A stretch of 64,000 nucleotides of DNA from Pectobacterium sp. CFBP8739 (GTDB lineage: Bacteria > Pseudomonadota > Gammaproteobacteria > Enterobacterales > Enterobacteriaceae), in contig NZ_JACDRR010000007.1 in the NCBI RefSeq assembly GCF_013449375.1, positions 306,827 to 370,826 on the forward strand. Reading direction: 5' to 3'. The notes under the pieces are model-generated. The model saw only the letters and a program-made list of their open reading frames with translations. It ran no database searches and was not told the origin of the DNA. Made by a program: the position numbers and the translations under genes. How positions within the stretch are numbered: position 1 is the stretch's first letter; each line of letters opens with the position of its first letter. Positions 1 through 64,000 of the stretch are shown here, piece after piece.

Positions 1-2
1 TT

Positions 3-200
3 GGTTTGTACTACTACCTGCGCGTGATGGTGAGCCTGTACCTGACGGCGCCTCAACAGCTACAGCGTGATACGCCGAATAACTGGGCCCTAACCGCAGG
101 TGGTGTGGTCGTACTGATCTCCTCCATCGCAGTTCTGTTCTTCGGTTTGTATCCACAGCCGCTTATCTCTCTGGTGCAATTGGCGCAGCCAATGCTGTAA
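3..200 (+). CDS. nuoN: NADH-quinone oxidoreductase subunit N, C-terminal end (partial)
   Basis: This is the last 65 codons of a protein that begins outside the window. The visible part has the motif [12 protein letters not shown] followed by a hydrophobic helix ([19 protein letters not shown]) and ends at TAA. This matches the C-terminus of NuoN, a proton-pumping membrane-arm subunit of respiratory complex I. NuoN is the last gene of the nuo operon, and a strong terminator follows about 30 bases downstream. ElaB lies next, as in E. coli, which supports the call. Only the tail is visible, so integrity of the gene cannot be judged. Confidence 0.9.
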
Positions 201-229
201 CCACCTCCGAGAGTCGGATTGAGTCACGA

Positions 230-262
230 AACGCCGTTGATGAGAATCAACGGCGTTTTTTT
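230..262 (+). terminator. Rho-independent terminator after nuoN
   Basis: A perfect 11-bp stem (AACGCCGTTGA / TCAACGGCGTT) with a 6-base loop is followed by a run of seven T. It sits 30 bases after the nuoN stop codon and probably ends the nuo operon transcript. Confidence 0.9.
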
Positions 263-512
263 ATGGCGAGCTTCCTGCTCGCCACCCTTCGGGCCGTCGC
301 AAGCAACGTTGAAAACGCTCCCTGCGTTTTTTTGTCAGCAAAATCACTATGTTCTCGGGCGGTGGTGATAGCAGGCAAGGTACGTTTTAGGAATGGTCTG
401 GTCTGCTGAAGCCGTAGAAGTCAGGAAAAATTGTCTATAGTTAAGAAGACAACGATTTGTAACTCATGGTTTTTCATAACCAATGATTTCTCATAACAGA
501 AGGAAGCACTCT
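263..512. other. Gene-free stretch between nuoN terminator and elaB
   Basis: No convincing reading frame is seen here. It should hold the elaB promoter. An AGAAGGAAG ribosome-binding sequence lies just before the elaB ATG at 513. Confidence 0.5.
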
Positions 513-824
513 ATGGCGGCAACCAAAAAACAGCCTGAAGAAATTCGTGTCGATGATGATTTAAAACTTCTGACTGAAACGCTGGATGAGGTACTTCGCT
601 ATACGGGCGATCAGGCCGATCAGGCCTACCTTGATTTGAAAAAAGGAGCAGAAAAAGCGCTGCTGGAAGTGAAAGCCCGTATTGGCGTAACAGACAGCTA
701 TTATGCGCGTGCCAAGCAGGTGGCCGACAAAGCCGATGTGTATGTGCATGACAAACCTTGGCACGGTGTCGGTATCGGTGCCACCGTCGGTCTGGTTGTG
801 GGATTACTGTTGGCTAAGCGCTAG
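513..824 (+). CDS. elaB: ElaB/YqjD/DUF883-family membrane-anchored protein
   Basis: The 103-residue protein is hydrophilic and helical over its first 80 residues (LKLLTETLDEVLRYTG, then a lysine/glutamate-rich helix). It ends in a glycine-rich hydrophobic segment (GVGIGATVGLVVGLLLAKR) that forms a C-terminal tail anchor. This is the ElaB/YqjD layout; those proteins insert in the inner membrane and bind ribosomes in stationary phase. The start at 513 is preferred over an in-frame ATG at 483 because AGAAGGAAG lies just upstream and the length then fits the family. Position beside nuoN matches E. coli elaB. Confidence 0.85.
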   Translation: MAATKKQPEEIRVDDDLKLLTETLDEVLRYTGDQADQAYLDLKKGAEKALLEVKARIGVTDSYYARAKQVADKADVYVHDKPWHGVGIGATVGLVVGLLLAKR

Positions 825-835
825 CCTCTGCCATC

Positions 836-860
836 ATGTAGCGGGGGTTGCCCGCTACAT
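836..860. terminator. Hairpin after elaB, possible terminator
   Basis: A perfect 10-bp stem (ATGTAGCGGG / CCCGCTACAT) with a 5-base loop starts 12 bases after the elaB stop. No T-run follows on either strand, so it may be an mRNA 3-prime-end stabiliser rather than a true intrinsic terminator. Confidence 0.45.
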
Positions 861-873
861 CCTCCGATATCCT

Positions 874-1044
874 CTATTCTTGGATCTTATCCTCTTTCAC
901 CGGCATGCCTTGCACCCAATATATGGCCTCAAACGGACGCAGCGCCAGTATGGCGGGTTGAGGCTGTGTATCAGAATAATTGCTGAACAATAGTCGCCAG
1001 CGGCGCTCATGGGCGTCCGTTGGTGGCTGCCAGCGCAGAGCCTG
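874..1044 (-). pseudogene. Possible C-terminal relic of a carbohydrate-active enzyme
   Basis: A 56-codon open stretch on the minus strand is bounded by TAA upstream and TAG downstream and has no plausible start. It reads like the tail of a folded enzyme: RRWRLLFSNYSD, then ILALRPFEAIYWVQGMP. The phrase LRPFEAxxW resembles the C-terminal beta-sandwich end of some GH13 alpha-glucosidases, recalled by eye only. Stop codons isolate it from any larger frame, so it would be a decayed remnant. Chance coding is possible. Confidence 0.3.
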
Positions 1045-1194
1045 TTAACGGGGGTTTTGCCGTGAAAGGAAAGCGCATTGAACTGTTTTTAAAAGAGAAT
1101 GCTCAGGCATGCGGTGTGCTGCACAAATCTGCGACGTGTGGGTAGACAAAAAGGAAAGGGGGATGATCAGGGTGAAATAGAGGCTGAAAAAACA

Positions 1195-1222
1195 AAAGCC
1201 GCCTGTAGGAGGCGGCTTTAGA
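1195..1222 (-). terminator. Rho-independent terminator for the 32-codon gene
   Basis: Read on the minus strand, AAGCCGCC and GGCGGCTT pair around a short loop, followed by TTGTTTTTTC. It lies about 20 bases after the stop of the small gene at 1240-1338 and shows that a discrete short transcript is made there. Confidence 0.8.
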
Positions 1223-1239
1223 GATTGTTTATATCACAA

Positions 1240-1338
1240 TCAGAACGGGCTGATGATTGACCCAATACGTTCACAGTAGCTGACATAAACATCTCCCATT
1301 CTTTTAAAGAATTTGCTGATTTTGCGAAAAGTTTTCAT
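1240..1338 (-). CDS. Small amphipathic protein, 32 aa, possibly AzuC-like
   Basis: The frame reads MKTFRKISKFFKRMGD, then VYVSYCERIGSIISPF, and stops at TGA. AGAGGAG lies 8 bases before the ATG, an intrinsic terminator follows, and a TTGAAA/17 bp/TACCAT promoter with two CRP-type palindromes lies upstream. Those signals, rather than length, are the evidence for a gene. The basic N-terminal half is an amphipathic helix, typical of small membrane-associated proteins. Length, basic N-terminus and CRP control recall E. coli AzuC, which is encoded by the dual-function AzuCR RNA, but sequence identity is limited and the assignment is inference. It could equally be another small stress protein. Confidence 0.6.
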   Translation of the reverse strand: MKTFRKISKFFKRMGDVYVSYCERIGSIISPF

Positions 1339-1367
1339 TATCAGACTCCTCTAACGGGTTAGTTAAG

Positions 1368-1383
1368 TGTGATATTCATCACG
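1368..1383 (-). promoter_or_regulatory. CRP-type site near the transcription start
   Basis: TGTGA-N6-TCACG matches the CRP consensus in 9 of 10 arm positions. It would lie around +1 to +15 of the small-gene promoter, a position usual for repression. Confidence 0.55.
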
Positions 1384-1389
1384 TTTTTA

Positions 1390-1418
1390 ATGGTAGCGGA
1401 GCTGAAATCAGATTTCAA
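1390..1418 (-). promoter_or_regulatory. Sigma-70 promoter of the 32-codon gene
   Basis: On the minus strand, TTGAAA (1413-1418) and TACCAT (1390-1395) are separated by 17 bp. Transcription would start near 1383, giving a leader of about 45 bases before the ATG at 1338. Confidence 0.55.
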
Positions 1419-1424
1419 CATTTT

Positions 1425-1440
1425 TGTGATGTTAGTCACA
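1425..1440 (-). promoter_or_regulatory. CRP site, perfect core
   Basis: TGTGA-N6-TCACA is a perfect CRP core and is embedded in a longer near-palindrome (ATTTTTGTGA / TCACAAAAAT). Its centre lies about 50 bases upstream of the inferred start, just upstream of the -35 element. Confidence 0.65.
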
Positions 1441-1543
1441 AAAATATAACGATCCGATAAGTGAAACACGCCGTGGAACGAAATACCTGATACGCAGTTG
1501 GAAGGTCAGCGCATCAGGTGAGGGAATACACTACGAGGTCGTG

Positions 1544-2104
1544 TCAGGTGGGATAGTGATAAATATTGTGATCGAACCACTGTTCGCCAATCTTCTCGGC
1601 ATCTTTCTCGATGTGATGAAAGTGGAAACCAAGCCGTTGCGCGACAGCATTACTGCGCGTGTTGGCGGTTGAAGCTCTAATGACGCAGCGCTCAACGAGA
1701 TTCGCATCGGTATAGGCGGCTATTAGTGTACTGACGGCCTGAGAAACGATGCCTTTACCTTCAAAGGCTTCGGCGATCCAGTAGCCGATGACGCCTTCTT
1801 TATCCTGAATCGTGTTGAAGGAGACGATGCCAGCCAGCGCATCGTCCCAGCGGATAACATATACGGCGGACGTTTTGTCGAAGAATGCCTTCCGGTTGCC
1901 GCGAATCGTTTCACGGGTGTCATCGACGTTCTTGACGGAATCCGGCCAGGGTAACGTTCGCCGCAGACGGGCTTTTTCCTGCTGGATCAAGGCGAAGAGC
2001 GCATCGGCATCGCGCTCTTCCTGTATCGTCAGACGCAAGTGTGGTGGATGCCGCAGTTCATACAGATCATCGATCACGGACATATCAGCAAATGGTTTTT
2101 CCAT
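1544..2104 (-). CDS. GNAT N-acetyltransferase, RimL-like
   Basis: The 186-residue protein follows the RimJ/RimL acetyltransferase pattern. It has an N-terminal LRLTIQEERDADALFALI segment, a central GIVSFNTI strand, GYWIAEAFEGKGIVSQA (the acetyl-CoA pyrophosphate-binding loop, with the Q/R-x-x-G-x-G/A motif as GKGIVS), and NAVAQRLGF near the C-terminus. Such enzymes acetylate N-terminal residues or small amines with acetyl-CoA in the cytoplasm. The start at 2104 is chosen because GGGAGGGA lies just upstream; longer starts would overlap the PhzF gene. It is 13 bases behind that gene and probably co-transcribed. The substrate is unknown. Confidence 0.85.
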   Translation of the reverse strand: MEKPFADMSVIDDLYELRHPPHLRLTIQEERDADALFALIQQEKARLRRTLPWPDSVKNVDDTRETIRGNRKAFFDKTSAVYVIRWDDALAGIVSFNTIQDKEGVIGYWIAEAFEGKGIVSQAVSTLIAAYTDANLVERCVIRASTANTRSNAVAQRLGFHFHHIEKDAEKIGEQWFDHNIYHYPT

Positions 2105-2117
2105 AAAATCCCTCCCG

Positions 2118-3014
2118 TTACCCCTGCAAGGTACCGTCAACGATCGTGACGCTGTGTCCGCCGACCCAGGGTTCATCGTTCAGGTAAGTGACGGTAATGC
2201 GGCCATCGCAGTTCAGCATCGTGCCCTGTCGTGCAAGGTAGCTGAGTGGCGCGGTGACGTTATTGGTGGCGTGCTGCTGGCGAAGCAGCGCAGCCAGACA
2301 GGCGTTGGCACTGCCGGTGACCGGATCTTCTTTGAGATGGCCGCATTCAATGTAGAGTGCGCGAACTTCATAATCGGTTGGCGTCGCGTTATCGTGCGGG
2401 CCGTAGATGGCAATGCCATTAGTCTGGCTGAGGTTTTGTACGGCTAAGAGCGCGTCTGCATCCGGTGTGATGTTCAGGCAGGTGTCGGCGCTATCGACAC
2501 GAATCACCAGCCAGCGAATGCCCATATGTACTGCGGTGGGCGGGTAGCGGTTATCGATAGCAGCACGATCCAAACCTGTAATACCCAGCGTTTTTTCCAG
2601 CAGTGGCATGTGCTCGTCACCGAACGGAACCATAGTGGCCTGTGGAGCGTGAAAAGCCAGACTCCCATCATCATGGATAGTAATCGGGACTAAGCCAACG
2701 CCGCATTGTTGTACCAACTGGCCTGGGGACTTCGGGCGCAAGCCTTCTTCCAGCAGGGCATGTGCGGTGCCTAACGTAGGATGTCCGGCAAAGGGCATTT
2801 CCGACTCTGGCGTAAAAATGCGTACGTGGTAATCCGCCAGAGGGTCGGTGGCTGGCAGGACAAACGTGGTTTCTGACAGGTTTGTCCAACGCGCGATATC
2901 CTGCATTTGCGCATCGGTTAGCCCATTCGCTTCCAGAATGACGGCAAGCGGATTTCCCTTGAAAGGCTGTTGGGTAAAAACGTCAACCTGTTTGAAACGA
3001 CGTACTATCGGCAT
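2118..3014 (-). CDS. PhzF/YddE-family isomerase
   Basis: The 298-residue protein starts with [21 protein letters not shown] and carries NLSETTF with the conserved catalytic glutamate (Glu48), [13 protein letters not shown], and a second half with [15 protein letters not shown]. These are the hallmarks of the PhzF superfamily, whose two similar lobes form an epimerase/isomerase active site like diaminopimelate epimerase. Many members, such as E. coli YddE, have no known substrate. AGGAG precedes the ATG at 3014. It is the upstream gene of a two-gene unit with the acetyltransferase. No phenazine genes are nearby, so phenazine synthesis is not implied. Confidence 0.88.
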
Positions 3015-3131
3015 CGCATTTCTCTCCTGTATGCGCTATCGCTTAAATATCACTCAAAACTAACCGCGATCCTATCGCGCGCTTGTGGCATAATGCGCGC
3101 CAAATCACATTCCGACTCGAGTATAAGTGCT

Positions 3132-4724
3132 GTGTTAAGTACCAACAATATCACCATGCAGTTCGGCAGCAAGCCGTTGTTTGAAAACATTTCCGTTAAA
3201 TTTGGCGGCGGTAACCGTTACGGTTTGATTGGCGCAAATGGCTGCGGTAAATCCACATTCATGAAGATTCTCGGTGGCGATCTGGTGCCGAGCGCCGGTA
3301 ACGTCTTCCTCGATCCTAATGAACGACTGGGTAAACTGCGTCAGGATCAGTTCGCTTTTGAAAAATACAGCGTGCTGGATACCGTCATCATGGGCCACGG
3401 GGAGCTGTGGGCGGTAAAAGAAGAACGCGATCGCATCTACGCATTGGCTGAAATGAGCGAAGAGGACGGTTATAAAGTTGCCGATCTGGAAGTGCAATAC
3501 GGTGAGATGGAGGGTTACAGCGCAGAATCTCGTGCCGGTGAACTGTTGCTGGGCGTAGGGATTCCGGTTGAGCAGCACTATGGTTTGATGAGTGAGATTG
3601 CGCCGGGCTGGAAACTGCGTGTTCTGTTGGCGCAGGCGTTGTTTGCCGATCCTGATATCCTGCTGCTCGACGAACCGACCAACAACCTGGATATCGATAC
3701 GATCCGTTGGTTGGAACAAGTGCTGAACGAGCGTAACAGCACCATGATCATCATTTCGCATGACCGTCACTTCCTGAATATGGTGTGTACGCACATGGCG
3801 GATCTGGACTACGGCGAACTGCGTATTTATCCCGGTAACTACGATGAATACATGACGGCCGCGACGCAGGCTCGTGAGCGTCTACTGGCCGATAACGCCA
3901 AGAAGAAAGCGCAAATTTCCGAACTGCAATCGTTCGTTAGCCGCTTTAGCGCCAACGCTTCTAAATCCAAACAGGCGACATCACGTGCACGCCAGATTGA
4001 TAAAATCCAGTTGGATGAAGTAAAAGCGTCCAGCCGTCAAAACCCGTTTATCCGTTTCGATCAGGATAAGAAACTGTTCCGTAATGCGCTGGAAGTGGAA
4101 GCGTTGAGCAAAGGTTTTGACAACGGTCCGCTCTTCAACAAGCTGAACCTGATGGTCGAAGTCGGTGAGAAAGTCGCTATTCTGGGTACCAACGGTATCG
4201 GTAAAACGACGCTGTTAAAAACGCTGGTCGGCGATCTTCAGCCAGACAGCGGTACGGTGAAATGGTCTGAAAATGCAAAAATCGGTTACTACGCGCAGGA
4301 TCACGAATACGAGTTCGACGAGACGCTGACCGTTTTTGACTGGATGAGCCAGTGGAAACAGGAAAAAGATGACGAACAAGCCGTACGCAGCGTGCTGGGT
4401 CGTTTGCTGTTCAGTCAGGATGATATTAAGAAGAAAGTGAAGGTGTTATCCGGTGGTGAAAAAGGCCGCATGCTGTTCGGTAAACTGATGATGCAGCGTC
4501 CTAACATTCTGGTCATGGATGAACCGACTAACCACTTGGATATGGAATCTATCGAATCGCTGAACATGGCGCTGGATATGTATGAAGGGACGCTGCTGTT
4601 CGTTTCTCATGACCGTGAGTTTGTTAGCTCACTAGCGACCCGTGTTCTGGAAATTACGCCAAATAAAGTGATCGATTTCACCGGTAACTATGAAGATTAC
4701 CTGCGCAGCCAGGGTATTCAGTAA
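3132..4724 (+). CDS. ybiT: ABC-F family ATPase YbiT
   Basis: This 530-residue soluble protein has two ABC ATPase cassettes and no membrane segment. The first carries GANGCGKST and [12 protein letters not shown]; the second carries [18 protein letters not shown] and [13 protein letters not shown] charged helical linker ([20 protein letters not shown]) joins them, as in ABC-F ribosome-associated factors. The sequence follows E. coli YbiT nearly end to end. I chose the GTG at 3132 because the encoded N-terminus ([17 protein letters not shown]) and total length match YbiT; the frame is open further upstream (ATG at 3090), but those codons lack family similarity. YbiT modulates translation by binding the ribosome. 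It is monocistronic with its own terminator. Confidence 0.93.
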
Positions 4725-4732
4725 GTCCTATA

Positions 4733-4780
4733 CCGACTTTCAGGCCTACATTATGGCCTGAAGGTCGGCTATTTTTCTTT
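4733..4780 (+). terminator. Rho-independent terminator after ybiT
   Basis: CCGACTTTCAGGCC pairs with GGCCTGAAGGTCGG around a 7-base loop, and a T-rich tail (ATTTTTCTTTCTTTTCC) follows. It begins 8 bases after the ybiT stop. Confidence 0.85.
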
Positions 4781-5086
4781 CTTTTCCTTTATTTCGTTCT
4801 CTCTGTGCGCGGTTTATTTCTTTTCGCTGATGTCATCGGACGGAAGTATTCTTCGATCCTGCCTGTATTTATTACTCAAATTAACGAACTTTAATAAACG
4901 CTGTTTTTTTTTCGTACTTGTTAAAAAAACAAAGAGGGATAGACCGTAACCCTATGAAATAAAATAGCGATACGGTTTTTCGGCATGATTTTCAGTTTGC
5001 ACAAAAGAAAACAGTTTGTTAATCCCTGTCGCTATTTTGCTGTATTCACATTCAGCCCCTTCATTTACGTTTTCTCCTCGTTGCCA
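4781..5086. other. AT-rich intergenic stretch upstream of hutW
   Basis: No gene is supported here. Open frames that cross it have no ribosome-binding site and no recognisable protein sequence. The stretch ends in the Fur box and promoter region of the haem operon. Confidence 0.5.
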
Positions 5087-5105
5087 AATAAAAATAATTA
5101 TCATT
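5087..5105 (+). promoter_or_regulatory. Putative Fur box of the haem-degradation operon
   Basis: A 19-base AT-rich sequence 34 bases before the hutW start matches 13 of 19 positions of the Fur consensus by eye, including the central ATAAT/TAT core. Iron-dependent Fur repression would fit a haem-use operon. Confidence 0.5.
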
Positions 5106-5138
5106 TAATTTATTTTATTGATTATTTGGGGGCCGTTA

Positions 5139-6452
5139 ATGAACATCGATTTGACGCCGTATTATGCCGAGCCCGGTGAGCAGCCTTTTAGCGCCCGACG
5201 TATGGCCATGCCTTGGCGCAACCATGTGCCACTTTCTCCAGAACAGATTCCGGTCGGTTGGCAGGCGCTGAAGCAGCACACCGTGCCTGCGCGTAAACGA
5301 CTGCTCTACCTGCACATTCCTTTTTGCGCCACGCACTGCACGTTCTGCGGTTTTTATCAAAACAAGCTGCGTGATGACTGCACGGCGACCTATACCCGTT
5401 ATCTGTTGCAGGAGCTGGCGATGGAGGCGGACAGCCCGCTTCACCAGTCTGCGCCCATTCATGCGGTGTATTTTGGTGGTGGCACGCCAACGGCGCTGGC
5501 AGCCGATGAGCTGTCGCAGATCATTCGTGCGATCTGCACCTCTCTGCCGCTGGCACCGGACTGTGAAATCACAGTAGAAGGGCGGGCGATGGATTTTGAC
5601 GATGAGCGGATCGATGCCTGTCTGGATGCGGGAGCGAACCGCTTCTCCATCGGTATTCAGACGTTTGATACCCGTATTCGTCAGCGTATGGCGCGTACCT
5701 CAGATAAACAGCAGTCAATCCGCTTCCTTGAACGTCTGTGTGAGCGCGACAGAGCTGCCGTGGTGTGCGATCTGATGTTTGGCCTGCCGGAACAAACGCC
5801 GGAAATCTGGCGCGAAGATCTGGCTATCGTCAGTGATTTACCGTTAGACGGCGTCGATCTGTATGCGCTCAATCTGTTACCAACCACGCCGCTGGCGAAA
5901 GCGGCTGAAAACCAGCGTGTCGCATTGCCTGATGTGGTTGCCCGCCGTGATTTTTATCGGACTGGCGCGGCATTTCTGGCTGACGCTGGCTGGCATCAAC
6001 TGAGCAACAGCCACTGGGCGCGCACCACGCGCGAACGCAATCTGTACAACCTGCTGATTAAACAAGGCGCGGACTGTCTGGCAATGGGAAGCGGCGCGGG
6101 TGGCAACATAAACGGGCAAGCCTACATGATGGAACGCAGCCTGGAACGCTATTATCAGCAGATCGATCAGGGGCAAAAACCGATCATGATGATGACGCCA
6201 GCCAGTCCGACTGGGCCATGGCAGCATCAGCTTCAGGCGGGAATTGAAGTGGGCCGCATCACGCTACCTCAGTTGACTCCACATGCCAGTGAACTTCAGC
6301 CGTTACTTAGCCAGTGGCATCAGGCTGGGCTGACCTGTGACGATTCCACCTGTCTGCGCCTGACCAACGATGGTCGCTTCTGGGCAAACAACCTGATGCA
6401 GGCATTACAACAAATTATCCCTCAGCTTAATGCCGAAGCGCATGCACACTAA
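5139..6452 (+). CDS. hutW: Anaerobic haem-degrading radical SAM methyltransferase HutW/ChuW
   Basis: The 437-residue protein carries the radical-SAM cysteines Cys63, Cys67 and Cys70 (PFCATHCTFCGFYQNK) and YFGGGTPT, the SAM-binding motif of the HemN-like family. Its C-terminal half diverges from HemN (MGSGAGGNINGQAYMMERSL), as in ChuW/HutW. ChuW opens the haem ring without oxygen, using SAM, to give anaerobilin and free iron. I chose the ATG at 5139 because GGGGG lies just upstream and it matches the HutW N-terminus. It is the first gene of a three-gene operon with hutX 14 bases on and a ChuY-like reductase. No haem receptor or ABC importer is in the window. Confidence 0.9.
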   Translation: MNIDLTPYYAEPGEQPFSARRMAMPWRNHVPLSPEQIPVGWQALKQHTVPARKRLLYLHIPFCATHCTFCGFYQNKLRDDCTATYTRYLLQELAMEADSPLHQSAPIHAVYFGGGTPTALAADELSQIIRAICTSLPLAPDCEITVEGRAMDFDDERIDACLDAGANRFSIGIQTFDTRIRQRMARTSDKQQSIRFLERLCERDRAAVVCDLMFGLPEQTPEIWREDLAIVSDLPLDGVDLYALNLLPTTPLAKAAENQRVALPDVVARRDFYRTGAAFLADAGWHQLSNSHWARTTRERNLYNLLIKQGADCLAMGSGAGGNINGQAYMMERSLERYYQQIDQGQKPIMMMTPASPTGPWQHQLQAGIEVGRITLPQLTPHASELQPLLSQWHQAGLTCDDSTCLRLTNDGRFWANNLMQALQQIIPQLNAEAHAH

Positions 6453-6466
6453 CCGGAGACGAAACG

Positions 6467-6967
6467 ATGACCATGACACTGCATGAATTACTGGCAACCA
6501 ACCCTGATGGCACACTGGAAGAGATTGCCGGAAAGTACAATACCTCGCTGTTTGCCGTGGTTGAGGCTTTGCCTACGGCACAGCGTACCGTAGTGGTGGG
6601 CGATCGTTTCGATCAGGTATGGGACACAATAGCGACCTGGGGGGAAGTGACCCTAATCAGCCACACGGCGGACGCGATTCTGGAATTTAAGAGTGAGCTG
6701 CCAACCGGTACACATCGCCACGGTTACTTTAACCTACGTGGCAAAAATGGCCTGAGCGGGCATATCCGTGCAACGAGCTGTCAGCACATTGCGTTTATTG
6801 AGCGTAAGTTCATGGGGATGGACACGGCGTCCGTGGTGTTCTTTAATGCCAGCGGTGCGGCGATGTTTAAAATCTTCCTTGGACGAGACAGCCACCGCCA
6901 GCTGTTGAGCGCTCAGGTTGAGGCGTTTCGCACGTTGGCGAGTGAATTACAACCGGAGCAAGTATGA
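6467..6967 (+). CDS. hutX: Haem utilisation carrier protein HutX/ChuX
   Basis: The 166-residue protein begins TLHELLATNPDGTLEEIAGKYNTSLFAVVEALP and contains GYFNLRGKNGLSGHIRATSCQHIAFIERKFMGMDTASVVFFN, the typical HutX/ChuX sequence. The family forms a cytoplasmic dimer that binds haem or handles the haem breakdown product. The start follows a GGAGACGAAACG ribosome-binding site. Its stop overlaps the start of the next gene by four bases (ATGA), so translation is probably coupled. Confidence 0.9.
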   Translation: MTMTLHELLATNPDGTLEEIAGKYNTSLFAVVEALPTAQRTVVVGDRFDQVWDTIATWGEVTLISHTADAILEFKSELPTGTHRHGYFNLRGKNGLSGHIRATSCQHIAFIERKFMGMDTASVVFFNASGAAMFKIFLGRDSHRQLLSAQVEAFRTLASELQPEQV

Positions 6968-7593
6968 CGTGGTTACTTTTCGGCGCGGGCAATGGGGTCG
7001 GCGCCTGCTTATTACAACGTGCGATTGAGTGTGAACAGGCGGTCGTACTCGTATTACGTAATCCTGAACAGGCCAAACACTGGCGTGAGCAGGGAATGAC
7101 GGTAGTGGAAGGCGATGCCTGCGAGCCGGAAACGGTCGCGGAAGCCTGTCGTGTGGCGGGGCCTTCTGCCATTGTGGTATCGACAATGGGCGGCGGCACG
7201 GTAAATTATCAGGGGCACCGCACGGTGATCGATGGTGCCGAACAGGCAGGCATCAAACGTATGCTGCTGGTGACGTCACTGGGCTGCGGCGATAGCTGGC
7301 CGCTGTTGTCGCCCCGCGCCAGAGCCGCGTTTGGTTTTGCAGTACGTGAGAAGTCGCTGGCAGAAAGCTGGTTGCAGAGTAGTTCGTTGGATCACTGTAT
7401 CGTTCGTCCCGGTGGCTTGCTGGATGTGGTCGCAACGTACAATGCAAAACTGACTCAAGGCACTGCCACGCTGGGGCTGGTGTCACGTTGGGATGTGGCG
7501 CTGGCAGTTGATCAACTGCTACAACAGCCTGTTTTTGGCAATCAGATCTATAATCTGATCGATCCCGATCTCACCCTGCCTGCCATTCCGTAA
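6964..7593 (+). CDS. NAD(P)-binding reductase, ChuY/HutY-like
   Basis: The 209-residue protein is an atypical short-chain NAD(P)-binding protein. A Rossmann start (LLFGAGNGVGACLLQRAIE) is followed by IVVSTMGGGTVNYQGHRTVIDGAEQAGIKRMLLVTSLGCGDSW, the NAD(P)H-binding pattern of the biliverdin-reductase-like NmrA/SDR_a5 group. In E. coli O157 the third gene of the chuW-chuX-chuY set encodes anaerobilin reductase, so position and fold agree. It overlaps hutX by four bases. No clear terminator was identified after its stop. Confidence 0.82.
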   Translation: MTWLLFGAGNGVGACLLQRAIECEQAVVLVLRNPEQAKHWREQGMTVVEGDACEPETVAEACRVAGPSAIVVSTMGGGTVNYQGHRTVIDGAEQAGIKRMLLVTSLGCGDSWPLLSPRARAAFGFAVREKSLAESWLQSSSLDHCIVRPGGLLDVVATYNAKLTQGTATLGLVSRWDVALAVDQLLQQPVFGNQIYNLIDPDLTLPAIP

Positions 7594-7754
7594 TCACTAC
7601 GACGCCGTAATCTAATGCTGTCGGGATAATCTCTCTCGGCAGTAGACAAACTGTTATAGTCAATCTATCGAAAACTGTATCTGTTATCTCTTATATGGCT
7701 ATGTTCTAATCGACGCCAGCAGTGTTGTATTCCTTAAGCATGATGGTGACGACG

Positions 7755-8231
7755 ATGGACGAAGTAAAACGCCTTCTTACCGAAGAGATCGAACGCATTA
7801 ACCGGGAAGAAAAACGCGACAATAAAATACGTTTCAGCCGTAAATTCATGCAGTCTCACCCTTATTTGTTTACTGCGATGCTGTTGAGCTACGTGCCGGT
7901 CGCGCTCATCCTCTTTTATGCCTCTTATTTTGGTTTACCGTATCTGATCGGTTTTACCGTTTTCCTGCTAGTGATGACGCTGGCACTGTCGATGGATATT
8001 AATCCAACCTATCGCTTTGAAGACATCGACACGCTGGATTTACGCGTGTGCTATAACGGCGAGTGGTTTACAATCCGCCATGTGTCACAGGACACGCTGG
8101 ATAAGCTGCTACGCAATGAGCAGGTACCGTCCACGGTGAAAGCAGGGATAGAAAAAATTCAGCGTACGAAAGGCGATGTAGATTTCTATGACGTTTTCTC
8201 ATTGGCCTATCGCCAACAGCCTTCCCGTTAG
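7755..8231 (+). CDS. ylaC: Inner-membrane protein YlaC
   Basis: The protein (158 residues) starts MDEVKRLLTEEIERINREEKRDNKIRFSRKF. Two hydrophobic helices follow (LFTAMLLSYVPVALILFYAS and LIGFTVFLLVMTLALSM), then a soluble domain with RFEDIDTLDLRVCYNGEWF. This matches E. coli YlaC, an inner-membrane protein of unknown function. The start at 7755 is chosen by comparison with YlaC; in-frame ATGs at 7740 and 7743 are equally possible, and no strong ribosome-binding site decides. It is a single gene with intergenic spaces on both sides. Confidence 0.85.
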   Translation: MDEVKRLLTEEIERINREEKRDNKIRFSRKFMQSHPYLFTAMLLSYVPVALILFYASYFGLPYLIGFTVFLLVMTLALSMDINPTYRFEDIDTLDLRVCYNGEWFTIRHVSQDTLDKLLRNEQVPSTVKAGIEKIQRTKGDVDFYDVFSLAYRQQPSR

Positions 8232-8438
8232 CAGGCTCTTTCTGCCCTCAAACCGCTCCATTTCACGATGATAAAATAATGCGCAGGTTTTTCTCCCATG
8301 CGCAGATTTTCATGGTGGCTGGTTTTCATTGAATCACAATGCTACGTTCGTATAAGCAGCGAGCGCCGCATTCTTGTGGTTTTTCAGACCGATGGTTTTT
8401 CAGGTTGATGGTTTTTCAAATACGGGCAGAACAGGACG

Positions 8439-9161
8439 ATGAGCGAAAAAGTATTGCTGGTGATTCAGTTGGGCCAACCGCCGGAAGGCATTGCGTCTCA
8501 GGTTGGGCAACAAGGGAAGTGGTTTGCTGATGCAGTACAGGGAAATTCACAGCCGATACAGGTGGTGCGCCCCGATCGTGGCGAGTCGCTGCCACCGTTT
8601 GATACGCTGGCGGCGGTGGTGATCTCCGGTTCGTGGTCGATGGTCACGGATCGGCTGGACTGGAGTGAATACACCGCAGGCTGGCTGCGTGAAGCCTATT
8701 ACGCGGAGATTCCGCTGCTGGGCGTGTGCTATGGGCATCAATTGCTGGCCGATGCGCTGGGCGGCAAAGTAGGGGATAACCCGAACGGCAAGGAAGTCGG
8801 TGTTCAGGTTGTGACAACGAATGAAGCTGCTGCACAAGACCCATTACTGCGTGATTATCCGCCGCAGTTCGGCGCTTATCTGACCCACCAGCAATCCGTG
8901 CTGGAAGCGCCTGAAGGGGCACAGGTACTGGCGAGCTCAGAGATGGACGGCTGCCAGATTATCCGCTATAGCGAGAAAGTGTTGACCGTGCAGTTCCACC
9001 CAGAATTTAGCACGGACATTATGCTGACGTGTCTGCGCCATAATGAAACGGCGCTGCGGCAGGGCGGCTGGGATGTCGATCGGCTGATGGATATCCCACA
9101 AGAACCGGTCTGGGCGCGCAAGATCCTGCTGGATTTTGTACAACGCTACGCGGCGAAATAG
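8439..9161 (+). CDS. Class I glutamine amidotransferase domain protein
   Basis: The 240-residue protein is a stand-alone class I glutamine amidotransferase. It shows VISGSWSMVTD (oxyanion region), the nucleophile elbow GVCYGHQLLADALGG with Cys97, and VQFHPEFS with the catalytic His and Glu. Such proteins hydrolyse glutamine to supply ammonia; in the GuaA-like stand-alone group the acceptor is often unknown. AGGAC lies just before the ATG. No synthetase partner is adjacent. Confidence 0.85.
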   Translation: MSEKVLLVIQLGQPPEGIASQVGQQGKWFADAVQGNSQPIQVVRPDRGESLPPFDTLAAVVISGSWSMVTDRLDWSEYTAGWLREAYYAEIPLLGVCYGHQLLADALGGKVGDNPNGKEVGVQVVTTNEAAAQDPLLRDYPPQFGAYLTHQQSVLEAPEGAQVLASSEMDGCQIIRYSEKVLTVQFHPEFSTDIMLTCLRHNETALRQGGWDVDRLMDIPQEPVWARKILLDFVQRYAAK

Positions 9162-9269
9162 CCCTCGAGCAACGCGTTATGCGCGATAAAACGTCCTTCT
9201 CGATCGTCACTCGCTGGTGATGATCGAGCCAATAATCATGACAGCTTCACCCACCAAAACTGTAGCGCT

Positions 9270-10721
9270 ATGGCAAAGTTTGAACAGCTCGCTCACCAGA
9301 TCCGTGAGCAACTTCAGGAAGGGATTTGGCAGCCGGGCGACAAACTGCCCTCGCTGCGGGAGAAATCACTGCATTCGGGTATGAGCCTGATGACCGTGCT
9401 GCACGCCTATCAACTGCTGGAAAGTCAGGGGCTGATTGTGTCGCGTCCACAGTCGGGTTATTACGCTGCGCCACAGCTGTCCGCACTACCTGCGGACAGC
9501 CTGCACTCGCCCGTGGGGCAGGAACGTGTACAGCTTACCGAAGATGTGGACGTCAATGCGTTCATTTTTGATGTGCTTCAGGCCAGCAAAGATCCGGCAG
9601 TGATGCCGTTCGGATCGGCGTTTCCCGATCCACAGCTCTTCCCACAGCGCCAGTTGACGCGCTCGTTGGCCTCGGTGGCGCGTCATATGCAGCCACACAG
9701 CGCGCTGGATAACTTGCCACCGGGTAATGAAAGCCTGAGGAAGAACATCGCTCAGCGCTATGCGTTGCAGGGGATTGCTGTCTCGCCCGACGAGATTGTG
9801 ATTACGGCGGGGGCGATGGAATCCCTTAATCTCAGCCTTCAGGTGCTGACGGAGCCGGGCGATTACGTGGTGATTGAGTCTCCGGCGTTTTACGGCGCGC
9901 TACAGGCGATTGAACGCCTTAAACTCAAGGCGATTGCGATTGCAACCGATCCGCAACAGGGCATCGATCTTGACGCGTTGCAGCAGGCGCTGAACGACTA
10001 TCCGATCAAAGCCTGCTGGCTGATGACCAATTTTCATAACCCGCTTGGCTGCACGTTGTCTTGGGAGAAGAAGCAACGGCTGGTGGCGATGCTGGAAAAA
10101 CACGGCGTCGGGCTGGTAGAAGATGATGTTTACAGCGAGCTATACACAGGACTGCAACGCCCGCTGCCCGCAAAAGCGTTAGATAAAAAAGGCACGATTT
10201 TGCACTGCTCCTCGTTTTCTAAAAATCTGGTCGCAGGGTTCCGCATCGGCTGGGTGGCGGCAGGGAGCTATGCAGGTAGCATTCAGCGTTTACAGCTGAT
10301 GAGCACACTATCAACCAGCGCGCCTATGCAATTGGCGATTGCGGATTATCTGGCGACCAGCAGTTATGACAGCCATCTGCGCCGCTTGCGACGGTCGCTG
10401 GAGCAGCGCAAACACGCGGCGTTACAGTCACTACGTCGGCACTTTCCGGGCGACGTCCTCATTAATCATTCCCAAGGCGGCTATTTTCTCTGGCTGGAAC
10501 TGCCTGAAGGCGTCAGCAGCACCGAGCTATACCGCCGCGCGTTGGAGCGAGGCGTCAGCATTGCGCCGGGGAAAATGTTCACGACCGGCGACAAATACGA
10601 TCGCTATTTCCGCTTCAACGCTTCCTATGAATGGGACGAACGCTGTGAACAAAGCGTGATCGTATTGGCAGCACTGATTCGGTCACAGATAAGCGAGCGT
10701 TTGGCCCGATCACCCCTTTAG
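9270..10721 (+). CDS. MocR-type GntR/aminotransferase transcriptional regulator
   Basis: The 483-residue protein joins an N-terminal GntR winged helix (residues 1-70; GDKLPSLREKSLHSGMSLMTVLHAYQLLESQGLI) to a fold-type I aminotransferase domain. The latter has the pyridoxal-phosphate lysine at about Lys318 (SSFSKNLVAGFRIGW) and a YNRILxxF-like C-terminal part (YDRYFRFNAS). MocR regulators bind PLP and control vitamin B6, GABA or taurine genes. The ribosome-binding site before 9270 is weak. No obvious target gene is divergent, since the neighbour upstream is on the same strand. The closest named relative is probably YjiR, but this was not verified. Confidence 0.85.
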   Translation: MAKFEQLAHQIREQLQEGIWQPGDKLPSLREKSLHSGMSLMTVLHAYQLLESQGLIVSRPQSGYYAAPQLSALPADSLHSPVGQERVQLTEDVDVNAFIFDVLQASKDPAVMPFGSAFPDPQLFPQRQLTRSLASVARHMQPHSALDNLPPGNESLRKNIAQRYALQGIAVSPDEIVITAGAMESLNLSLQVLTEPGDYVVIESPAFYGALQAIERLKLKAIAIATDPQQGIDLDALQQALNDYPIKACWLMTNFHNPLGCTLSWEKKQRLVAMLEKHGVGLVEDDVYSELYTGLQRPLPAKALDKKGTILHCSSFSKNLVAGFRIGWVAAGSYAGSIQRLQLMSTLSTSAPMQLAIADYLATSSYDSHLRRLRRSLEQRKHAALQSLRRHFPGDVLINHSQGGYFLWLELPEGVSSTELYRRALERGVSIAPGKMFTTGDKYDRYFRFNASYEWDERCEQSVIVLAALIRSQISERLARSPL

Positions 10722-11085
10722 AGGTGTGGAGATGTGTGCCGCTTTTCTGTTACTGTGCCGTCATGGTGGAAGGTGGCGGCATCGATGGTGGAAAACAGCC
10801 ATAACCTTGCCGGAAATCAGAAAGTCGCTAGCCACGATGCGTATAATTCCGACTAAAGCTGAGCGATACCCGAATGCTGATCATTTAAGCTCGTTTTTAG
10901 GGGAAACACAGGGGGAGGTTCCCGCAGGGAGGCCTCACCCCTGTGGTCGCCCCGTGTATCTCGATCTTTAAGCGATTGGCATTAGCTATTATACCCGGAC
11001 CGCGCTGTCGGCCTTCCTGCACCCCGAAATCTATCGGATAGACAACGTAAACAAGACAACGTAAACAACAGGAAAAATCCCCCTG
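10722..11085. other. Gene-free stretch with a GC-rich structured element
   Basis: No gene is supported. Around 10900-10975 there is a compact nested inverted repeat: CACAGGGG pairs with CCCCTGTG, and inside it GAGG...CCC pairs with GGG...CCTC. It looks like an interspersed palindromic element rather than a terminator, because no T-run follows. The last 100 bases hold the fdhE promoter region. Confidence 0.5.
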
Positions 11086-12015
11086 ATGAGTATTCGCATT
11101 GTTCCTCAGGAACAGTTAGAACAGAACGAAAAATCGATGCCGGAAGGGAATATTCCTCCGCTGCTTTTTGCCAATCTGAAAAGCCTGTACAGCAGCCGCG
11201 CGGAGCGTCTGCGTCAGTTAGCTGAAGATCACCCGCTGGGGGATTACCTCACTTTCGCCGCAGGCGTAGTGGAAGCCCAACAGAAGGTATTGCACGATCA
11301 TCCGTTGCGGCTTGACCTGAGTGAGGTGCTGAAACAGTCTGGCGATCGTCCGCCGCTTGATATCGCAGTATTCCCGCGTGATGCACACTGGCACACGCTG
11401 CTGCGCGCGCTGATTGAAGAATTGAAACCGGATGCTAGCGGACAGGTATTATCCACGCTGGAGAATCTGGAAAAAGCCTCGGAGCAGGAGCTGGAAGAAC
11501 AGGCAACGGCGCTGCTGCAACATGAGTTTCGTGCTGAAAACAATGATAAAGCTCCGTTCATCTGGGCGGCGCTGTCGCTGTTTTGGGCACAGATGGCAAG
11601 CCTGCTGCCCGGTAAAGCGCGTGCCGTACCCGGCGAACATCGCCAGTTCTGCCCCGTGTGCGGCAGTATTCCGGTCTCGGGCGTGGTGCAGTTAGGTACA
11701 TCCAGCGGGCTGCGTTATCTGCACTGTAATCTGTGCGAGAGTGAATGGCACATGGTGCGGGTGAAATGCAGTAACTGTGAAGAGTCGAGCGAACTCAATT
11801 ACTGGTCGCTGGATAGTGAAAACTCCGCCATCAAAGCGGAAAGCTGCGGCCACTGCGGCACGTATCTGAAATTGCTATATCAGGAAAAAGATCACCGTGT
11901 GGAAGCCGTTGCCGACGATTTGGCGTCACTGGTGTTGGATGTGAAAATGGAGGAAGAAGGTTTTTCTCGCAGTAGCATCAACCCCTTCCTGTTCCCGGAA
12001 AGTTCGATCGAATAA
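11086..12015 (+). CDS. fdhE: Formate dehydrogenase accessory protein FdhE
   Basis: The 309-residue protein has the length and sequence of E. coli FdhE. Its second half holds four rubredoxin-like CxxC pairs: CPVC, CNLC, CSNC and CGHC. FdhE binds the catalytic subunit of respiratory formate dehydrogenases and helps assemble or activate the redox enzyme before export. The N-terminus ([12 protein letters not shown]...[24 protein letters not shown]) also matches. In E. coli it follows the fdoGHI genes; here it stands alone, so its client must be elsewhere in the genome. A terminator follows. Confidence 0.93.
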
Positions 12016-12025
12016 CCCATCTCAT

Positions 12026-12060
12026 CGGTGAAGCGCGTTTGGGCTTCACCATCTTTCTTT
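12026..12060 (+). terminator. Terminator after fdhE
   Basis: GGTGAAGC pairs with GCTTCACC around a short loop, followed by the T-rich tail ATCTTTCTTTTC. It starts about 12 bases after the fdhE stop. Confidence 0.75.
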
Positions 12061-12103
12061 TCAAAAAAACTTTCTTTTCAGAAAACCTTTCTTTTCATAA
12101 AAG
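12053..12103. repeat. Three tandem 17-bp repeats
   Basis: Units at 12053-12069, 12070-12086 and 12087-12103 share CTTTCTTTTCA followed by an A-rich hexamer (differing at two or three positions). They lie between the convergent fdhE and DUF202 genes. Confidence 0.8.
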
Positions 12104-12121
12104 AGTCAAGAAAACCGGCGC

Positions 12122-12442
12122 TTACCATACACCGCTGAAATGCAGCAGCAAGACCAGTGCGGTGAGCACTATTGACGACGATGTGAGCACGATCAATCCC
12201 TGGCTGGCGCGTGATAGCACCGATTGGCAACAGGCATTAAAACGGTAGCGCAAAATCGCCAGCACCGACATCAGCGCCGCAACGCACAAGAGCAGAATGG
12301 CGCAGGCAAACACCGCACGGCTGTCATCCACCATGCTCAGACGAAAACACAACAGGCTGTTGATCAGCATCACAAACAGCGTGCGTGACCAGGCCATGCC
12401 GGTTCGCTGCGGTTGTAATCCCGGATCGCGTGTGGTTTCCAT
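12122..12442 (-). CDS. yidG: DUF202 membrane protein, YidG-like
   Basis: The 106-residue protein starts DPGLQPQRTGMAWSRT, the DUF202 signature (L-x-x-E/Q-R-T-x-x-A-W-x-R-T), and then has three hydrophobic helices. E. coli yidH and yidG encode such a pair of inner-membrane proteins of unknown function. Here it lies three bases after the YidH-like gene, so the two are co-transcribed. They follow cydABX on the same strand about 180 bases downstream, so membership of one transcript is possible but not shown. Confidence 0.85.
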   Translation of the reverse strand: METTRDPGLQPQRTGMAWSRTLFVMLINSLLCFRLSMVDDSRAVFACAILLLCVAALMSVLAILRYRFNACCQSVLSRASQGLIVLTSSSIVLTALVLLLHFSGVW

Positions 12443-12445
12443 GCG

Positions 12446-12811
12446 TTACCCGAGCAGAATCATCGCGGCAAGCGCGATGGCAATGAGGGTGATAAACAGC
12501 GTCACGATCAGCAGCATCGGCGTATATGGCATATCGCTTTCCTGACGCATGGCTTTCTCATTGCTGACCCAGCGACGATAGGCCAGAGCGCCGAGCAGCG
12601 CGGCGCAGACGACCAGCAGTAGAGCCAGCCCCTGACGCAACAGCGGATCGATATGGACGGTGAATTGATCGATACCCACAGCACCAGCAAGAAACGCCAG
12701 CGCGGTGCGAATCCACGCCAGAAAGGTGCGCTCATTCGCTAATGAAAAACGGTAGTCTGGGGTTTTCCCCTGACTCCACCACGGTATTTTGTCCTGTCTG
12801 GGTGTTGTCAT
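12446..12811 (-). CDS. yidH: DUF202 membrane protein, YidH-like
   Basis: The 121-residue protein carries TPDYRFSLANERTFLAWIRTALAFLAGAVGIDQ, nearly identical to the E. coli YidH signature, then two further hydrophobic helices (GLALLLVVCAALLGALAYRRW and LLIVTLFITLIAIALAAMILLG). It is an inner-membrane protein of unknown role. It is the first gene of the yidH-yidG pair. Confidence 0.88.
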   Translation of the reverse strand: MTTPRQDKIPWWSQGKTPDYRFSLANERTFLAWIRTALAFLAGAVGIDQFTVHIDPLLRQGLALLLVVCAALLGALAYRRWVSNEKAMRQESDMPYTPMLLIVTLFITLIAIALAAMILLG

Positions 12812-12993
12812 GTTGTCGTCTGATTTCAGGTTGAAGGGGGCATCTGATTGGGCGCAGCGTCTGCATTCTAGCGCCCTTGGCGGGTTTCGTCTGCCCTGAT
12901 GATGGTATCAGCGACAATTGTTTCAGCGATGCTGTTTCAGCGATGCTGTTTCAGCAAAGAATGATGAAGCGCCCAGTGAGGCGCTTCGTTTTC

Positions 12994-13098
12994 TCAGGAA
13001 GCGTCTTTGCCCGCTTCATGGTTCTCCACCGCTAACGCGGTGACCAGCGCGAACGCGCAGGCCAGTAGCGTGCCGAGTATCCAGGCGAAATACCACAT
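12994..13098 (-). CDS. cydX: Cytochrome bd oxidase small subunit CydX
   Basis: This 34-residue single-helix protein reads MWYFAWILGTLLACAFALVT followed by ALAVENHEAGKDAS. It matches E. coli CydX (37 aa), which binds CydA and stabilises the haems of cytochrome bd-I. The start at 13098 is fixed by the conserved MWYFAWILG and by GAGGAG upstream. It lies 19 bases after cydB, in the usual cydABX order. Longer in-frame starts upstream would overlap cydB and are rejected. Confidence 0.95.
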   Translation of the reverse strand: MWYFAWILGTLLACAFALVTALAVENHEAGKDAS

Positions 13099-13117
13099 TC
13101 TCTTTCTCCTCAAGTCG

Positions 13118-14257
13118 TTAGTAAACGGAATGCTTATTGGCTTCGATGTAGCGGGCATCAATGCGGCCAAACATTTTGTAATAACACCAACTGGTATAAA
13201 GCAGGATGGTGGGAACAAAAATACAGGCCAGAATGGTCATCACCTGAAGCGTAAGCTGGCTGGAGGTGGCATCCCAGATAGTCAGGCTGACGTTAGGCGC
13301 GAAGCTGGAAGGCATAATGAACGGGAACAGCGTAATCCCTGCCGTCAGAATCACGCAGACAATCGTTAATGACGAGGTTAGAAAACCCCAGCCGCAGCGG
13401 TTCAGGCGCGAGAAGAGCACGGTGAACCACGGTAAAATCACGCCCAGTGCGGGGATCGTCCACAGCGCAGGATGTGCCGTAAAATTGGCTAACCAGGCGC
13501 CAGCTTGCTGCACCACTTCTTTATGCAGCGGATTAGACGGTGCGGATTTATCCATAGTAGAGGTAATCATGTAGCCGTCGATGCCCGTCTGTACCCAGAA
13601 GCCTGCCAGTAAGAAGGTGAGGCTCATCAGCACGCTGGCGATGAGGACCGTTTTTTGCGCGCGGCGCTGAAGGACGTCTGTGGTGCGCATTTGCAGGTAA
13701 ATGGCGCCGTGTGCGACGATCATGGCGATACTCACAACACCCGCCAGCAACCCGAACGGGTTTAACAGGCCAAACAATCCACCGTGGTAGGTGAGACGCA
13801 AATACATATCGACACTCAGCGGCACGCCCTGCAACAGGTTCCCGAAGGCGACGCCGAACACCAGCGTGGGGACGAAACTGCCGATGAAAATGCCCCAGTC
13901 CCACATATTGCGCCAGCGGTGGTTTTCCAGTTTGGAACGGTAATCAAAGCCCACTGGGCGGAAAAACAGGGCAGCCAGCACCAGAATCATCGCGAAATAG
14001 AAACCGGAAAAGGCGGCGGCATAGACCATTGGCCAGGCGGCGAACAGCGCGCCCGCGCCGGTGATGAGCCAGACCTGATTGCCGTCCCAGTGCGGGGCAA
14101 TGACGTTAATCATCAGCCGCCGCTCGGTATCGTTTTTGCCCAGCAGACGCAGCAGAATACCTACGCCCATGTCAAAGCCGTCGGTGATGGCGAAGCCAAT
14201 GAACAACAGGCCAATCAATCCCCACCAAATCAGGCGTAGTGTTTCATAATCCAGCAT
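13118..14257 (-). CDS. cydB: Cytochrome bd ubiquinol oxidase subunit II
   Basis: The 379-residue membrane protein follows E. coli CydB throughout: IWWGLIGLLFIGFAITDGFDMGVGILL, INVIAPHWDGNQVWLITGAGALFAAWP, FFRPVGFDYRSK and the C-terminal SLTIWDATSSQLTLQVMT and LLYTSWCYYKMFGRI. CydB is the structural partner of CydA in the high-affinity terminal oxidase that reduces oxygen with quinol. It starts after GGGAG, 14 bases beyond cydA. Confidence 0.96.
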   Translation of the reverse strand: MLDYETLRLIWWGLIGLLFIGFAITDGFDMGVGILLRLLGKNDTERRLMINVIAPHWDGNQVWLITGAGALFAAWPMVYAAAFSGFYFAMILVLAALFFRPVGFDYRSKLENHRWRNMWDWGIFIGSFVPTLVFGVAFGNLLQGVPLSVDMYLRLTYHGGLFGLLNPFGLLAGVVSIAMIVAHGAIYLQMRTTDVLQRRAQKTVLIASVLMSLTFLLAGFWVQTGIDGYMITSTMDKSAPSNPLHKEVVQQAGAWLANFTAHPALWTIPALGVILPWFTVLFSRLNRCGWGFLTSSLTIVCVILTAGITLFPFIMPSSFAPNVSLTIWDATSSQLTLQVMTILACIFVPTILLYTSWCYYKMFGRIDARYIEANKHSVY

Positions 14258-14271
14258 TATTAAGGCTCCCG

Positions 14272-15849
14272 TTACGGTTTTGCAGGTGTGGTGAGTGAGG
14301 GTGTCGCTGGCTGCTCAAAGTGGTAACGACCTGTTTTTAGGCTGCTTGGCCCCAGTCGGGCAAATTTGAACATCAGATACATTTCCGCAATAAGAAACAG
14401 CGTATACAGCCCGCAGATCAGCCCCATCGACAGCAGGATGTCATGTGCCTCCAGAGACGAATTGGCAATGGCGGTAGGCAGAACCTCGCCAACTGCCCAC
14501 GGCTGGCGACCATACTCGGCGACGAACCAGCCGGATTCAATCGCGATCCAGGGCAAGGGAATCCCGTACAGCGCGGCGCGGTGCAGCCATTTACGCTGTC
14601 CCATGCGGCCGCGTATGACGCTCCAGAACGACAGCGCAAAAATGCCGAGCATCAGCACGCCGCAGCCCACCATCAAACGGAAAGCGACATACAGCGGTGC
14701 GACGCGAGGGATTGAGTCTTTGGTTGCCTGCTGAATCTGGTTTTCGCTGGCATTGGCGACATCATCGGTGTAGCGCTTAAGCAGCAAACCGTAGCCAAGA
14801 TCGTGTTTGGCGGCTTCAAAGCGTGTGCGAACGGCGGGATCGGTGTTACCCGAACGCAGTTCCTCCAGCAGACCATAGGCCGTCATGCCGTTACGAATGC
14901 GAATCTCATGTTGCGCCATCAGGTCTTTAATGCCGACGACGGGTTTGTCGAGCGAACGTGTGGCGATGAGCCCCAGCAGGTAGGGAACGTTGATAGCGTA
15001 GTCATTCTGCATCGTTTCCTGATTGGGGAGGGCGAACAGGGTGAAAGACGCCGGAGCGGGCTGTGTTTCCCATTCGGCTTCAATCGCGGCCAGCTTGGTT
15101 TTCTGCACATCGCCCATCACATAGCCGGATTCATCACCCAGCACGATGACAGACAGCACCGAAGCCAGACCGAAACTCGCTGCAATGGCGAACGATCGCT
15201 TGGCAAAGGCGATATCGCGGCCTCTCAGCAGATAGTAAGAGCTGATCCCGAGGACGAACATGGCGCCAGCGGTATAGCCTGCTGCTACGGTGTGCACGAA
15301 TTTCACCTGCGCCACTGGGTTCAGCACCAGTTCGGCGAAGCTCAGCATTTCCATGCGCATGGTTTCATAATTGAATTCAGCGGCAATTGGGTTTTGCATC
15401 CAGCCATTGGCGACCAGAATCCACAGCGCGGAGAAATTGGAACCCAGCGCGACGAACCAAGTCACCAGCATATGCTGGACTTTGGTCAGACGATCCCAGC
15501 CGAAAAAGAACAGGCCGATGAGCGTGGATTCGAGGAAGAACGCCATCAACCCTTCCATCGCCAGCGGTGCGCCAAAAATATCGCCCACGTAGTGAGAATA
15601 GTAAGACCAGTTAGTGCCGAACTGGAATTCCAACGTCAGGCCAGTTGCTACGCCCAGCGCAAAGTTGATGGCGAACAGCTTGCCCCAGAATTTGGTCATA
15701 TCCTTGTAGATTTGCTTGCCGGTCAACACATACGTGGTGTTCATAATGGCCAGCAGGAAAGACAACCCCAGCGTCAGCGGGACGAAAAGAAAGTGATACA
15801 TGGCGGTCAGGGCAAATTGCAGCCGCGACAGCTCGACGACATCAAACAT
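14272..15849 (-). CDS. cydA: Cytochrome bd ubiquinol oxidase subunit I
   Basis: The 525-residue protein contains the haem ligand His19 ([14 protein letters not shown]), the conserved acidic helix [25 protein letters not shown] with the second histidine ligand, and [11 protein letters not shown] near the methionine ligand. The long periplasmic Q-loop, including [17 protein letters not shown], is of the long bd-I type. It oxidises quinol and reduces oxygen at haem b/d. AGGAG precedes the ATG. It is the first gene of cydABX. The tol-pal genes that follow cydABX-ybgE in E. coli are absent, so this may be a second cyd copy. Confidence 0.96.
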
Positions 15850-16328
15850 GTTAGGCTCCTAGCGTCAGGCAGGAAAATGCTGTTATTCCGATACGTGTCG
15901 GAATAAATAGTGATGAACAAATGCGAATACATTACCGTCGACGATATTTACATACGTCGAAAATTAACTTCATTGAGTGAAGTGAGATAAGAATAAATCG
16001 TGAGTGAAACGTGCAGGGATTATAACGTGCAAAAACTAAAGGATAAATAGTACAGTTTGTTGGTTTTGTTTTTTTATCTTTAATGTTGTTATTTTGTTTT
16101 TATACTTCAAATTAAACTTAATTTTTGGGTTATTATGCTTTTTAAAATAAATATTTGGAATTTTATTCTTAATGTATTTCGTTGTTAAAAAATGAATTTA
16201 ATTAAAATAGAACAGATTAGAGATGTATAAATATAACAGTTTCATTTTGTCTTTAATTTTATATTTGGCGAAAATAACAATAAGGAACTTTCAGGGCTTC
16301 CCGTTCAAAGAAACGGAGATGATGCGGG
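15850..16328. other. Very AT-rich gene-free stretch upstream of cydA
   Basis: No gene is supported. From about 16020 to 16310 the sequence is strongly A+T-rich with many T and A runs, unlike both neighbours, and would be a natural H-NS binding region. The cydA promoter lies at its low-coordinate end. No clear FNR or ArcA site could be read. Confidence 0.5.
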
Positions 16329-16356
16329 TGTGCCGTACGTTAAAATACGGCACACC
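16329..16356. terminator. Hairpin after the tail fibre genes
   Basis: GTGCCGTA and TACGGCAC pair around an 8-base loop about 30 bases downstream of the tail fibre assembly gene on the minus strand. The T-run is weak, so this is a likely but not certain terminator. Confidence 0.5.
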
Positions 16357-16385
16357 TTATTTATATGGTTGACTGGGGCTATCGA

Positions 16386-17003
16386 CTACGCGGAAGGCGC
16401 TTCTGGCCACATCACCGATGCGGCGGTGAGATCAAGGCGGTTCAACGCAACCAGATACCTTTTCCATTGCGTTAGCCGTTCTTGTTCTTCATCCGTGGCA
16501 ATTGTTAAGTCCACGGCGTAGCTCAGTTCGGTAATGTGGGTTGTTGCCGTTGCACGCCGTGCCGCCAGTTCCTGCTGTAGGTTTTTGGTTACGGCAAGCT
16601 GCTGTGCCTCCCGATTTGTCACCCAGGCCGTTCCATCCCACTGATCGAACTCGGTGGCTGGAGGTAGAGCGGTCATATTTTCTGGTAGTTCGCCCAATTG
16701 CATCACCGTCTGCGCCTGTCGTGTTTCCATGTTGTAGACAGTCTGGCCGCGATAGTCTGGCACCTGCTCCCACGCCTTACCGTCTGCACGACGACGCAAG
16801 GCTCTGCCAGCAGGCGGTAATTCCGGCTCGTCGGCGTAGCTGTCTGCTGGCAGGCCGACGCCCTGCATCACATATTCATAGCTTGCGCTCTGGTATTCCC
16901 GCGTCGCTGGATTCACGTGGTAAACCGTAATCCATCCGGTATCGATGGCTAATCCGTGCTCGTTCAGTTCTGCGTTTTTGATTTGTGTTGAATAGTGGCT
17001 CAT
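16386..17003 (-). CDS. Phage tail fibre assembly protein
   Basis: The 205-residue protein has the Tfa layout: an N-terminal part matching the fibre tip (GWITVYHVNPATREYQSASYEYVMQGVGLPADSYADEPELP), then ALRRRADGKAWEQVPDYRGQTVYNMETRQ, and a C-terminal TTHITELSYAVDLTIATDEEQERLTQWKRYLVALNRLD helix. Such chaperones fold or trimerise the fibre of the adjacent gene. Its start overlaps the fibre stop (TAATG), so translation is coupled. No other phage gene is nearby. Confidence 0.9.
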   Translation of the reverse strand: MSHYSTQIKNAELNEHGLAIDTGWITVYHVNPATREYQSASYEYVMQGVGLPADSYADEPELPPAGRALRRRADGKAWEQVPDYRGQTVYNMETRQAQTVMQLGELPENMTALPPATEFDQWDGTAWVTNREAQQLAVTKNLQQELAARRATATTHITELSYAVDLTIATDEEQERLTQWKRYLVALNRLDLTAASVMWPEAPSA

Positions 17004-18754
17004 TATGCTGCTCTCACGATGTAGTTAAAGGCGATATTGCGTGGACGGGTTTCAGTGCCGCCCGTTGTGCTTGTTGTTCCGATATCATCTACAGAGAAAT
17101 TCGATGATCCACCTCCGCGATCGGTATCGTTACGTAGCAACGGTACGCCGCCATGAGTGTGCGCTCTCAACTCGTCTGATTGGTGTGACAGCAACGCACG
17201 CCCCGCATCAACGCCACGTCCGTCATCCCAGCCGCGCACGAATTCGCCGCGCAAATCAGGTAGGACACCAGACGGATAGCGTGACGCTAAAACTGGATAC
17301 AGGGTTTTATTGAATGTCTGGCCGTTGCATTTTAGCCAGCCCGTAGGAGCGACTGCGCCGGGGAATGGTAACGGGATGCCTGCCAGCTCAGATGCTGATA
17401 GTGCTCCGATTGTTGACGCGGACGGTTTGAATTTAGTTGTATAAAATGTCTCCCACTCATGCTCAAATCCGTAATGATCACGGGCTGTGCGATATGATAA
17501 TCCGCCATTTCCGTACGATGCTAGAAATTGCAATGATGGGCAGCTTCCAGCTCCACCATTGAAGTGCACAATCATTTGGCTATCGGTAGGGCGCTGCGCT
17601 TGATAAACACCTGAGTTCGCATTCCACGCCACATCACTATTATTTACAGTACCTGTAAATCCTAACGGAAATGCGCCAATATCCGTCGCGCTGGGTTTAT
17701 TAGTCAGTCCATCTAGCATTACATTCCAACCCAGCGAGTAGACACCATTCCACGCCTGACGTGTCGCTACCGGCCCTCTATGAGGTAAATACATCTGACT
17801 GTGGATACCTCCGATTTCGTTAATAAATAAAAAACCGTATGAGTACAGCATTTCTCCCCGGATGTTTTTTGGCATATCTGTAACGGTATTACCGTCACTA
17901 ATTGCTACACGATAAACCCCCGTCTGATTACATGCCGCAAACATTCCGCCATTTACTAACTCGCCACGATAAACAAGTGTTGAAAGAAACTTTGATTTAT
18001 CAGGAATATCCGCGCCGTTCTGGTCTTTTGCCAGCTTCCCTGCCAGTGCATTCAGTACGGTTGTACTGAAATTTGGATCATTGCCCAACGCATTAGCCAG
18101 TTCTTGCAGCGTATCCAATGCGGCAGGGGAACCGTTAACCAATGCAGCGATAGCCGCTTTCACAAAGGCCGTGGTCGCTATTTGTGTATCGTTCGCCGCC
18201 GCTCCGGCAGTCGGGGCGGTTGGGGTGCCTGTGAATGTCGGGCTCGCTTTCGGCGCGTATTGGGGATGTGCATCAAGTGTTGATGCATGAGCATTCAGCT
18301 TACTGGCCGCGTCAGTTTTCACCTCAGCAATCGCATTCAAGATGGTTGTGCTGAAGTTCGGGTCGTTGCCTAGCGCATTTGCCAACTCTTGCAGCGTATC
18401 CAGTGCTGCCGGAGAACCATTGATCAGTGCGGCAATGGCCGTTTTCACAAATGCAGTGGTGGCAATTTGCGTGTTGTTTGCCGTCTGTGCTGTTGTTGGC
18501 GCGGTGGGCGTTCCAGTGAAAGCAGGGCTCGCTTTCGGGGCATATTGTGAATGCGGGTCGCTGGCGGTGAGGTGCTTTTGCAAACTCTCGCCTGTGTTTT
18601 CCTGCATTTTTTTCAGGTACGCCGTACGGCTGGCTAACTGCTCAGCCTGACGGTTGGAGATGCCTCCAGGGCCTGCGACAACGGGATCCGATGTCTCAAG
18701 CTGATAAATGCCATCAATCCAGCTTTCTTGTTCAGATAAATTCGCCATTTTCAT
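17003..18754 (-). CDS. Phage tail fibre protein with collar domain
   Basis: The 583-residue protein begins with a lambda-type fibre N-terminus (ESWIDGIYQLETSDPVVAGPGGISNRQAEQLASRTAYLKKM). Two copies of a 95-residue repeat unit follow (ASPAFTGTPTAPT...TQIATTAFVKTAIAALINGSPAALDTLQELANALG). It ends in a tail-collar domain (PFPGAVAPTGWLKCNGQTFN, LPDLRGEFVRGWDDGRG, RPRNIAFNYIVRA). Such fibres bind host-cell surface receptors. The start may be 18754 or 18748; AGGAA sits better for the latter. The gene is intact but stands without head, baseplate or lysis genes, so it is an orphan from a prophage or tail-like bacteriocin. Confidence 0.92.
   Translation of the reverse strand: MKMANLSEQESWIDGIYQLETSDPVVAGPGGISNRQAEQLASRTAYLKKMQENTGESLQKHLTASDPHSQYAPKASPAFTGTPTAPTTAQTANNTQIATTAFVKTAIAALINGSPAALDTLQELANALGNDPNFSTTILNAIAEVKTDAASKLNAHASTLDAHPQYAPKASPTFTGTPTAPTAGAAANDTQIATTAFVKAAIAALVNGSPAALDTLQELANALGNDPNFSTTVLNALAGKLAKDQNGADIPDKSKFLSTLVYRGELVNGGMFAACNQTGVYRVAISDGNTVTDMPKNIRGEMLYSYGFLFINEIGGIHSQMYLPHRGPVATRQAWNGVYSLGWNVMLDGLTNKPSATDIGAFPLGFTGTVNNSDVAWNANSGVYQAQRPTDSQMIVHFNGGAGSCPSLQFLASYGNGGLSYRTARDHYGFEHEWETFYTTKFKPSASTIGALSASELAGIPLPFPGAVAPTGWLKCNGQTFNKTLYPVLASRYPSGVLPDLRGEFVRGWDDGRGVDAGRALLSHQSDELRAHTHGGVPLLRNDTDRGGGSSNFSVDDIGTTSTTGGTETRPRNIAFNYIVRAA
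18051..18555. repeat. Direct duplication inside the tail fibre gene
   Basis: Two related copies, about 18051-18270 and 18336-18555, are offset by 285 bp (95 codons). They encode the repeated FTGTPTAPT...AALDTLQELANALGNDPNFSTT unit. Copy divergence is mostly at synonymous positions, so the duplication is old or was acquired already diverged. Confidence 0.85.
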
Positions 18755-18997
18755 GCGTTCCTATGAGTGATGATAGTGCCACGATGCGACATCGCCGTAT
18801 TTCTGTCTGTTTCTACGCCGATGTCAGCATTGTGCCGATGGCTATAAAACAGTTTTAGTGACGATGAAGAGCGTACCGTTTGCGGTGCGGCGGGTTTAGT
18901 AACGGAGTTTAAAAATTGAGGTGAAACGGACGCAGAAACGGCAGTCACCGTGCGGACGCTATGTCCTTGCTTCCCAATCAATATGAGCCGAGGTGAC

Positions 18998-19013
18998 TGG
19001 CGCGCTAATTGCA
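18998..19013 (+). promoter_or_regulatory. Sigma-54 promoter of nasR
   Basis: TGGCGC-N5-TTGCA matches the -24/-12 consensus TGGCAC-N5-TTGCW at all but one position. It lies 36 bases before the nasR start codon. It implies NtrC-type nitrogen control of nasR. No certain NtrC site could be read upstream. Confidence 0.65.
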
Positions 19014-19048
19014 TATTTCCGAGCAAGGTTTTTTCTGGAGAGACAGCG

Positions 19049-20338
19049 ATGGTGGCGGAGCCTTCAACGACAATTCGATTTTTACTTGCCTCGCGCCAGT
19101 GTGAGCTGAACAGCCTGCGCTACTTGCTGCAAAGTGGTGAACTGGTGGGGAAAATCAGCCAACTCGTGCATCTATTGCAGCGCGAGCGGGGAACGGCCAA
19201 CCTGTTTCTGTGCTCCGACGGCCGCTTTTTCGCTGACGAACTGGCGCTACGTGAGAAAGACGTGCAGACGGCGCAGACGCATTTGATGACACATCTGGCC
19301 GGACTGGAAAAAATGACGGCGGAATTGCCGCAGGCGAGCCGTCTGTTCAGCCGTGTCGCCAGCGTGGTCTATGCGCTGAGCCTGCTGCCCGCGCTGCGCC
19401 AGCAGATTCGCCAGCGCTTGTTACCTCAGCCGCAGGCGATGACATTTTTCAACGACATTGTTCGTAACCTGCTAGCGTTGGTTTTTGAGGTGTCGGATAC
19501 GGCAGCCGATCCGGGGATTTCCCGCGCGCTGATTGCCATGTTCAGTTTTATGCAGGGAAAAGAGCTGGCAGGGCAGGAGCGTGCGGTTGGCGCGGCGGCC
19601 TATGGTGCGGGCAGTGTTGATGAGGAAACCCGGCAAAAGCTGCTGGATTTAATTGAACGACAGGAGCGCTGTTTCGATACCTTTCTCAGTTTTAGCGATG
19701 AAGAAAACCAGCAGCGTTGGAATGCTATTGCGATAGACAGCGAATTTGAGCGCCTGCGCCGCATTGTGTGCACCCGCAGCCCGATAGAAAAGCTGTCGGA
19801 GGCCGATAGTCTGCACTGGTTTTCGATTGCCACGCGGCGCATCGATGAAATGAAGCAGATGGAAGATGAGCTTGAGCAGACGCTGATGCAGCGCTGCCGC
19901 ACCCGTATTGCGGCAGCGGAGAAGGCATGCCGCGATCAACGGGCGGATCTCGAAGAACTGATGGCGCAGCAGGAGAAGGACGATCCTGGCTATTCAATAT
20001 TTATCGCCGGTCATGATGTGGAAGGGCAGAACGCCCCTCCCGGCTGGCTACATAGCGATGGCGTGAGCCCACAGCTGGGACGATCGCTGCTGTCGCTGGT
20101 GCAGCAACAATCGCGGCGCTTACAGGCACTGGATCATGAACTGGCTGCGCTGCGAGCCACGTTGAATGAAAGAAAGCAGATCGATCGCGCGAAAGGTTTG
20201 CTGATGCAGCATCGTGGATTAAGCGAAGAGGAGGCCTACAAAACCCTGCGCCGCATGGCGATGAGCCAGAATAAAAAGCTGATCGACATCGCCACCGCGA
20301 TGCTCGCGGTAGCCGATGTATTCGGGGATACCCCTTAA
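19049..20338 (+). CDS. nasR: Nitrate/nitrite-responsive antiterminator NasR (NIT-ANTAR)
   Basis: The 429-residue protein has an N-terminal all-helical nitrate/nitrite-sensing NIT domain. It contains LVHLLQRERGTANLFLCSDGRFF with the conserved arginine pair and, later, GISRALIAMFSFMQGKELAGQERAVGAAAYG. The C-terminal ANTAR RNA-binding domain reads LNERKQIDRAKGLLMQHRGLSEEEAYKTLRRMAMSQNKKLIDIATAML. NasR in Klebsiella binds the nasF leader when nitrate or nitrite is present and prevents transcription termination. The start at 19049 follows GGAGAG; longer in-frame starts have no such site. The gene lies directly before the nas structural operon, whose leader carries the expected two-hairpin target. 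Confidence 0.94.
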   Translation: MVAEPSTTIRFLLASRQCELNSLRYLLQSGELVGKISQLVHLLQRERGTANLFLCSDGRFFADELALREKDVQTAQTHLMTHLAGLEKMTAELPQASRLFSRVASVVYALSLLPALRQQIRQRLLPQPQAMTFFNDIVRNLLALVFEVSDTAADPGISRALIAMFSFMQGKELAGQERAVGAAAYGAGSVDEETRQKLLDLIERQERCFDTFLSFSDEENQQRWNAIAIDSEFERLRRIVCTRSPIEKLSEADSLHWFSIATRRIDEMKQMEDELEQTLMQRCRTRIAAAEKACRDQRADLEELMAQQEKDDPGYSIFIAGHDVEGQNAPPGWLHSDGVSPQLGRSLLSLVQQQSRRLQALDHELAALRATLNERKQIDRAKGLLMQHRGLSEEEAYKTLRRMAMSQNKKLIDIATAMLAVADVFGDTP

Positions 20339-20820
20339 GAGGTATATGCACATGAACTGTGCGTGTTCTGCCAGTTAGCGGTGCAAGACGCCGTCTTGTG
20401 AAGAGGAAATCGTGGAATAAATAGCGGAGTAACTGAGGGGGGGAAGTGGTTTCGTGCGTAGCGGGTTCTCGCTGTCGTTGTGTTGTGATGAGCGTAAATA
20501 ACGCTGAAGGAAAAACAGTCTTAGGATGAGCGGCAGGGAAGCCGCGAAAGCCGTTGCCGCGTCGGGAACGCGTCAACGGCGGTCCGTTAAGAGGCTGTTT
20601 TTTCTGAAGGTATCGCGTAGCGACGTTATTTCTCGCGAAAAAGCCGCGGGTCACGGGGCGGCGGCGACTGAGCGCCCCGTGTCGGGCGCGTGCTACGGCG
20701 TAGCATAGAAATGGCAATATTCTCGCGCACGAAATAATCATCATAATTTACATGTGGTTACCGAAATTTCAGTTCACGTCTTGGTTAATCCATCCCCCTC
20801 GGCAATATGTAAAACTGTGA
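20339..20820. other. Gene-free stretch with several strong hairpins before the nas promoter
   Basis: No gene is supported. Three inverted repeats stand out: 20550-20580 (GCCGTTG/CAACGGC with an inner CGCGT/ACGCG), 20652-20681 (CACGGGGCG/CGCCCCGTG) and 20691-20705 (TGCTA/TAGCA). They may be REP-like elements. NtrC enhancer sites for the sigma-54 promoter at 20825 are expected here, but none was certain by eye. Confidence 0.5.
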
Positions 20821-20824
20821 CATC

Positions 20825-20840
20825 TGGCACAAACCTTGCT
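20825..20840 (+). promoter_or_regulatory. Sigma-54 promoter of the nas operon
   Basis: TGGCAC-AAACC-TTGCT is an exact match to the sigma-54 -24/-12 consensus. Transcription should start near 20850, about 160 bases before the first structural gene, giving a long leader with the antiterminator and terminator. This is the expected Ntr-controlled promoter of nitrate assimilation operons. Confidence 0.85.
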
Positions 20841-20876
20841 TTAACTCATTAGCAACAACCAAACATTCATAATGCG

Positions 20877-20900
20877 TTTCGGGCCAATGGCGGTGCGGAA
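20877..20900 (+). promoter_or_regulatory. ANTAR target hairpin P1 in the nas leader
   Basis: TTTCGGGCC and GGTGCGGAA form a nine-position stem with one mismatch and two wobble pairs, closed by the hexaloop AATGGC. The loop has A at position 1 and G at position 4, the signature of ANTAR-bound RNA hairpins. Confidence 0.7.
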
Positions 20901-20910
20901 GGTGTTAATC

Positions 20911-20924
20911 GGACAACGGCGTCC
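20911..20924 (+). promoter_or_regulatory. ANTAR target hairpin P2, exclusive with the terminator
   Basis: GGAC-AACGGC-GTCC is a perfect 4-bp stem with a hexaloop that again has A1 and G4. Its loop and 3-prime arm are the 5-prime arm of the terminator at 20915, so P2 and the terminator cannot form together. This is the layout expected for NasR-mediated antitermination. Confidence 0.75.
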
Positions 20925-20973
20925 ATAAGCGTGCAGATTCTGCATGGGCTTGTGGACGCCGTTTTTGTTTTTT
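20915..20973 (+). terminator. Leader terminator of the nas operon
   Basis: AACGGCGTCCA pairs with TGGACGCCGTT around a 26-base segment that itself holds a small hairpin (TGCAG/CTGCA), followed by TTTGTTTTTT. It lies between the promoter and the first gene, so it is a regulatory terminator that NasR must overcome. Confidence 0.88.
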
Positions 20974-21010
20974 ACCGCCTGAAAAGGTGTTTTGCGCAAG
21001 GGTGCCGTTG

Positions 21011-22270
21011 ATGAGTGATTCCAAAACCAAATGCATGTCTGTCTCTCGCCGCCAGTTTCTGTTGGGGAGTGCTGCACTGGGCGGCAGCCTGATGCTGCCA
21101 GGGTTGATGAATAGCGCCTGGGCCGCAGGTTCCGACGCGCCGGAGAAAAAGGAAATCCGAGTCGGGTTTATCCCGTTGACGGACTGCGCCTCGGTCGTGA
21201 TGGCCGCAGTGAAAGGCTTCGACAAGAAATACGGCATCACGATTGTTCCCAGCAAAGAAGCCAACTGGGCGGCGGTACGCGACAAACTGGTGTCGGGTGA
21301 ACTGGATGCCGCCCACATTCTGTATGGGCAGCTGTACGGTCTGCAAATGGGGCTGTCCGGAGCGCAGAGCAATATGGCAGCACTGATGACGCTCAACCAG
21401 AACGGACAAGGCATCACGCTGGCAAACCAACTGCGTGAAGCCAATATCACGGATCTTGCGGCGCTGCAAAAATATATCGCCGCCAGCCCAGCAGGCACCT
21501 ACACCTTCGCACAAACTTTCCCGACCGGCACACACGCCATGTGGCTCTACTACTGGCTAGCCTCTGCTGGGATCAACCCGCTGAACGACGTGCGCACCGT
21601 GGTGGTGCCACCGCCGCAGATGGTGATGAACATGAAGATTGGCAACATGGTGGGTTACTGCGTCGGCGAACCGTGGAACCAGCGTGCCATCAGCGAAAAA
21701 ATCGGCTTTACCGCCGCCACCTCGCAAGACATCTGGCCGGATCATCCCGAAAAAGTGCTGGGTACCCGTGCCGACTGGGTAAACGCCAACCCCAATAGCG
21801 CCCGCGCGCTGACTGCCGCGATTCTCGATGCGTCACGCTGGATTGACGCCTCGGACGACAACCGCCGTGAGACGGCAGGCGTCGTTGCCGGACGCGCGTA
21901 CATCAATGCCAAAGAAGACACTATTGTCGGACGCATGCTGGGCCAGTACGAAAACGGACTGGGGAAAAGCTGGAAAGACGAACACGCGATGCGTTTCTAC
22001 CACGACGGTTCCGTGAACTACCCGTACCTGTCCGACGGCATGTGGTTCCTCACCCAGCACAAACGTTGGGGCTTGCTCACCGAAGAACCGGACTATCTGG
22101 CTGTCGCGAAGCAGGTTAACCGCATTGATATCTACAAGCAGGCGGCCGAGGCCGTGGGGAATGTGCCGTTGCCCAGTAACGACATGCGCAGCAGCGTGCT
22201 TATCGACGGCCGCCGCTGGGACGGTAGCGATCCAGCGGGGTATGCCAACAGTTTTAGCGTGAAGAAATAA
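21011..22270 (+). CDS. nasF: Nitrate ABC transporter substrate-binding protein
   Basis: The 419-residue protein is of the NrtA/NasF type. The N-terminus carries a Tat-like signal (SRRQFLLGSAALGGSLMLPGLMNSAWA), so it is probably exported folded to the periplasm. The mature part has IRVGFIPLTDCASVVMAAVKGFDKKYGI, FAQTFPTGTHAMWLYYWLASAGI and GYCVGEPWNQRA, typical of nitrate-binding proteins. The start at 21011 follows AAGGGTG and gives a proper signal peptide. It is the first gene after the NasR-controlled leader, and the permease starts 12 bases on. Confidence 0.93.
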   Translation: MSDSKTKCMSVSRRQFLLGSAALGGSLMLPGLMNSAWAAGSDAPEKKEIRVGFIPLTDCASVVMAAVKGFDKKYGITIVPSKEANWAAVRDKLVSGELDAAHILYGQLYGLQMGLSGAQSNMAALMTLNQNGQGITLANQLREANITDLAALQKYIAASPAGTYTFAQTFPTGTHAMWLYYWLASAGINPLNDVRTVVVPPPQMVMNMKIGNMVGYCVGEPWNQRAISEKIGFTAATSQDIWPDHPEKVLGTRADWVNANPNSARALTAAILDASRWIDASDDNRRETAGVVAGRAYINAKEDTIVGRMLGQYENGLGKSWKDEHAMRFYHDGSVNYPYLSDGMWFLTQHKRWGLLTEEPDYLAVAKQVNRIDIYKQAAEAVGNVPLPSNDMRSSVLIDGRRWDGSDPAGYANSFSVKK

Positions 22271-22282
22271 GTGAGGTTGATG

Positions 22283-23197
22283 ATGAAAAACCAGGCCCAA
22301 ATCATTCCGATTACTGCGGATAACGCTCCGAAAACGGTGCACAACGCTGAAATTATGCCGCTGCCAACCAAACCGGCAGCACCTGAAAAAGCACCGGCAG
22401 CACCGGCTTTTGCCTACCGCCCGCGGCTGCGTAAGCTGTTTCAGCAGCTTTTTCCCGCGGTTCTGGGGCTAGGTCTGCTGGTGGCGGTCTGGCAGATTGC
22501 CGCGCTCAACAGCGAAAATTTCCCGACGCCGTGGGCGACCTGGCTTGCGGCGCTCAGCCTCTTCGCCGATCCATTTTACATTGCCGGGCCGAACGATCAG
22601 GGTATCGGCTGGAACGTATTGGCCTCGCTGCAACGTGTCGGCATCGGTTTTGGGCTGGCGGCGCTGGTCGGCATTCCCACCGGTTTCCTGATTGGCCGTT
22701 TTACCTTTCTGGCCACTATGCTCAACCCGATTATTTCGCTGCTGCGCCCGGTCAGCCCGCTGGCGTGGTTGCCTATCGGTCTGCTGCTGTTCCAGCGCGC
22801 GGAACCAGCATCCAGTTGGACCATTTTCATCTGTTCTATCTGGCCGATGATCCTCAATACCGCCGAGGGCGTGCGTCGTATCCCGCAGGATTACCTGAAT
22901 GTGGCGCGTGTACTAAAGCTCTCCGAATTCACCATCATGCGCAAGATTCTGCTGCCTGCGGTGCTGCCTAACGTATTGACTGGCGTGCGTCTGTCGATTG
23001 GCGTCGCCTGGCTGGTGATTGTCGCCGCAGAGATGCTGACGGGCGGCGTGGGTATCGGCTTCTGGATTTGGAATGAGTGGAACAACCTGAATGTGGAAAA
23101 CATCATCATCGCCATCGTGGTGATTGGCGTTATCGGTCTGCTGCTTGAGCAGGGACTGATGTGGATTGCTAACCGTTTCAGCTATGACAACCGCTAA
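22283..23197 (+). CDS. nasE: Nitrate ABC transporter permease
   Basis: The 304-residue protein has an N-terminal proline/alanine-rich cytoplasmic stretch (AEIMPLPTKPAAPEKAPAAPAFAYRPRLRK) and then about six membrane helices with the permease loop EFTIMRKILLPAVLPNVLTGVRLSIGVAWLVIVAAEMLTGG, which contacts the ATPase. It belongs to the NrtB/NasE group. ATGs at 22280 and 22283 both follow AGTGAGG; 22283 has the better spacing. It forms the channel of the nitrate importer with NasF and NasD. Confidence 0.92.
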   Translation: MKNQAQIIPITADNAPKTVHNAEIMPLPTKPAAPEKAPAAPAFAYRPRLRKLFQQLFPAVLGLGLLVAVWQIAALNSENFPTPWATWLAALSLFADPFYIAGPNDQGIGWNVLASLQRVGIGFGLAALVGIPTGFLIGRFTFLATMLNPIISLLRPVSPLAWLPIGLLLFQRAEPASSWTIFICSIWPMILNTAEGVRRIPQDYLNVARVLKLSEFTIMRKILLPAVLPNVLTGVRLSIGVAWLVIVAAEMLTGGVGIGFWIWNEWNNLNVENIIIAIVVIGVIGLLLEQGLMWIANRFSYDNR

Positions 23198-23207
23198 GGA
23201 GCCGACC

Positions 23208-24002
23208 ATGCGTACAACACCGATTATTCAAGTGCAGCAGGTGAGCCAGCGTTTCAATACCGCCAGTGGTGAGTTTTTGGCGCTCGATCAGGTGAGTTTC
23301 GACATTCATACCGGTGAGACGATCAGCCTGATCGGCCACTCTGGCTGCGGCAAGTCCACGTTATTGAATCTGATTGCCGGTCTGACGCTACCGAGCAGCG
23401 GCGGCCTGCTGTGTGACAACCGTGAAATCGACGGCCCAGGGCCGGAGCGCGGCGTGGTCTTTCAGAACCACTCGTTGCTGCCGTGGCTGACCACCTACGA
23501 AAACGTTGCGCTGGCGGTACGTCAGGTATTTCGCGGGCAGATGAACAAGCACGAGATGCACGAATGGATTACCCACAATCTGGAGCTGGTGCACATGGGA
23601 CACGCGCTGAACAAGCGGCCGAATGAGATCTCCGGCGGGATGAAACAGCGTGTGGGGATTGCCCGCGCGCTGGCGATGAAGCCGAAAGTGCTGCTGATGG
23701 ATGAACCGTTCGGCGCGTTGGATGCGCTGACGCGTGCGCACCTTCAGGATGCGGTGATGGAAATTCAGCAACGCTTGCAAACCACGATTGTGCTGATTAC
23801 TCACGACGTAGACGAGGCGGTACTGCTGTCGGATCGCGTGCTGATGATGACGAATGGCCCGGCGGCGACGGTCGGTGAAATCATGACGGTCGAGCTGGAA
23901 CGTCCACGTTCGCGCGTCACGCTGGCTGACGATCCACGCTACCACCACTACCGTCAGCAGGTGCTGCATTTCTTATATGAAAAACAGCCTAAAGCAGCCT
24001 GA
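23208..24002 (+). CDS. nasD: Nitrate ABC transporter ATP-binding protein
   Basis: The 264-residue protein has Walker A (GHSGCGKST), Q-loop (VVFQNHSLLPWLTTYENV), signature (ISGGMKQRVGIARAL) and Walker B (VLLMDEPFGALD), the pattern of NrtD/SsuB-type ATPases. It energises nitrate import. AAGGAG lies just before the ATG at 23208. The gene starts 10 bases after nasE and is followed 16 bases later by the reductase gene. Confidence 0.93.
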   Translation: MRTTPIIQVQQVSQRFNTASGEFLALDQVSFDIHTGETISLIGHSGCGKSTLLNLIAGLTLPSSGGLLCDNREIDGPGPERGVVFQNHSLLPWLTTYENVALAVRQVFRGQMNKHEMHEWITHNLELVHMGHALNKRPNEISGGMKQRVGIARALAMKPKVLLMDEPFGALDALTRAHLQDAVMEIQQRLQTTIVLITHDVDEAVLLSDRVLMMTNGPAATVGEIMTVELERPRSRVTLADDPRYHHYRQQVLHFLYEKQPKAA

Positions 24003-24018
24003 CAGCGAGGCCGGAACG

Positions 24019-27000
24019 ATGATGAAACCGCATCTGATTGTGATTGGTAACGGGATGGCGAGTGCGCGATTTGTCGATACGTTGCGGCAACTGGCTGCGA
24101 CGCGCTACCGCATCACCGTGATTGGTGATGAACCGCGCGCCAGCTACAACCGCATCCTGCTGTCGCCGGTATTGAGCGGCGAAAAAGCGTTTACGGATAC
24201 GCTGCTGATGCCTGCGGCTATCGATGATGATGCGGCGCTGCCGGTGAGTTATCTGTTGGGTGAGCGGGTAACCCACATCGATCGCCAGCAGCGTGAGGTG
24301 ACAACGACGCAGCGGCAACTGCATTACGATCATCTGGTGCTGGCGACCGGATCTACGCCGTTTATGCCACCGATGCCCGGTATCGATCTGCTGGGCGTAT
24401 GCGGCTTCCGCACGCTGGATGATGTCGAGCTGATGTTGACGACGATTCGCCAATCCGTGCCTGCGGTGGTGATTGGCGGTGGTTTGCTCGGGATTGAAGC
24501 GGCAGCCGCGCTGAAACTGCGCGGTGCCGATGTCACTTTATTACACCGCACCCCGATGCTGATGGAGCGTCAACTGGACGCGACGGCGAGCGGCCTGCTT
24601 TGCGACAGCCTGCGTGCCCGCGGTATTGCCTGTGAAACGGATGTGCAGGTGGTGGCGCTGCACGGTGATGAACATGGCGTCACGGCCGTTGCACTGGCGG
24701 ATGGCCGCACGATCCCCGCCGGGCTGGTGGTGGTGACGGCAGGCGTGATTCCCGCCAGCCAACTGGCACGCGAGTGCGGCTTGCCCTGTAACCGCGGTGT
24801 GCTGGTGGACGGTCAACTGCAAACTGCCGACCCGTACATCAGCGCGATCGGCGAGTGCTGTGAGCTCAATGGCGAAACGTTCGGGCTGGTTGCTCCGTGT
24901 TTCGCCCATGCCACGTTGGTGGCACAGCGCCTGGCCGGACACACACCGAAAGATTATCAGCGTGAACAGGCGGCGACGCGGCTGAAGGTCACCGGTATTG
25001 GCGTGGTCAGCGGCGGCGATATTAACGTTACATCGGATGATGAGGTGTACACCCTGTTTGATCCGCAGACGCAGCACTACCGTCGTCTGCTCGTTCGCGA
25101 CGGGCGGCTGAGCGGTGTTCTGCTGTATGGCGATACCGACGACAGCCAGCGTCTGCTGGCCACAATGGAGAGCTCTACAGAAGGCAAGATGCTTCCGCCT
25201 GCCTCGCTGCTTTTCGGCCTTTCTTCCCCTGATTCTGACCCACAGCCTGAAGCTGTAAGGATTCCTGTCATGAGCAAACCTATTTTGGTGGTCGTCGGCC
25301 ACGGTATGGTCGGCCACTATTTTCTTGAACAGCTGGTCGAGCGCGACCTGCATCAGCATTACCACATTGTCGTATTTGGTGAAGAACGCCATGAAGCCTA
25401 TGACCGCGTTCACCTCTCCGAGTATTTTTCCGGCCGCAGCGCCGCTTCTTTGTCACTGGTAAAAGACGGCTTTTTTGCCGAGAGCGGTATCGAGCTGCGC
25501 AGCGCCAGTGAGATCGTGGCTATCGACCGTGAACGTCAATGCGTGTGTGATGCGCAGGGCCGAGAAACCGCCTACGACAAGCTGGTGCTGGCGACCGGCT
25601 CTTATGCGTTTGTGCCGCCGATTCCCGGCAATACGCGCCCCGGCTGTCTGGTTTATCGCACGCTGGACGACCTGGATGCGATTGCGGCACAGGCGAAAAA
25701 GGCGAAATCCGGTGTGGTGATCGGTGGCGGCTTGCTGGGGCTGGAAGCGGCAAACGCCCTGCGTCAGTTGGGGCTGGATACCCATGTGGTGGAGTTTGCG
25801 CCGCGTCTGATGGCGGTGCAGCTCGATGACGGCGGTGCCACCATGCTGCGGCGCAAGATTGAAGCGCTGGGCGTACAGATTCATGTCAGCAAAGAAACGC
25901 GCGAGATCACCGACGGCGAGCAGGCGTTGCATCGTCTCTGCTTTGCGGACGGCAGCGTGTTGGAAACCGATCTGGTGCTGTTTTCTGCCGGGATTCGCCC
26001 GCGCGATAAGCTGGCAGACAGTGGTGATTTAGAGAAAGGACCGCGCGGCGGCATTGTGATTGATGACCATTGCCAGACGTCGGACGACGCGATTTTCGCC
26101 ATCGGCGAGTGCGCACTGTGGCAAGGCCAGATTTTCGGATTGGTGGCACCGGGCTACCAGATGGCACGCAGCGTGGCGGATACGCTGGCGCAGCGCGACA
26201 CGCCCTTTACCGGCGCGGACATGAGCACCAAGCTGAAGCTGTTGGGCGTTGATGTCGCCTCGATTGGCGATGCGCACGGGCGCACGGCGGGCAGCCAAAG
26301 CTACCAGTGGACGGACGGCCCGAACGAGATCTACAAGAAAATCGTTGTTTCCGCTGACGGCAAGCGTTTACTGGGGGCGGTACTGATTGGCGACAGCAGC
26401 GATTACAGCACGTTGCTGCAAATGATGCTCAACGATATGCCGCTGCCCGCACAGCCGGAAAGTCTGATTCTGCCCGCGCGTGCTGGCGATGCACCGAAAG
26501 GACTGGGCGTGGCGGCGTTACCCGCCAGTGCACAGATCTGTTCCTGCCATAACGTCAGCAAAAGCGATATCTCGGCGGCGGTGGCGGACGGCTGCGGTGA
26601 ACTGGGCGCGCTGAAAACCTGTACCAAAGCGGGAACGGGCTGCGGCGGCTGCGTGCCGCTGCTGAAACAGGTAATGGAGTATGAACTGACGCAACTGGGT
26701 GTCGAAGTGAAAAAGGATATTTGCGAGCACTTCGCCTATTCGCGTCAGGAGCTGTATCACCTGATTCGTGTGCATGAGATCCGCTCGTTCGACAGCCTCC
26801 TTGCGCGTTACGGCCACGGTTTAGGCTGCGAAGTCTGTAAGCCGCTGGTGGGGTCGATGCTGGCGTCCTGCTGGAATGACTATCTGCTGCAACCGCAGCA
26901 CCTGCCGTTGCAGGATACCAACGATCGTTTCTTCGCCAACATCCAAAAAGACGGTACGTATTCCGTCGTACCGCGCGTGCCGGCAGGGGAGATCACGCCG

Positions 27001-28209
27001 GAAGGGCTGATCGCGATCGGTCAGGTGGCGCAGCGCTATAGCCTGTACACCAAGATCACCGGCGGTCAGCGCGTGGACTTATTCGGCGCGCGCTTAGAGC
27101 AGCTTCCCGCGATCTGGCGCGAGCTGATCGATGCCGGGTTTGAAACTGGTCACGCCTACGGTAAATCGCTGCGTACCGTGAAATCCTGTGTGGGATCGAC
27201 CTGGTGTCGCTATGGCGTGCAGGATTCCACTGGGCTGGCGATCCAACTGGAGCACCGTTACAAGGGGCTGCGTTCGCCGCATAAGATCAAAATGGCGGTA
27301 TCGGGCTGTACCCGCGAATGTGCGGAGGCGCAGAGCAAGGACATCGGCGTGATTGCCACCGATAAAGGCTGGAACCTTTACGTGTGCGGCAACGGTGGCA
27401 TGAAACCGCGCCATGCGGATCTCTTTGCCAGCGATCTGGATACGGAAACTCTGCTACGCACCATCGATCGGGTCTTGATGTTCTATATCCGCACCGGCGA
27501 TCGTCTCCAGCGTACCAGCACCTGGATGGATAATCTGGAGGGCGGTATCGACTATCTGCGTCAGGTGATTCTGGAAGACAGCCTGAATATTGGTGAAGAA
27601 TTAGATAAAGAGATGCAGCGCGTGGTGGAGGCCTACCAGTGCGAATGGCAAACCACGCTGGAAAGCCCGGAACGTCTGGCGCTATTCCGCGGTTTCCTGA
27701 ACAGCGATAGTCCGGATGAAGCGGTGGTGATGGTACCTGAGCGTGGACAAATTCGTCCGGCGCAGGGGCATGAGAAAGCGGTCTCGCCAGAGCTGGTTGC
27801 CCTGAAGCCCGCCGCGCATGAAGCGGAGTGGGTACAGGTGGCGACGTTGGGCGATATTCCGCGTCATGCTGGCATGGCGGCGCGTCTCGGGCAGCAGCAA
27901 ATCGCGCTGTTCCACTTGCCGGGGAGCGAGCAGCAGGTGTACGCGTTGGAAAACCATGAACCGGGCAGCGGGGCGAATGTGTTGTCGCGTGGCTTGATCG
28001 GTGACGTGGCGGGCGAACCGGTGGTGATTTCTCCGTTGTACAAAAAGCGCTTCAAGCTGCGGGATGGCGTGAGCCCGGATGACAGCGCGCTATACGTGCG
28101 TGCCTGGCCGGTACGTGTGGAAGACGACGAGATTTGGGTATGCCGTCAACCGCTGGCCGTACCTGAAAGCGTCGGTCTGGCAGACACTGCTATGGCGAAA
28201 GCATCATGA
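24019..28209 (+). CDS. nasB: Fused NasC-NasB: FAD reductase plus assimilatory nitrite reductase
   Basis: One 1396-residue frame covers what are two genes in Klebsiella. Residues 1-417 are a pyridine-nucleotide/FAD oxidoreductase (VIGNGMAS, VVIGGGLLGIEAA) like NasC, which passes electrons to nitrate reductase. From Met418 a second such module begins (VVGHGMVG, VVIGGGLLGLEAA). It continues into a BFD-like [2Fe-2S] segment near 837 (CSCHNVSKSD...CGGC), the sirohaem/[4Fe-4S] cysteines near 1056 and 1096 (CVGSTWC, SGCTRECAEA), and a NirD-like C-terminal domain without Rieske ligands. NasB reduces nitrite to ammonium. At the junction an out-of-frame TAA (25256) and AAGGA precede the ATG at 25270, like a former gene boundary. 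ATGs at 24019 and 24022 are equivalent starts. Confidence 0.88.
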   Translation: MMKPHLIVIGNGMASARFVDTLRQLAATRYRITVIGDEPRASYNRILLSPVLSGEKAFTDTLLMPAAIDDDAALPVSYLLGERVTHIDRQQREVTTTQRQLHYDHLVLATGSTPFMPPMPGIDLLGVCGFRTLDDVELMLTTIRQSVPAVVIGGGLLGIEAAAALKLRGADVTLLHRTPMLMERQLDATASGLLCDSLRARGIACETDVQVVALHGDEHGVTAVALADGRTIPAGLVVVTAGVIPASQLARECGLPCNRGVLVDGQLQTADPYISAIGECCELNGETFGLVAPCFAHATLVAQRLAGHTPKDYQREQAATRLKVTGIGVVSGGDINVTSDDEVYTLFDPQTQHYRRLLVRDGRLSGVLLYGDTDDSQRLLATMESSTEGKMLPPASLLFGLSSPDSDPQPEAVRIPVMSKPILVVVGHGMVGHYFLEQLVERDLHQHYHIVVFGEERHEAYDRVHLSEYFSGRSAASLSLVKDGFFAESGIELRSASEIVAIDRERQCVCDAQGRETAYDKLVLATGSYAFVPPIPGNTRPGCLVYRTLDDLDAIAAQAKKAKSGVVIGGGLLGLEAANALRQLGLDTHVVEFAPRLMAVQLDDGGATMLRRKIEALGVQIHVSKETREITDGEQALHRLCFADGSVLETDLVLFSAGIRPRDKLADSGDLEKGPRGGIVIDDHCQTSDDAIFAIGECALWQGQIFGLVAPGYQMARSVADTLAQRDTPFTGADMSTKLKLLGVDVASIGDAHGRTAGSQSYQWTDGPNEIYKKIVVSADGKRLLGAVLIGDSSDYSTLLQMMLNDMPLPAQPESLILPARAGDAPKGLGVAALPASAQICSCHNVSKSDISAAVADGCGELGALKTCTKAGTGCGGCVPLLKQVMEYELTQLGVEVKKDICEHFAYSRQELYHLIRVHEIRSFDSLLARYGHGLGCEVCKPLVGSMLASCWNDYLLQPQHLPLQDTNDRFFANIQKDGTYSVVPRVPAGEITPEGLIAIGQVAQRYSLYTKITGGQRVDLFGARLEQLPAIWRELIDAGFETGHAYGKSLRTVKSCVGSTWCRYGVQDSTGLAIQLEHRYKGLRSPHKIKMAVSGCTRECAEAQSKDIGVIATDKGWNLYVCGNGGMKPRHADLFASDLDTETLLRTIDRVLMFYIRTGDRLQRTSTWMDNLEGGIDYLRQVILEDSLNIGEELDKEMQRVVEAYQCEWQTTLESPERLALFRGFLNSDSPDEAVVMVPERGQIRPAQGHEKAVSPELVALKPAAHEAEWVQVATLGDIPRHAGMAARLGQQQIALFHLPGSEQQVYALENHEPGSGANVLSRGLIGDVAGEPVVISPLYKKRFKLRDGVSPDDSALYVRAWPVRVEDDEIWVCRQPLAVPESVGLADTAMAKAS

Positions 28210-30914
28210 CCGCGCGTGTCTGTCGGACAACCTGCCCCTATTGTGGCGTCGGCTGTGGCGTGCTGGCAGAACACGATGGGCAAGGTGCGGTAAAGATTAG
28301 CGGGGATCCTGCCCATCCGGCGAATTTGGGTCGGCTGTGCGTCAAAGGCTCCGCGCTGGGAGAGACGCTGGATTTGAACGGCCGCCTGCTGTGGCCGCTG
28401 GTGGAAGGGCGTCGCGTGAGCTGGGATCAGGCTCTCGATACGGTAGCCGAACGGCTGCTGGCGACCATGCAGCAGCACGGCCCGCAGTCGGTAGCGTTTT
28501 ATGGTTCAGGCCAGCTGTTGACGGAGGATTACTACGTTGCCAACAAGCTGATGAAGGGTTTTATTGGCGTCGCCAATATGGATACCAATTCGCGGTTGTG
28601 CATGGCGTCTGCGGTGATCGGCTACAAGCGCGGACTGGGAGCAGACGCGGTTCCCTGTAACTATGAAGATATCGAACTGGCGGATGTGGTGGTGCTGGTC
28701 GGTTCTAACACGGCTTGGGCGCATCCGGTGGTGTATCAGCGGCTGGTGCAGGCGAAACAACAGCGACCGCAGATGCAGGTGGTGGTGATCGATCCTCGAC
28801 GTACCGCCACCTGCGACATTGCCGATCTGCATTTACCGTTGCAGCCTGGCAGCGATGCGGGACTGTTTAACGGCCTGTTGCAGTGGATTGCACAAGATCC
28901 ACGCATCGATCGCACCGAATGGGTCGAGCGTTTTTCCGGTGTAGAAGAAACATTACAGTCGGCGCAGACGTGGTCGGTGGCGCACGTGGCGGAGTTTTGT
29001 CAGTTAAATGAAGCCGATATCGAGTGTTTCTACCACCTGTTCAGCACCAGCAATAAAGTGGTCACGCTCTATTCGCAGGGTGTTAATCAATCATCCTCGG
29101 GCAGCGATAAATGTAACGCGATCATCAATGCTCACCTGCTGAGCGGCAACATCGGCGTAGCGGGTTCCGGCCCCTTTTCGATAACCGGACAGCCAAATGC
29201 GATGGGTGGGCGAGAGGTCGGCGGGCTAGCTAATCAGCTTGCTAGCCACATGGGTTTTACACCGCAGGACATCGAGCGCGTAGGGCGCTTTTGGCAGAGC
29301 GATAATGTGGCGACGCAACCCGGCCTGAATGCCGTGGAGTTGTTTCGCGCGGTTGAACGCGGCGAGATTAAAGCGGTGTGGATCATGGGTACTAATCCGG
29401 TGGTGTCGATGCCGGACGCTGACCGAGTGAAACAGGCGCTGGAACGCTGCCCGCTGGTAATCGTCTCCGAAGTGATGCGCCATACGGATACCGCAGAAAC
29501 CGCTGATATCTTACTCCCCGCGCTGGGGTGGGGGGAAAAAGACGGCACGGTAACCAATTCCGAACGCCGGTTGTCTCGCCAGCGTGCCTTTCTGTCTGCG
29601 CCGGGGGAAGCCAAAGCCGACTGGTGGATCCTGAGTCAGGTGGCGCAGCGTATGGGATTTGCCGAGGCATTTGCTTATCAGCATCCGGCGGAGATCTTTC
29701 GTGAACATGCCGCGCTGTCTGGGTTTGAGAATAACGGTAGCCGTGCGTTTGATATCAGCGGGCTGGCGACGCTCAACAATCAGCAGTGGCAGCAACTGGA
29801 GCCGATACAGTGGCCGGTGAATGCGACATACCCACACGGGCGCGCCCGACTGGGTGACGATGGCCGACTCTGGCATGCCGATGGCAAAGCGCGTCTGGTG
29901 GCGGTAACCCCGTCGCTGCCGCAAAGCCCGTGGAGCGCGGCGTATCCGCTGATACTGAACACTGGGCGTATTCGCGATCAGTGGCACACCATGACGCGTA
30001 CGGGCAAAGCGGCTCGGCTGATGCGTCATATCAGCGAACCGTACTGCGAGCTGCATCCACAGGATGCGCAGACGCATGACATTCAGGCGGGCGATTTGGT
30101 ACGCCTGTCGTCGGTGCACGGCTGGATGCTGGCGCGGGCGCGGATTGACGCTGGACAGGTGCGCGGTAGCGTGTTTGTGCCGATGCATTGGAATCAGCAG
30201 TTCAGCGCTCAGGCGCGGGCTGACAGTTTAGTGGCGCCGATTACCGATCCGTATTCCGGCCAGCCGGAAAGCAAGCACAGTCGGGTGCGTATCCAACCCT
30301 GGCATACCGCCTGGCAGGCAATGCTGTTTTTTGCTGACGAGCTACCTACCGCGCCATTAACGTTACCCGCAGAGCATGACGTTCTGCCGCCGCCCGCCAC
30401 CTACTGGAGCAAAGTGCCTCATGAGAGCGTGACGCAGTATCTGTTTGCCGACCGCGTGCCAGTAGATGATTGGCAGGCATGGCTGACCGAGCATTATGGA
30501 TTGGAAAACATGCAGTGTCAGATTGCACAGGGTAACGGCATCTTTCACCTGATTGGCTGGCGTGATGACCGCGTGGTACTGGCCTGCTATGTCAGTGCAC
30601 AGGCGCTGCGTATCGACAGCGATGCGGTGTGTCAGGCGTTTATCCATCCACCACAGCTACCGCACGAGCGGCATGCGCTGTTGGCGGGGCAGGCACCGCA
30701 GGGGCAGGCGCAGCAAGGTGCAACGATTTGCAGCTGCTATAGCGTGGGTGAAGCGATTATCGTCGGCGCGATTCGTCAAGGCTGCCACAGCGTGGCAGCG
30801 CTAGGCGGTGCGCTGAAATGTGGCACTAACTGCGGTTCCTGTATCCCCGAACTGAAGGCGTTATTGAGTCAGCATGTACCGATAACGATCAATGAACTGA
30901 AGAAAGCAGGTTGA
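28206..30914 (+). CDS. nasA: Assimilatory nitrate reductase catalytic subunit
   Basis: The 902-residue protein is a cytoplasmic molybdopterin oxidoreductase. The N-terminal [4Fe-4S] ligands are Cys10, Cys13 and Cys17 ([11 protein letters not shown]) with a later Cys in GRLCVKG. The core contains [41 protein letters not shown] and the C-terminal molybdopterin dinucleotide-binding part [21 protein letters not shown]. The last 70 residues add a BFD-like [2Fe-2S] domain ([10 protein letters not shown]...KCGTNCGSC) that receives electrons from the NasC-type module. It reduces nitrate to nitrite. Its ATG overlaps the previous stop (ATGA), so translation is coupled. No Tat signal is present. Confidence 0.95.
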
Positions 30915-30939
30915 GCGCCACGGCGTAATGAGGTGTGAC

Positions 30940-31773
30940 ATGATGACAACACAATCAATATTGGCGCAGGGCCAACGGCGTCAGCCTGTACTCGGCGGTG
31001 AAGTCTGGCTGGTAGGTGCAGGGCCGGGCGATGTGGAACTGCTGACGCTGAAGGCGCTGCGGGCAATCCAGCAGGCGGATGTGGTGGTCTACGATCGGCT
31101 GGTGTCGGCGGAGATTATGGATTTGGTGCCGGAGCAGGTGTTGTGCATCGACGTTGGGAAAACGCGCGGTTGTCACCGCCTGTCACAGGAAAAAATCAAT
31201 CAGCTGTTGGTCGAATTGGCGCAGGCTGGGCAACGAGTGATCCGTCTGAAAGGTGGCGATCCGTTTATTTTTGGCCGCGGCGGTGAAGAGATGGATTATG
31301 CCCAACAGGCCGGAATTGTCTGCCACGTGGTGCCGGGTATTACTGCCGCGACCGGCTGTGCGGCGGCCGTAGGGCTACCGCTGACTCACCGCGCCTGTGC
31401 GCAGTCGGTGCGCTTCGTGACCGGTCATTCGCGCGATGGCGAACCGCAATTAGACTGGCCGACGCTGGCGGACAACCAGCAAACGCTGGTGTTCTATATG
31501 GGGCTGAGCCACAGCAGCCGGCTTTGTCAGCGCTTGATCGAGCACGGGCTGTCCGCGCAGACGCCCGTCGCGATTATCGAACGCGGTACCCAGCCGGATC
31601 AGCGCTTATTAACTGCAACGCTGGCGACTTTACCAGCGCTGCTGGCACGCTATCAGCCACAGTCGCCTAGCCTGCTGGTGGTCGGTGACGTCGTCCGCTT
31701 TTGCCGTCATCCTGCGCTGCACGTTGACGCGGCTCCTGCGCGGCTGACGATGGAAAAACATCAAGCCGCCTGA
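30940..31773 (+). CDS. cobA: Uroporphyrinogen-III C-methyltransferase
   Basis: The 277-residue protein shows the SUMT signature: [74 protein letters not shown] and [13 protein letters not shown]. It makes precorrin-2 from uroporphyrinogen III with two SAM, the first step to the sirohaem of nitrite reductase, so it serves the preceding genes. It lacks the CysG oxidase/ferrochelatase domain, so another enzyme must complete sirohaem. The start at 30940 follows GAGGTG; 30928 is a longer alternative. Confidence 0.93.
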
Positions 31774-31791
31774 CGGCAACGGCTCCGTGAT

Positions 31792-32208
31792 ATGCTGGAG
31801 CTGGCGCGTGAGATTGGGTTACTATTTGAACGCTGGTCGGTGCCGCTGACGCAGCGTCGGGCGCTGTTATTTTACATTGCACAAGCGGGAAACACATCCA
31901 AACCCGTAGATTTCATTGACGCACTGGCAGCACCGCTATCAACCGGTCAGGAGGACATTATGACGATTGCAGAACAATTGAAAAAAATGGGATTCGAGGA
32001 AGGAATCCAACGCGGTATTCAGCAAGGCGGTATTCAGCAAGGATTAGAGCAGGGCATTGAACAAGGGATGAAAAGCAGTGCCAGACAAATTGCCCGTAAT
32101 TTATTGCTAACGGGAATGGATAAGAATAGCGTGCAGCAGGTCACTCAGCTTGAGGAAGAAGAGCTGGAGCAACTGGTCACCGCTATCCTGCATGAAACTC
32201 AGCATTGA
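31792..32208 (+). pseudogene. C-terminal remnant of an Rpn-family nuclease/transposase
   Basis: The fragment encodes MLELAREIGLLFERWSVPLTQRRALLFYIAQ followed by MTIAEQLKKMGFEEGIQRGIQQGGIQQGLEQGIEQGMK, the glutamine-rich C-terminal heptad region of Rpn (YhgA-like) recombination-promoting nucleases. The N-terminal PD-(D/E)XK nuclease domain is missing. The frame is open right up to the cobA stop, so similarity may begin directly after 31773. This marks a deletion or recombination end at the tail of the nas operon. A short product could still be made, but a nuclease is not expected. Confidence 0.75.
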
Positions 32209-32238
32209 TAGCGTACGAAAAGAATCGGTACGAAAAAC

Positions 32239-32288
32239 TGAGCGTTGCTGATGCCTGTTACAGAAAAAGATCAGCCGAGCAACGCTCA
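32239..32288 (-). terminator. Hairpin terminator after yehS
   Basis: TGAGCGTTGCT and AGCAACGCTCA form a perfect 11-bp stem. On the minus strand it is followed by GTTTTTCG and lies 25 bases after the yehS stop. Confidence 0.7.
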
Positions 32289-32312
32289 CGTCCTTTCGCT
32301 AACGCGTTGCGG

Positions 32313-32777
32313 TTAGCCTTTGCGTACTCGCGCCGTCAGCCCTTTCAAGAAGTAGCGGATCACCTGATCGCCGCAGGTGCGATAGTTTTTGTGGTCAGGG
32401 GCGCGCATCATCGCGGTCACTTCCGGCACTGAAATGCGGAAATTTTGCTCCAGCAGGATCGCCTGAATATCATCCGTTTTTAATGAAAACGCGACACGTA
32501 GTTTTTTCAGAATAATATTGTTGGTCATCTTGCGCTCAAACTGCGGCGCAGGCTGGTTTTCATCTTTGCCGCGTTTTTGCAGAATCAGTCCATTCAGGAA
32601 ATAACTCATCACGATGTCCGGGCAAGGTTGATAGCCTTCCTCACCCTCTTTTTTGACGTAGCTCGCCAACTGCTGGGGAGGGACGGTCATCTCCACCAGC
32701 GCTAGGATCTTCAGCAGGTGGTCATTGTTCAAATTCAGCATATAGCGCACGCTGCGCAGGACATCGTTATTCATCAT
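32313..32777 (-). CDS. yehS: DUF1456 protein YehS
   Basis: The 154-residue protein contains two copies of the DUF1456 unit: NNDVLRSVRYMLNLNNDHLLKILAL...CPDIVMSYFLNGLILQKRGKDE and NNIILKKLRVAFSLKTDDIQAILLEQNFRISVPEVTAMMRAPDHKNYRTCGDQVIRYFLKGL. It matches E. coli YehS in length and sequence. Its function is unknown. The start at 32777 gives the same N-terminus length as YehS. Confidence 0.9.
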   Translation of the reverse strand: MMNNDVLRSVRYMLNLNNDHLLKILALVEMTVPPQQLASYVKKEGEEGYQPCPDIVMSYFLNGLILQKRGKDENQPAPQFERKMTNNIILKKLRVAFSLKTDDIQAILLEQNFRISVPEVTAMMRAPDHKNYRTCGDQVIRYFLKGLTARVRKG

Positions 32778-32933
32778 TACGGAAAGGGTCTCGCCGTTCG
32801 TCTTGGTACAAAACGCACAGTATAAAGGGAACGGCGGAGAAATGCAGAAACGATCGTGGAATTAGTGAAACGACTTTTCGACCACGGTGCACTATGCAGA
32901 TTCCGTCGTGATGTCTCTGCCCCGTCAGTAACG

Positions 32934-33239
32934 TTATTCTGCGGCTTGCGACAGAATAGCGTCGAGCAGGCCGGGGAAACGCTGTTGCATATCACTGCGG
33001 CGCAGTCGGTTGATGTGCGTCGTGCCGATGTTGGTGGTATGCAGCAGGCCTGAGTCGCGCAACACGCGAAAATGGTGGGATACGCTGGATTTTGGCCGAC
33101 CGCCGTCAAGTTCGCTACACGTTGCTTCTTCTTGTACGGATAAACAACGCACAATGGATAAGCGTACAGGATCGCTCAAGGCATACAGGACGCGCTCAAG
33201 GGTAAATTCTTCGGGTGTAGGGTGCTTAAAAGGTCTCAT
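32934..33239 (-). CDS. ArsR-family transcriptional regulator
   Basis: The 101-residue protein is a compact winged helix: ERVLYALSDPVRLSIVRCLSVQE, then SELDGGRPKSSVSHHFRVLRDSGLLHTTNIGTTHINRLRRSD. The recognition helix is KSSVSHHFRVLRDSGL. It lacks the CxC metal-binding motif of arsenic sensors (it has ATCSEL, one cysteine), so it may be a non-metal or redox-sensing member. It is divergent from a flavin oxidoreductase, its probable target. TATAAT lies only six bases before its ATG with no ribosome-binding site, which suggests a leaderless mRNA. Confidence 0.9.
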   Translation of the reverse strand: MRPFKHPTPEEFTLERVLYALSDPVRLSIVRCLSVQEEATCSELDGGRPKSSVSHHFRVLRDSGLLHTTNIGTTHINRLRRSDMQQRFPGLLDAILSQAAE

Positions 33240-33273
33240 GAATGAATTATAGCGTTAGGGTTGTCTAAAATCC

Positions 33274-33287
33274 ATTATTCGAATAAT
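33274..33287. promoter_or_regulatory. Palindromic operator between ArsR and the OYE gene
   Basis: ATTATTCGAATAAT is a perfect 14-bp palindrome followed by the direct repeat ATATCGAA/ATATCGAA. It lies midway between the divergent genes and is the best candidate binding site for the ArsR protein. Confidence 0.55.
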
Positions 33288-33324
33288 ATCGAAATATCGA
33301 AGTAACCAGATAAGGTAGGAAATT

Positions 33325-34413
33325 ATGTCCGCACTGTTTCAACCCTTCAAACTGAAAGACATCACGTTACGCAACCGCATTGCCGTTCCACCAATGTGTA
33401 CCTATTCCGCGAATGATGGCCTGATCAACGACTGGCATCAGGTGCATTATGCCGCACTGGCGCGCGGTGGTGCTGGGTTGGTTATCGTGGAAGCGACGGC
33501 TGTTGCACCTGAAGGCCGCATCACACCGCACTGCACGGGTATCTGGAACGATGAGCAGGCGCAGGCGTTCGCCAAGGTCGCCAAATCCATTAAAGATGCA
33601 GGTGCCGTGCCGGGCATTCAGATTGCACACGCTGGACGTAAAGCCAGCGCCAACATTCCCTGGGAAGGCGACGACCATATCCCTGCTGGCGACTCACGCG
33701 GCTGGCAGACCATCGCCCCAACCGCGCAAGCTTTCGGCGCGAATCTGTCGAAGCAGCCGCAGGAAATGACGCTGGAAGATATCGCTCGCGTTCGTGACGA
33801 CTTTGTTGCCGCGGCTCGCCGTGCGCTTGAAGCCGGGTTTGAATGGCTGGAACTGCACTTTGCTCACGGTTATCTGGCACAGAGTTTCTTCTCCGTTCAT
33901 TCCAACAAGCGTAACGATCAATACGGCGGCAGTTTTGACAACCGTAGCCGTTTTCTACTGGAAACGTTGGCTGCCGTTCGCGACGTGTGGCCGCAGCACC
34001 TGCCGCTGACCGCCCGTTTCGGCGTGATTGAATTTGACGGACGTGATGAAGAAACCTTGCAGGAATCGATTGAGTTGACACGTCGCTTTAAAGCCGCTGG
34101 GCTGGATATGCTGAGTGTGAGTATCGGTTTTTCTACGCCGACGGCGAATGTTCCGTGGGCGCCAGCCTTTATGGGACCGATTGCACAGCAGGTACGCGAG
34201 CAGGCCGATCTGCCTGTCTCTTCTGCCTGGGGCTTCGGCACGCCGGAGCTGGCCGAGCAGGCGGTGGCATCGGGTCAGTTGGATCTGGTGATGGTAGGAA
34301 AAGCCCATTTGGCGAACCCGCACTGGAGCTATCAGGCTGCACGCGAACTGGGCATCGATCGCGCCTCGTGGACGCTGCCAGCACCTTACGCTCACTGGCT
34401 GGAACGTTATTAA
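33325..34413 (+). CDS. NADH:flavin oxidoreductase, YqjM-type Old Yellow Enzyme
   Basis: The 362-residue protein is a TIM-barrel FMN enzyme of the thermophilic-like OYE class. It shows ALFQPFKLKDITLRNRIAVPPMCTYSANDG with the YqjM-type active-site cysteine (PPMCTYS), GIQIAHAGRKAS with the catalytic histidine pair region, WLELHFAHGYLAQSFFS, and MVGKAHLANPHW. Such enzymes reduce activated alkenes and nitro compounds with NAD(P)H. AAGGTAGGAAATT precedes the ATG. It is divergent from an ArsR regulator. The natural substrate is unknown. Confidence 0.92.
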   Translation: MSALFQPFKLKDITLRNRIAVPPMCTYSANDGLINDWHQVHYAALARGGAGLVIVEATAVAPEGRITPHCTGIWNDEQAQAFAKVAKSIKDAGAVPGIQIAHAGRKASANIPWEGDDHIPAGDSRGWQTIAPTAQAFGANLSKQPQEMTLEDIARVRDDFVAAARRALEAGFEWLELHFAHGYLAQSFFSVHSNKRNDQYGGSFDNRSRFLLETLAAVRDVWPQHLPLTARFGVIEFDGRDEETLQESIELTRRFKAAGLDMLSVSIGFSTPTANVPWAPAFMGPIAQQVREQADLPVSSAWGFGTPELAEQAVASGQLDLVMVGKAHLANPHWSYQAARELGIDRASWTLPAPYAHWLERY

Positions 34414-34839
34414 TCCCTGTCATTGCGGAGCACTCTCTCTGTGGCAGTGATATGTATTCTAATATAAGAAATCATCGGGTTTCGCGGCGATAAACAGAGC
34501 TATTTTTCTGTAGCTCTGATGCCACGCCTGACTGAGTGCGCCCAATCGTCGGCGCCCTAACACCCTGAATTTTTTAATGAATGATGCCGCTAACGCGGTC
34601 CCTTCGACGCTCATACCCGCCTTCCGAACCGTCAGCGACGCGCTCCCGATGTCTTAGATCTGAGTTGACGCCTTCATTTCTCTGAATCATTCCTAATCCG
34701 ACAGACTGCTTTGTGCTTGTTTATCTACATACCCAATATCACACCCTAAAACTTTGGCAGTCTCTGCATCGAAAATAATTTTCTTGCGGGGGCAACTTGC
34801 CGAATTTATATGTACACAACGGTTGCCCAGTTAATATCT
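34414..34839. other. Gene-free stretch with a startless reading frame
   Basis: A hairpin at about 34495-34518 (CAGAGCTA/TAGCTCTG) may end the OYE transcript. On the minus strand at 34693-34830 a 45-codon open stretch without a start reads like a protein tail (KIIFDAETAKVLGCDIGYVD then KQAQSSLSD). I do not recognise it; it could be the relic of a displaced gene. Nothing else is supported. Confidence 0.4.
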
Positions 34840-35514
34840 TCAAGCGGCGAGAATTGCTGAATGCTGACGAAGATGATTTTGGAAAAGTTGTGCATAATCT
34901 GCTGATACGGCAGCTTTTACGCTTTCCCTTTTTGCAAGTAATGCTTTCCATGCAGAAACACGCGGTAGTCCTTCAAAAATCGACTCAGACACTGAGGCAT
35001 CGATGATTGAGAAGTAACGGAAAATCGGAGCGTATACCGCATCTACCATACTGAAGTTAGTACCCGAGAAATAAGGCCCCGAGCCCAACTCAGCTTCAAT
35101 ACGTTCAAGCTGGTTACGGAACGACGCACGTTTGTTGTCAGCCACAGCTTGATCTGTGGCATTTAAAAATTGCCATGCATTACCAAGTATCGCCGTAGCG
35201 AATTCGATCCATCCGCGCTGTTTAGCACGTATTAATGCATCGTCTGCGTACATTGAAGCACCGTCTTGCGTTTCATTAAGGTACTCGCAGATCACCATGC
35301 TCTCGAAAATAATGGCATCTTCACCGTTTGCTTGATGCACTTTCAGTACTGGCACCTTGCCAGTCGGTGACAGGGCTAGAAACCAATCAGGTTTCGCTGA
35401 TAGGTCTACATTTATGCGTTCAAATGGCACATTTTTTTCGAGCAACACGATTGCTGAACGCTGTACAAAGGGACACAGAGGGTGGCTAATAAGTGTTAGG
35501 TCATGGTTAGGCAT
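34840..35514 (-). CDS. Glutathione S-transferase family protein
   Basis: The 224-residue protein has a thioredoxin-like N-terminal domain (LTLISHPLCPFVQRSAIVLLEKNVPFERINVDL, then SPTGKVPVLKV with the cis-proline, and FESMVICEYL with the glutathione-binding ES pair). A helical C-terminal domain follows (YFSGTNFSMVDAVYAPIFRYF with the conserved aspartate). CPFVQR resembles omega/lambda-type GSTs with a catalytic cysteine. It lies 80 bases downstream of an SDR gene on the same strand and is probably in one operon with it. Confidence 0.9.
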   Translation of the reverse strand: MPNHDLTLISHPLCPFVQRSAIVLLEKNVPFERINVDLSAKPDWFLALSPTGKVPVLKVHQANGEDAIIFESMVICEYLNETQDGASMYADDALIRAKQRGWIEFATAILGNAWQFLNATDQAVADNKRASFRNQLERIEAELGSGPYFSGTNFSMVDAVYAPIFRYFSIIDASVSESIFEGLPRVSAWKALLAKRESVKAAVSADYAQLFQNHLRQHSAILAA

Positions 35515-35594
35515 TTCAAACTCCAGATAAAATAAAAGCCCGCCGCCATAGCAAGGTGGCGAGCTTGAAGAACCATATCGCTTATTTAGATGGT

Positions 35595-36341
35595 TTAGAT
35601 TGAAACGCCGCCGTCAATGATGATTTCTGAACCTACGGTCCAGGCGGACTCATCAGATGCGAAATAAAGCACCGCTTGCGCGACTTCTTGAGGCTTACCA
35701 AAACGACCTGCTGGGATGGTTGCAATGATATCTTTCATCACTTGATCATGGTATTCCACTGGAATCCCCGCCTTATCGTAAAGCGGTGTGTCAACTGGGC
35801 CCGGGCTCACTGCGTTGATACGAATTCCACGAGAAAGCAATTCGTTAGAAAGTGTTTTTGACATGTTCAGCAATGCCGCTTTGGTTGAGCCATAAACGGA
35901 AGAGTTCACGGGGCCGGTGTGAGCATTTACTGAGGTATTAAAAACCACGGATGCCGAGCTTGCGAACACGGGCAGCAGTGCCTGCATTAGGAAGTAAGGA
36001 CCTTTAACGTTGATATCATAAATGCGGTCGAACGTCTCTTCTGTCCATACCTCGATTGGCATATACATTGATATACCCGCATTCAGGAAAGCGATATCCA
36101 GTTCACCAAAGTGTTCTTTAACCGTTTGAGCCAGAGCTTTCTGCGCATTCACATCAGCGGAATCAGCGCTCACGACTAACACATCATTACCCAGTTCTAC
36201 TTTCGCCTTTGCGATAGAATCAGGGTTAACACCAGTAACAATTACGCGTGCACCTTCTGCAACAAACAGCTTCGCTGTTTCAAGACCAATACCACTTGTA
36301 CCACCCGTAATCAGTGCGCGTTTACCTTGTAGTCTAGACAT
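35595..36341 (-). CDS. Short-chain dehydrogenase/reductase (SDR)
   Basis: The 248-residue protein is a classical SDR: TGGTSGIGLETAKLF (coenzyme motif), LNAGIS (NAG), the serine and YGSTKAALL (YxxxK) of the catalytic triad, and SPGPVDTPLY. It uses NAD(P)H to reduce an unidentified carbonyl or quinone. The start at 36341 follows TTTGGAG and fits the family; the frame extends further upstream but without similarity. It is divergent from a LysR regulator and followed by the GST gene. Confidence 0.92.
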   Translation of the reverse strand: MSRLQGKRALITGGTSGIGLETAKLFVAEGARVIVTGVNPDSIAKAKVELGNDVLVVSADSADVNAQKALAQTVKEHFGELDIAFLNAGISMYMPIEVWTEETFDRIYDINVKGPYFLMQALLPVFASSASVVFNTSVNAHTGPVNSSVYGSTKAALLNMSKTLSNELLSRGIRINAVSPGPVDTPLYDKAGIPVEYHDQVMKDIIATIPAGRFGKPQEVAQAVLYFASDESAWTVGSEIIIDGGVSI

Positions 36342-36369
36342 TTCAAATCTCCAAATAGTGTTATCAAGG

Positions 36370-36388
36370 AATCGGCGAATGACCGATT
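36370..36388. promoter_or_regulatory. Inverted repeat between the SDR and LysR genes
   Basis: AATCGG-N7-CCGATT, flanked by ATCAA on the left and TTGAT on the right, lies between the divergent start codons. It is a candidate LysR-type binding site. Confidence 0.45.
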
Positions 36389-36477
36389 TGATAGCCACTA
36401 TAAGTTCATGCGAAGATGGTGATAAGATTGTATTTTTCAATATGTTTCATGCTTTAAAAGCATAGATGGGTTTTAGG

Positions 36478-37380
36478 ATGGACAGATTACTTTTGATGAC
36501 ATGCTTTGTCCGTACCGCTGAAACAGGCAGCTTTTCCGCAGCCGGTAGGGATTTAGGCTTAGGGCAACCGAACGTGAGTCGCCATGTTGCCACCCTCGAA
36601 GATCATTTGCAGACCAGATTACTTCACAGATCAACCCGCAAGCTTTCCCTAACTCCTGAAGGAGAACGTTATTATTTGGAAGCAAGGCGTATTCTGGAAG
36701 CCGTTGAAGAGTCAGAGTCTTCTTTCAGAGAAAATGTTACACCCACAGGGCTATTACGCGTTGCTTGCCCCACAGCATTAGCTCACACATTCTTAGTCCC
36801 GCACATCCCAGATTTTTTAGAACGCTACCCTGAGCTAACACTCGAGCTACAGATTAATGACCGCTATATCAATCTTGTTGATGAAGGGGCTGAACTGGCA
36901 ATCCGCATTGGACACCTGGAGGACAGCGCTATGCGTGCCCGCAGACTTGGCATGTATGAGCGAGTCTGTGTTGCCAGTAACAAGTATTTAGCTAAACACG
37001 GAACCCCTACTACCCCAGAAGATTTAAAAAAACATGATTGTTTGATCTATACCTTGCTAACAACAGGAGCTACCTGGAGATTTCAGGATATCAATGTCCC
37101 TGTTTCTGGTCGGCTCAGGGTCAATTCACCGGAAGCTGTACAGAAGTTTGTTAATGCAGGGGTTGGGATCGCACAAGGCCCAGAATGGCTGTTCGAGGAG
37201 GGACTGGAAAATGGCAACTTACAGCTATTACTGACTGATTACACTGCACCGCCCGTTCCCATTCAAGCCGTTTATGTTGCTAATCGACTTTTACCAAAAC
37301 GGGCGATTGTGTTCATGGATTTTGTTGCTGAAATTTTTGAAAAAAATCCCGCATTCAAAGTTTACAACGCAATGAAATGA
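36478..37380 (+). CDS. LysR-family transcriptional regulator
   Basis: The 300-residue protein has an N-terminal helix-turn-helix (MTCFVRTAETGSFSAAGRDLGLGQPNVSRHVATLEDHLQTRLLHRSTRKLSLTPEGERYY) and a periplasmic-binding-like effector domain (GLLRVACPTALAHTFLVPHIPDFLERYPELTLEL...DLAIRIG-type). It is of the CrgA/YafC subgroup. An ATG at 36466 would add four residues; 36478 fits the family start. It probably controls the divergent SDR-GST pair. This block is more A+T-rich than the core genes. Confidence 0.92.
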   Translation: MDRLLLMTCFVRTAETGSFSAAGRDLGLGQPNVSRHVATLEDHLQTRLLHRSTRKLSLTPEGERYYLEARRILEAVEESESSFRENVTPTGLLRVACPTALAHTFLVPHIPDFLERYPELTLELQINDRYINLVDEGAELAIRIGHLEDSAMRARRLGMYERVCVASNKYLAKHGTPTTPEDLKKHDCLIYTLLTTGATWRFQDINVPVSGRLRVNSPEAVQKFVNAGVGIAQGPEWLFEEGLENGNLQLLLTDYTAPPVPIQAVYVANRLLPKRAIVFMDFVAEIFEKNPAFKVYNAMK

Positions 37381-37483
37381 GCCTGAGATAACGGACATAT
37401 CTGAATCATTAGTAAAATCTAGTCAATCTTAGGCTGTATCCCTTAAGAGATGCCCGCCGTCGCGCTTTGCCATATCTCCGGAG

Positions 37484-37864
37484 TCAGGCCATGCAGAAGC
37501 CGAGGACGGCGGCCTCCTGGAACAGGTGCGGGCTGGCCACGACGGAGGAAGGATATGCTGGAAGTTTCGCGCGGAACTCGGGATCAGTGAAGGCGGCGCG
37601 GACCGCCTCGGTGGATTCCCACATGACATAGTTCAGGTAAGTCGGACTATCGCCGATCGCTCGATGTAGCTGCATGGAAATGAAGCCCGGTTGCTTCGTT
37701 ATGACCTCGGCAGCCGCCCTGAAAGCGTCCAGGAGGCCCGCTTCGTCGGCGGGATCGACGACCGTGAAGAGGTTGATGAGTACGAGAGGCGCGGCCGCGA
37801 TACCGAGTTGGCGGTCAAACGGAAATTTCTCGTCTAGAGGTTTGAATGGTTTTATGGTGGCTAT
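37484..37864 (-). pseudogene. Antibiotic-biosynthesis-monooxygenase (ABM) family gene with ATA in place of its start
   Basis: A continuous 126-codon frame encodes a complete ABM-type ferredoxin-fold protein: IKPFKPLDEKFPFDRQLGIA, LINLFTVVDPADEAGLLDAF, then FISMQLHRAIGDSPTYLNYV and MWESTEAVRAAFTDPEF. It has no ATG, GTG or TTG at a sensible place. AGGAG lies seven bases before an ATA at 37862-37864, exactly where the start should be (ATA GCC ACC ATA AAA), so ATG to ATA is the simplest explanation. Translation may be very low or absent. The block is G+C-rich with codon use unlike Enterobacterales, indicating transfer. It lies 55 bases behind the oxidoreductase on the same strand. Confidence 0.7.
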
Positions 37865-37919
37865 AGTGGCACTCCTGTCTATTGTGAAATTGAACTGGGG
37901 TGATCGATGTTGTTTGCAC

Positions 37920-38813
37920 TCAGCTCAGCATCGACTGCTGGGCGGAGATACCCGCCATCGCGCCTTGCCATATTGCCGTGGTGACCGAGGGGATGCCGGG
38001 GTTGGCAAGGTCACCGGCGGCGTAGATGCCTGGTATGCTGGTTTCGCGGCGCTCGTCGGTCTTGAGGACGATGCCTGTTGGCGTATTGACCGTGGCGAGG
38101 CCCAGTGCGTCATGAAGGCTTGCGGATGGTCTGGTACGCGGATGTGCGAATAGGATATCGACTGCGACATCGGGGCTGGTATCGATCTTGATGGTGGCAC
38201 TATGGCTCCCGTGACGTGTGATTTCGGTGATCCGGCCATCAACGAGAGGTACATGGCGGGCCGCTAGATCTGCCCTTATGTCGGGAGTGATGTCGTGACC
38301 ATTGCCGAAGACAGTCAACCTGTCGGTCCAGTCATGGAAGAGCCTGACCTGATTCATCGACTGCGGGCCAGACCAGACGAGGCCCCAATGCTGGTCAGCA
38401 ACTTCGAAGCCGTCGCAATAGGGGCATGGGATGACGGACGTACCCTAGCCTTCAGCAAAGCCAGGAATATCAGGCATCTGGTCAGCGACGCCATAGCTCA
38501 GGATCAGGCGGCGCGCCCTCAGGCTTTCGTTATCGTCAGTGACGACGCAGAAATTGTCGATGGTGCCGGATACGCTCTCGGCCCGCGCATTGACCATTTT
38601 GATCGCAGGGTAGCGCGCGAGTTGCTGCCGCGCTGCGGCCAGGATGTCGGACGGTGGCTTGTCATCGTGGCCGAGCACACCGTGCGAGCGGCCAGCGAAG
38701 CGGTTGCGCGGCCGGCCTGTGTCGAGGACCGTGACCTTGCGACGGGCACGGCCAAGCTGCAGGGCGGCGGCGAGGCCGGCAAAGCTGCCGCCGATGATGA
38801 TGACGTCATTCAT
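37920..38813 (-). pseudogene. Thioredoxin-reductase-like FAD oxidoreductase interrupted by an in-frame TAG
   Basis: The 297-codon frame begins MNDVIIIGGSFAGLAAALQLGRARRKVTVLDTG (FAD-binding) and ends IPGIYAAGDLANPGIPSVTTAIWQGAMAGISA (second FAD motif). A single TAG at 38445-38447 splits it after ...IPGFAEG; the frame then continues without shift into TSVIPCPYCDGFEVADQHWG with the CxxC pair. The family usually has tryptophan here (E-R-W-G), so TGG to TAG is likely. The N-terminal 122 residues alone lack the redox site. It is divergent from a TetR gene with a palindrome between them, and looks imported with the ABM gene. Confidence 0.8.
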
Positions 38814-38889
38814 GGTGATGAGCTCCGTGTTGTGGATGGAGGGCGATGGGCTGGACCTGGCGCACCTTGTATATTTACGAAACTACGTG

Positions 38890-38915
38890 GTATCTTAATT
38901 ACTGAATTAGGATAC
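38890..38915. promoter_or_regulatory. Palindromic TetR operator candidate
   Basis: An imperfect 26-bp palindrome (GTATC-T-TAATT-ACTG-AATTA-G-GATAC; 10 of 13 pairs) lies 21 bases before the TetR start and 77 bases before the divergent oxidoreductase start. Confidence 0.6.
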
Positions 38916-38935
38916 TGTCAAGGACTGTATTTATC

Positions 38936-39595
38936 GTGACCAAAAATAACAACCAGACCCGGCGGGGCCGGCCCGTCAACGAGGCACTTAGCCAAACAAT
39001 CGTCGACGCTGCGTCCGAACTCTTTGTGGAATTGGGCTTTCAAGCGACGACATTGGACAAAATCGCCCAGCGAGCGAAGATATCCAAGCTCAGCATCTAT
39101 CGGCACTTCGAGAACAAGGAGGCGCTGTTCAGTGCGGCTATCGTGGCCGGCTGCCATCAGTTGTTTGCACCACAGGCCCTTCTTGAGGGCGTCGACGGTT
39201 CGGTTGAAGATCAACTGATGGCGGTGGGATCATTACTGCTTCGCACGCTGTTGAGATCAGACGTTAGTAGTGTCGAAGCCATGGTCATGGCCGACAAGAC
39301 GAATCAAAAGTCGTTAAGCAAGCTCCATTACGAAGCCGGCCCCGCTCATGTCATCGCCCAAATCGAGGCCCTGTTGCGTCAGTTGCACGCGAAGGCGCTC
39401 CTGAACGTTCCCGATCCTCTCCAGTCCGCTCGCCTGTTTGCCGCGCTTTTCAAAGGCTCCGATCTTCTGATTATCGCGCGCTTCGATGAGGCCAGAGCAG
39501 AGGACGACAACGAAATCGAATCTTATTGTCGGTCGGCCGTCGCCATGTTCATCGCCGCGCACGGTGGCATCCAGGGTACGCTATCGCGGCTATGA
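38936..39595 (+). CDS. TetR-family transcriptional regulator
   Basis: The 219-residue protein starts at GTG and has the TetR helix-turn-helix (QTIVDAASELFVELGFQATTLDKIAQRAKISKLSIYRHFENKEALFSAAI), followed by an all-helical ligand-binding domain of the AcrR C-terminal type. It probably represses the divergent oxidoreductase and ABM genes. G+C content and codon choice resemble those genes, not the flanking ones, so the three appear to have arrived together. Unlike its neighbours this gene is intact. Confidence 0.9.
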   Translation: MTKNNNQTRRGRPVNEALSQTIVDAASELFVELGFQATTLDKIAQRAKISKLSIYRHFENKEALFSAAIVAGCHQLFAPQALLEGVDGSVEDQLMAVGSLLLRTLLRSDVSSVEAMVMADKTNQKSLSKLHYEAGPAHVIAQIEALLRQLHAKALLNVPDPLQSARLFAALFKGSDLLIIARFDEARAEDDNEIESYCRSAVAMFIAAHGGIQGTLSRL

Positions 39596-40090
39596 TCTTG
39601 CTCCGTATTCCCGCTCCCGTCCTCGTCGCAATGTAACGCCCAAGCGTGATGCTTGCGTTAGCCATCTGGACGCGTTAGAGCCAGCATGGCGATTACAATA
39701 ATGAGAAAGGAAATATCGGGGATTTATAATGCAGGAAAGCAGCTTCCCGTTAATTCACAGAGAAGCATATTGAGATTTTCTGGCTGAGTTTACACGGGCT
39801 TTTCAGACTAAATGTCTGGAATGTCAGCTCTTGCTCATAACTGTCTGATGGGGGATAGGCAACTTCGTGCCAAAAGCCGACGTTTCCAAGATTTGCATTC
39901 ATTAATCCGCGTAGAACAGATCTCATCGCATAGTCATGCAAACATGCCGTGATCATCAGGGAGGTTTTTTCGAGATACGGACAAGGAAAGGTGCTCTAAA
40001 CAGATAGGAGGCCGCTGAAACGCGCTTAAGACCCCTGCGGGGGTGCGGCCAAGGGATGCTATGGTAAATCAATACGATTGCAAGCGACAA
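39596..40090. other. Gene-free stretch
   Basis: No gene is supported. A GC-rich hairpin (ACCCC-TGC-GGGGT) lies near 40029-40042. A segment around 39860-39890 (CTTCGTGCCAAAAGCCGAC) resembles another intergenic segment near 52015-52035. A 68-codon minus frame at 39750-39956 has no ribosome-binding site and no recognisable sequence. Confidence 0.4.
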
Positions 40091-40116
40091 GAAAGCCGCC
40101 CTATCTGGCGGCTTTC
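40091..40116 (-). terminator. Rho-independent terminator after the DUF1413 gene
   Basis: GAAAGCCGCC and GGCGGCTTTC form a perfect 10-bp stem with a 6-base loop, followed on the minus strand by TTG. It starts about 25 bases after the stop of the gene at 40141. Confidence 0.75.
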
Positions 40117-40140
40117 TGTAACGGGAACTCTGATTAGTAA

Positions 40141-40569
40141 TTACAAATCAACTTTTTTTACGACCTCGTATACTGCTGCATTGTTGATGTTACGGTTTTG
40201 AAACTCAACTACCAACTCGCCCTCTGCAGCTTTATCCCAGAGTTCGTTAGCAGTGGTGCGGAACCGACGACCCAAAGATTTTCTAGTTGAGGGGCTCAGT
40301 TTGCTCCATGATTCATTTAAGGCTTTAAAATATAACTCATTTGCTTTGAAGCTTTTGTTTTCTTTACGGTTCTTTATCGCAAAGGAAATCATCTGATGAA
40401 TTACTTCATTGATTTCATCATCGCTTAAAGTTTTGGTTTTTTTACTATTAACAGCATCACTAAGAAGCGATGAAACAATGTCCTCGAAGTCCATGTCTTC
40501 GTCGTTTTCATTAGCATGGTTAAGAATCTCACGCACCACTGAATCTTCAACATCTATAAGAATCTTCAT
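40141..40569 (-). CDS. DUF1413-like small protein
   Basis: The 142-residue acidic protein starts MKILIDVEDSVVREILNHANENDEDMDFEDIVSSLLSDAVN. It ends in a domain with SFKANELYFKALNESWSKLSPSTRKSLGRRFRTTANE and NNAAVYEVVKKVD, which resembles DUF1413 (a W-x-x-L-s-x-x-x-R-x-x-L-G-R-x-F core). Function is unknown; such proteins are often plasmid- or island-borne. AAGGGG lies before the ATG. It is low in G+C compared with the neighbouring TetR cassette and probably has a different origin. It stands alone with its own terminator. Confidence 0.65.
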   Translation of the reverse strand: MKILIDVEDSVVREILNHANENDEDMDFEDIVSSLLSDAVNSKKTKTLSDDEINEVIHQMISFAIKNRKENKSFKANELYFKALNESWSKLSPSTRKSLGRRFRTTANELWDKAAEGELVVEFQNRNINNAAVYEVVKKVDL

Positions 40570-41159
40570 GTTTACCCCTTGTTTTTCATTGTGTCACCTT
40601 GTTAATCCGAAATATATTTGAAATCCTTACCTATGTAAACATGTTTTTTGTTGTTTTTAGTTCTTTTTGGTTGTTTTTCGGGGCTGTCCAAGTTGCTGGG
40701 TCATTCGGTGAGGGGGCGTGCTCATTTCTCAGACTTGGGATGAAAGTCCCTGTCTAGCTTGATGGTGAAAAACGACTAATGGGGCGATAGGGATGTTATG
40801 TCTAATGTGGCATAACATCCCTATCGCCATGATTTTAACGTCCGCTATTCGCTCACAGCGGCCCATCACTCGATTCATAACGCTTTCAAATAATTCGTCA
40901 CGGGCCACAGTCTTTCATACTGGCAATCCACCTCAGATCCGAAGCGAGATACCACACCGACAGATTGCTCAGCGCTTATGATTGGTCTACTAAGCAAATG
41001 TCGACGACGACGTTCAAAAATGCCGCTCCTGCCACCTGTGGCCGACCATATCGTCGCTCACAGGTGGCACGCGCCAATTTCTTAGCATTTCAGCTGTCCG
41101 CCGGATGCAATACCGATTCAGGGTGTTAACGTATCAGGATCAACGAACAGATTACGGTT
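40570..41159. other. Gene-free stretch with two strong inverted repeats
   Basis: No gene is supported. It contains a perfect 18-bp inverted repeat (40783-40828) and an 11-bp one (TGCCACCTGTG/CACAGGTGGCA, 41030-41069). Mixed base composition suggests joined fragments of different origin. Confidence 0.5.
40783..40828. repeat. Perfect 18-bp inverted repeat
   Basis: GGCGATAGGGATGTTATG and its exact complement are separated by 10 bases. No T-run follows, and no gene ends nearby that it could terminate. It may be a mobile-element end or a folded DNA/RNA site. Confidence 0.8.
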
Positions 41160-42026
41160 TTACCCTTTATCACGGGACTGAAGCCATTCCTCATGGATCT
41201 TCTGTACTCTGGACCACAATGTTTTGAGTGATTCACCGGGAACATTGTCAAAAGTCAGGCCAAACTCTTCCCTCAGCACGTCTAGCCATTCCGGTAGAGA
41301 CGCGGAGGTATGCGTGGTCACGACGTTGCCGTCAGTTTTGGTAAGAACACAGCCTCGCATTACCGTTTTACCGTTAGGCTGTCGAAGTTGCGCAGTGACA
41401 ACTTTGGCATAACCAGACTCTGGCGAAAACACATTAAAGTGATGGCGGTCTGATAAATTCCCCATATCAGTAGGCTTATCAGCCATACTTACACCTGCAA
41501 TCCAGCAAGATGGATCGGCAGTGAGATGCCAGTCACCCACACCATCCTCGGCAACGGCCTCCATTCCAAACTTCATTAATCCCTGGTGGACGGTTGCATT
41601 TATAAGAGGCATTTGTTCATGCAGCGCGTCGCCGAGGCCGATATCAACCCACCATCGGCCATGGGGATTGCTTTCGCACGGCATCCCCTCAGCGATAATG
41701 GCGACATGATTTTCCAGCTTAATCCGTTCAGGGCCTTCAACCCCATGGACGTTTGCAGGATTGAGACTCACACGATAACCAAGCTGAGTGAGTAATGTGT
41801 ATAAGCCGCCATTCAACTGAAAACAGTAACCGCCTCGCCGTGTGGTCGCTGCTCTTCTGAAACTTTCAAGTGGATCAATCCCCCATCCCTCTTTGAGGTG
41901 GATCCAGAAGGTTTCGTAGGGTATCCGTTCAACATGAGCTCGATGAATTGAGGTCAGTGCCTGCAGGGACGGTGTCTCGGCATCAAGGCCAAGGCGATTC
42001 AGGTAAGCTGCTACTAATTGATTCAT
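41160..42026 (-). CDS. Arylamine N-acetyltransferase
   Basis: The 288-residue protein has the NAT catalytic triad in order: Cys68 in RRGGYCFQLNG, His in LENHVAIIA, and Asp in WWVDIGLGD. The N-terminus (YLNRLGLDAETPSLQALTSIHRAHVERIPYETFWI) is also typical. NATs acetylate aromatic amines, hydroxylamines or hydrazines with acetyl-CoA and act in xenobiotic or secondary-metabolite chemistry. E. coli NhoA is a relative. It stands alone between gene-free stretches in the redox-rich accessory region. Confidence 0.93.
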   Translation of the reverse strand: MNQLVAAYLNRLGLDAETPSLQALTSIHRAHVERIPYETFWIHLKEGWGIDPLESFRRAATTRRGGYCFQLNGGLYTLLTQLGYRVSLNPANVHGVEGPERIKLENHVAIIAEGMPCESNPHGRWWVDIGLGDALHEQMPLINATVHQGLMKFGMEAVAEDGVGDWHLTADPSCWIAGVSMADKPTDMGNLSDRHHFNVFSPESGYAKVVTAQLRQPNGKTVMRGCVLTKTDGNVVTTHTSASLPEWLDVLREEFGLTFDNVPGESLKTLWSRVQKIHEEWLQSRDKG

Positions 42027-42515
42027 TCTAGATAAATTTCCTGTTCAGACAAAAAGTGATTGCGAGTCAGCTGGTTAGGATAAACCGTCAGTTCCAGGAG
42101 AAGCTGCGCCAGCGCCTGCCATGCTTGCAGGATTTATTGTGCAAAGCCTTCCGGACTTGTGCTTGGGCGAGATGTTGTGACTCTTCATTCAATTTCGCGT
42201 CACTATCAACGCAACGGGTATAAAAATCACAGCTTAAACCTTTTCACATTTGGTAATTAACTTGAAAAGATCCTGCGTGGGTTTTCAAAAGGATACTAAC
42301 GCCATAAATAATGGCAACTTATTGTTTTTTTATTGTTATTTAATAACGGAAAATCCGTTATTTACTGAAAGTGGCTATATTCTAACTTCCTGTTATGGCT
42401 TGGTGTAGGGCCTAAAATGGGAATAGTGTTTTCATATTTGAGAGGGGAGGGTCTTTCCCGCACGAGCTTCGCTTCTTCACTTTTTGAAAAATGTTTTCAG
42501 GCTGACGCTTGACTA
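42027..42515. other. Gene-free AT-rich stretch
   Basis: No gene is supported. A hairpin (AATAACGG/CCGTTATT) lies at 42342-42362 and T-rich tracts precede it. It separates the minus-strand NAT gene from a TetR gene and should hold both promoters. Confidence 0.45.
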
Positions 42516-42535
42516 GGTAGAACGATCGTTCTACC
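42516..42535. promoter_or_regulatory. Perfect 20-bp palindromic TetR operator
   Basis: GGTAGAACGATCGTTCTACC is perfectly palindromic and ends 8 bases before the TetR start codon. It closely resembles known TetR/AcrR autoregulatory operators with an ACGATCGT core. Confidence 0.75.
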
Positions 42536-42543
42536 ATTAATTC

Positions 42544-43113
42544 ATGAACAAAAAGCCGAACGATACCCGAGAAAAAATTCTTGCGACCGCCGAGCAACTT
42601 ATCTATCAGAACGGCATTCATGCCACAGGCATGGACCTTCTGGTCAAGACCTCTGGCGTAGCAAGGAAAAGTATTTATCGCTATTTCGCGACCAAGGATG
42701 ACGTGGCAGCCGCCGCGCTGAATGCACGTGATGAACGCTGGATGCACTGGTTCAGAACTGAATGTGATAAAGGCATTACCCCTGAGGAGCGCATCCTGAA
42801 TATGTTCACTGTACTCAAAGGCTGGTTTGAGTCAGAGGGCTTTCGTGGTTGTGCCTTTATTAACACGGCTGGAGAAGTGGGTGACCCTGCCGATCCCGTT
42901 CGCCAGATCGCAAAGCTTCATAAACAAAAATTGCTGGATTACACGCTGGAACTCACCGGGCAATTAAACATCGAGCAACCGTCAGCCTTGGCCAAACAGT
43001 TGCTGATTCTGATGGAGGGCGCTATCACCATGTCACACGTGATGGGCGATGACAGCGCGGCCGATAGCGCAAGAGAAGTGGCGCAACTGTTGTTGAAGCA
43101 GGCCTCTCACTAA
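42544..43113 (+). CDS. TetR-family transcriptional regulator
   Basis: The 189-residue protein has the TetR DNA-binding domain (TREKILATAEQLIYQNGIHATGMDLLVKTSGVARKSIYRYFATKDDVAAAAL) and a C-terminal domain with GCAFINTAGEVGDPADPVRQIAKLHKQ, which places it with YxaF/LmrA-like regulators (TetR_C_33 type). The operator palindrome lies directly upstream, so it is probably autoregulated. The NTF2-like gene 58 bases downstream is likely in the same transcript. Confidence 0.92.
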   Translation: MNKKPNDTREKILATAEQLIYQNGIHATGMDLLVKTSGVARKSIYRYFATKDDVAAAALNARDERWMHWFRTECDKGITPEERILNMFTVLKGWFESEGFRGCAFINTAGEVGDPADPVRQIAKLHKQKLLDYTLELTGQLNIEQPSALAKQLLILMEGAITMSHVMGDDSAADSAREVAQLLLKQASH

Positions 43114-43171
43114 GGCCTGAGTTTCAAAAAATCCCGTTCTATTGATATATCCAAATTTTGGAGGCTCTACT

Positions 43172-43648
43172 ATGTCCGATAAACAGATTCGCCCGCCACT
43201 TCCTCCTTTCACTCGCGAAACGGCGATTGAGAAGGTGCGACTCGCTGAAGATGGCTGGAACAGCCGGGATGCCGAAAAGGTATCGCTGGCCTACACGCTG
43301 GACACCAAATGGCGTAATCGCGCCGAGTTTGCAACCAATCGTGAAGAAGCCAAAGGTTTCCTCATGCGGAAGTGGAAAAAAGAACTTGAGTATCGTCTGA
43401 TTAAAGAGCTGTGGGCGTTTACTGACAACCGCATCGCCGTGCGGTACGCCTATGAATGGCATGATGATTCGGGTAACTGGTTCCGCTCTTATGGCAATGA
43501 AAACTGGGAATTTGAAGCAGATGGCCTGATGCACCGCCGTTTCGCCTGCATCAACGACATGCCGATTAAAGAGAGTGAACGCAAGTTTCACTGGCCACTG
43601 GGTCGCCGTCCGGATGATCATCCAGGTCTGTCGGAGTTGGGTCTTTAA
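43172..43648 (+). CDS. NTF2-like protein (DUF1348 family)
   Basis: The 158-residue protein reads [47 protein letters not shown], then [21 protein letters not shown] and [25 protein letters not shown]. This is the DUF1348 group of the NTF2/SnoaL cone fold. The function is unknown. GGAGG lies before the ATG at 43172. It follows a TetR gene and ends in a strong terminator, forming a closed two-gene module. Confidence 0.88.
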
Positions 43649-43670
43649 CTTTCTCAATGTTGTTCCGATA

Positions 43671-43706
43671 AGCCCCCGACGACTGTCTCAGCCGGGGGCT
43701 TTTTCT
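43671..43706 (+). terminator. Rho-independent terminator after the NTF2-like gene
   Basis: AGCCCCCG pairs with CGGGGGCT around a 14-base loop, followed by TTTTCT. It starts 23 bases after the stop codon. Confidence 0.85.
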
Positions 43707-43770
43707 CAACTTAAAAATGACGGCCTCTATTTATCGCACTATTGATGCCATTCGGATGAGGTTATTTTCG

Positions 43771-44496
43771 CTACGCTTTTGACCGGCAATAATATGATTC
43801 CAGTTTGTCGAGGAACGCGAATAAAACCCTATTCATTTCACTGTAGTCATGAGCCCGTAGTTCTTCTGGGGTGTTGATGAAACGATATTTTTCGGCCTGA
43901 CTTAATTCCTTATCTGAGTGTGCAATTAATAATTCGACGACATCCGGCGTGAGTTCCATGTGGCATTGAAACCCGTAAACCAGTTCGGAATAAGCAATTA
44001 TTTGGCGTGGGCATCCTTCGCTGTAGGCGATAATTTTAGCCTCAGGCGTCAGGCCCGGCATATCGTTATGCCAGTGACCTACGTTGAGCTGACTTCCGAA
44101 GTGAGAGAACATCTCGCTTTGGGGGCCAGTATCCGTCAGAAAAATGGGGAACACGCCTATCTCTTTTTCCGGGCTGTGAGCAAACGGGGCACCCAGCGCT
44201 TCGCCAATCAGTTGAGAGCCCAGACAGACACCAATGATGGCTTTACCGAAACTCACTGCAGAGGCAATCAGCGCTTGCTCAGCTTTTGAATCGAAATGGG
44301 CGCATTGATCTACGGTGAAGGCAGGATCCTGTGGACCGCCCATCACGATCAACAAATCGATGTCCCGCGCATCTTGCGGCAGTTTCTCGCCCGCATAAAC
44401 ACGGGAAAACGTTATTTCATGACCACGACTCATGGCCCAGGTTTCATAAGCGCCGGGCGCTTCGAAACTTTCATGCACAATAAAATGTACTCGCAT
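43771..44496 (-). CDS. Glutamine amidotransferase-like protein (GuaA class)
   Basis: The 241-residue protein carries LLIVMGGPQDP (oxyanion strand), IIGVCLGSQLIGEALGA with nucleophile Cys91, and YGFQCHMELTPD with the catalytic His/Glu. It belongs to the stand-alone class I glutamine amidotransferases, a different subgroup from the one at 8439. AGGAG precedes its ATG. Its start region lies directly against the broken 5-prime end of a LysR gene, so this gene or its flank probably replaced the LysR head. Confidence 0.87.
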   Translation of the reverse strand: MRVHFIVHESFEAPGAYETWAMSRGHEITFSRVYAGEKLPQDARDIDLLIVMGGPQDPAFTVDQCAHFDSKAEQALIASAVSFGKAIIGVCLGSQLIGEALGAPFAHSPEKEIGVFPIFLTDTGPQSEMFSHFGSQLNVGHWHNDMPGLTPEAKIIAYSEGCPRQIIAYSELVYGFQCHMELTPDVVELLIAHSDKELSQAEKYRFINTPEELRAHDYSEMNRVLFAFLDKLESYYCRSKA

Positions 44497-44510
44497 TGGC
44501 GTATGCTCCT

Positions 44511-45266
44511 GTGCAGGCGCGCCTGTTTAACCGGACAACGAGGCGGGTCAGCCTTACCCCGGAAGGTTTGCAGTATCTCGGTGAGTGCAGGGAAATTCTC
44601 TCATTAATCGAACATGCGGAATCCGGCCTGAAGGATTCCGTCAGGCGACCACAGGGGCGTCTGCGAGTTGATATGCCGGGTGGGATTGCTCATTTCATCG
44701 TTATGCCAAACCTGAAAGACTTTTACCGGCTTTATCCGGATATTTACCTGATGATTGGAGTGAGCGATCGACAGGTCAATCTCGTTCAGGAGGGCGTGGA
44801 CTGCGTAATCAGAACGGGGGAGCTGAATAACTCTACGCTTGTGGCCCGTCCGCTTGGCCGTTTTCGGTGGATCACTTGCGCCTCACCGGACTATCTCAGG
44901 GAGTATGGTATTCCTGAGAGACCTGAAGCGTTGTCACAGCATCGGGCCATTCACTACTTTTCCGGTTCTGCCAGGCGCGCGGATGAACTGCATTTCCTGC
45001 GTGGTACTGAGACGTTGTCCGTGCCAGTAAAGGGAAATGCCGCCGTTAATGAAACGGGACTCTATATTAAAATGTGTCTTGACGGTTTTGGGCTGGCACA
45101 GCTTGCTGAAAGCATCGTATTTGAGAATCTTCAGGAAGGGAGACTTGTTGAGGTTATGGCTGACTGGCAGCCGCCATCAGTTCCGGTCACATTACTTTAC
45201 CCACATCAGCGTTTTCTTTCTCCGGCCGTTCGCGCGTTTGCAGACTGGGTTGCCACTATTCTATGA
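44511..45266 (+). pseudogene. LysR-family regulator lacking its DNA-binding domain
   Basis: The frame begins in the middle of a LysR protein, at RLFNRTTRRVSLTPEGLQYL. It then covers the whole effector domain (GRLRVDMPGGIAHFIVMPNLKDFYRLYPDIYLMIGVSDRQVNLVQEGVDCVIRTGEL). The first 45 or so residues with the helix-turn-helix are missing. Open codons upstream of 44511 come from the amidotransferase promoter. Without the DNA-binding domain it cannot act as a normal regulator. It is a 5-prime-truncated relic. Confidence 0.8.
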
Positions 45267-45320
45267 AGCACTCGTGCCAGCGCTATGAATGTCTTCTCCT
45301 CGCAAAGCGGAACGTACCTC

Positions 45321-45577
45321 GTTCGAAATGACTGTGTTGTGCCAGATATAGTCATTCGAACCCTGAGGGTTACACTTTTAAGTGATTCAGGGTATGCGCT
45401 TACTGGTTACGAATATTGTGCCAGAATCATGTGATCTGATGATTGCCGCTTTGCTTTCGAGCCAGTAAGTGCTCCACGTTCGCTAACGAATACTCAGGGC
45501 ATGCAGATAAACTGCTGACTATATTTCTTTCGAAGGGCGTGGAATGCATACCAATCCCCGGTTAAAAGGAGTTGGTG
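45321..45577 (+). other. Structured region 5-prime of the IS110 transposase, possible bridge RNA
   Basis: Three nested inverted repeats occur before the transposase: 45321-45361 (GTTCGAAATGACT/AGTCATTCGAAC, one bulge), 45361-45392 (CCCTGA/TCAGGG with inner CACTT/AAGTG) and 45396-45472 (GCGCTTACTGG/CCAGTAAGTGC). IS110-group elements carry a structured bridge RNA in this position. The assignment is inference. Confidence 0.45.
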
Positions 45578-46816
45578 ATGACTGCTATACATCAGTTTGC
45601 TGCTCATGTTGGTCTGGATTGGGCGGATAAAAAGCACGATGTCTGCGTTCAGTTTAAAAACGGTGAGCGCACATTCCATGTGATTAACCATACGCCGGAA
45701 GCGCTTGATACCTGGCTCAATGAGTTGCACCAGAAGGTCAAAGGCAGGATCGCTATCGCCCTTGAACTGAAGAAAGGCCCGGTAGTATATGCTCTCCAGA
45801 AGTACCCCTTTATTACTGTCTTTCCTGTACACGCGTTATCATTGGCCCGCTATAGGCAGACCTTCTGGCCAAGTGGTGCGAAGGATGATCCTCAGGATGC
45901 CGAGTTGGCGTTAGATCTGATGCTACGCTATCCCCAAAAGATTAAAGCCATCGAACCCGACAATGCTGATATCCGTTTACTTCTACAACTAGTCGAGCAG
46001 CGTAGGCTGCTGGTAGAAGACAAACGCCGCTTCGTTAATCGGCTCATTAACACGCTTAAGCAGTATTATCCTCAACCCCTAGAATGGTTCTCGCATCGGG
46101 ACAGTTCATTGTTCTGTGAGCTCATAATCCGCTGGCCAAGCCTGCAACAGCTCAAACGTGCCCGGAGTGATACCGTCCGTCATTTTATGAACGCAAGAGG
46201 TGGTCCCGCTGTTGCGTATACAGAACAGCGGGTTACAAGCATTGCCAACGCGATTCCCCTGACCACTGATAAAAGTGTCATCGAGGCGAACGCGCTAATG
46301 GCAATAGCTCTTGCATCACAAATCAAACTTGTAGGTGAACTTATCAGAACCTACGACGAACGAATCGAATCGTTATTCGATACACTTCCGGATGCAGAGC
46401 TGTTCAAATCACTACCGGGCATGGGGCCGTGTATGGGCCCACGTATGCTTGCCGCACTGGGTGATAACCGCGACCGCTTCAACAGCGCTGAGGAAATTCA
46501 AAACTACGCAGGTATTGCTCCGGTGACTGAACGAAGTGGCCAGAAATCTTGGGTTCACTGGCGATGGCAGTGTGCCAAGTTCGTCAGGCAAACCTTTGTC
46601 GAATGGGCTGCCAAAACGGTTAACTCATCATACTGGGCCAAGCTGTATTATCAGGGGATGCGAGAAAAAGGAAAATCTCATCAATCAGCGATCCGGGCTC
46701 TGGCATTCAAATGGATAAGGATTATTTACCGCTGCTGGAAGACCAGAACCCGTTATGACGAAGCGAAATATTTGCTGGCACTGGAAGCGCGAAAATCGCC
46801 CTTACTAATGCCGTAG
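45578..46816 (+). CDS. IS110-family transposase (DEDD recombinase)
   Basis: The 412-residue protein has an N-terminal RuvC-like DEDD domain: HVGLDWADKKHDVCVQFKNG (first Asp), IAIALELKKGPVVYALQ (Glu), and YRQTFWPSGAKDDPQDAELALDLML (Asp pair). The C-terminal transposase_20 domain reads LFDTLPDAELFKSLPGMGPCMGPRMLAALGDNRDRFNSAEEIQNYAGIAPVTERSG with the conserved serine. AAAGGAG lies six bases before the ATG at 45578. Such recombinases move by an RNA-guided reaction with a bridge RNA. The frame appears intact. Confidence 0.93.
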   Translation: MTAIHQFAAHVGLDWADKKHDVCVQFKNGERTFHVINHTPEALDTWLNELHQKVKGRIAIALELKKGPVVYALQKYPFITVFPVHALSLARYRQTFWPSGAKDDPQDAELALDLMLRYPQKIKAIEPDNADIRLLLQLVEQRRLLVEDKRRFVNRLINTLKQYYPQPLEWFSHRDSSLFCELIIRWPSLQQLKRARSDTVRHFMNARGGPAVAYTEQRVTSIANAIPLTTDKSVIEANALMAIALASQIKLVGELIRTYDERIESLFDTLPDAELFKSLPGMGPCMGPRMLAALGDNRDRFNSAEEIQNYAGIAPVTERSGQKSWVHWRWQCAKFVRQTFVEWAAKTVNSSYWAKLYYQGMREKGKSHQSAIRALAFKWIRIIYRCWKTRTRYDEAKYLLALEARKSPLLMP

Positions 46817-46905
46817 AAAGCTTGTCGAATGTCTCAGGGCGTGAAGCGGACGTGGATACTTTATTAATATGCACTGCTCAGAAAAATTCCTGTTATCCAG
46901 CAAAT

Positions 46906-47454
46906 TCAATCCTTACGTGCATCCTGACTGAGAAGACGTGTGCGGCAAACATCCAGAATCTCATCTGCCAGAGCGGAATCATCCGGGCAGGCACGGGACA
47001 GCACCAAGGCACCGACAAGATGCGCGATGGTGTCTATCAGATCAGCGCGCGTGCTATTTTCAGTTCCTAAAACTGCCAGTTGGTGTTCAACTCCGGCCGC
47101 AAATGTCTCCTTGATTGACGCAGATTGACGTGCTGCATCAGTACCCAGAGCAGACATCACACATCCTTTTCCCATGTCATCACGATGTTGCCGGGAGAGA
47201 TAGTATTCAATAAATTTTTCTCGGTCCACACCCGCTGTGCTTTCTGCGGAGCGCGTAAAACCGCAGCTCATTGCCTCCGCCATCAGATCAGCCTTGGAAC
47301 CAAAATGCTTGTAGAACCCCCCGTGAGTTAAGCCTGCCGCTGACATCAGTTCCGCGACGCCCACACCATCGTAACCTCGCTCACGAAAAAGTTCTGAGGC
47401 CGTTTCAACAATGCGCATTCGGTTTTCCCGAACCTGCTCTTTCGACACTTTCAT
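46906..47454 (-). CDS. TetR-family transcriptional regulator
   Basis: The 182-residue protein has the TetR helix-turn-helix (RIVETASELFRERGYDGVGVAELMSAAGLTHGGFYKHFGSKADLMAEAM) and a C-terminal domain with CVMSALGTDAARQSASIKETFAAGVE, close to the TetR_C_11/AcuR-like group. AGGAAAGT precedes the ATG. It is divergent from an Old Yellow Enzyme gene, the same arrangement in which related regulators respond to electrophiles such as acrylate or N-ethylmaleimide. Confidence 0.9.
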   Translation of the reverse strand: MKVSKEQVRENRMRIVETASELFRERGYDGVGVAELMSAAGLTHGGFYKHFGSKADLMAEAMSCGFTRSAESTAGVDREKFIEYYLSRQHRDDMGKGCVMSALGTDAARQSASIKETFAAGVEHQLAVLGTENSTRADLIDTIAHLVGALVLSRACPDDSALADEILDVCRTRLLSQDARKD

Positions 47455-47502
47455 ACTTTCCTGTCCCTCTCAAAAATAGGGTTTAAGTATACATTGATGA
47501 TA

Positions 47503-47520
47503 ACCATAATCAAACTACTT
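47503..47520. promoter_or_regulatory. Inverted repeat in the TetR/OYE promoter region
   Basis: TTGAT and ATCAA flank an 8-9 base centre in the divergent intergenic region. It is a possible operator for the TetR protein. The flanks hold several further GAT/ATC repeats, so the exact site is uncertain. Confidence 0.35.
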
Positions 47521-47588
47521 GACTTTATAGATTACGATCATCATCATTATATTAACACCACGACCAACCACTTAGCAGGCGAATACAC

Positions 47589-48680
47589 ATGACGAACCAA
47601 ACATTATTTCAACCCTATAAACTCGGCTCTATAACACTAGCCAACCATATCGTGATGGCACCCCTGACGCGTAACCGTGCCGGAGCAGGTCTGGTTCCTG
47701 GAGAGCTGGCAGCAACCTACTACGCCCAGCGTGCCACCGCTGGATTGCTGATTACCGAAGCCACCCAGATCTCAGCTCAGGCGCAGGGCTATCAGGATAC
47801 GCCGGGGATCTATACACAAGCTCAAATCGATGGCTGGCGCAAAGTGACTGATGCAGTGCACGCCAAAGGTGGGCGCATATTTGTTCAACTTTGGCACGTA
47901 GGACGAATTTCGCATGTCGATTTGCAACCTGGTGGCGCTGCGCCGGTCGCCCCGTCAGCCATTCGCGCCGAGACTAAGACCTTTGTGAACAATGGATTTG
48001 CTGACGTATCCGGGCCTCGCGCGCTTGAGTTGCAGGAAATACAGGGGATTATCGACGACTTCAGAAAGGCTTCTGCCAATGCCATTACCGCCGGGTTTGA
48101 TGGCGTAGAGATCCATGGCGCGAATGGTTATCTGCTGGAACAGTTTCTTAAAGACGGTGCCAATCAGCGTACCGATGAGTACGGCGGCTCTGTCGAGAAC
48201 CGCGCACGTCTGCTGTTAGAAGTCACGGCAGCCGTTAAAGAGGAGATCGGTGCTGATCGCACGGGTGTGCGCATTTCACCGGTTTCCCCTGTTAATGCGA
48301 TTTCATGCAGTGATCCGCAGCCACAATATGACTACGTCGCGGATCAACTCAATGCATTAGGTATAGTGTATCTCCACGTTGTTGAAGGCGCGACGGGCGG
48401 CTCGCGTGATGCATCTCCGTTCGATTATGACTCCCTGCGCCGGCATTTTAAAAACACCTACATCGGCAACAACGGCTATGATCTGGCGCTGGCTTCCGCT
48501 CAACTTGCGGAAGGTAAAGCCGATCTGTTCGCGTTCGGTCGCTCGTTCATTTCTAACCCGGATCTGGTCGAAAGGCTGAAGACGGGAGCGCCTCTGGCCT
48601 CACTCAATCCTGAAACACTTTATGGTGGTGGTGCAGCGGGATATACCGATTACCCATCGTTTACTGAGACCAGCAAGTAA
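47589..48680 (+). CDS. nemA: Old Yellow Enzyme, NemA-like alkene reductase
   Basis: The 363-residue FMN enzyme is of the classical OYE group: LFQPYKLGSITLANHIVMAPLTRNRA, IFVQLWHVGRISH, DGVEIHGANGYLLEQFLKDGANQRTDEYGGSVENRARLLLEV with the His/Asn substrate pair, and FAFGRSFISNPDL. It reduces electrophilic alkenes, maleimides and nitro compounds with NADPH. It is divergent from a TetR gene and heads a same-strand run of two SDRs, a small membrane protein and an MDR-type reductase. The name nemA denotes the family, not proven orthology. Confidence 0.9.
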   Translation: MTNQTLFQPYKLGSITLANHIVMAPLTRNRAGAGLVPGELAATYYAQRATAGLLITEATQISAQAQGYQDTPGIYTQAQIDGWRKVTDAVHAKGGRIFVQLWHVGRISHVDLQPGGAAPVAPSAIRAETKTFVNNGFADVSGPRALELQEIQGIIDDFRKASANAITAGFDGVEIHGANGYLLEQFLKDGANQRTDEYGGSVENRARLLLEVTAAVKEEIGADRTGVRISPVSPVNAISCSDPQPQYDYVADQLNALGIVYLHVVEGATGGSRDASPFDYDSLRRHFKNTYIGNNGYDLALASAQLAEGKADLFAFGRSFISNPDLVERLKTGAPLASLNPETLYGGGAAGYTDYPSFTETSK

Positions 48681-48755
48681 AGTTGCCGGTGTCACGGTTC
48701 TACCTGTATCGCACATTGCGAATTCTGTTTACACATTAATAAAGAAGATCAACTT

Positions 48756-49538
48756 ATGACTAAAGCTTCAGTTCTCATTACAGGCGCATCCACGGGTATT
48801 GGTGCTGTTTACGCTGAGCGGTTCGCCCGCCGGGGCCACGACCTTGTTCTGGTCGCGCGCGACAAAGCGAAATTAGAGATACTGGCCGCGCGTCTGCGAC
48901 AGGAAAATGCTATTTCTGTCGACGTTCTGCCTGCCGACCTCACGCAAACGAGTGATTTAGCAGTGGTCGAAGCTCGCCTGCGTGAAGACACACGGATTGG
49001 CATTCTCATCAATAACGCGGGTATCGCGCAGTCCGGCAGTTTTACCGAGCAGACGCCTGAATCGATAGAAAGCCTTATCGCGCTTAACGTCACCGCCCTG
49101 ACAAGGCTGGCGAGTGCTGTGGCACCACGACTGGTCAAAGCCGGAGAAGGCTCGATCGTCAATATCAGTTCCGTTGTCGGCCTCGCGCCGGAATTTGCTA
49201 TGACGGTTTACGGCGCAACCAAAGCCTTTGTGCTTTTCTTGTCTCAGGGAATGAATGTAGAGCTGTCATCCAAGGGCATTTATATCCAAGCGGTGCTCCC
49301 TGCCGGTACTTATACGGAAATCTGGGACCGTGCGGGTATCGACATCAGTAACTCGCCAAAATTCATGGAAGTGGGCGAGTTAGTGGATGCCGCACTGGTG
49401 GGCTTTGATCGTCGTGAACTGGTCACCATCCCGCCATTACATAATGCTGAACGCTGGGACACCCTCGACGCTTCACGCCAGGCTTTGCTTTCAGACATCA
49501 AACAAGATGAAGCTGCAGAACGATATAAAGCGCTGTAG
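48756..49538 (+). CDS. Short-chain dehydrogenase
   Basis: The 260-residue protein is a classical SDR with ITGASTGIGAVYAERFARRGHDLVLVAR, INNAGIAQSG, NISSVVGLAPEFAMTVYGATKAFVLFLSQ (Ser-Tyr-Lys) and VLPAGTYTEIWDRAG. This matches the DltE/YqjQ-like group with arginine after the coenzyme strand, so NADP is likely. It lies 75 bases after the OYE gene. The substrate is unknown. Confidence 0.92.
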   Translation: MTKASVLITGASTGIGAVYAERFARRGHDLVLVARDKAKLEILAARLRQENAISVDVLPADLTQTSDLAVVEARLREDTRIGILINNAGIAQSGSFTEQTPESIESLIALNVTALTRLASAVAPRLVKAGEGSIVNISSVVGLAPEFAMTVYGATKAFVLFLSQGMNVELSSKGIYIQAVLPAGTYTEIWDRAGIDISNSPKFMEVGELVDAALVGFDRRELVTIPPLHNAERWDTLDASRQALLSDIKQDEAAERYKAL

Positions 49539-49671
49539 TCAATAAGGTGCACTCTGCAGAGCGGTCTTTTGGCTGTTCTGCAGAGAAGTGAACCCGACAC
49601 AAAACCCCTTACAGCGTGTCGTCTCATCAGCGATGAGAAACGTCAAACAAATCATGAAGGCCTTATTCAGC

Positions 49672-50490
49672 ATGACAAAAAAACGTGTAGCACTGGTTAC
49701 CGGCGCATCCTCAGGTATCGGCGAAGCGTCAGCTAATAAACTGTTAGCTGCGGGATATACTGTGTATGGCACCAGCAGGCGTGGCTCCCTGGCGGGAACG
49801 CATCCGTTTCCATTACTTACGCTTGATGTGACGGACGACGCTTCTGTCGGGGCAGTCATTGCGGAACTGCTGCGCCTGGAGGGGCAGATCGATATTCTGG
49901 TGAACAATGCGGGCTTCGGGGTCGCTCCGGCGGCGGCGGAAGAAAGTTCTGTCGAACAGGCCATGAGTATTTTCGACACAAACTTTTTGGGCATAGTCAG
50001 GTTAACGCGGGCGGTTGTCCCTCAGATGCGCCGTCAGGGCAGTGGGCGCATCATTAACATTGGCTCGATACTCGGGGTCGTTCCGTTGCCGTATGTGGCA
50101 CTTTATGCTGCCAGTAAGCATGCGGTTGAAGGATACACAGGAGCACTGGACCATGAGCTGCGCACGCAAGGTATCCGGGTTTCTGTGATTGAGCCTGCCT
50201 ACATAAAAACCCAGTTTGAAGCCAATAATATAGAGCCGGATGCCAAGCTTGAAGAGTATGACCTTATCCGGGCGAAGCTGGCGAAAGTAGTGAGCAAGGC
50301 TATGGCTGAAGCGGAAAGTCCGGAAGTTGTGGCAGATGTGGTGGTTAAAGCTGCTCAGGCTTTACAACCAAAGGTGCGTTACACAGCGGGAACGCTGGCC
50401 GGTAAATTGAATTTTCTTCTCAGATTCGCGCCAGCAAAAATCCTGGATAAGGTTGTGCGAAATAGCCTTCAGCTTGATGCGAAAGAATAA
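49672..50490 (+). CDS. Short-chain dehydrogenase
   Basis: The protein (272 residues) has LVTGASSGIGEASANKLLAAGYTVYGTSRRG, VNNAGFGVAPAAA, NIGSILGVVPLPYVALYAASKHAVEGYTGALDHELRTQGIRVSVIEPAYIKTQFE, and a C-terminal KVRYTAGTLAGKLNFLLRFAPAKILDKVVR. It resembles the 17-beta-hydroxysteroid-dehydrogenase-like SDRs. The start at 49672 is chosen by the coenzyme motif; ATGs at 49654 and 49633 are in frame and possible. It is followed after two bases by the membrane-protein gene, so the two are co-transcribed. Confidence 0.9.
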   Translation: MTKKRVALVTGASSGIGEASANKLLAAGYTVYGTSRRGSLAGTHPFPLLTLDVTDDASVGAVIAELLRLEGQIDILVNNAGFGVAPAAAEESSVEQAMSIFDTNFLGIVRLTRAVVPQMRRQGSGRIINIGSILGVVPLPYVALYAASKHAVEGYTGALDHELRTQGIRVSVIEPAYIKTQFEANNIEPDAKLEEYDLIRAKLAKVVSKAMAEAESPEVVADVVVKAAQALQPKVRYTAGTLAGKLNFLLRFAPAKILDKVVRNSLQLDAKE

Positions 50491-50492
50491 AA

Positions 50493-50888
50493 ATGAAATT
50501 TTCGCGACTGGCTATTCTGGCATCTGTGTTGTTTTTCATTCTTGCAACGGTATGGATGTTTTTCCCGGAAAAACTCCTCACCCTGTGGGGAATTGAAATC
50601 ACGCCAGGTACTGATGTGCTCGGCCGACGTTCTGCCGCATTCTTTGCTGGAACAAGCTTAATGTGTTTTTTAGCGAGGAATGCTGAACCTTCCCCTACCC
50701 GATATGCTCTGGCCGCTGGTATTAGCACGATATCTTTCGTGTTAGCCGTGTCTGGCATCGTCGAATGGTGCGAAGGACATGTTAACGAGCAAATTCTTTT
50801 TGCCGTGTTTATCGAGCTGTTACTGGGAACAGCTTTTTCACTCAGCAACATGGGCACCCGGAAAATCGACAGGATAAACAACAAATGA
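50493..50888 (+). CDS. Small four-helix membrane protein, DUF4345-like
   Basis: The 131-residue protein has four hydrophobic helices: LAILASVLFFILATVWMFF, AAFFAGTSLMCFLA, YALAAGISTISFVLAVSGIVEW and ILFAVFIELLLGTAFSL. A short conserved loop reads PEKLLTLWGIEITPGTDVLGRRSAA. This layout resembles DUF4345-type proteins. Function is unknown. It is sandwiched between an SDR (two-base gap) and an MDR (four-base ATGA overlap), so it must be translated together with them and may anchor or support the redox step. Confidence 0.75.
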   Translation: MKFSRLAILASVLFFILATVWMFFPEKLLTLWGIEITPGTDVLGRRSAAFFAGTSLMCFLARNAEPSPTRYALAAGISTISFVLAVSGIVEWCEGHVNEQILFAVFIELLLGTAFSLSNMGTRKIDRINNK

Positions 50889-51904
50889 AGACTAAGACGA
50901 TGAAAGCGTTTACGTTTAAACGCTATGGTAAATCCCCTAAGCTGGGATTCGATGATCTGGATTATCCTTCCCCTAGGGCTGATGAAATCCTGGTGAAGGT
51001 ATGCGCGGTTGGACTGAACCCGATTGACAACATGATCCCAACCGGAATGTTTAAGCCGGTATTGCATTTTAAGCTCCCCGCAACACTGGGTAGCGACTTG
51101 TCCGGGATTGTCATTGCAACAGGGAGCCGAGTGACGCGTTTCAAGCCCGGTGACGAAATTTTCGCCAGCATTTTCGATAGGGAAATAGGATCTCTTGCCG
51201 AATTTGCCGTTTTTCCTGAAAGTCTCGCGGCTATTAAGCCTGCAAATCTGGATTTTGTGCAGGCAGCTTCACTCCCGATGGTGAGCCTCACCTCCTGGCA
51301 GGCGCTCACAGAGAGAGCGAATCTGCAGCCTGGACAGAAGGTTTTCATCCCGGCAGGTTCCGGGGGAATTGGGAGCTTTGCGATCCAACTGGCGAAGCAC
51401 CTTGGCGCAAAGGTGGGAACGACAACAAGTTCAGTGAATGTCGAGTGGGCAAATCGTCTTGGCGCAGATGAAGTGGTTGACTATAAAAAGCAGGAATTTG
51501 AAAACGTGCTGAGTGGCTACGATATTGTTCTGGGCACTGTCAGAGGGGATGCGATTGAAAAGTCCACTCAAATTCTTAAGCCTGGCGGAAAGATTATTTC
51601 TCTCATCGGGCCGTTAGACGCCGCGTTCGCACAGGCCCGAAGATTGAACTTCTTACTGCGTTTTGTGTTCGGGCTGATGAGCCGCAAGATTATACGTCTT
51701 ACGAAAAAACGGGGACTGAACTATTCATTTCTCTTTGTCCGTCCTGATGGCAATCAACTCACCCAAATCGGCAAACTCATAGAAGCTGAACAAATCAAGC
51801 CAGTGATCGACAAGGTGTTCCCCTTTACAGAGGCGAAAGAGGCTCTTGCCTACCTTGCCCAAGGGCATGCGAAAGGAAAAGTGATTGTTAAGATGCAGGA
51901 GTAA
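50885..51904 (+). CDS. MDR-family NADPH:quinone reductase-like oxidoreductase
   Basis: The 339-residue protein is a zinc-free medium-chain dehydrogenase: MKAFTFKRYGKSPKLGFDDLDYPSPRADEILVKVCAVGLNPID, PATLGSDLSGIVIATGSRVTRFKPGDEIFA, VFIPAGSGGIGSFAIQLAKHLGAKVGTTTSS (NADPH site) and VIDKVFPFTEAKEALAYLAQGHAKGKVIVKM. Such enzymes reduce quinones or enones. The start overlaps the previous stop (ATGA). An alternative ATG six codons later (MKAFTF) matches many relatives better. Confidence 0.9.
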   Translation: MKTKTMKAFTFKRYGKSPKLGFDDLDYPSPRADEILVKVCAVGLNPIDNMIPTGMFKPVLHFKLPATLGSDLSGIVIATGSRVTRFKPGDEIFASIFDREIGSLAEFAVFPESLAAIKPANLDFVQAASLPMVSLTSWQALTERANLQPGQKVFIPAGSGGIGSFAIQLAKHLGAKVGTTTSSVNVEWANRLGADEVVDYKKQEFENVLSGYDIVLGTVRGDAIEKSTQILKPGGKIISLIGPLDAAFAQARRLNFLLRFVFGLMSRKIIRLTKKRGLNYSFLFVRPDGNQLTQIGKLIEAEQIKPVIDKVFPFTEAKEALAYLAQGHAKGKVIVKMQE

Positions 51905-52286
51905 TAACAACTGAAGTTTAAATCTGTGAAAGAGGATAATCACCAAGAACAATCTCCGCAAGTTTGACCATATATCACAGCTATTAAGTAGCTAGATTGA
52001 TGGCCATAAATGTCCGCTTATCGCCCAAAGCAGACAATCCCCAGCGGGATCTTAAATCCGGGGTGAGTCGCTGAACAATACCAATACCGCTGAACGACCT
52101 ATAACCCCAGCGACTCAATCTCCCCGAGCAGACGTCGGGGCTTATCGTTATCCCATTGAGTGAGTATTGGAAAGCAACTGCCTCCATATAACCTCACTCA
52201 ATGCGATGCCACTTTCGAAAGGATATGAATCACCCGCATACCCGTGCAGAATCATCGATTACTGCGCGTTTTTCCTGTGTGGGATA
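51905..52286. other. Gene-free stretch between convergent genes
   Basis: No gene is supported. The segment around 52015-52035 (CTTATCGCCCAAAGCAGAC) resembles one near 39860. The inverted pieces AGTCGCTGAAC and GCGACTCA, and the repeated CACTCAATG/CATTGAGTG at about 52154-52205, may form a terminator-like fold. This stretch marks the end of the redox-rich region. Confidence 0.4.
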
Positions 52287-54341
52287 TCAGCGTTCATACT
52301 CCCATTTCGGAATCACGCAGCCTTTAGGGCCGGGAGCGGTCTGTTTTCCGTTCTCATCGAAACGGGTTTCACAGCCAGTGGTCAGTCTGCCGTCTTTCCA
52401 GATTCCGCTGCTTTTGAGTTTGCCATCGGGGTAATAACAGGCGCTTTCACCCTGGCGTAACGCACCCTGATAATCTTTGTACTCTTTGCCATCGACCACC
52501 AACGGTTTAAAACCCTGCGCGCGACTAATGCATTGCATCTGGCCGTTAGGGTAATAGCTGATTTGGGTGTAGCTGTCATCGGTGCCGATACGTGTTTCAT
52601 CCTGACGCTGACCGTTCGCATACCAGGTATTATTGGTTTGCTGGCGATTGAACAGATAATCTGCCTCGGTGAGCGGCGTGCCGTCAGGATTGAAGGTTTG
52701 CTGTTTACCGCAGTAGCCGCGACCGCTCATCGACAGAGGGCAGTAATTGCGCTCGGTAATTTTGACGCCAGTGGCGGTAAATTCTTGCATCAGTCCGACT
52801 TCATAACCGTGGTCATAGGTCGATACGGACTTCGGTTTTCCGTCAGGGAAATTATAGATATACAGGCCGTCGAGTTCGCCATTGCGGTAGCCGCGATCGG
52901 CGCGCAGAGTGGTGCCATCGTCATAATATTCGATTTCACGGCCCTCCAGTTTGCCCATGACATAGTCAGCCTGATAAACCATTTTTCCGGCAGCGTTGAA
53001 CTTCTGGTACAAACCGTGAGGAAGATTATCTTTATAATGAATGATTTGTGTCAGACGGCCTTTCTCATCACTCCAGCGCAGTTCTCCCTGCTTTATGCCC
53101 GCAATCAGTTCGACCTGCTGGATCTCGCCGTCAGCCGTCTTGAGTTTCCATATACCGTTAGCCACGCCTTTCACAAACGGGCCCTCGCCGTTTTCGGTGA
53201 TCCACATGCCTTCAGGCTGGTCATCAACATAATCGCCTTTCGAGCGCAGCACGCCCGCCAGACGGCGTTCGCTGGGGCCATGACGCTGGCCATTGAGGTA
53301 AGTATCGAAGCCACTTAGTTCTGGTGTATTGCCATCCATGCCGTCGGCGATCTCCCAGCGGCCTTCACGTTCATCGTTTTTCATCAATCCCGTTGCCGTT
53401 TCTTGCCCATCGCTGATGGTCCACTGGCCCTGCTGTTGTCCCGCGACATAGCTACCTGAACTGGCGAAGTTCTCGCTGACTGTGGTCCATTTTCCGTCAG
53501 GAACGCCATGTAGGAAAAAACCTTTTACTAAGCCATATTGCGGCGAGTAATAGACATAAGGCCCATTCTCGCTGCCGCTGAATTTAGCCGGGTCAGCTTG
53601 CCAACTGATGGCTGTCGCGCGAAATCCGGGTGTTGCGCTGTCTTCCACACGACGGAAGGTTACGGTAAGAAATAAACCGTCTTTTTCCGCGAAGGTTTTT
53701 TTATAGGCGTAGACGTTGTCTGCTGGCTGCTTCGCAGCATGAGAAGGTGTGCCATCGTCAAGATACCAGCCGACAACATCGCCCTGAGTAAAGTCGATGC
53801 TATCGAAATCGTGATTATCGAACTTAGGGTACTGCGCGCTGTAGTCATAAGGTGGAAGCTTGGCGAGGGCGCGTTTTATCGACGTTGCATTGAGATCCTT
53901 ATTTTCGCGAACCAGCTTGTCCAGAACCGGCTGTAAACTCAGTACCGGAATATAGCTGCCGTCGTCGATGTAACGCCAACCGCGCAGGGCGAACTTGCCG
54001 TGGCTTTTACTCAACACCAGCGTGATTTGACCCGCCTGGTCCACGTCGGCATAAAACACGGATTCGATGGTGGAATCGGGGAAGGTACCGAGCAGGTGGG
54101 GAAGGTGATCGACACTGTGATCCTCTTCGCTACAGAAGCAGTAATAGCCTTTGACCACCTGGTTTTCCTGAATGAAAACCAGAAGGGCGCTGCTGTCGCG
54201 TGCGCCTGAAATGATCGGATGCGCCAGCGTTTTACCCGCGTAAAAAGGGGGTGGGGTGTCGTCTGGGGCAGCGATAGCCGTGCTGACCCCTATGACTATA
54301 TTCAGTAGTAGGATGCCAAACAGTAACTTTACGGCTTTCAT
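52287..54341 (-). CDS. Secreted MORN-type repeat protein
   Basis: The 684-residue protein has a signal peptide (MKAVKLLFGILLLNIVIGVS, then TAIAAPDD), so it is exported. After a 250-residue N-terminal domain come many repeats of the form G-x-Y/W-x-x-G-x-x-x-G-x-W/Y, such as GSYVAGQQQGQWTI, GDYVDDQPEGMWITENG, YQADYVMGKLEGREIEYYDDGTTLRADRGYRNGELDGLYIYNFPDGK and SYYPNGQMQ. These are MORN-variant repeats, also seen in proteins labelled YwqK antitoxin-like. The repeats usually form beta-hairpin solenoids. The CysCys region CSEEDHS in the N-terminal part is unexplained. No partner gene is adjacent. Function is unknown. Confidence 0.8.
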   Translation of the reverse strand: MKAVKLLFGILLLNIVIGVSTAIAAPDDTPPPFYAGKTLAHPIISGARDSSALLVFIQENQVVKGYYCFCSEEDHSVDHLPHLLGTFPDSTIESVFYADVDQAGQITLVLSKSHGKFALRGWRYIDDGSYIPVLSLQPVLDKLVRENKDLNATSIKRALAKLPPYDYSAQYPKFDNHDFDSIDFTQGDVVGWYLDDGTPSHAAKQPADNVYAYKKTFAEKDGLFLTVTFRRVEDSATPGFRATAISWQADPAKFSGSENGPYVYYSPQYGLVKGFFLHGVPDGKWTTVSENFASSGSYVAGQQQGQWTISDGQETATGLMKNDEREGRWEIADGMDGNTPELSGFDTYLNGQRHGPSERRLAGVLRSKGDYVDDQPEGMWITENGEGPFVKGVANGIWKLKTADGEIQQVELIAGIKQGELRWSDEKGRLTQIIHYKDNLPHGLYQKFNAAGKMVYQADYVMGKLEGREIEYYDDGTTLRADRGYRNGELDGLYIYNFPDGKPKSVSTYDHGYEVGLMQEFTATGVKITERNYCPLSMSGRGYCGKQQTFNPDGTPLTEADYLFNRQQTNNTWYANGQRQDETRIGTDDSYTQISYYPNGQMQCISRAQGFKPLVVDGKEYKDYQGALRQGESACYYPDGKLKSSGIWKDGRLTTGCETRFDENGKQTAPGPKGCVIPKWEYER

Positions 54342-54444
54342 TCCCTGACCTGCTCTTTTGAAAAAGTGGCGCTTAGGCTACATGAAATGTTTCTGACGGT
54401 TAATATTTCGTTGAATCAATTCGTTGTTGAACGTAGCGCCTCAA

Positions 54445-55362
54445 TCACTGCCCGTACAAATACGCCTCATACCAGCGGCTGAGCTGTTCGGTAACCGGGC
54501 GGTGTTCGGGGTTAAACGGGCGACCATCCAGCGCTTTTACCGGGGTGATGCCCGCCAGCGTGCCGGTGACGAAGGCTTCGTCGGCAGTGAGTGCTTCTGC
54601 CAGCGTAAAATCCTGAGCCTTGACCTTCAGCCCGTTGGCCTCTGCAAGGTTGATAATGGTCTGGCGGGTGATGCCGTTGAAGCAGTAGCGGCCCGACGAC
54701 GTCCACAGTTCACCGCGGCGGACGATAAAAAAGTTGGTGGAGTTACAGCTGGCGACAAAACCGTGTGGATCCAACATCAGTGCCTCATCGGCACCGGCCT
54801 GCAACGCCTGTAGCAGCGCCTGAATAAGATTGAGCCGACTGTGTGAGTTCAGCCGCAGATCGAAGACGTCTGGCGTACTGGTGCGGTAGGTGGAGGTAAA
54901 CAGCGTCAGCCCGCGTTTTTTCGCCGCCGTATCGACGACCTTATACTCTGCCACGCACACGACCGTTGCGCCGCCGATAATAAAGCGGGGATCCTGATTC
55001 GGCGTATGCTTTTTCCCTCGGGTAATCATCAGGCGAATATGCGCGCCATCGGTCATGCCGTTGATGGCGAGCGTGTTATGGAGAATAGCGGTTAGCGCTT
55101 CCTGGCTATGGCCGATATCCAGTTGGATCGCGGCGGCACCGTCGAACAGGCGATCCAGATGGGCATCCAGCGCAATCAGGCGACCGTTAACCAGACGCAA
55201 GCCTTCCCATACGCCGTCGCCGCACACGTAGCCGGAATCAAAGATCGACACCACCGCTTTATCGCGATGAACAAATTCCCCATTCACATACACCTGTACG
55301 TCGTTATTACGTGGATCCTGCAAATAGGCCTGACTGCTCTGGCTGGATAAGGTGGGTTGCAT
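54445..55362 (-). CDS. Class IV aminotransferase (branched-chain/D-amino-acid type)
   Basis: The 305-residue protein is a fold-type IV PLP enzyme: VYVNGEFVHRDKAVVSIFDSGYVCGDGVWEGLRLVNGRLIALDAHLDRL, IRLMITRG, then the stretch with LRLNSHSRLNLIQALLQALQAGADEALMLDPHGFVASCNSTNFFIV and GITRQTIINLA. The PLP lysine normally lies in the S-x-N-K/R-L-x-N-x-L position; here LRLNSHSRLNLI has no lysine at the expected place (His/Ser/Arg instead). That makes normal transaminase chemistry doubtful unless another lysine serves. It is last in a minus-strand set with an ABC transporter. The start at 55362 follows AGGAA. Confidence 0.82.
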   Translation of the reverse strand: MQPTLSSQSSQAYLQDPRNNDVQVYVNGEFVHRDKAVVSIFDSGYVCGDGVWEGLRLVNGRLIALDAHLDRLFDGAAAIQLDIGHSQEALTAILHNTLAINGMTDGAHIRLMITRGKKHTPNQDPRFIIGGATVVCVAEYKVVDTAAKKRGLTLFTSTYRTSTPDVFDLRLNSHSRLNLIQALLQALQAGADEALMLDPHGFVASCNSTNFFIVRRGELWTSSGRYCFNGITRQTIINLAEANGLKVKAQDFTLAEALTADEAFVTGTLAGITPVKALDGRPFNPEHRPVTEQLSRWYEAYLYGQ

Positions 55363-55384
55363 CGTGCGGTTCCTGAATGATGAG

Positions 55385-56233
55385 TTAAAACGCTCGCTCG
55401 GCAAAACGAGCAAGGAAGGCTTGGGTACGGGGTTGCTGCGGATTTTTGAGCACCTGCTCGGCGCTGCCCATTTCGTGGATCACGCCATTTTCGATAAAGA
55501 TAACGCGGTCGGCGAAGTGATAGGCGAATCCCAGTTCATGGGTGACCAGCAGCAGGGTACGGCCTTCCTCCGCGAGCGCGTGGATGGTGTGTAGCACTTC
55601 ACCCACCAGTTCTGGATCCAGTGACGATGTCGGTTCATCGAACAGCATGATCTCTGGTGACATCGCCAGCGCACGGGCAATTGCCACCCGCTGCTGCTGA
55701 CCGCCGGACAGGCTGCCGGGGCGCGCGTCTTGTTTGTTGCCCAGCCCGACCTTTTCCAACTGTGCTTTGGCGATGATATCCGCGTCATGCCGTGGCATTT
55801 TCTTCACCGACAGCAGCGCTTCACGCACATTCTCCAGCACGGTCATATGGGGAAACAGGTTGAATTGCTGAAACACCATGCCTACGCGTTCCCGCACGGC
55901 GCACAGCTGCTTTTCCGGGTAGTCGCGCTGGCCTTGCGCATTGGTTTTTCCCAACACCACACCATCCAGTTCGATGGTGCCGGCGCTGGGGATCTCCATA
56001 AAATTCAGGCAGCGCAGCAGGGTGCTTTTTCCCGATCCGCTGCCGCCGATGATGGCAATTTTTTCGCCGCGGCGTACATCGAGATCGATCCCTTTCAATA
56101 CCTCAACGGCACCGAAGCGTTTCTGGAGTCCGCGAATGCGCAGGACGATATCGTCATTCAGAGCTTCATTTCCACTCAACGTACCGTTTTCATTCAAAGT
56201 ACGATTGTTATTCAAACTAATAGCTTCACGCAT
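55385..56233 (-). CDS. Polar amino-acid ABC transporter ATP-binding protein
   Basis: The 282-residue ATPase is of the GlnQ/HisP type: Walker A GGSGSGKST, Q-loop VGMVFQQFNLFPHMTVLENV, signature LSGGQQQRVAIARAL, Walker B IMLFDEPTSSLD and H-loop VTHELGFA. Ahead of the conserved LRIRGLQKRFG is a 28-residue extension made of a degenerate six-residue repeat (ISLN-NNRTLN-ENGTLS-GNEALN). It lies between two permease genes upstream and the aminotransferase downstream on the same strand. Confidence 0.92.
   Translation of the reverse strand: MREAISLNNNRTLNENGTLSGNEALNDDIVLRIRGLQKRFGAVEVLKGIDLDVRRGEKIAIIGGSGSGKSTLLRCLNFMEIPSAGTIELDGVVLGKTNAQGQRDYPEKQLCAVRERVGMVFQQFNLFPHMTVLENVREALLSVKKMPRHDADIIAKAQLEKVGLGNKQDARPGSLSGGQQQRVAIARALAMSPEIMLFDEPTSSLDPELVGEVLHTIHALAEEGRTLLLVTHELGFAYHFADRVIFIENGVIHEMGSAEQVLKNPQQPRTQAFLARFAERAF
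56156..56227 (-). repeat. Four degenerate 18-bp tandem repeats at the ATPase N-terminus
   Basis: Units at 56156-56173, 56174-56191, 56192-56209 and 56210-56227 share the A-T/C-TCA start and keep the reading frame, adding 24 residues. Each unit encodes a six-residue segment ending in L-N/S. Confidence 0.7.
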
Positions 56234-56256
56234 AGCAATCCTGTGGTGCTGTCAGA

Positions 56257-56922
56257 CTAGGGGGTTGAACGGAAACGACGTTCAAGTCGTGCGGCAAGGT
56301 AGCTCCCCGGCCAGATCAAAATGAAATAGAGCAGGGCGACCACCGTCAGGATTTCCAGCGGACGATAATGGGTACTGCTCAGCAGCCGTCCCTGATACAT
56401 CAGCTCGTTGACGGCCAGTATCGAGGCCAGCGAGGTTACCTTGGCCAGTTCGATCATCCGGTTGGTGAGGGCGGGCAGCATGTTGCGTAATACCTGCGGC
56501 AGAACCACGCGCCGCAGGATCACCGTCTGCCGCATGCCCAGCGCTTTTGCGCCTTCCCACTGTCCGAGGTCGATGGATTGCAGGCCAGCGCGGAAAATTT
56601 CCGTACAGTACGCGGCGCTATACAGCGTCAAAGCCAGCGCGGCGGCGGCAAAGGTACTGAACTGCACACCGACCAGAACCGGGAAAGCGTAATAAAACCA
56701 GATCAGTTGGATCAGGACAGGCGTATTACGGAAGATTTCGACAAAGACTCTGGCGGGCAGCGACAGCCAGCGTTTGCCAAATACGCGAAACAGACCGAGA
56801 ACCAGCCCCAGCGCGTTGCCCAGCACACCGGCCAGCAGCCAGAGTTCGAGCGTGACGCCAAGGCCTTTCAGCAGCACGGGAAGGTTGTGCCAGACCAGCG
56901 AGAAATCCCATTGATAGTGCAT
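56257..56922 (-). CDS. Polar amino-acid ABC transporter permease
   Basis: The 221-residue membrane protein of the HisM/GlnP type has EIFRNTPVLIQLIWFYYAFP, YSAAYCTEIFRAGLQSIDLGQWEGAKALGM and the ATPase-contact loop QTVILRRVVLPQVLRNMLPALTNRMIELAKVTSLASI. AAGGAA precedes the start. It pairs with the next permease, which starts eight bases upstream, as in transporters with two different permeases. Confidence 0.93.
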   Translation of the reverse strand: MHYQWDFSLVWHNLPVLLKGLGVTLELWLLAGVLGNALGLVLGLFRVFGKRWLSLPARVFVEIFRNTPVLIQLIWFYYAFPVLVGVQFSTFAAAALALTLYSAAYCTEIFRAGLQSIDLGQWEGAKALGMRQTVILRRVVLPQVLRNMLPALTNRMIELAKVTSLASILAVNELMYQGRLLSSTHYRPLEILTVVALLYFILIWPGSYLAARLERRFRSTP

Positions 56923-56930
56923 GATGTTCC

Positions 56931-57608
56931 TTACGCGAGCCGGCGATCTGCCAGCGACAGCCGTTTCTCAATATGTTGACTGAACAGGCTAATCAGCAGC
57001 AGCAGGGTGAAATACATCACCGCCACCAGACTGTAGACTTCCAGCGGTCGGTAGGTCTGGCTGTTGATCTGCATCGCCTGATAAAGCAGCTCGCTGTAGG
57101 CCAGTGATGACGCCAGCGACGTGGATTTGATGAGTTCAAACGAGCGCTCAATAAACGGCGGGATCATCCGGCGTAACGCCTGAGGAAGAATGACCCGACG
57201 CAGTGCCGTTGATTTCGACATGCCCAGCGCTTTTGCACCTTCCCATTGCCCCGCGTGAATCGAGGAAATCGCACCACGATAAACTTCGGCGTAAAAGGCA
57301 CCGGACTGTGCGGACAGCGCGATCACGGCGGCGGTGAAAGGCGAAAACGTTAACGGCGTAATGACGGGCAGGGCGTAGTAAATCCAGAAAAAATGCACCA
57401 ACGCGGGTGTATTACGATAAAAGCCAATCAACATCGCGGCGGGCAGGCGCAAGAGCCGCCGGGGCGACATTTTCATGGCGGCGAGCACCATGCCAGCCAC
57501 CATCCCGATCAGGATGCTGGTGGCACAGATCTTTATCGTTCCCCATAGCCCCTCCAGCAGCAGCTGGTGATAGGGCCAGATGGCGGAAAAATCCCACTGA
57601 TACGACAT
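56931..57608 (-). CDS. Polar amino-acid ABC transporter permease
   Basis: The 225-residue permease is related to the previous one: FYRNTPALVHFFWIYYALPVIT, QSGAFYAEVYRGAISSIHAGQWEGAKALGM and KSTALRRVILPQALRRMIPPFIERSFELIKSTSLASSLA. It is the first gene of the minus-strand set. Its N-terminus MSYQWDFSAIW mirrors MHYQWDFSLVW of its partner. AGGGGCG lies before the ATG. It is divergent from the MmgE/PrpD gene across about 145 bases. Confidence 0.93.
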   Translation of the reverse strand: MSYQWDFSAIWPYHQLLLEGLWGTIKICATSILIGMVAGMVLAAMKMSPRRLLRLPAAMLIGFYRNTPALVHFFWIYYALPVITPLTFSPFTAAVIALSAQSGAFYAEVYRGAISSIHAGQWEGAKALGMSKSTALRRVILPQALRRMIPPFIERSFELIKSTSLASSLAYSELLYQAMQINSQTYRPLEVYSLVAVMYFTLLLLISLFSQHIEKRLSLADRRLA

Positions 57609-57752
57609 AAAATAGCGCCCCTGGAAAATGCATAATTAGGAAATACGTTTCTTATTTTGTTAGAACCGATGCATCTTAGCAGGTCGAAAAAATGATAAAT
57701 AAATAATAAAACGTGGTGCTAATATTCCTTTTATTTATAAAAGAATGGCGGA

Positions 57753-59168
57753 ATGCCGATGCCTCACGCTGCTGAACTCCCTCTGACGTTACGCCTCGCG
57801 ACCTTTGCCCACCGATTGACGATTCAGGACATTCCCGCTGCGTTAAGACGAAAAATCGTGCTGCATTTTATCGACAGTCTGGGTTGCGGCATTGCCGGTG
57901 CGAGTAGCCAGGTGGTGCGGGACTGCGCGCGTGTCACCCGCCTGCACTACGCGGCAGGCAACAACTTAGTATTGGATGGCGGCGCACCGCTGGCGGCCAT
58001 TGGCGCGGCGTTTTTGAATGCGGCGGCGATTAATGCGCTGGATTACGATGATGGCTATGAGGTTGCCGGACGCGGTATGGGACACCCCGGTGCCACGCTG
58101 GTTGCTGCTGCGCTGGCGGCACTCGGATCGCGCCCGATTGACGGTAAAACGCTGATCTGTACGCTGGCCGCCGCGTATGAAATTAATGGTCGGATCATTC
58201 AGTCTCAGCAGCCGAGTCAGGCACGTTTTCAGCAGGTTTACGGTGTGTGTCAGCACGAATCCGTTGGGGCGGCAGTGGCCTACGGATTACTCACAGGATG
58301 TGATGCCGCAGAATTAGAGAACGCTATCGGTCTGGCGGCGTCGCTGACGCCGTTGCCCAGCTTGCACAAATACAACTGGCAGCAGCGTCCGCTGGTGTCT
58401 TTCAAGGATTACAACGCCCCCGCGGCGGAGTCGGGCGTCCGTGCGGTTGAGCTACATCGCGGCGGGATTATCGGCCCAAGAGATGTGCTGTCCGGTGAGC
58501 AGGGATTCTGGCGCATGATGGGATCTGACCGCTTTGATGAAGCGGCATTGCTGGATGGATTAGGAGAGACGTGGGCAATCCAGCACGCCAGCTTCAAAGC
58601 GTATCCGGCCTGTCGCTGGATACATACTGCGTTGGAATCCTTCGAACGCGTACAGCACGAGCTGACGCTGTCACCGCAGGCTATTGACCTGATTCGGGTC
58701 AAAGGAAGCCAGAGGCTGGCCGCTGATTTTATGGATGCACGGCCGCAAAATGCGACGGATGCGCAGTTCAGCCTGCCGTTTGCGCTGGCGTGTCTGGCCT
58801 ATCGTATTCCGCGCCATCGCTGGAGTGCGGATGACACCTTAACCAACCCAGAACTTCTGGCGTTGGCTGATAAGGTTCACGTTGAGGTTTCTCCCGAGCT
58901 TGACCAACTGATGGCGCAGGCGCGTCGGCCGGTGTTGCAGGTTGATGTCGTCACGTGGGGAACGGTGGTGAGCGGTGAGCGTATTGCGTTTCCGCTGGGA
59001 TGCGCAGAACACCCGCTGGCGGAAAGCCGCATCATGGCGAAATTTGCGGAGAATCTCTCATCCCGATTTGCCCCAACAACGGTTGCGGAGGCAACGGCGG
59101 CGTTATCCGAACTGGAACAATGTCAGGATGTCGCCGCGCTGCTGACCCCGCTAATGCAGATGTCCTGA
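57753..59168 (+). CDS. MmgE/PrpD family protein
   Basis: The 471-residue protein carries the MmgE/PrpD pattern: LRRKIVLHFIDSLGCGIAGASS, AAFLNAAAINALDYDDGYEVAGRGMGHPGATLVAAALAAL, AYEINGRIIQSQQPSQ and HASFKAYPACRWIHTALESFERV. Family members include 2-methylcitrate dehydratase, aconitate decarboxylase and iminodisuccinate epimerase. The exact reaction cannot be read from sequence. Gene context (amino-acid ABC transporter, class IV aminotransferase-like protein, binding protein) suggests breakdown of an imported carboxylated or amino compound. Confidence 0.88.
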   Translation: MPMPHAAELPLTLRLATFAHRLTIQDIPAALRRKIVLHFIDSLGCGIAGASSQVVRDCARVTRLHYAAGNNLVLDGGAPLAAIGAAFLNAAAINALDYDDGYEVAGRGMGHPGATLVAAALAALGSRPIDGKTLICTLAAAYEINGRIIQSQQPSQARFQQVYGVCQHESVGAAVAYGLLTGCDAAELENAIGLAASLTPLPSLHKYNWQQRPLVSFKDYNAPAAESGVRAVELHRGGIIGPRDVLSGEQGFWRMMGSDRFDEAALLDGLGETWAIQHASFKAYPACRWIHTALESFERVQHELTLSPQAIDLIRVKGSQRLAADFMDARPQNATDAQFSLPFALACLAYRIPRHRWSADDTLTNPELLALADKVHVEVSPELDQLMAQARRPVLQVDVVTWGTVVSGERIAFPLGCAEHPLAESRIMAKFAENLSSRFAPTTVAEATAALSELEQCQDVAALLTPLMQMS

Positions 59169-59203
59169 CTCCGTTCAGGACTGTCGCGTTAACCGTTTCT
59201 GAG

Positions 59204-60037
59204 TTATTTCCAATCTTCTTTAATGACCGATGGCACTTTGCTGACGTCCACGCCGCGCAGTTTGAGCGCCTGTTCATAGTAGTGCTGCGTCTTGCCGGAT
59301 TGATACAGCTTGGCGAACTCCTCATTCAGGAAGTTATGGAAGGTCTGGTCGGCTTCTTTACGGATTGCCCCGCTGGTGCTGACCTCAATAATCGGCTTCG
59401 GCAGAATCAGATTGCCCTTGCCGACTTTAGCCTGTTGCAGCGCCAGCGCCGGGTGGAAATAGGACAGCGCATCGACCCGACCCGCATAGAACGCCGCCAC
59501 GCCTTCATCCATATTCGGGAAACGCACCAGCTGTGCTTTTGGCAGACGTTTGGTCAGAATCAGGTCCGGGCTGGAGCCCAGCGTGACGCCGATTTTAACA
59601 TCTTCCCGATTGAGGTCGTCCCAGTTGGTCACCGTAATGCCATCACGAATCAACACGCCTTGCGCATACCAAAAGAAAGGCTGCTCAGGAAAATCGACCG
59701 CTTTTTTCCGCTCTTCCGTTGGGTCGAGCACTAGCATGGTATCGATCTGACCGGTTTGTAAGGCGGCGATGGCGTTGCCCCATGTGGTTTCCACCGTCAC
59801 CAGTTTTACCCCGAGGTCTTTTGCCAGCTCTTTACCGATGTTATAGCCGATGCCGTCCCATTCTCCGGTCGAAGGATTTTTAAAATACCAGGGCTCGCCC
59901 TGTGCCACGCCGATGCGTAACTCACCGGTCTGTTTGATATGTTGCCACGTCGAGGTTTGTGTTTCGGCGGCCTGACTGAAAAAGGAGGCGCTAATCAGCG
60001 TTATCGCCATGAATACCTGGTGAAGTGAACGTTTCAT
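59204..60037 (-). CDS. Polar amino-acid ABC transporter substrate-binding protein
   Basis: The 277-residue protein starts with a signal peptide (MKRSLHQVFMAITLISASFF, then SQAAE) and has the SBP_bac_3 fold: GELRIGVAQGEPWYFKNPSTGEWDGIGYNIGKELAKDLGVKLVTVETTWGNAIAALQTGQIDTMLVLDPTEERKKAVDF. It should be the periplasmic receptor for the permeases at 56-57.6 kb. It is convergent with the MmgE/PrpD gene, so it is transcribed separately from the permease operon. Confidence 0.92.
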   Translation of the reverse strand: MKRSLHQVFMAITLISASFFSQAAETQTSTWQHIKQTGELRIGVAQGEPWYFKNPSTGEWDGIGYNIGKELAKDLGVKLVTVETTWGNAIAALQTGQIDTMLVLDPTEERKKAVDFPEQPFFWYAQGVLIRDGITVTNWDDLNREDVKIGVTLGSSPDLILTKRLPKAQLVRFPNMDEGVAAFYAGRVDALSYFHPALALQQAKVGKGNLILPKPIIEVSTSGAIRKEADQTFHNFLNEEFAKLYQSGKTQHYYEQALKLRGVDVSKVPSVIKEDWK

Positions 60038-60354
60038 TATAGTTACCTTGATGATTGAGTTTTAATCGAGGCGATATATTTCGCTCATGCAGAGTAGCGA
60101 AATACTTATAGCGAAATTAGTTCTTTTCGCCTTATCTCATTCCAGATAAATATAACGATTCATTGAGAGAAAAATCACGTTGGCGGACGGTCTTCCTCGC
60201 GGTAAGGCGCGGCGTCTGGGGTTGTTCCGTTTACCGCGTCAGGTAGCCGATGAGTATTGCCGCTATTTACCGTGTTTTCCTCTGGCGGCAGGGTATAGCA
60301 ATAATTTCGCTATGCTTTTTAACTATTGGCAATTACTGATAATGCACCGTTCTT
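60038..60354. other. Gene-free stretch upstream of the binding-protein gene
   Basis: No gene is supported. It should contain the binding-protein promoter near 60040-60180, where the sequence is A+T-rich. The higher-coordinate half lies downstream of the histidine kinase gene. A 67-codon plus frame here has no ribosome-binding site. Confidence 0.45.
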
Positions 60355-61563
60355 TTAGGTACGACGAGGCAGCGTCATTATGATGACAAGTCCGCCTTGC
60401 TTGCCGCGTTCCGCATAAATAGCACCGCCATGGGCAGTGATAATGGCTGACGCGATGGAGAGCCCCAGCCCGCTGCCGCCGGAGTGCCGTCCGCGCGAAT
60501 GTTCGGCCCGCCAGAAGCGGTCGAAAAGCAGGGGCAGCGATTCAGACTCAATCCCCGGCCCGCGATCGGAAACGGTAATCTGCCAGCACGGCGCATTTTC
60601 ACGCAGCGTCGTTTCACGTACATCTATCGCCAGATAGCGGCCATCGCTGGCGTAACTTAAAGCATTCTCAATTAAAATCGAGAACACCTGTCCTAACCGT
60701 TCGCGGTCGGCGAGGCAAAAGTCGTGTTGTTCAATATGCGTCTTCGTCTGAAATCCGGCTTGCTCGAGTTGAGGCCGATACCAGGTCAGCCGTTCGGTGA
60801 TGAGTTCGTCGAAGTAGAAAGGGGTCTGAACCAGTTGCAACTGCCCGGCTCTAGCGAGTGACAGGAAATGCAGATCCTGAATCACGTGATTGAGCTGTTC
60901 GAGCTGTTTGATGACCATCGTTAGCTGGGCTTTATCTCGCGGGAAGACATCATCAAGCATGCCCTGAACGCGGCCCATTGCCGCATTTAACGGTGTACGC
61001 AGTTCGTGAGCCAGCGCCGCGCTGGATTCACGCAGTTCCCGTTCGTAGCGTTCCAGCTGTGCGGTCATGTTATTAAAGTCGTCTGCCAGCGTGACTAGCT
61101 CCATCGGTGCCTGTTCGACAAGCTGTGTGCGGGTATCGAATTTCCCTTGAGCGACATCACGTGCGGTGCTGGCAATATTGGAAAATTGCTGTGACAGCGG
61201 CCGCGCGCGCCACAGCACCACGACCACCATGGTGGGTAGGGCGATCAACACCATAATCGCCAACACCAGCCAGTCGCTGCTGGCAATATTCGGTACAAAG
61301 AAATCTGGGCCGTAATACTGATTGATAATCTGCTGGTAGCGAGGATTAGCGTAATCTTCTTGTTTGCTTAACTGTTGAAACTCAGCCCGCACTTCATCCG
61401 GCATCTGCTGTTCGACGTAGACATTGTTGACAGCGAAGCGCAGCCACATCAGGGTAGCGATAATGAGTAGGGTAGCGAGCAGCAGAGAAATGATGCGAAA
61501 GCACAGCCAGCGCCACAGCGACATGTTTTCTGACAGAAAGATCGATTTTTTCATCGGGTTCAC
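60355..61563 (-). CDS. Sensor histidine kinase, AdeS/BaeS-like
   Basis: The 402-residue protein has two membrane helices (IISLLLATLLIIATLMWLRF and WLVLAIMVLIALPTMVVVVLW) around a periplasmic sensor of about 75 residues. Then come a HAMP linker, the H-box ALAHELRTPLNAAMGR, N-box LIENALSYASD, G1 DRGPGIE and G2 GSGLGLSIA. It should phosphorylate the regulator encoded upstream, with which it overlaps (GTGA). The GTG at 61563 or ATG at 61554 may start. Its place beside RND efflux genes resembles AdeRS and BaeSR. Confidence 0.92.
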   Translation of the reverse strand: MNPMKKSIFLSENMSLWRWLCFRIISLLLATLLIIATLMWLRFAVNNVYVEQQMPDEVRAEFQQLSKQEDYANPRYQQIINQYYGPDFFVPNIASSDWLVLAIMVLIALPTMVVVVLWRARPLSQQFSNIASTARDVAQGKFDTRTQLVEQAPMELVTLADDFNNMTAQLERYERELRESSAALAHELRTPLNAAMGRVQGMLDDVFPRDKAQLTMVIKQLEQLNHVIQDLHFLSLARAGQLQLVQTPFYFDELITERLTWYRPQLEQAGFQTKTHIEQHDFCLADRERLGQVFSILIENALSYASDGRYLAIDVRETTLRENAPCWQITVSDRGPGIESESLPLLFDRFWRAEHSRGRHSGGSGLGLSIASAIITAHGGAIYAERGKQGGLVIIMTLPRRT

Positions 61564-62249
61564 CGGAATCGATAGCCGACGGAGCGGACGGTGACGAGCA
61601 CGTTGATGATGTCGTACTGATTGAGCTTCTTCCTGATGTTGTGAACGTGGGTATCCACCACACGCTCCAGCGCGTCACTTTCCGGCATGCTGGCTTCCAG
61701 CAGTTCACCACGGGTAAAGGCGCGGTTTGGTGCTTTGAGCAGCGTCACCAGAATGTTGAATTCGGTCGGTGTCAGATCGAGCACCACGGATTCGGATGGT
61801 GATAGCGCGACGCTTGCCGTCACGGAGGTCGGGTCAACCGACAAATTCTCGAATGTCAGGATCGCCTCTTCCCGAATGGCGTAGCCGGTACGTCGCAGCA
61901 CGGCCTGTACGCGCGCAACCACTTCCTGCGGATTATAGGGTTTGACGACATAATCATCCGCGCCGTAGCGCAGTGCGCCAATCCTTTCCGGTTCGTCGCC
62001 GATGGCGGTGACCATAATCACCGGAATATTACTGCGCTGACGCAGGGCGGACAGCACTTCTGAGCCATTCATCTTCGGTAGCATGACGTCCAGCAAAATT
62101 AAATCGGGTTTACTGGTCAGCGCCATGTGCAGACCTTTTTGTCCATCAGACGCGATAGACACCTGATAACCATCGCGTCGCAGATAGGCTTCGAGCACGC
62201 TGGCGGCGTCCATGTCGTCTTCAATAATTAACACCCGTTTTTCTGCCAT
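61560..62249 (-). CDS. OmpR-family response regulator, AdeR/BaeR-like
   Basis: The 229-residue protein has a receiver domain with the acidic pair in VLIIEDDMDAA, phospho-acceptor aspartate in LILLDVMLPKMNG and lysine in DDYVVKPYNP. The OmpR winged helix follows (LDLTPTEFNILVTLLKAPNRAFTRGELLEASMPESDALERVVDTHVHNIRKKL...VRSVGYRF). AGAGGT precedes the ATG. It lies first in the operon with the kinase and is divergent from the MipA/RND genes, which it probably activates. Confidence 0.93.
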   Translation of the reverse strand: MAEKRVLIIEDDMDAASVLEAYLRRDGYQVSIASDGQKGLHMALTSKPDLILLDVMLPKMNGSEVLSALRQRSNIPVIMVTAIGDEPERIGALRYGADDYVVKPYNPQEVVARVQAVLRRTGYAIREEAILTFENLSVDPTSVTASVALSPSESVVLDLTPTEFNILVTLLKAPNRAFTRGELLEASMPESDALERVVDTHVHNIRKKLNQYDIINVLVTVRSVGYRFR

Positions 62250-62317
62250 TACGACCTCTTAATGAAATCTTAAAAAACCACAAAGCGTTTCTTGACTAAG
62301 CATCAGCATAATTCGCC

Positions 62318-62376
62318 ACGGTGCCGAAAAGCCAACACCAATTAGCTTGTACCCACCGGGTAAACACCACGGTGCA
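62318..62376. promoter_or_regulatory. Direct repeats between the regulator and MipA genes
   Basis: CCACGGTGC occurs twice in the same orientation, at 62318-62326 and 62368-62376, 50 bases apart (about five helical turns). OmpR-type regulators often bind direct repeats, so these are candidate sites for the divergent promoters. Confidence 0.45.
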
Positions 62377-62402
62377 AGATTATCGCGTTAAAGAGGGGAT
62401 GT

Positions 62403-63218
62403 ATGAACATAACAACAATGATTTTATCCACCAGCCTGTCCGCTATCGTGCTATCAGGCACTGCATTTGCCGCGGAGTCGGAAGCATCGTTGCCCTCGCT
62501 CCTGGGCGAACGCACGGATGTGACCGTGGGCGTCGCCGCCCAAAATGCGCCACGCTATCAAGGGAGTAAAGCTCGTCAGACCACCGCGCTGCCTGTACTG
62601 ACCGTTCAGCGTGGCCCCCTCTATTTCGATTCTACGCACGGCATCGGCTGGCAATACCAGTCACCTTCCGGTTTCTATCTCGATCACGCGATTGGCTACG
62701 ACATGGGACGGGATGAGAAAAACAGCGAGTGGCGTGCAGGCTCAAATCGGCTAAAAGGGATGGGCAAGGTGAAAGGATCGGTCACCACCACCGTAACGGC
62801 GGGGTATCAATTTGCGCCGTGGCTAGCACTGGAAGCGAGCGGTGAGTTTGCACTGAGTGAGACTAAAAGGGGAAATCAGTACCGCGTTGGGGCAAAAAGC
62901 ACGGTATGGCAGTCGGCGGCACAAGACGATGTGCTGGCGCTGTCGGCGGACGTGTTGATGGGGGATGCTCGCTATAACCAAACCTATTACGGCGTGACGC
63001 AGCAGCAGAGTCAGCGCTCTGGATTGGCAGCGTACCATGCGGGAAAAGGTGTCTACGGTTATGCGCTGGGCGCGAACTGGATGCATCAATTTAGCCCTGC
63101 TTGGTCAACGAACGTCGGGGTGACCTCAACCTGGCTCACTGATAAGGTTGCGGATAGTCAAGTTGTGGAACGACGGAATGATACCGGCGCCACGCTGGCC
63201 GTTCTGTATTCGTTCTGA
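62403..63218 (+). CDS. MipA/OmpV-family outer membrane protein
   Basis: The 271-residue protein has a signal peptide (ILSTSLSAIVLSGTAFAAES). A beta-barrel sequence typical of MipA/OmpV follows: VTVGVAAQNAPRYQGSKARQTTALPVLTVQRGPLYFDSTHGIGWQYQ, LKGMGKVKGSVTTTVTAGYQFAPWLALEASGEFALS and a terminal phenylalanine (LAVLYSF), the usual outer-membrane targeting residue. Members act as scaffolds for murein enzymes or as porin-like proteins. GAGGGG lies before the ATG. The RND adaptor starts 26 bases on. Confidence 0.92.
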   Translation: MNITTMILSTSLSAIVLSGTAFAAESEASLPSLLGERTDVTVGVAAQNAPRYQGSKARQTTALPVLTVQRGPLYFDSTHGIGWQYQSPSGFYLDHAIGYDMGRDEKNSEWRAGSNRLKGMGKVKGSVTTTVTAGYQFAPWLALEASGEFALSETKRGNQYRVGAKSTVWQSAAQDDVLALSADVLMGDARYNQTYYGVTQQQSQRSGLAAYHAGKGVYGYALGANWMHQFSPAWSTNVGVTSTWLTDKVADSQVVERRNDTGATLAVLYSF

Positions 63219-63244
63219 TGTTATCTGATGAGTGAGAGGATGTA

Positions 63245-64000
63245 ATGATGGTCAGCCGTTTTGCTTTCTGTCTGCTGTCGGCCGTGTTGCTTAGTGGCTG
63301 TGACAGCGCTGATGATGCGCCCGCGTCACCGCCTGTCAGGCCGGTGAAAACGCTGGAGGTCATGCCTGCGATGAACCGGGAACCCGTGACGTTAACGGGG
63401 GAAGTTCGCCCACATGAAGAAACGGCGTTAGGTTTCCGGCTGGATGGCCGCATCCTTAATCGTCTGGTGGATGTGGGCGCGTCGGTAAAGCGGGGCGATG
63501 TCATTGCGACGCTCGATGCGCGCGACAGTGAAAATCAGCTGCGCAGCGCGCAGGCGGATTTAGCCAGCGCCATCTCGGCGGAACGGCTGGCGAAAAGCAA
63601 CTTTTCCCGCATGAAGGCGCTGGCGCCGGGCGGGGCGATTGCGCGGGTGCAGCTTGATGAAGCGCAGGCAAACTGGGACGCAGCGGCTTCCCGTCGTGAA
63701 AGTGCGCAGGCAACGGTGAAAGGTGCTCAGGAACGCTTCGGCTATACGCAACTCACGGCAGCGCAGGACGGTGTCATCACGACGGTCAGCGCCAATCCCG
63801 GTCAGGTAGTGAGTGCCGGACAAGAGGTGGTGAAGTTGGCCTCTCTGAGCGGACGCGATGCGGTGTTTGACGTGCCGGAGCGACTAGTCAATCAGTCACT
63901 TGCCTCGCGCGTTATCCACGTTTCGCTGCTGTCTGAGCCGAACGTTCAGACTGAAGGACGCGTGCGGGATATCAGCCCACAGGCCGATCCCGTTACGCGT
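63245..64000 (+). CDS. RND efflux periplasmic adaptor lipoprotein (partial)
   Basis: The 252 visible codons run off the window. The N-terminus is a lipoprotein signal with the lipobox LLSGC (MMVSRFAFCLLSAVLLSGCD). It continues as a membrane-fusion protein: VTLTGEVRPHEETALGFRLDGRILNRLVDVGASVKRGDVIATLDARD (lipoyl/barrel-sandwich half), an alpha-hairpin (ENQLRSAQADLASAISAERLAKSNFSRMKAL) and YTQLTAAQDGVITTVSANPGQVVSAGQEVVKL. It would link an RND pump to an outer-membrane channel. The pump gene is expected just downstream. GAGAGG precedes the ATG. Confidence 0.92.
   Translation, partial: MMVSRFAFCLLSAVLLSGCDSADDAPASPPVRPVKTLEVMPAMNREPVTLTGEVRPHEETALGFRLDGRILNRLVDVGASVKRGDVIATLDARDSENQLRSAQADLASAISAERLAKSNFSRMKALAPGGAIARVQLDEAQANWDAAASRRESAQATVKGAQERFGYTQLTAAQDGVITTVSANPGQVVSAGQEVVKLASLSGRDAVFDVPERLVNQSLASRVIHVSLLSEPNVQTEGRVRDISPQADPVTR

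Follow-up and report, generated by a model that had tools for sequence, protein, structure and literature searches.

The nas operon of Pectobacterium sp. CFBP8739 raises the question of whether a single long reading frame encodes one protein or two. The window, which is the whole stretch of 64,000 nucleotides analysed, contains a frame of 1396 residues which the initial annotation had read as NasC and NasB fused, with two tandem FAD/NAD(P) modules ahead of the sirohaem domain and with an AAGGA and an in-frame ATG at the join. The coordinates, frame and signals were all as described there, and domain searches returned Pyr_redox_2/Rubredoxin_C twice in tandem followed by BFD, NIR_SIR_ferr, NIR_SIR and Rieske_2. 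The features of the locus are as follows.

24019-28209, + strand: fused nasC-nasB ORF of 1396 residues, start ATG at 24019, stop at 28207-28209
24019-25173, + strand: NasC module, an FAD/NAD(P) reductase of ferredoxin-reductase type, residues 1-385 (Pyr_redox_2 and Rubredoxin_C)
25174-25269, + strand: linker, residues 386-417 (from pLDDT in the model and length comparison with relatives)
25242-25256, + strand: small RNA hairpin ACAGC-CUGAA-GCUGU, adjoining the internal Shine-Dalgarno (SD) sequence on its 5′ side, its position and covariation common to most relatives
25256-25261, + strand: internal SD UAAGGA, with AAGGA at 25257-25261 (from anti-SD energies and conservation)
25270-25272, + strand: internal in-frame start ATG, residue 418, of a predicted unfused NasB of 979 residues (from conservation across loci)
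25270-27780, + strand: NasB/NirB core, opening with the second FAD/NADH module (domain search)
26536-26679, + strand: BFD [2Fe-2S] domain of NasB (domain search)
26944-27129 and 27160-27570, + strand: sirohaem halves of NasB (domain search)
27826-28140, + strand: Rieske_2, NirD-like, C-terminally fused to NasB (domain search)
28206-30914, + strand: nasA nitrate reductase, presumed electron acceptor of NasC, with a C-terminal BFD [2Fe-2S] domain at 30723-30869

A second in-frame ATG lies upstream of the fused ORF's start, at 23977. The solved proteins closest in sequence to the NasC module are rubredoxin, putidaredoxin and dioxygenase ferredoxin reductases, while the FAD/NAD module, BFD domain and both sirohaem-reductase halves place the remainder in the NasB/NirB class. 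An ABC nitrate transporter, NasA and a uroporphyrinogen methyltransferase complete the nas operon context. A frame at 18950 was taken for NasR from its position and its relatives rather than from a family model.

Is the fusion peculiar to this strain? The initial annotation had proposed that a recent single-base change joined two genes, leaving the out-of-frame TAA at 25256-25258 as the old stop. Of 25 genomes of the genus, that of the window included, 24 have the unbroken fused frame at 95-100 % identity, so that a base error is not the cause; in the one exception (G020) the gene is broken at several places, as is its separate nirB. All other NasC loci that we examined are fused and, G020 apart, were typed in frame at the join, close relatives do not keep two genes, and no free-standing NasC was found among the 392 genomes searched (E <= 1e-65). 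Two genes in all relatives, the finding that would have spoken against the initial annotation, did not turn up within the family; outside it, Caballeronia has the genes apart and arranged differently. A recent frame-fusing indel or sequencing error, to which the TAA just before the SD had pointed, is on these grounds hardly conceivable, and a strain-specific fusion is refuted by the shared frame and the lack of free-standing NasC. The TAA is itself the UAA of the extended SD. A TAA stands directly before the SD in just 4 of 58 representatives, although an out-of-frame stop near the join is somewhat commoner (38/58, 0.66) than in an average gene window (0.45).

The locus set comprised matches above about 1215 bits. 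Rows were dropped for the broken G020 loci (L032, L116), for a truncated NasB without NasC (L115), for ten loci without NasC, and for two loci with frameshifts elsewhere that are in frame at the join (L087, L249). The label Enterobacterales for the searched GTDB family rests on its members from Klebsiella, Erwinia, Pantoea, Leclercia and Phytobacter. Across these relatives the NasC modules are often just 43-61 % identical to that of the window and the linker varies from 66 to 150 nt. Annotated records from Klebsiella, Pantoea and Erwinia name the fused product NirB, and among the literature titles and abstract openings searched we found no report of a NasC-NasB fusion or of an internal start.

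A start codon is present at the join in all 128 loci analysed, 127 with ATG and one with TTG, the latter a start codon yet a leucine in the fused frame. An SD energy of -4 or below was obtained in 87/91 discovery, 23/27 hold-out and 7/9 named loci, counts that are not independent since the loci are related and many of the hold-out loci come from genera also represented in the discovery set (nor are the named loci all new species, L169 being on the same contig as L070). Where several in-frame ATGs lay near the join, the one preceded by the best SD was taken as the start of that locus, a slight bias towards good SDs although most loci had only one ATG there, and the NasC starts serving as a control were picked by the same rule. 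In 52 of 58 representatives the first base of the best SD hexamer is at -14 or -13. Mean anti-SD duplex energy in 45 representatives was -5.75 kcal/mol at the join against -0.75 to -2.72 in windows 9-60 nt upstream, and -4.5 was reached in 75 % of 91 loci compared to 20 % of 1932 other internal ATGs. Moderate SDs of -3.3 to -4.3 occur at many loci.

The signal exceeds what the protein sequence would require. Under a synonymous null the mean SD energy was -3.63 and 37 of 45 loci fell below their null, although individual loci are not extreme, the median locus having its SD strength matched by 32 % of synonymous recodings. Fifteen other Met columns are conserved, and we tested ten of them in the same way; their observed-minus-null gap reached at most -1.08 against -2.12 at the join, while columns 652 and 949 also lay below their nulls in 30/45 and 35/41. 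Met 609 has a mean SD energy of -5.34, comparable to the join, but this is weaker than its own synonymous null and it was rejected as an equal signal. Codon -4 varies in the 58 representatives (AGG 24, GGA 24, GAG 4, GCA 3, GGG 2, GCG 1), so that the SD is encoded by different residues, and where the ATG has relocated the SD has moved with it (L054, L075, L095, L104). The AGG at residue 414, inside the internal SD, is the only one among the 88 Arg codons of the window's gene. Among 25 loci (24 of the genus and one close relative) synonymous variation was present at 919 of 1121 fixed-residue codons, and of 1113 windows the eight that vary least all fall within residues 403-422. This most frozen stretch coincides with the lowest-confidence part of the AlphaFold model of residues 1-814, in which pLDDT falls below 50 solely at residues 403-418. 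The start region is also little structured, at -0.24 compared to -4.10 at 1243 other internal ATGs, 5.7 % of which are equally unstructured. The frame contains two marks of an internal-start gene, a conserved start codon with a properly spaced SD and constraint on the nucleotides over and above that on the protein. That the SD is a by-product of coding is disfavoured by the synonymous null and by the freeze at synonymous sites, and the internal start signal looks to have been kept by selection.

These data also bear on whether the signal is a functionless remnant of a fusion older than the one first proposed. The join is laid out like a gene boundary, with a NasB Met homologous to the residue at which stand-alone NasB proteins start, as a persisting ribosome-binding site and start would be. 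A relic within a low-confidence linker should however decay fastest, whereas no other part of the gene shows as little synonymous variation in the genus as the join, whose signals survive beside NasC modules often 43-61 % identical, in different codons and at shifted positions. We regard such a fossil boundary as very improbable.

Directly before the internal SD lies a hairpin that is small, partly covarying and abuts the SD in most loci. Two clades from the NasB tree, giving alignments of 40 and 13 loci, were analysed apart because their stem registers differ; L044, L045, L046, L054 and L257, all among the 58 join representatives, fall outside both, and four loci (L042, L057, L062, L267) have no clear hairpin abutting the SD. 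The mean MFE of the hairpin region was -7.84 compared to a synonymous null of -4.73, with a tail of <= 0.05 in 28/58 loci against 1-5/58 in nine control windows, one of which also lay below its synonymous null, in 41/58 loci. The covariation score was 0.171 against 0.107 and none of 500 shuffles scored as high. Sliding the structure by -1 or -3 columns left 10 and 9 double-changed cells against 10, but pairing was much reduced and the covariation scores fell. The RNAalifold consensus energy on the 40-locus alignment was near zero (-0.04, 3 pairs), and the window's own hairpin is of 5 bp in an 81-nt context no stabler than shuffles (z 0.42). Conservation at the nucleotide level is less uniform here than at the SD and start codon. 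No Rfam match to the join was found at 25200-25300 (E <= 1). ANTAR-target RNAs of the NasR type have hexaloop hairpins with A1 and G4, features absent by inspection from the 3-nt loop of the 40-locus clade and from the 6-nt loops starting with C or G of the 13-locus clade.

A hairpin and an SD-like sequence between two confidently modelled modules could also slow ribosomes so that NasC folds first, with no initiation taking place. Such a pause needs neither a near-fixed spacing to a start codon, nor exchange of ATG for TTG, nor a little-structured start region, nor an SD and ATG that relocate together, and we give it little credence. The stretch immediately upstream of the hairpin, very low in structure (mean MFE about -1.1 to -1.6), would suit cleavage, after which the hairpin would form and protect the 5′ terminus of a nasBA mRNA more abundant than nasC mRNA, on which the internal start would serve. 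Conservation of the SD and start already suggests initiation, however, so that processing, while compatible with the explanation that we favour, would add to it rather than replace it; we consider it unlikely, if somewhat less so than a pause.

The explanation that we favour, and hold to be probable from the comparison of sequences, is an old, order-wide NasC-NasB fusion in which one gene has two translation products, NasCB and NasB. Ribosomes initiating at 24019 would produce NasC-linker-NasB while others, initiating on the same mRNA at UAAGGA/ATG 25270, would produce NasB alone, the small upstream hairpin helping to hold the internal site exposed. The second start would provide nitrite reductase in excess over the NasC/NasA partner. 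NasB would pass electrons from NADH through its own FAD, [2Fe-2S], 4Fe-4S and sirohaem to nitrite, and the tethered NasC would act as NADH reductase for the adjacent NasA, probably via the BFD [2Fe-2S] domain of NasA.

The distribution of NasC provides the evidence on its partner. In each of the 126 fused loci followed by enough sequence, a NasA close to that of the window is present, with an identity of 60.7 % or more in the N-terminal part compared; full domains were examined in the window's NasA. NasB occurs without NasC at ten loci in several lineages, for which a single clade is rejected (p-AU 3e-5; 50/75 rows) and whose NasBs begin at the internal start point or no more than a few codons from it. 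At five of the ten the NasA is distant (35-38 % identity) and fused to a flavoprotein reductase. NasC is thus kept with a NasA lacking a reductase and is absent where NasA has one or was not found; that NasC feeds NasA is the best reading of this pattern, and these lineages probably lost NasC rather than others gaining it repeatedly. Of the initial annotation, the fusion, the internal site as a possible source of unfused NasB and the proposed service of NasC to nitrate reductase stand, the latter two as predictions, while the recent single-base fusion and the fossil stop are abandoned.

Should this explanation be correct, an operon described as nasC plus nasB and annotated NirB would be one gene for two proteins across a large enterobacterial group, automatic annotation would conceal a shorter, catalytically complete enzyme, and the join would be a directly testable case of selection acting on an intragenic ribosome-binding site and the hairpin that belongs to it. 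The lineages without NasC, with their matching NasA changes, would offer a natural experiment for assigning electron donors. A further idea, which we put forward tentatively and think more doubtful than not, is that hairpin, SD and ATG form a conserved, previously undescribed intragenic regulatory RNA element that sets the NasCB:NasB ratio, matching nitrite to nitrate reduction, and possibly responds to upstream ribosome traffic or nitrogen status.

The Klebsiella nasFEDCBA operon (strain M5al) has the same plan as that of the window. There, nasC and nasB have names as separate genes, whereas the K. pneumoniae record CP125156 has a single 1355-residue CDS in which NasB from the internal ATG would have 957 residues, the length of the published Klebsiella NasB. 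Compared to E. coli-type NirB/NirD, NirB models match the sequence from residue 418 onwards (1120-1328 bits) and NirD matches residues 1270-1374, but the window's gene has NirD C-terminally fused and an extra N-terminal NasC; a separate nirB in the same genome is 59 % identical. The same modules adjoin in Caballeronia (nirB-nirD-nasC-nasA) with NasC separate and after nirB, and Acinetobacter has a NirD-NasC fusion with NasC after nirB, both without a NasC-NasB fusion. Fusion of NasA to a CysJ-like diflavin reductase (L277-L281) represents another electron supply for NasA at the same operon position without NasC; by domain search, two such loci had flavodoxin, FAD and NAD domains but lacked a BFD. 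In-frame internal starts have been shown experimentally to give a separate C-terminal product in Cas8b/Cas11b (PMC11899642) and N-terminal proteoforms in Salmonella (PMC11005335). In contrast to these, the case of the window is drawn from comparison, concerns a metabolic enzyme and has a hairpin at the site.

An open frame at 24019-28209 encodes 1396 residues, with Pfam domains in the order Pyr_redox_2 and Rubredoxin_C twice in tandem, BFD, NIR_SIR_ferr, NIR_SIR and Rieske_2; NirB models match from residue 418 on and NirD matches residues 1270-1374. The initial annotation had described this frame as a NasC-NasB fusion with signals of a gene boundary still visible at the join, and the sequence bears out both the frame and the signals:

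25256-25258, TAA, out of frame
25257-25261, AAGGA at the join
25270, internal ATG at the join

Components of an ABC nitrate transporter are encoded 5′ of the fused gene; 3′ of it lie nasA, whose product carries a BFD domain at the C terminus, and a gene for a uroporphyrinogen methyltransferase, and a separate nirB is present in the same genome. Just 5′ of nasF, 20813-20960 (+) gives a full-length, below-threshold match to Rfam P11 (RF00625; 28.5 bits, cut-off 70; E = 0.0051 when 12.5 kb were searched and 0.00014 for 351 nt), ending with a GGCGUCC...GGACGCC hairpin and then U-rich sequence; this stretch is probably a nas operon leader with an attenuator.

The observation is confirmed and its interpretation supported in part; the join does not reflect a recent event, as the frame is unbroken across all 1396 residues in 24 of 25 genomes of the genus, its own included, and fused loci occur across the family. 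In the congener G020 (G020:C1, locus L116) the frame is disrupted at several points, as is its nirB; since each of the two genes contains frameshifts and stops, a poor assembly is suggested. Among 105 loci to be typed, comprising the best-scoring places from a 295-genome family sample plus those of the genus search, 91 were fused by script and one (L087) has a frameshift within NasC, yet its join is in frame; the remainder were the broken G020 (twice), ten in which NasB lacks a NasC immediately upstream, and L115, whose NasB is truncated. In the incomplete genome G078, L115:3134-6292 has NasR-like and truncated NasB sequences directly abutting, apparently a nas locus in decay. When 392 genomes of the family were searched with NasC alone (E ≤ 1e-65), 105 had matches, five of which (G117, G229, G302, G727, G729) matched solely at the similar N terminus of NirB, and no free-standing NasC was found in the remaining matching genomes. 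Six genomes (G185, G769, G700, G693, G038, G131) had shorter frames, caused by frameshifts, contig ends or partial copies, with the join in frame in all six. No fused protein from outside the family was found among the matches listed for 394 genomes of the order. The records of Klebsiella pneumoniae, Erwinia rhapontici and Pantoea dispersa each show a single CDS annotated nirB, and loci of Leclercia, Phytobacter and additional Pantoea are also fused. The label 'nirB: nitrite reductase large subunit NirB' is given to NasCB at L162:4504-8571 (K. pneumoniae), L165 and L166, and such annotation hides the NasC module. In itself, the NasC-NasB fusion is ordinary for the group.

From sequence comparison, the interesting part of the locus appears to be the conserved internal start together with the hairpin beside it. 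An in-frame ATG is present at the join in 91/91 discovery loci. In a hold-out of 29 further NasC loci, fetched after the idea was written down and many from the same genera as the discovery loci, the join was in frame in every case, and the 28 analysed by script had ATG in 27 and TTG, likewise a start codon, in one (L254). Anti-SD energies of ≤ -4 kcal/mol were found in 87/91 discovery, 23/27 hold-out and 7/9 named-organism loci. Across 45 representatives (<90 % identity) the mean at the join was -5.75 kcal/mol, compared with -0.75 to -2.72 in windows 9-60 nt further upstream and -3.63 for synonymous recodings; 37 of the 45 were lower than their own null (mean gap -2.12), which for a single locus is not extreme, a median 0.32 of recodings doing as well. 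The largest gaps among ten other conserved Met columns tested were -1.08 (column 652, 30/45 loci under the null) and -0.57 (column 949, 35/41). The codon four before the start varies (AGG 24, GGA 24, GAG 4, GCA 3, GGG 2, GCG 1; n = 58), so that the same RNA signal is spelled in different amino acids; residue 414 is the sole AGG among the 88 Arg codons of the window gene. The SD follows the ATG where insertions displace the latter by 3-9 codons. Synonymous variation was seen at 919/1121 fixed-residue codons across 25 loci, 24 of them from the genus and the other from a close relative; of 1113 windows, the 8 with least variation fell without exception inside residues 403-422. An AlphaFold model of residues 1-814 (36 sequences) showed a single stretch of pLDDT < 50, residues 403-418, the least predicted protein structure therefore coinciding with the most nucleotide constraint; the pTM of 0.51 leaves the placing of the two modules relative to each other undefined. 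Local RNA structure at the internal start (-0.24) was weaker than at NasC (-2.29) and NasA (-2.65) starts, and 5.7 % of 1243 other internal ATGs (mean -4.10) were as open. These comparisons indicate that the internal start is under selection.

Hairpin tests used 58 join representatives over positions -36 to -12, where the fold averaged -7.84 versus -4.17 for shuffles (52/58 lower), a gene mean of -4.37 and -4.73 for synonymous recodings (47/58 lower). The synonymous tail was ≤ 0.05 in 28/58 loci; for nine control windows the figure was 1-5/58, though one of them also lay under its synonymous null in 41/58 loci. The helix score, 14.26, fell to 11.29 when arms were permuted among loci (200 permutations, maximum 12.19). 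Within a 40-locus clade two-sided changes occurred in 5/6 pairs and paired cells made up 85.4 %; the covariation score was 0.171 versus 0.107 (0/500 shuffles as high), with 10 double-changed cells versus 2.4 in shuffles; sliding by -1 column gave 10 such cells, 21 % pairing and a score of 0.028, and by -3 columns 9, 50 % and 0.084. A 13-locus clade has another stem with a 6-nt loop (0.352 versus 0.276; 2/500), which RNAalifold supported (-6.81) while hardly supporting that of the 40-locus clade (-0.04). In the window itself the stem has 5 bp (z 0.42 in 81-nt context), no clear SD-abutting hairpin was seen in L042, L057, L062 or L267, and Rfam gave no match at the join.

Each of the 126 fused loci with enough sequence downstream has a NasA that is at least 60.7 % identical over the N-terminal part compared. 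The ten NasC-less loci are scattered over several places of a NasB tree (quick method), and their forming a single clade was rejected (p-AU 3.2e-5; 50 of 75 rows). In five of them (L092, L097, L098, L108, L110) NasA is 35-38 % identical and is encoded in frames of 1252-1371 residues whose C terminus resembles a reductase; a domain search of two of these found flavodoxin, FAD and NAD domains but not BFD. The remaining five gave no NasA within the stretches of some 4-9 kb taken downstream. This pattern indicates that NasC is retained in loci whose NasA requires a reductase. The solved structures nearest to NasC by sequence are ferredoxin-type reductases, a likeness that would fit reduction of the BFD [2Fe-2S] domain of NasA. 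Ahead of nasB, a short linker-like stretch and hairpin-capable sequence remain in L108 and L110, and a hairpin in L107; neither is evident in the other seven. In the NasC-less nas operons L277-L281, a NasA with fused CysJ-like reductase, showing flavodoxin, FAD and NAD domains in the two examined, replaces the NasC arrangement.

Counted from the internal ATG, K. pneumoniae NasB has 957 residues, the length of the published Klebsiella NasB. The available portions of PMC3349551 give nasR, nasFED, nasB and nasA for Pectobacterium atrosepticum and Dickeya dadantii, and the words 'nasC' and 'fusion' are absent from its text; the available portions of PMC4724949, PMC7759655, PMC9999607 and PMC12830290 make no mention of a NasC-NasB fusion. 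Internal in-frame translation is described elsewhere, in the available parts of reports on Cas11b made from cas8b (PMC11899642) and on proteoform pairs in Salmonella (PMC11005335). Outside the family, nirB and nirD are followed in Caballeronia by a free FAD reductase and then nitrate reductase. Also outside it, a gene annotated nirD in Acinetobacter sp. NCu2D-2 (L164:7115-8725) encodes a 536-residue NirD-NasC fusion, in which the same modules are joined in another way.
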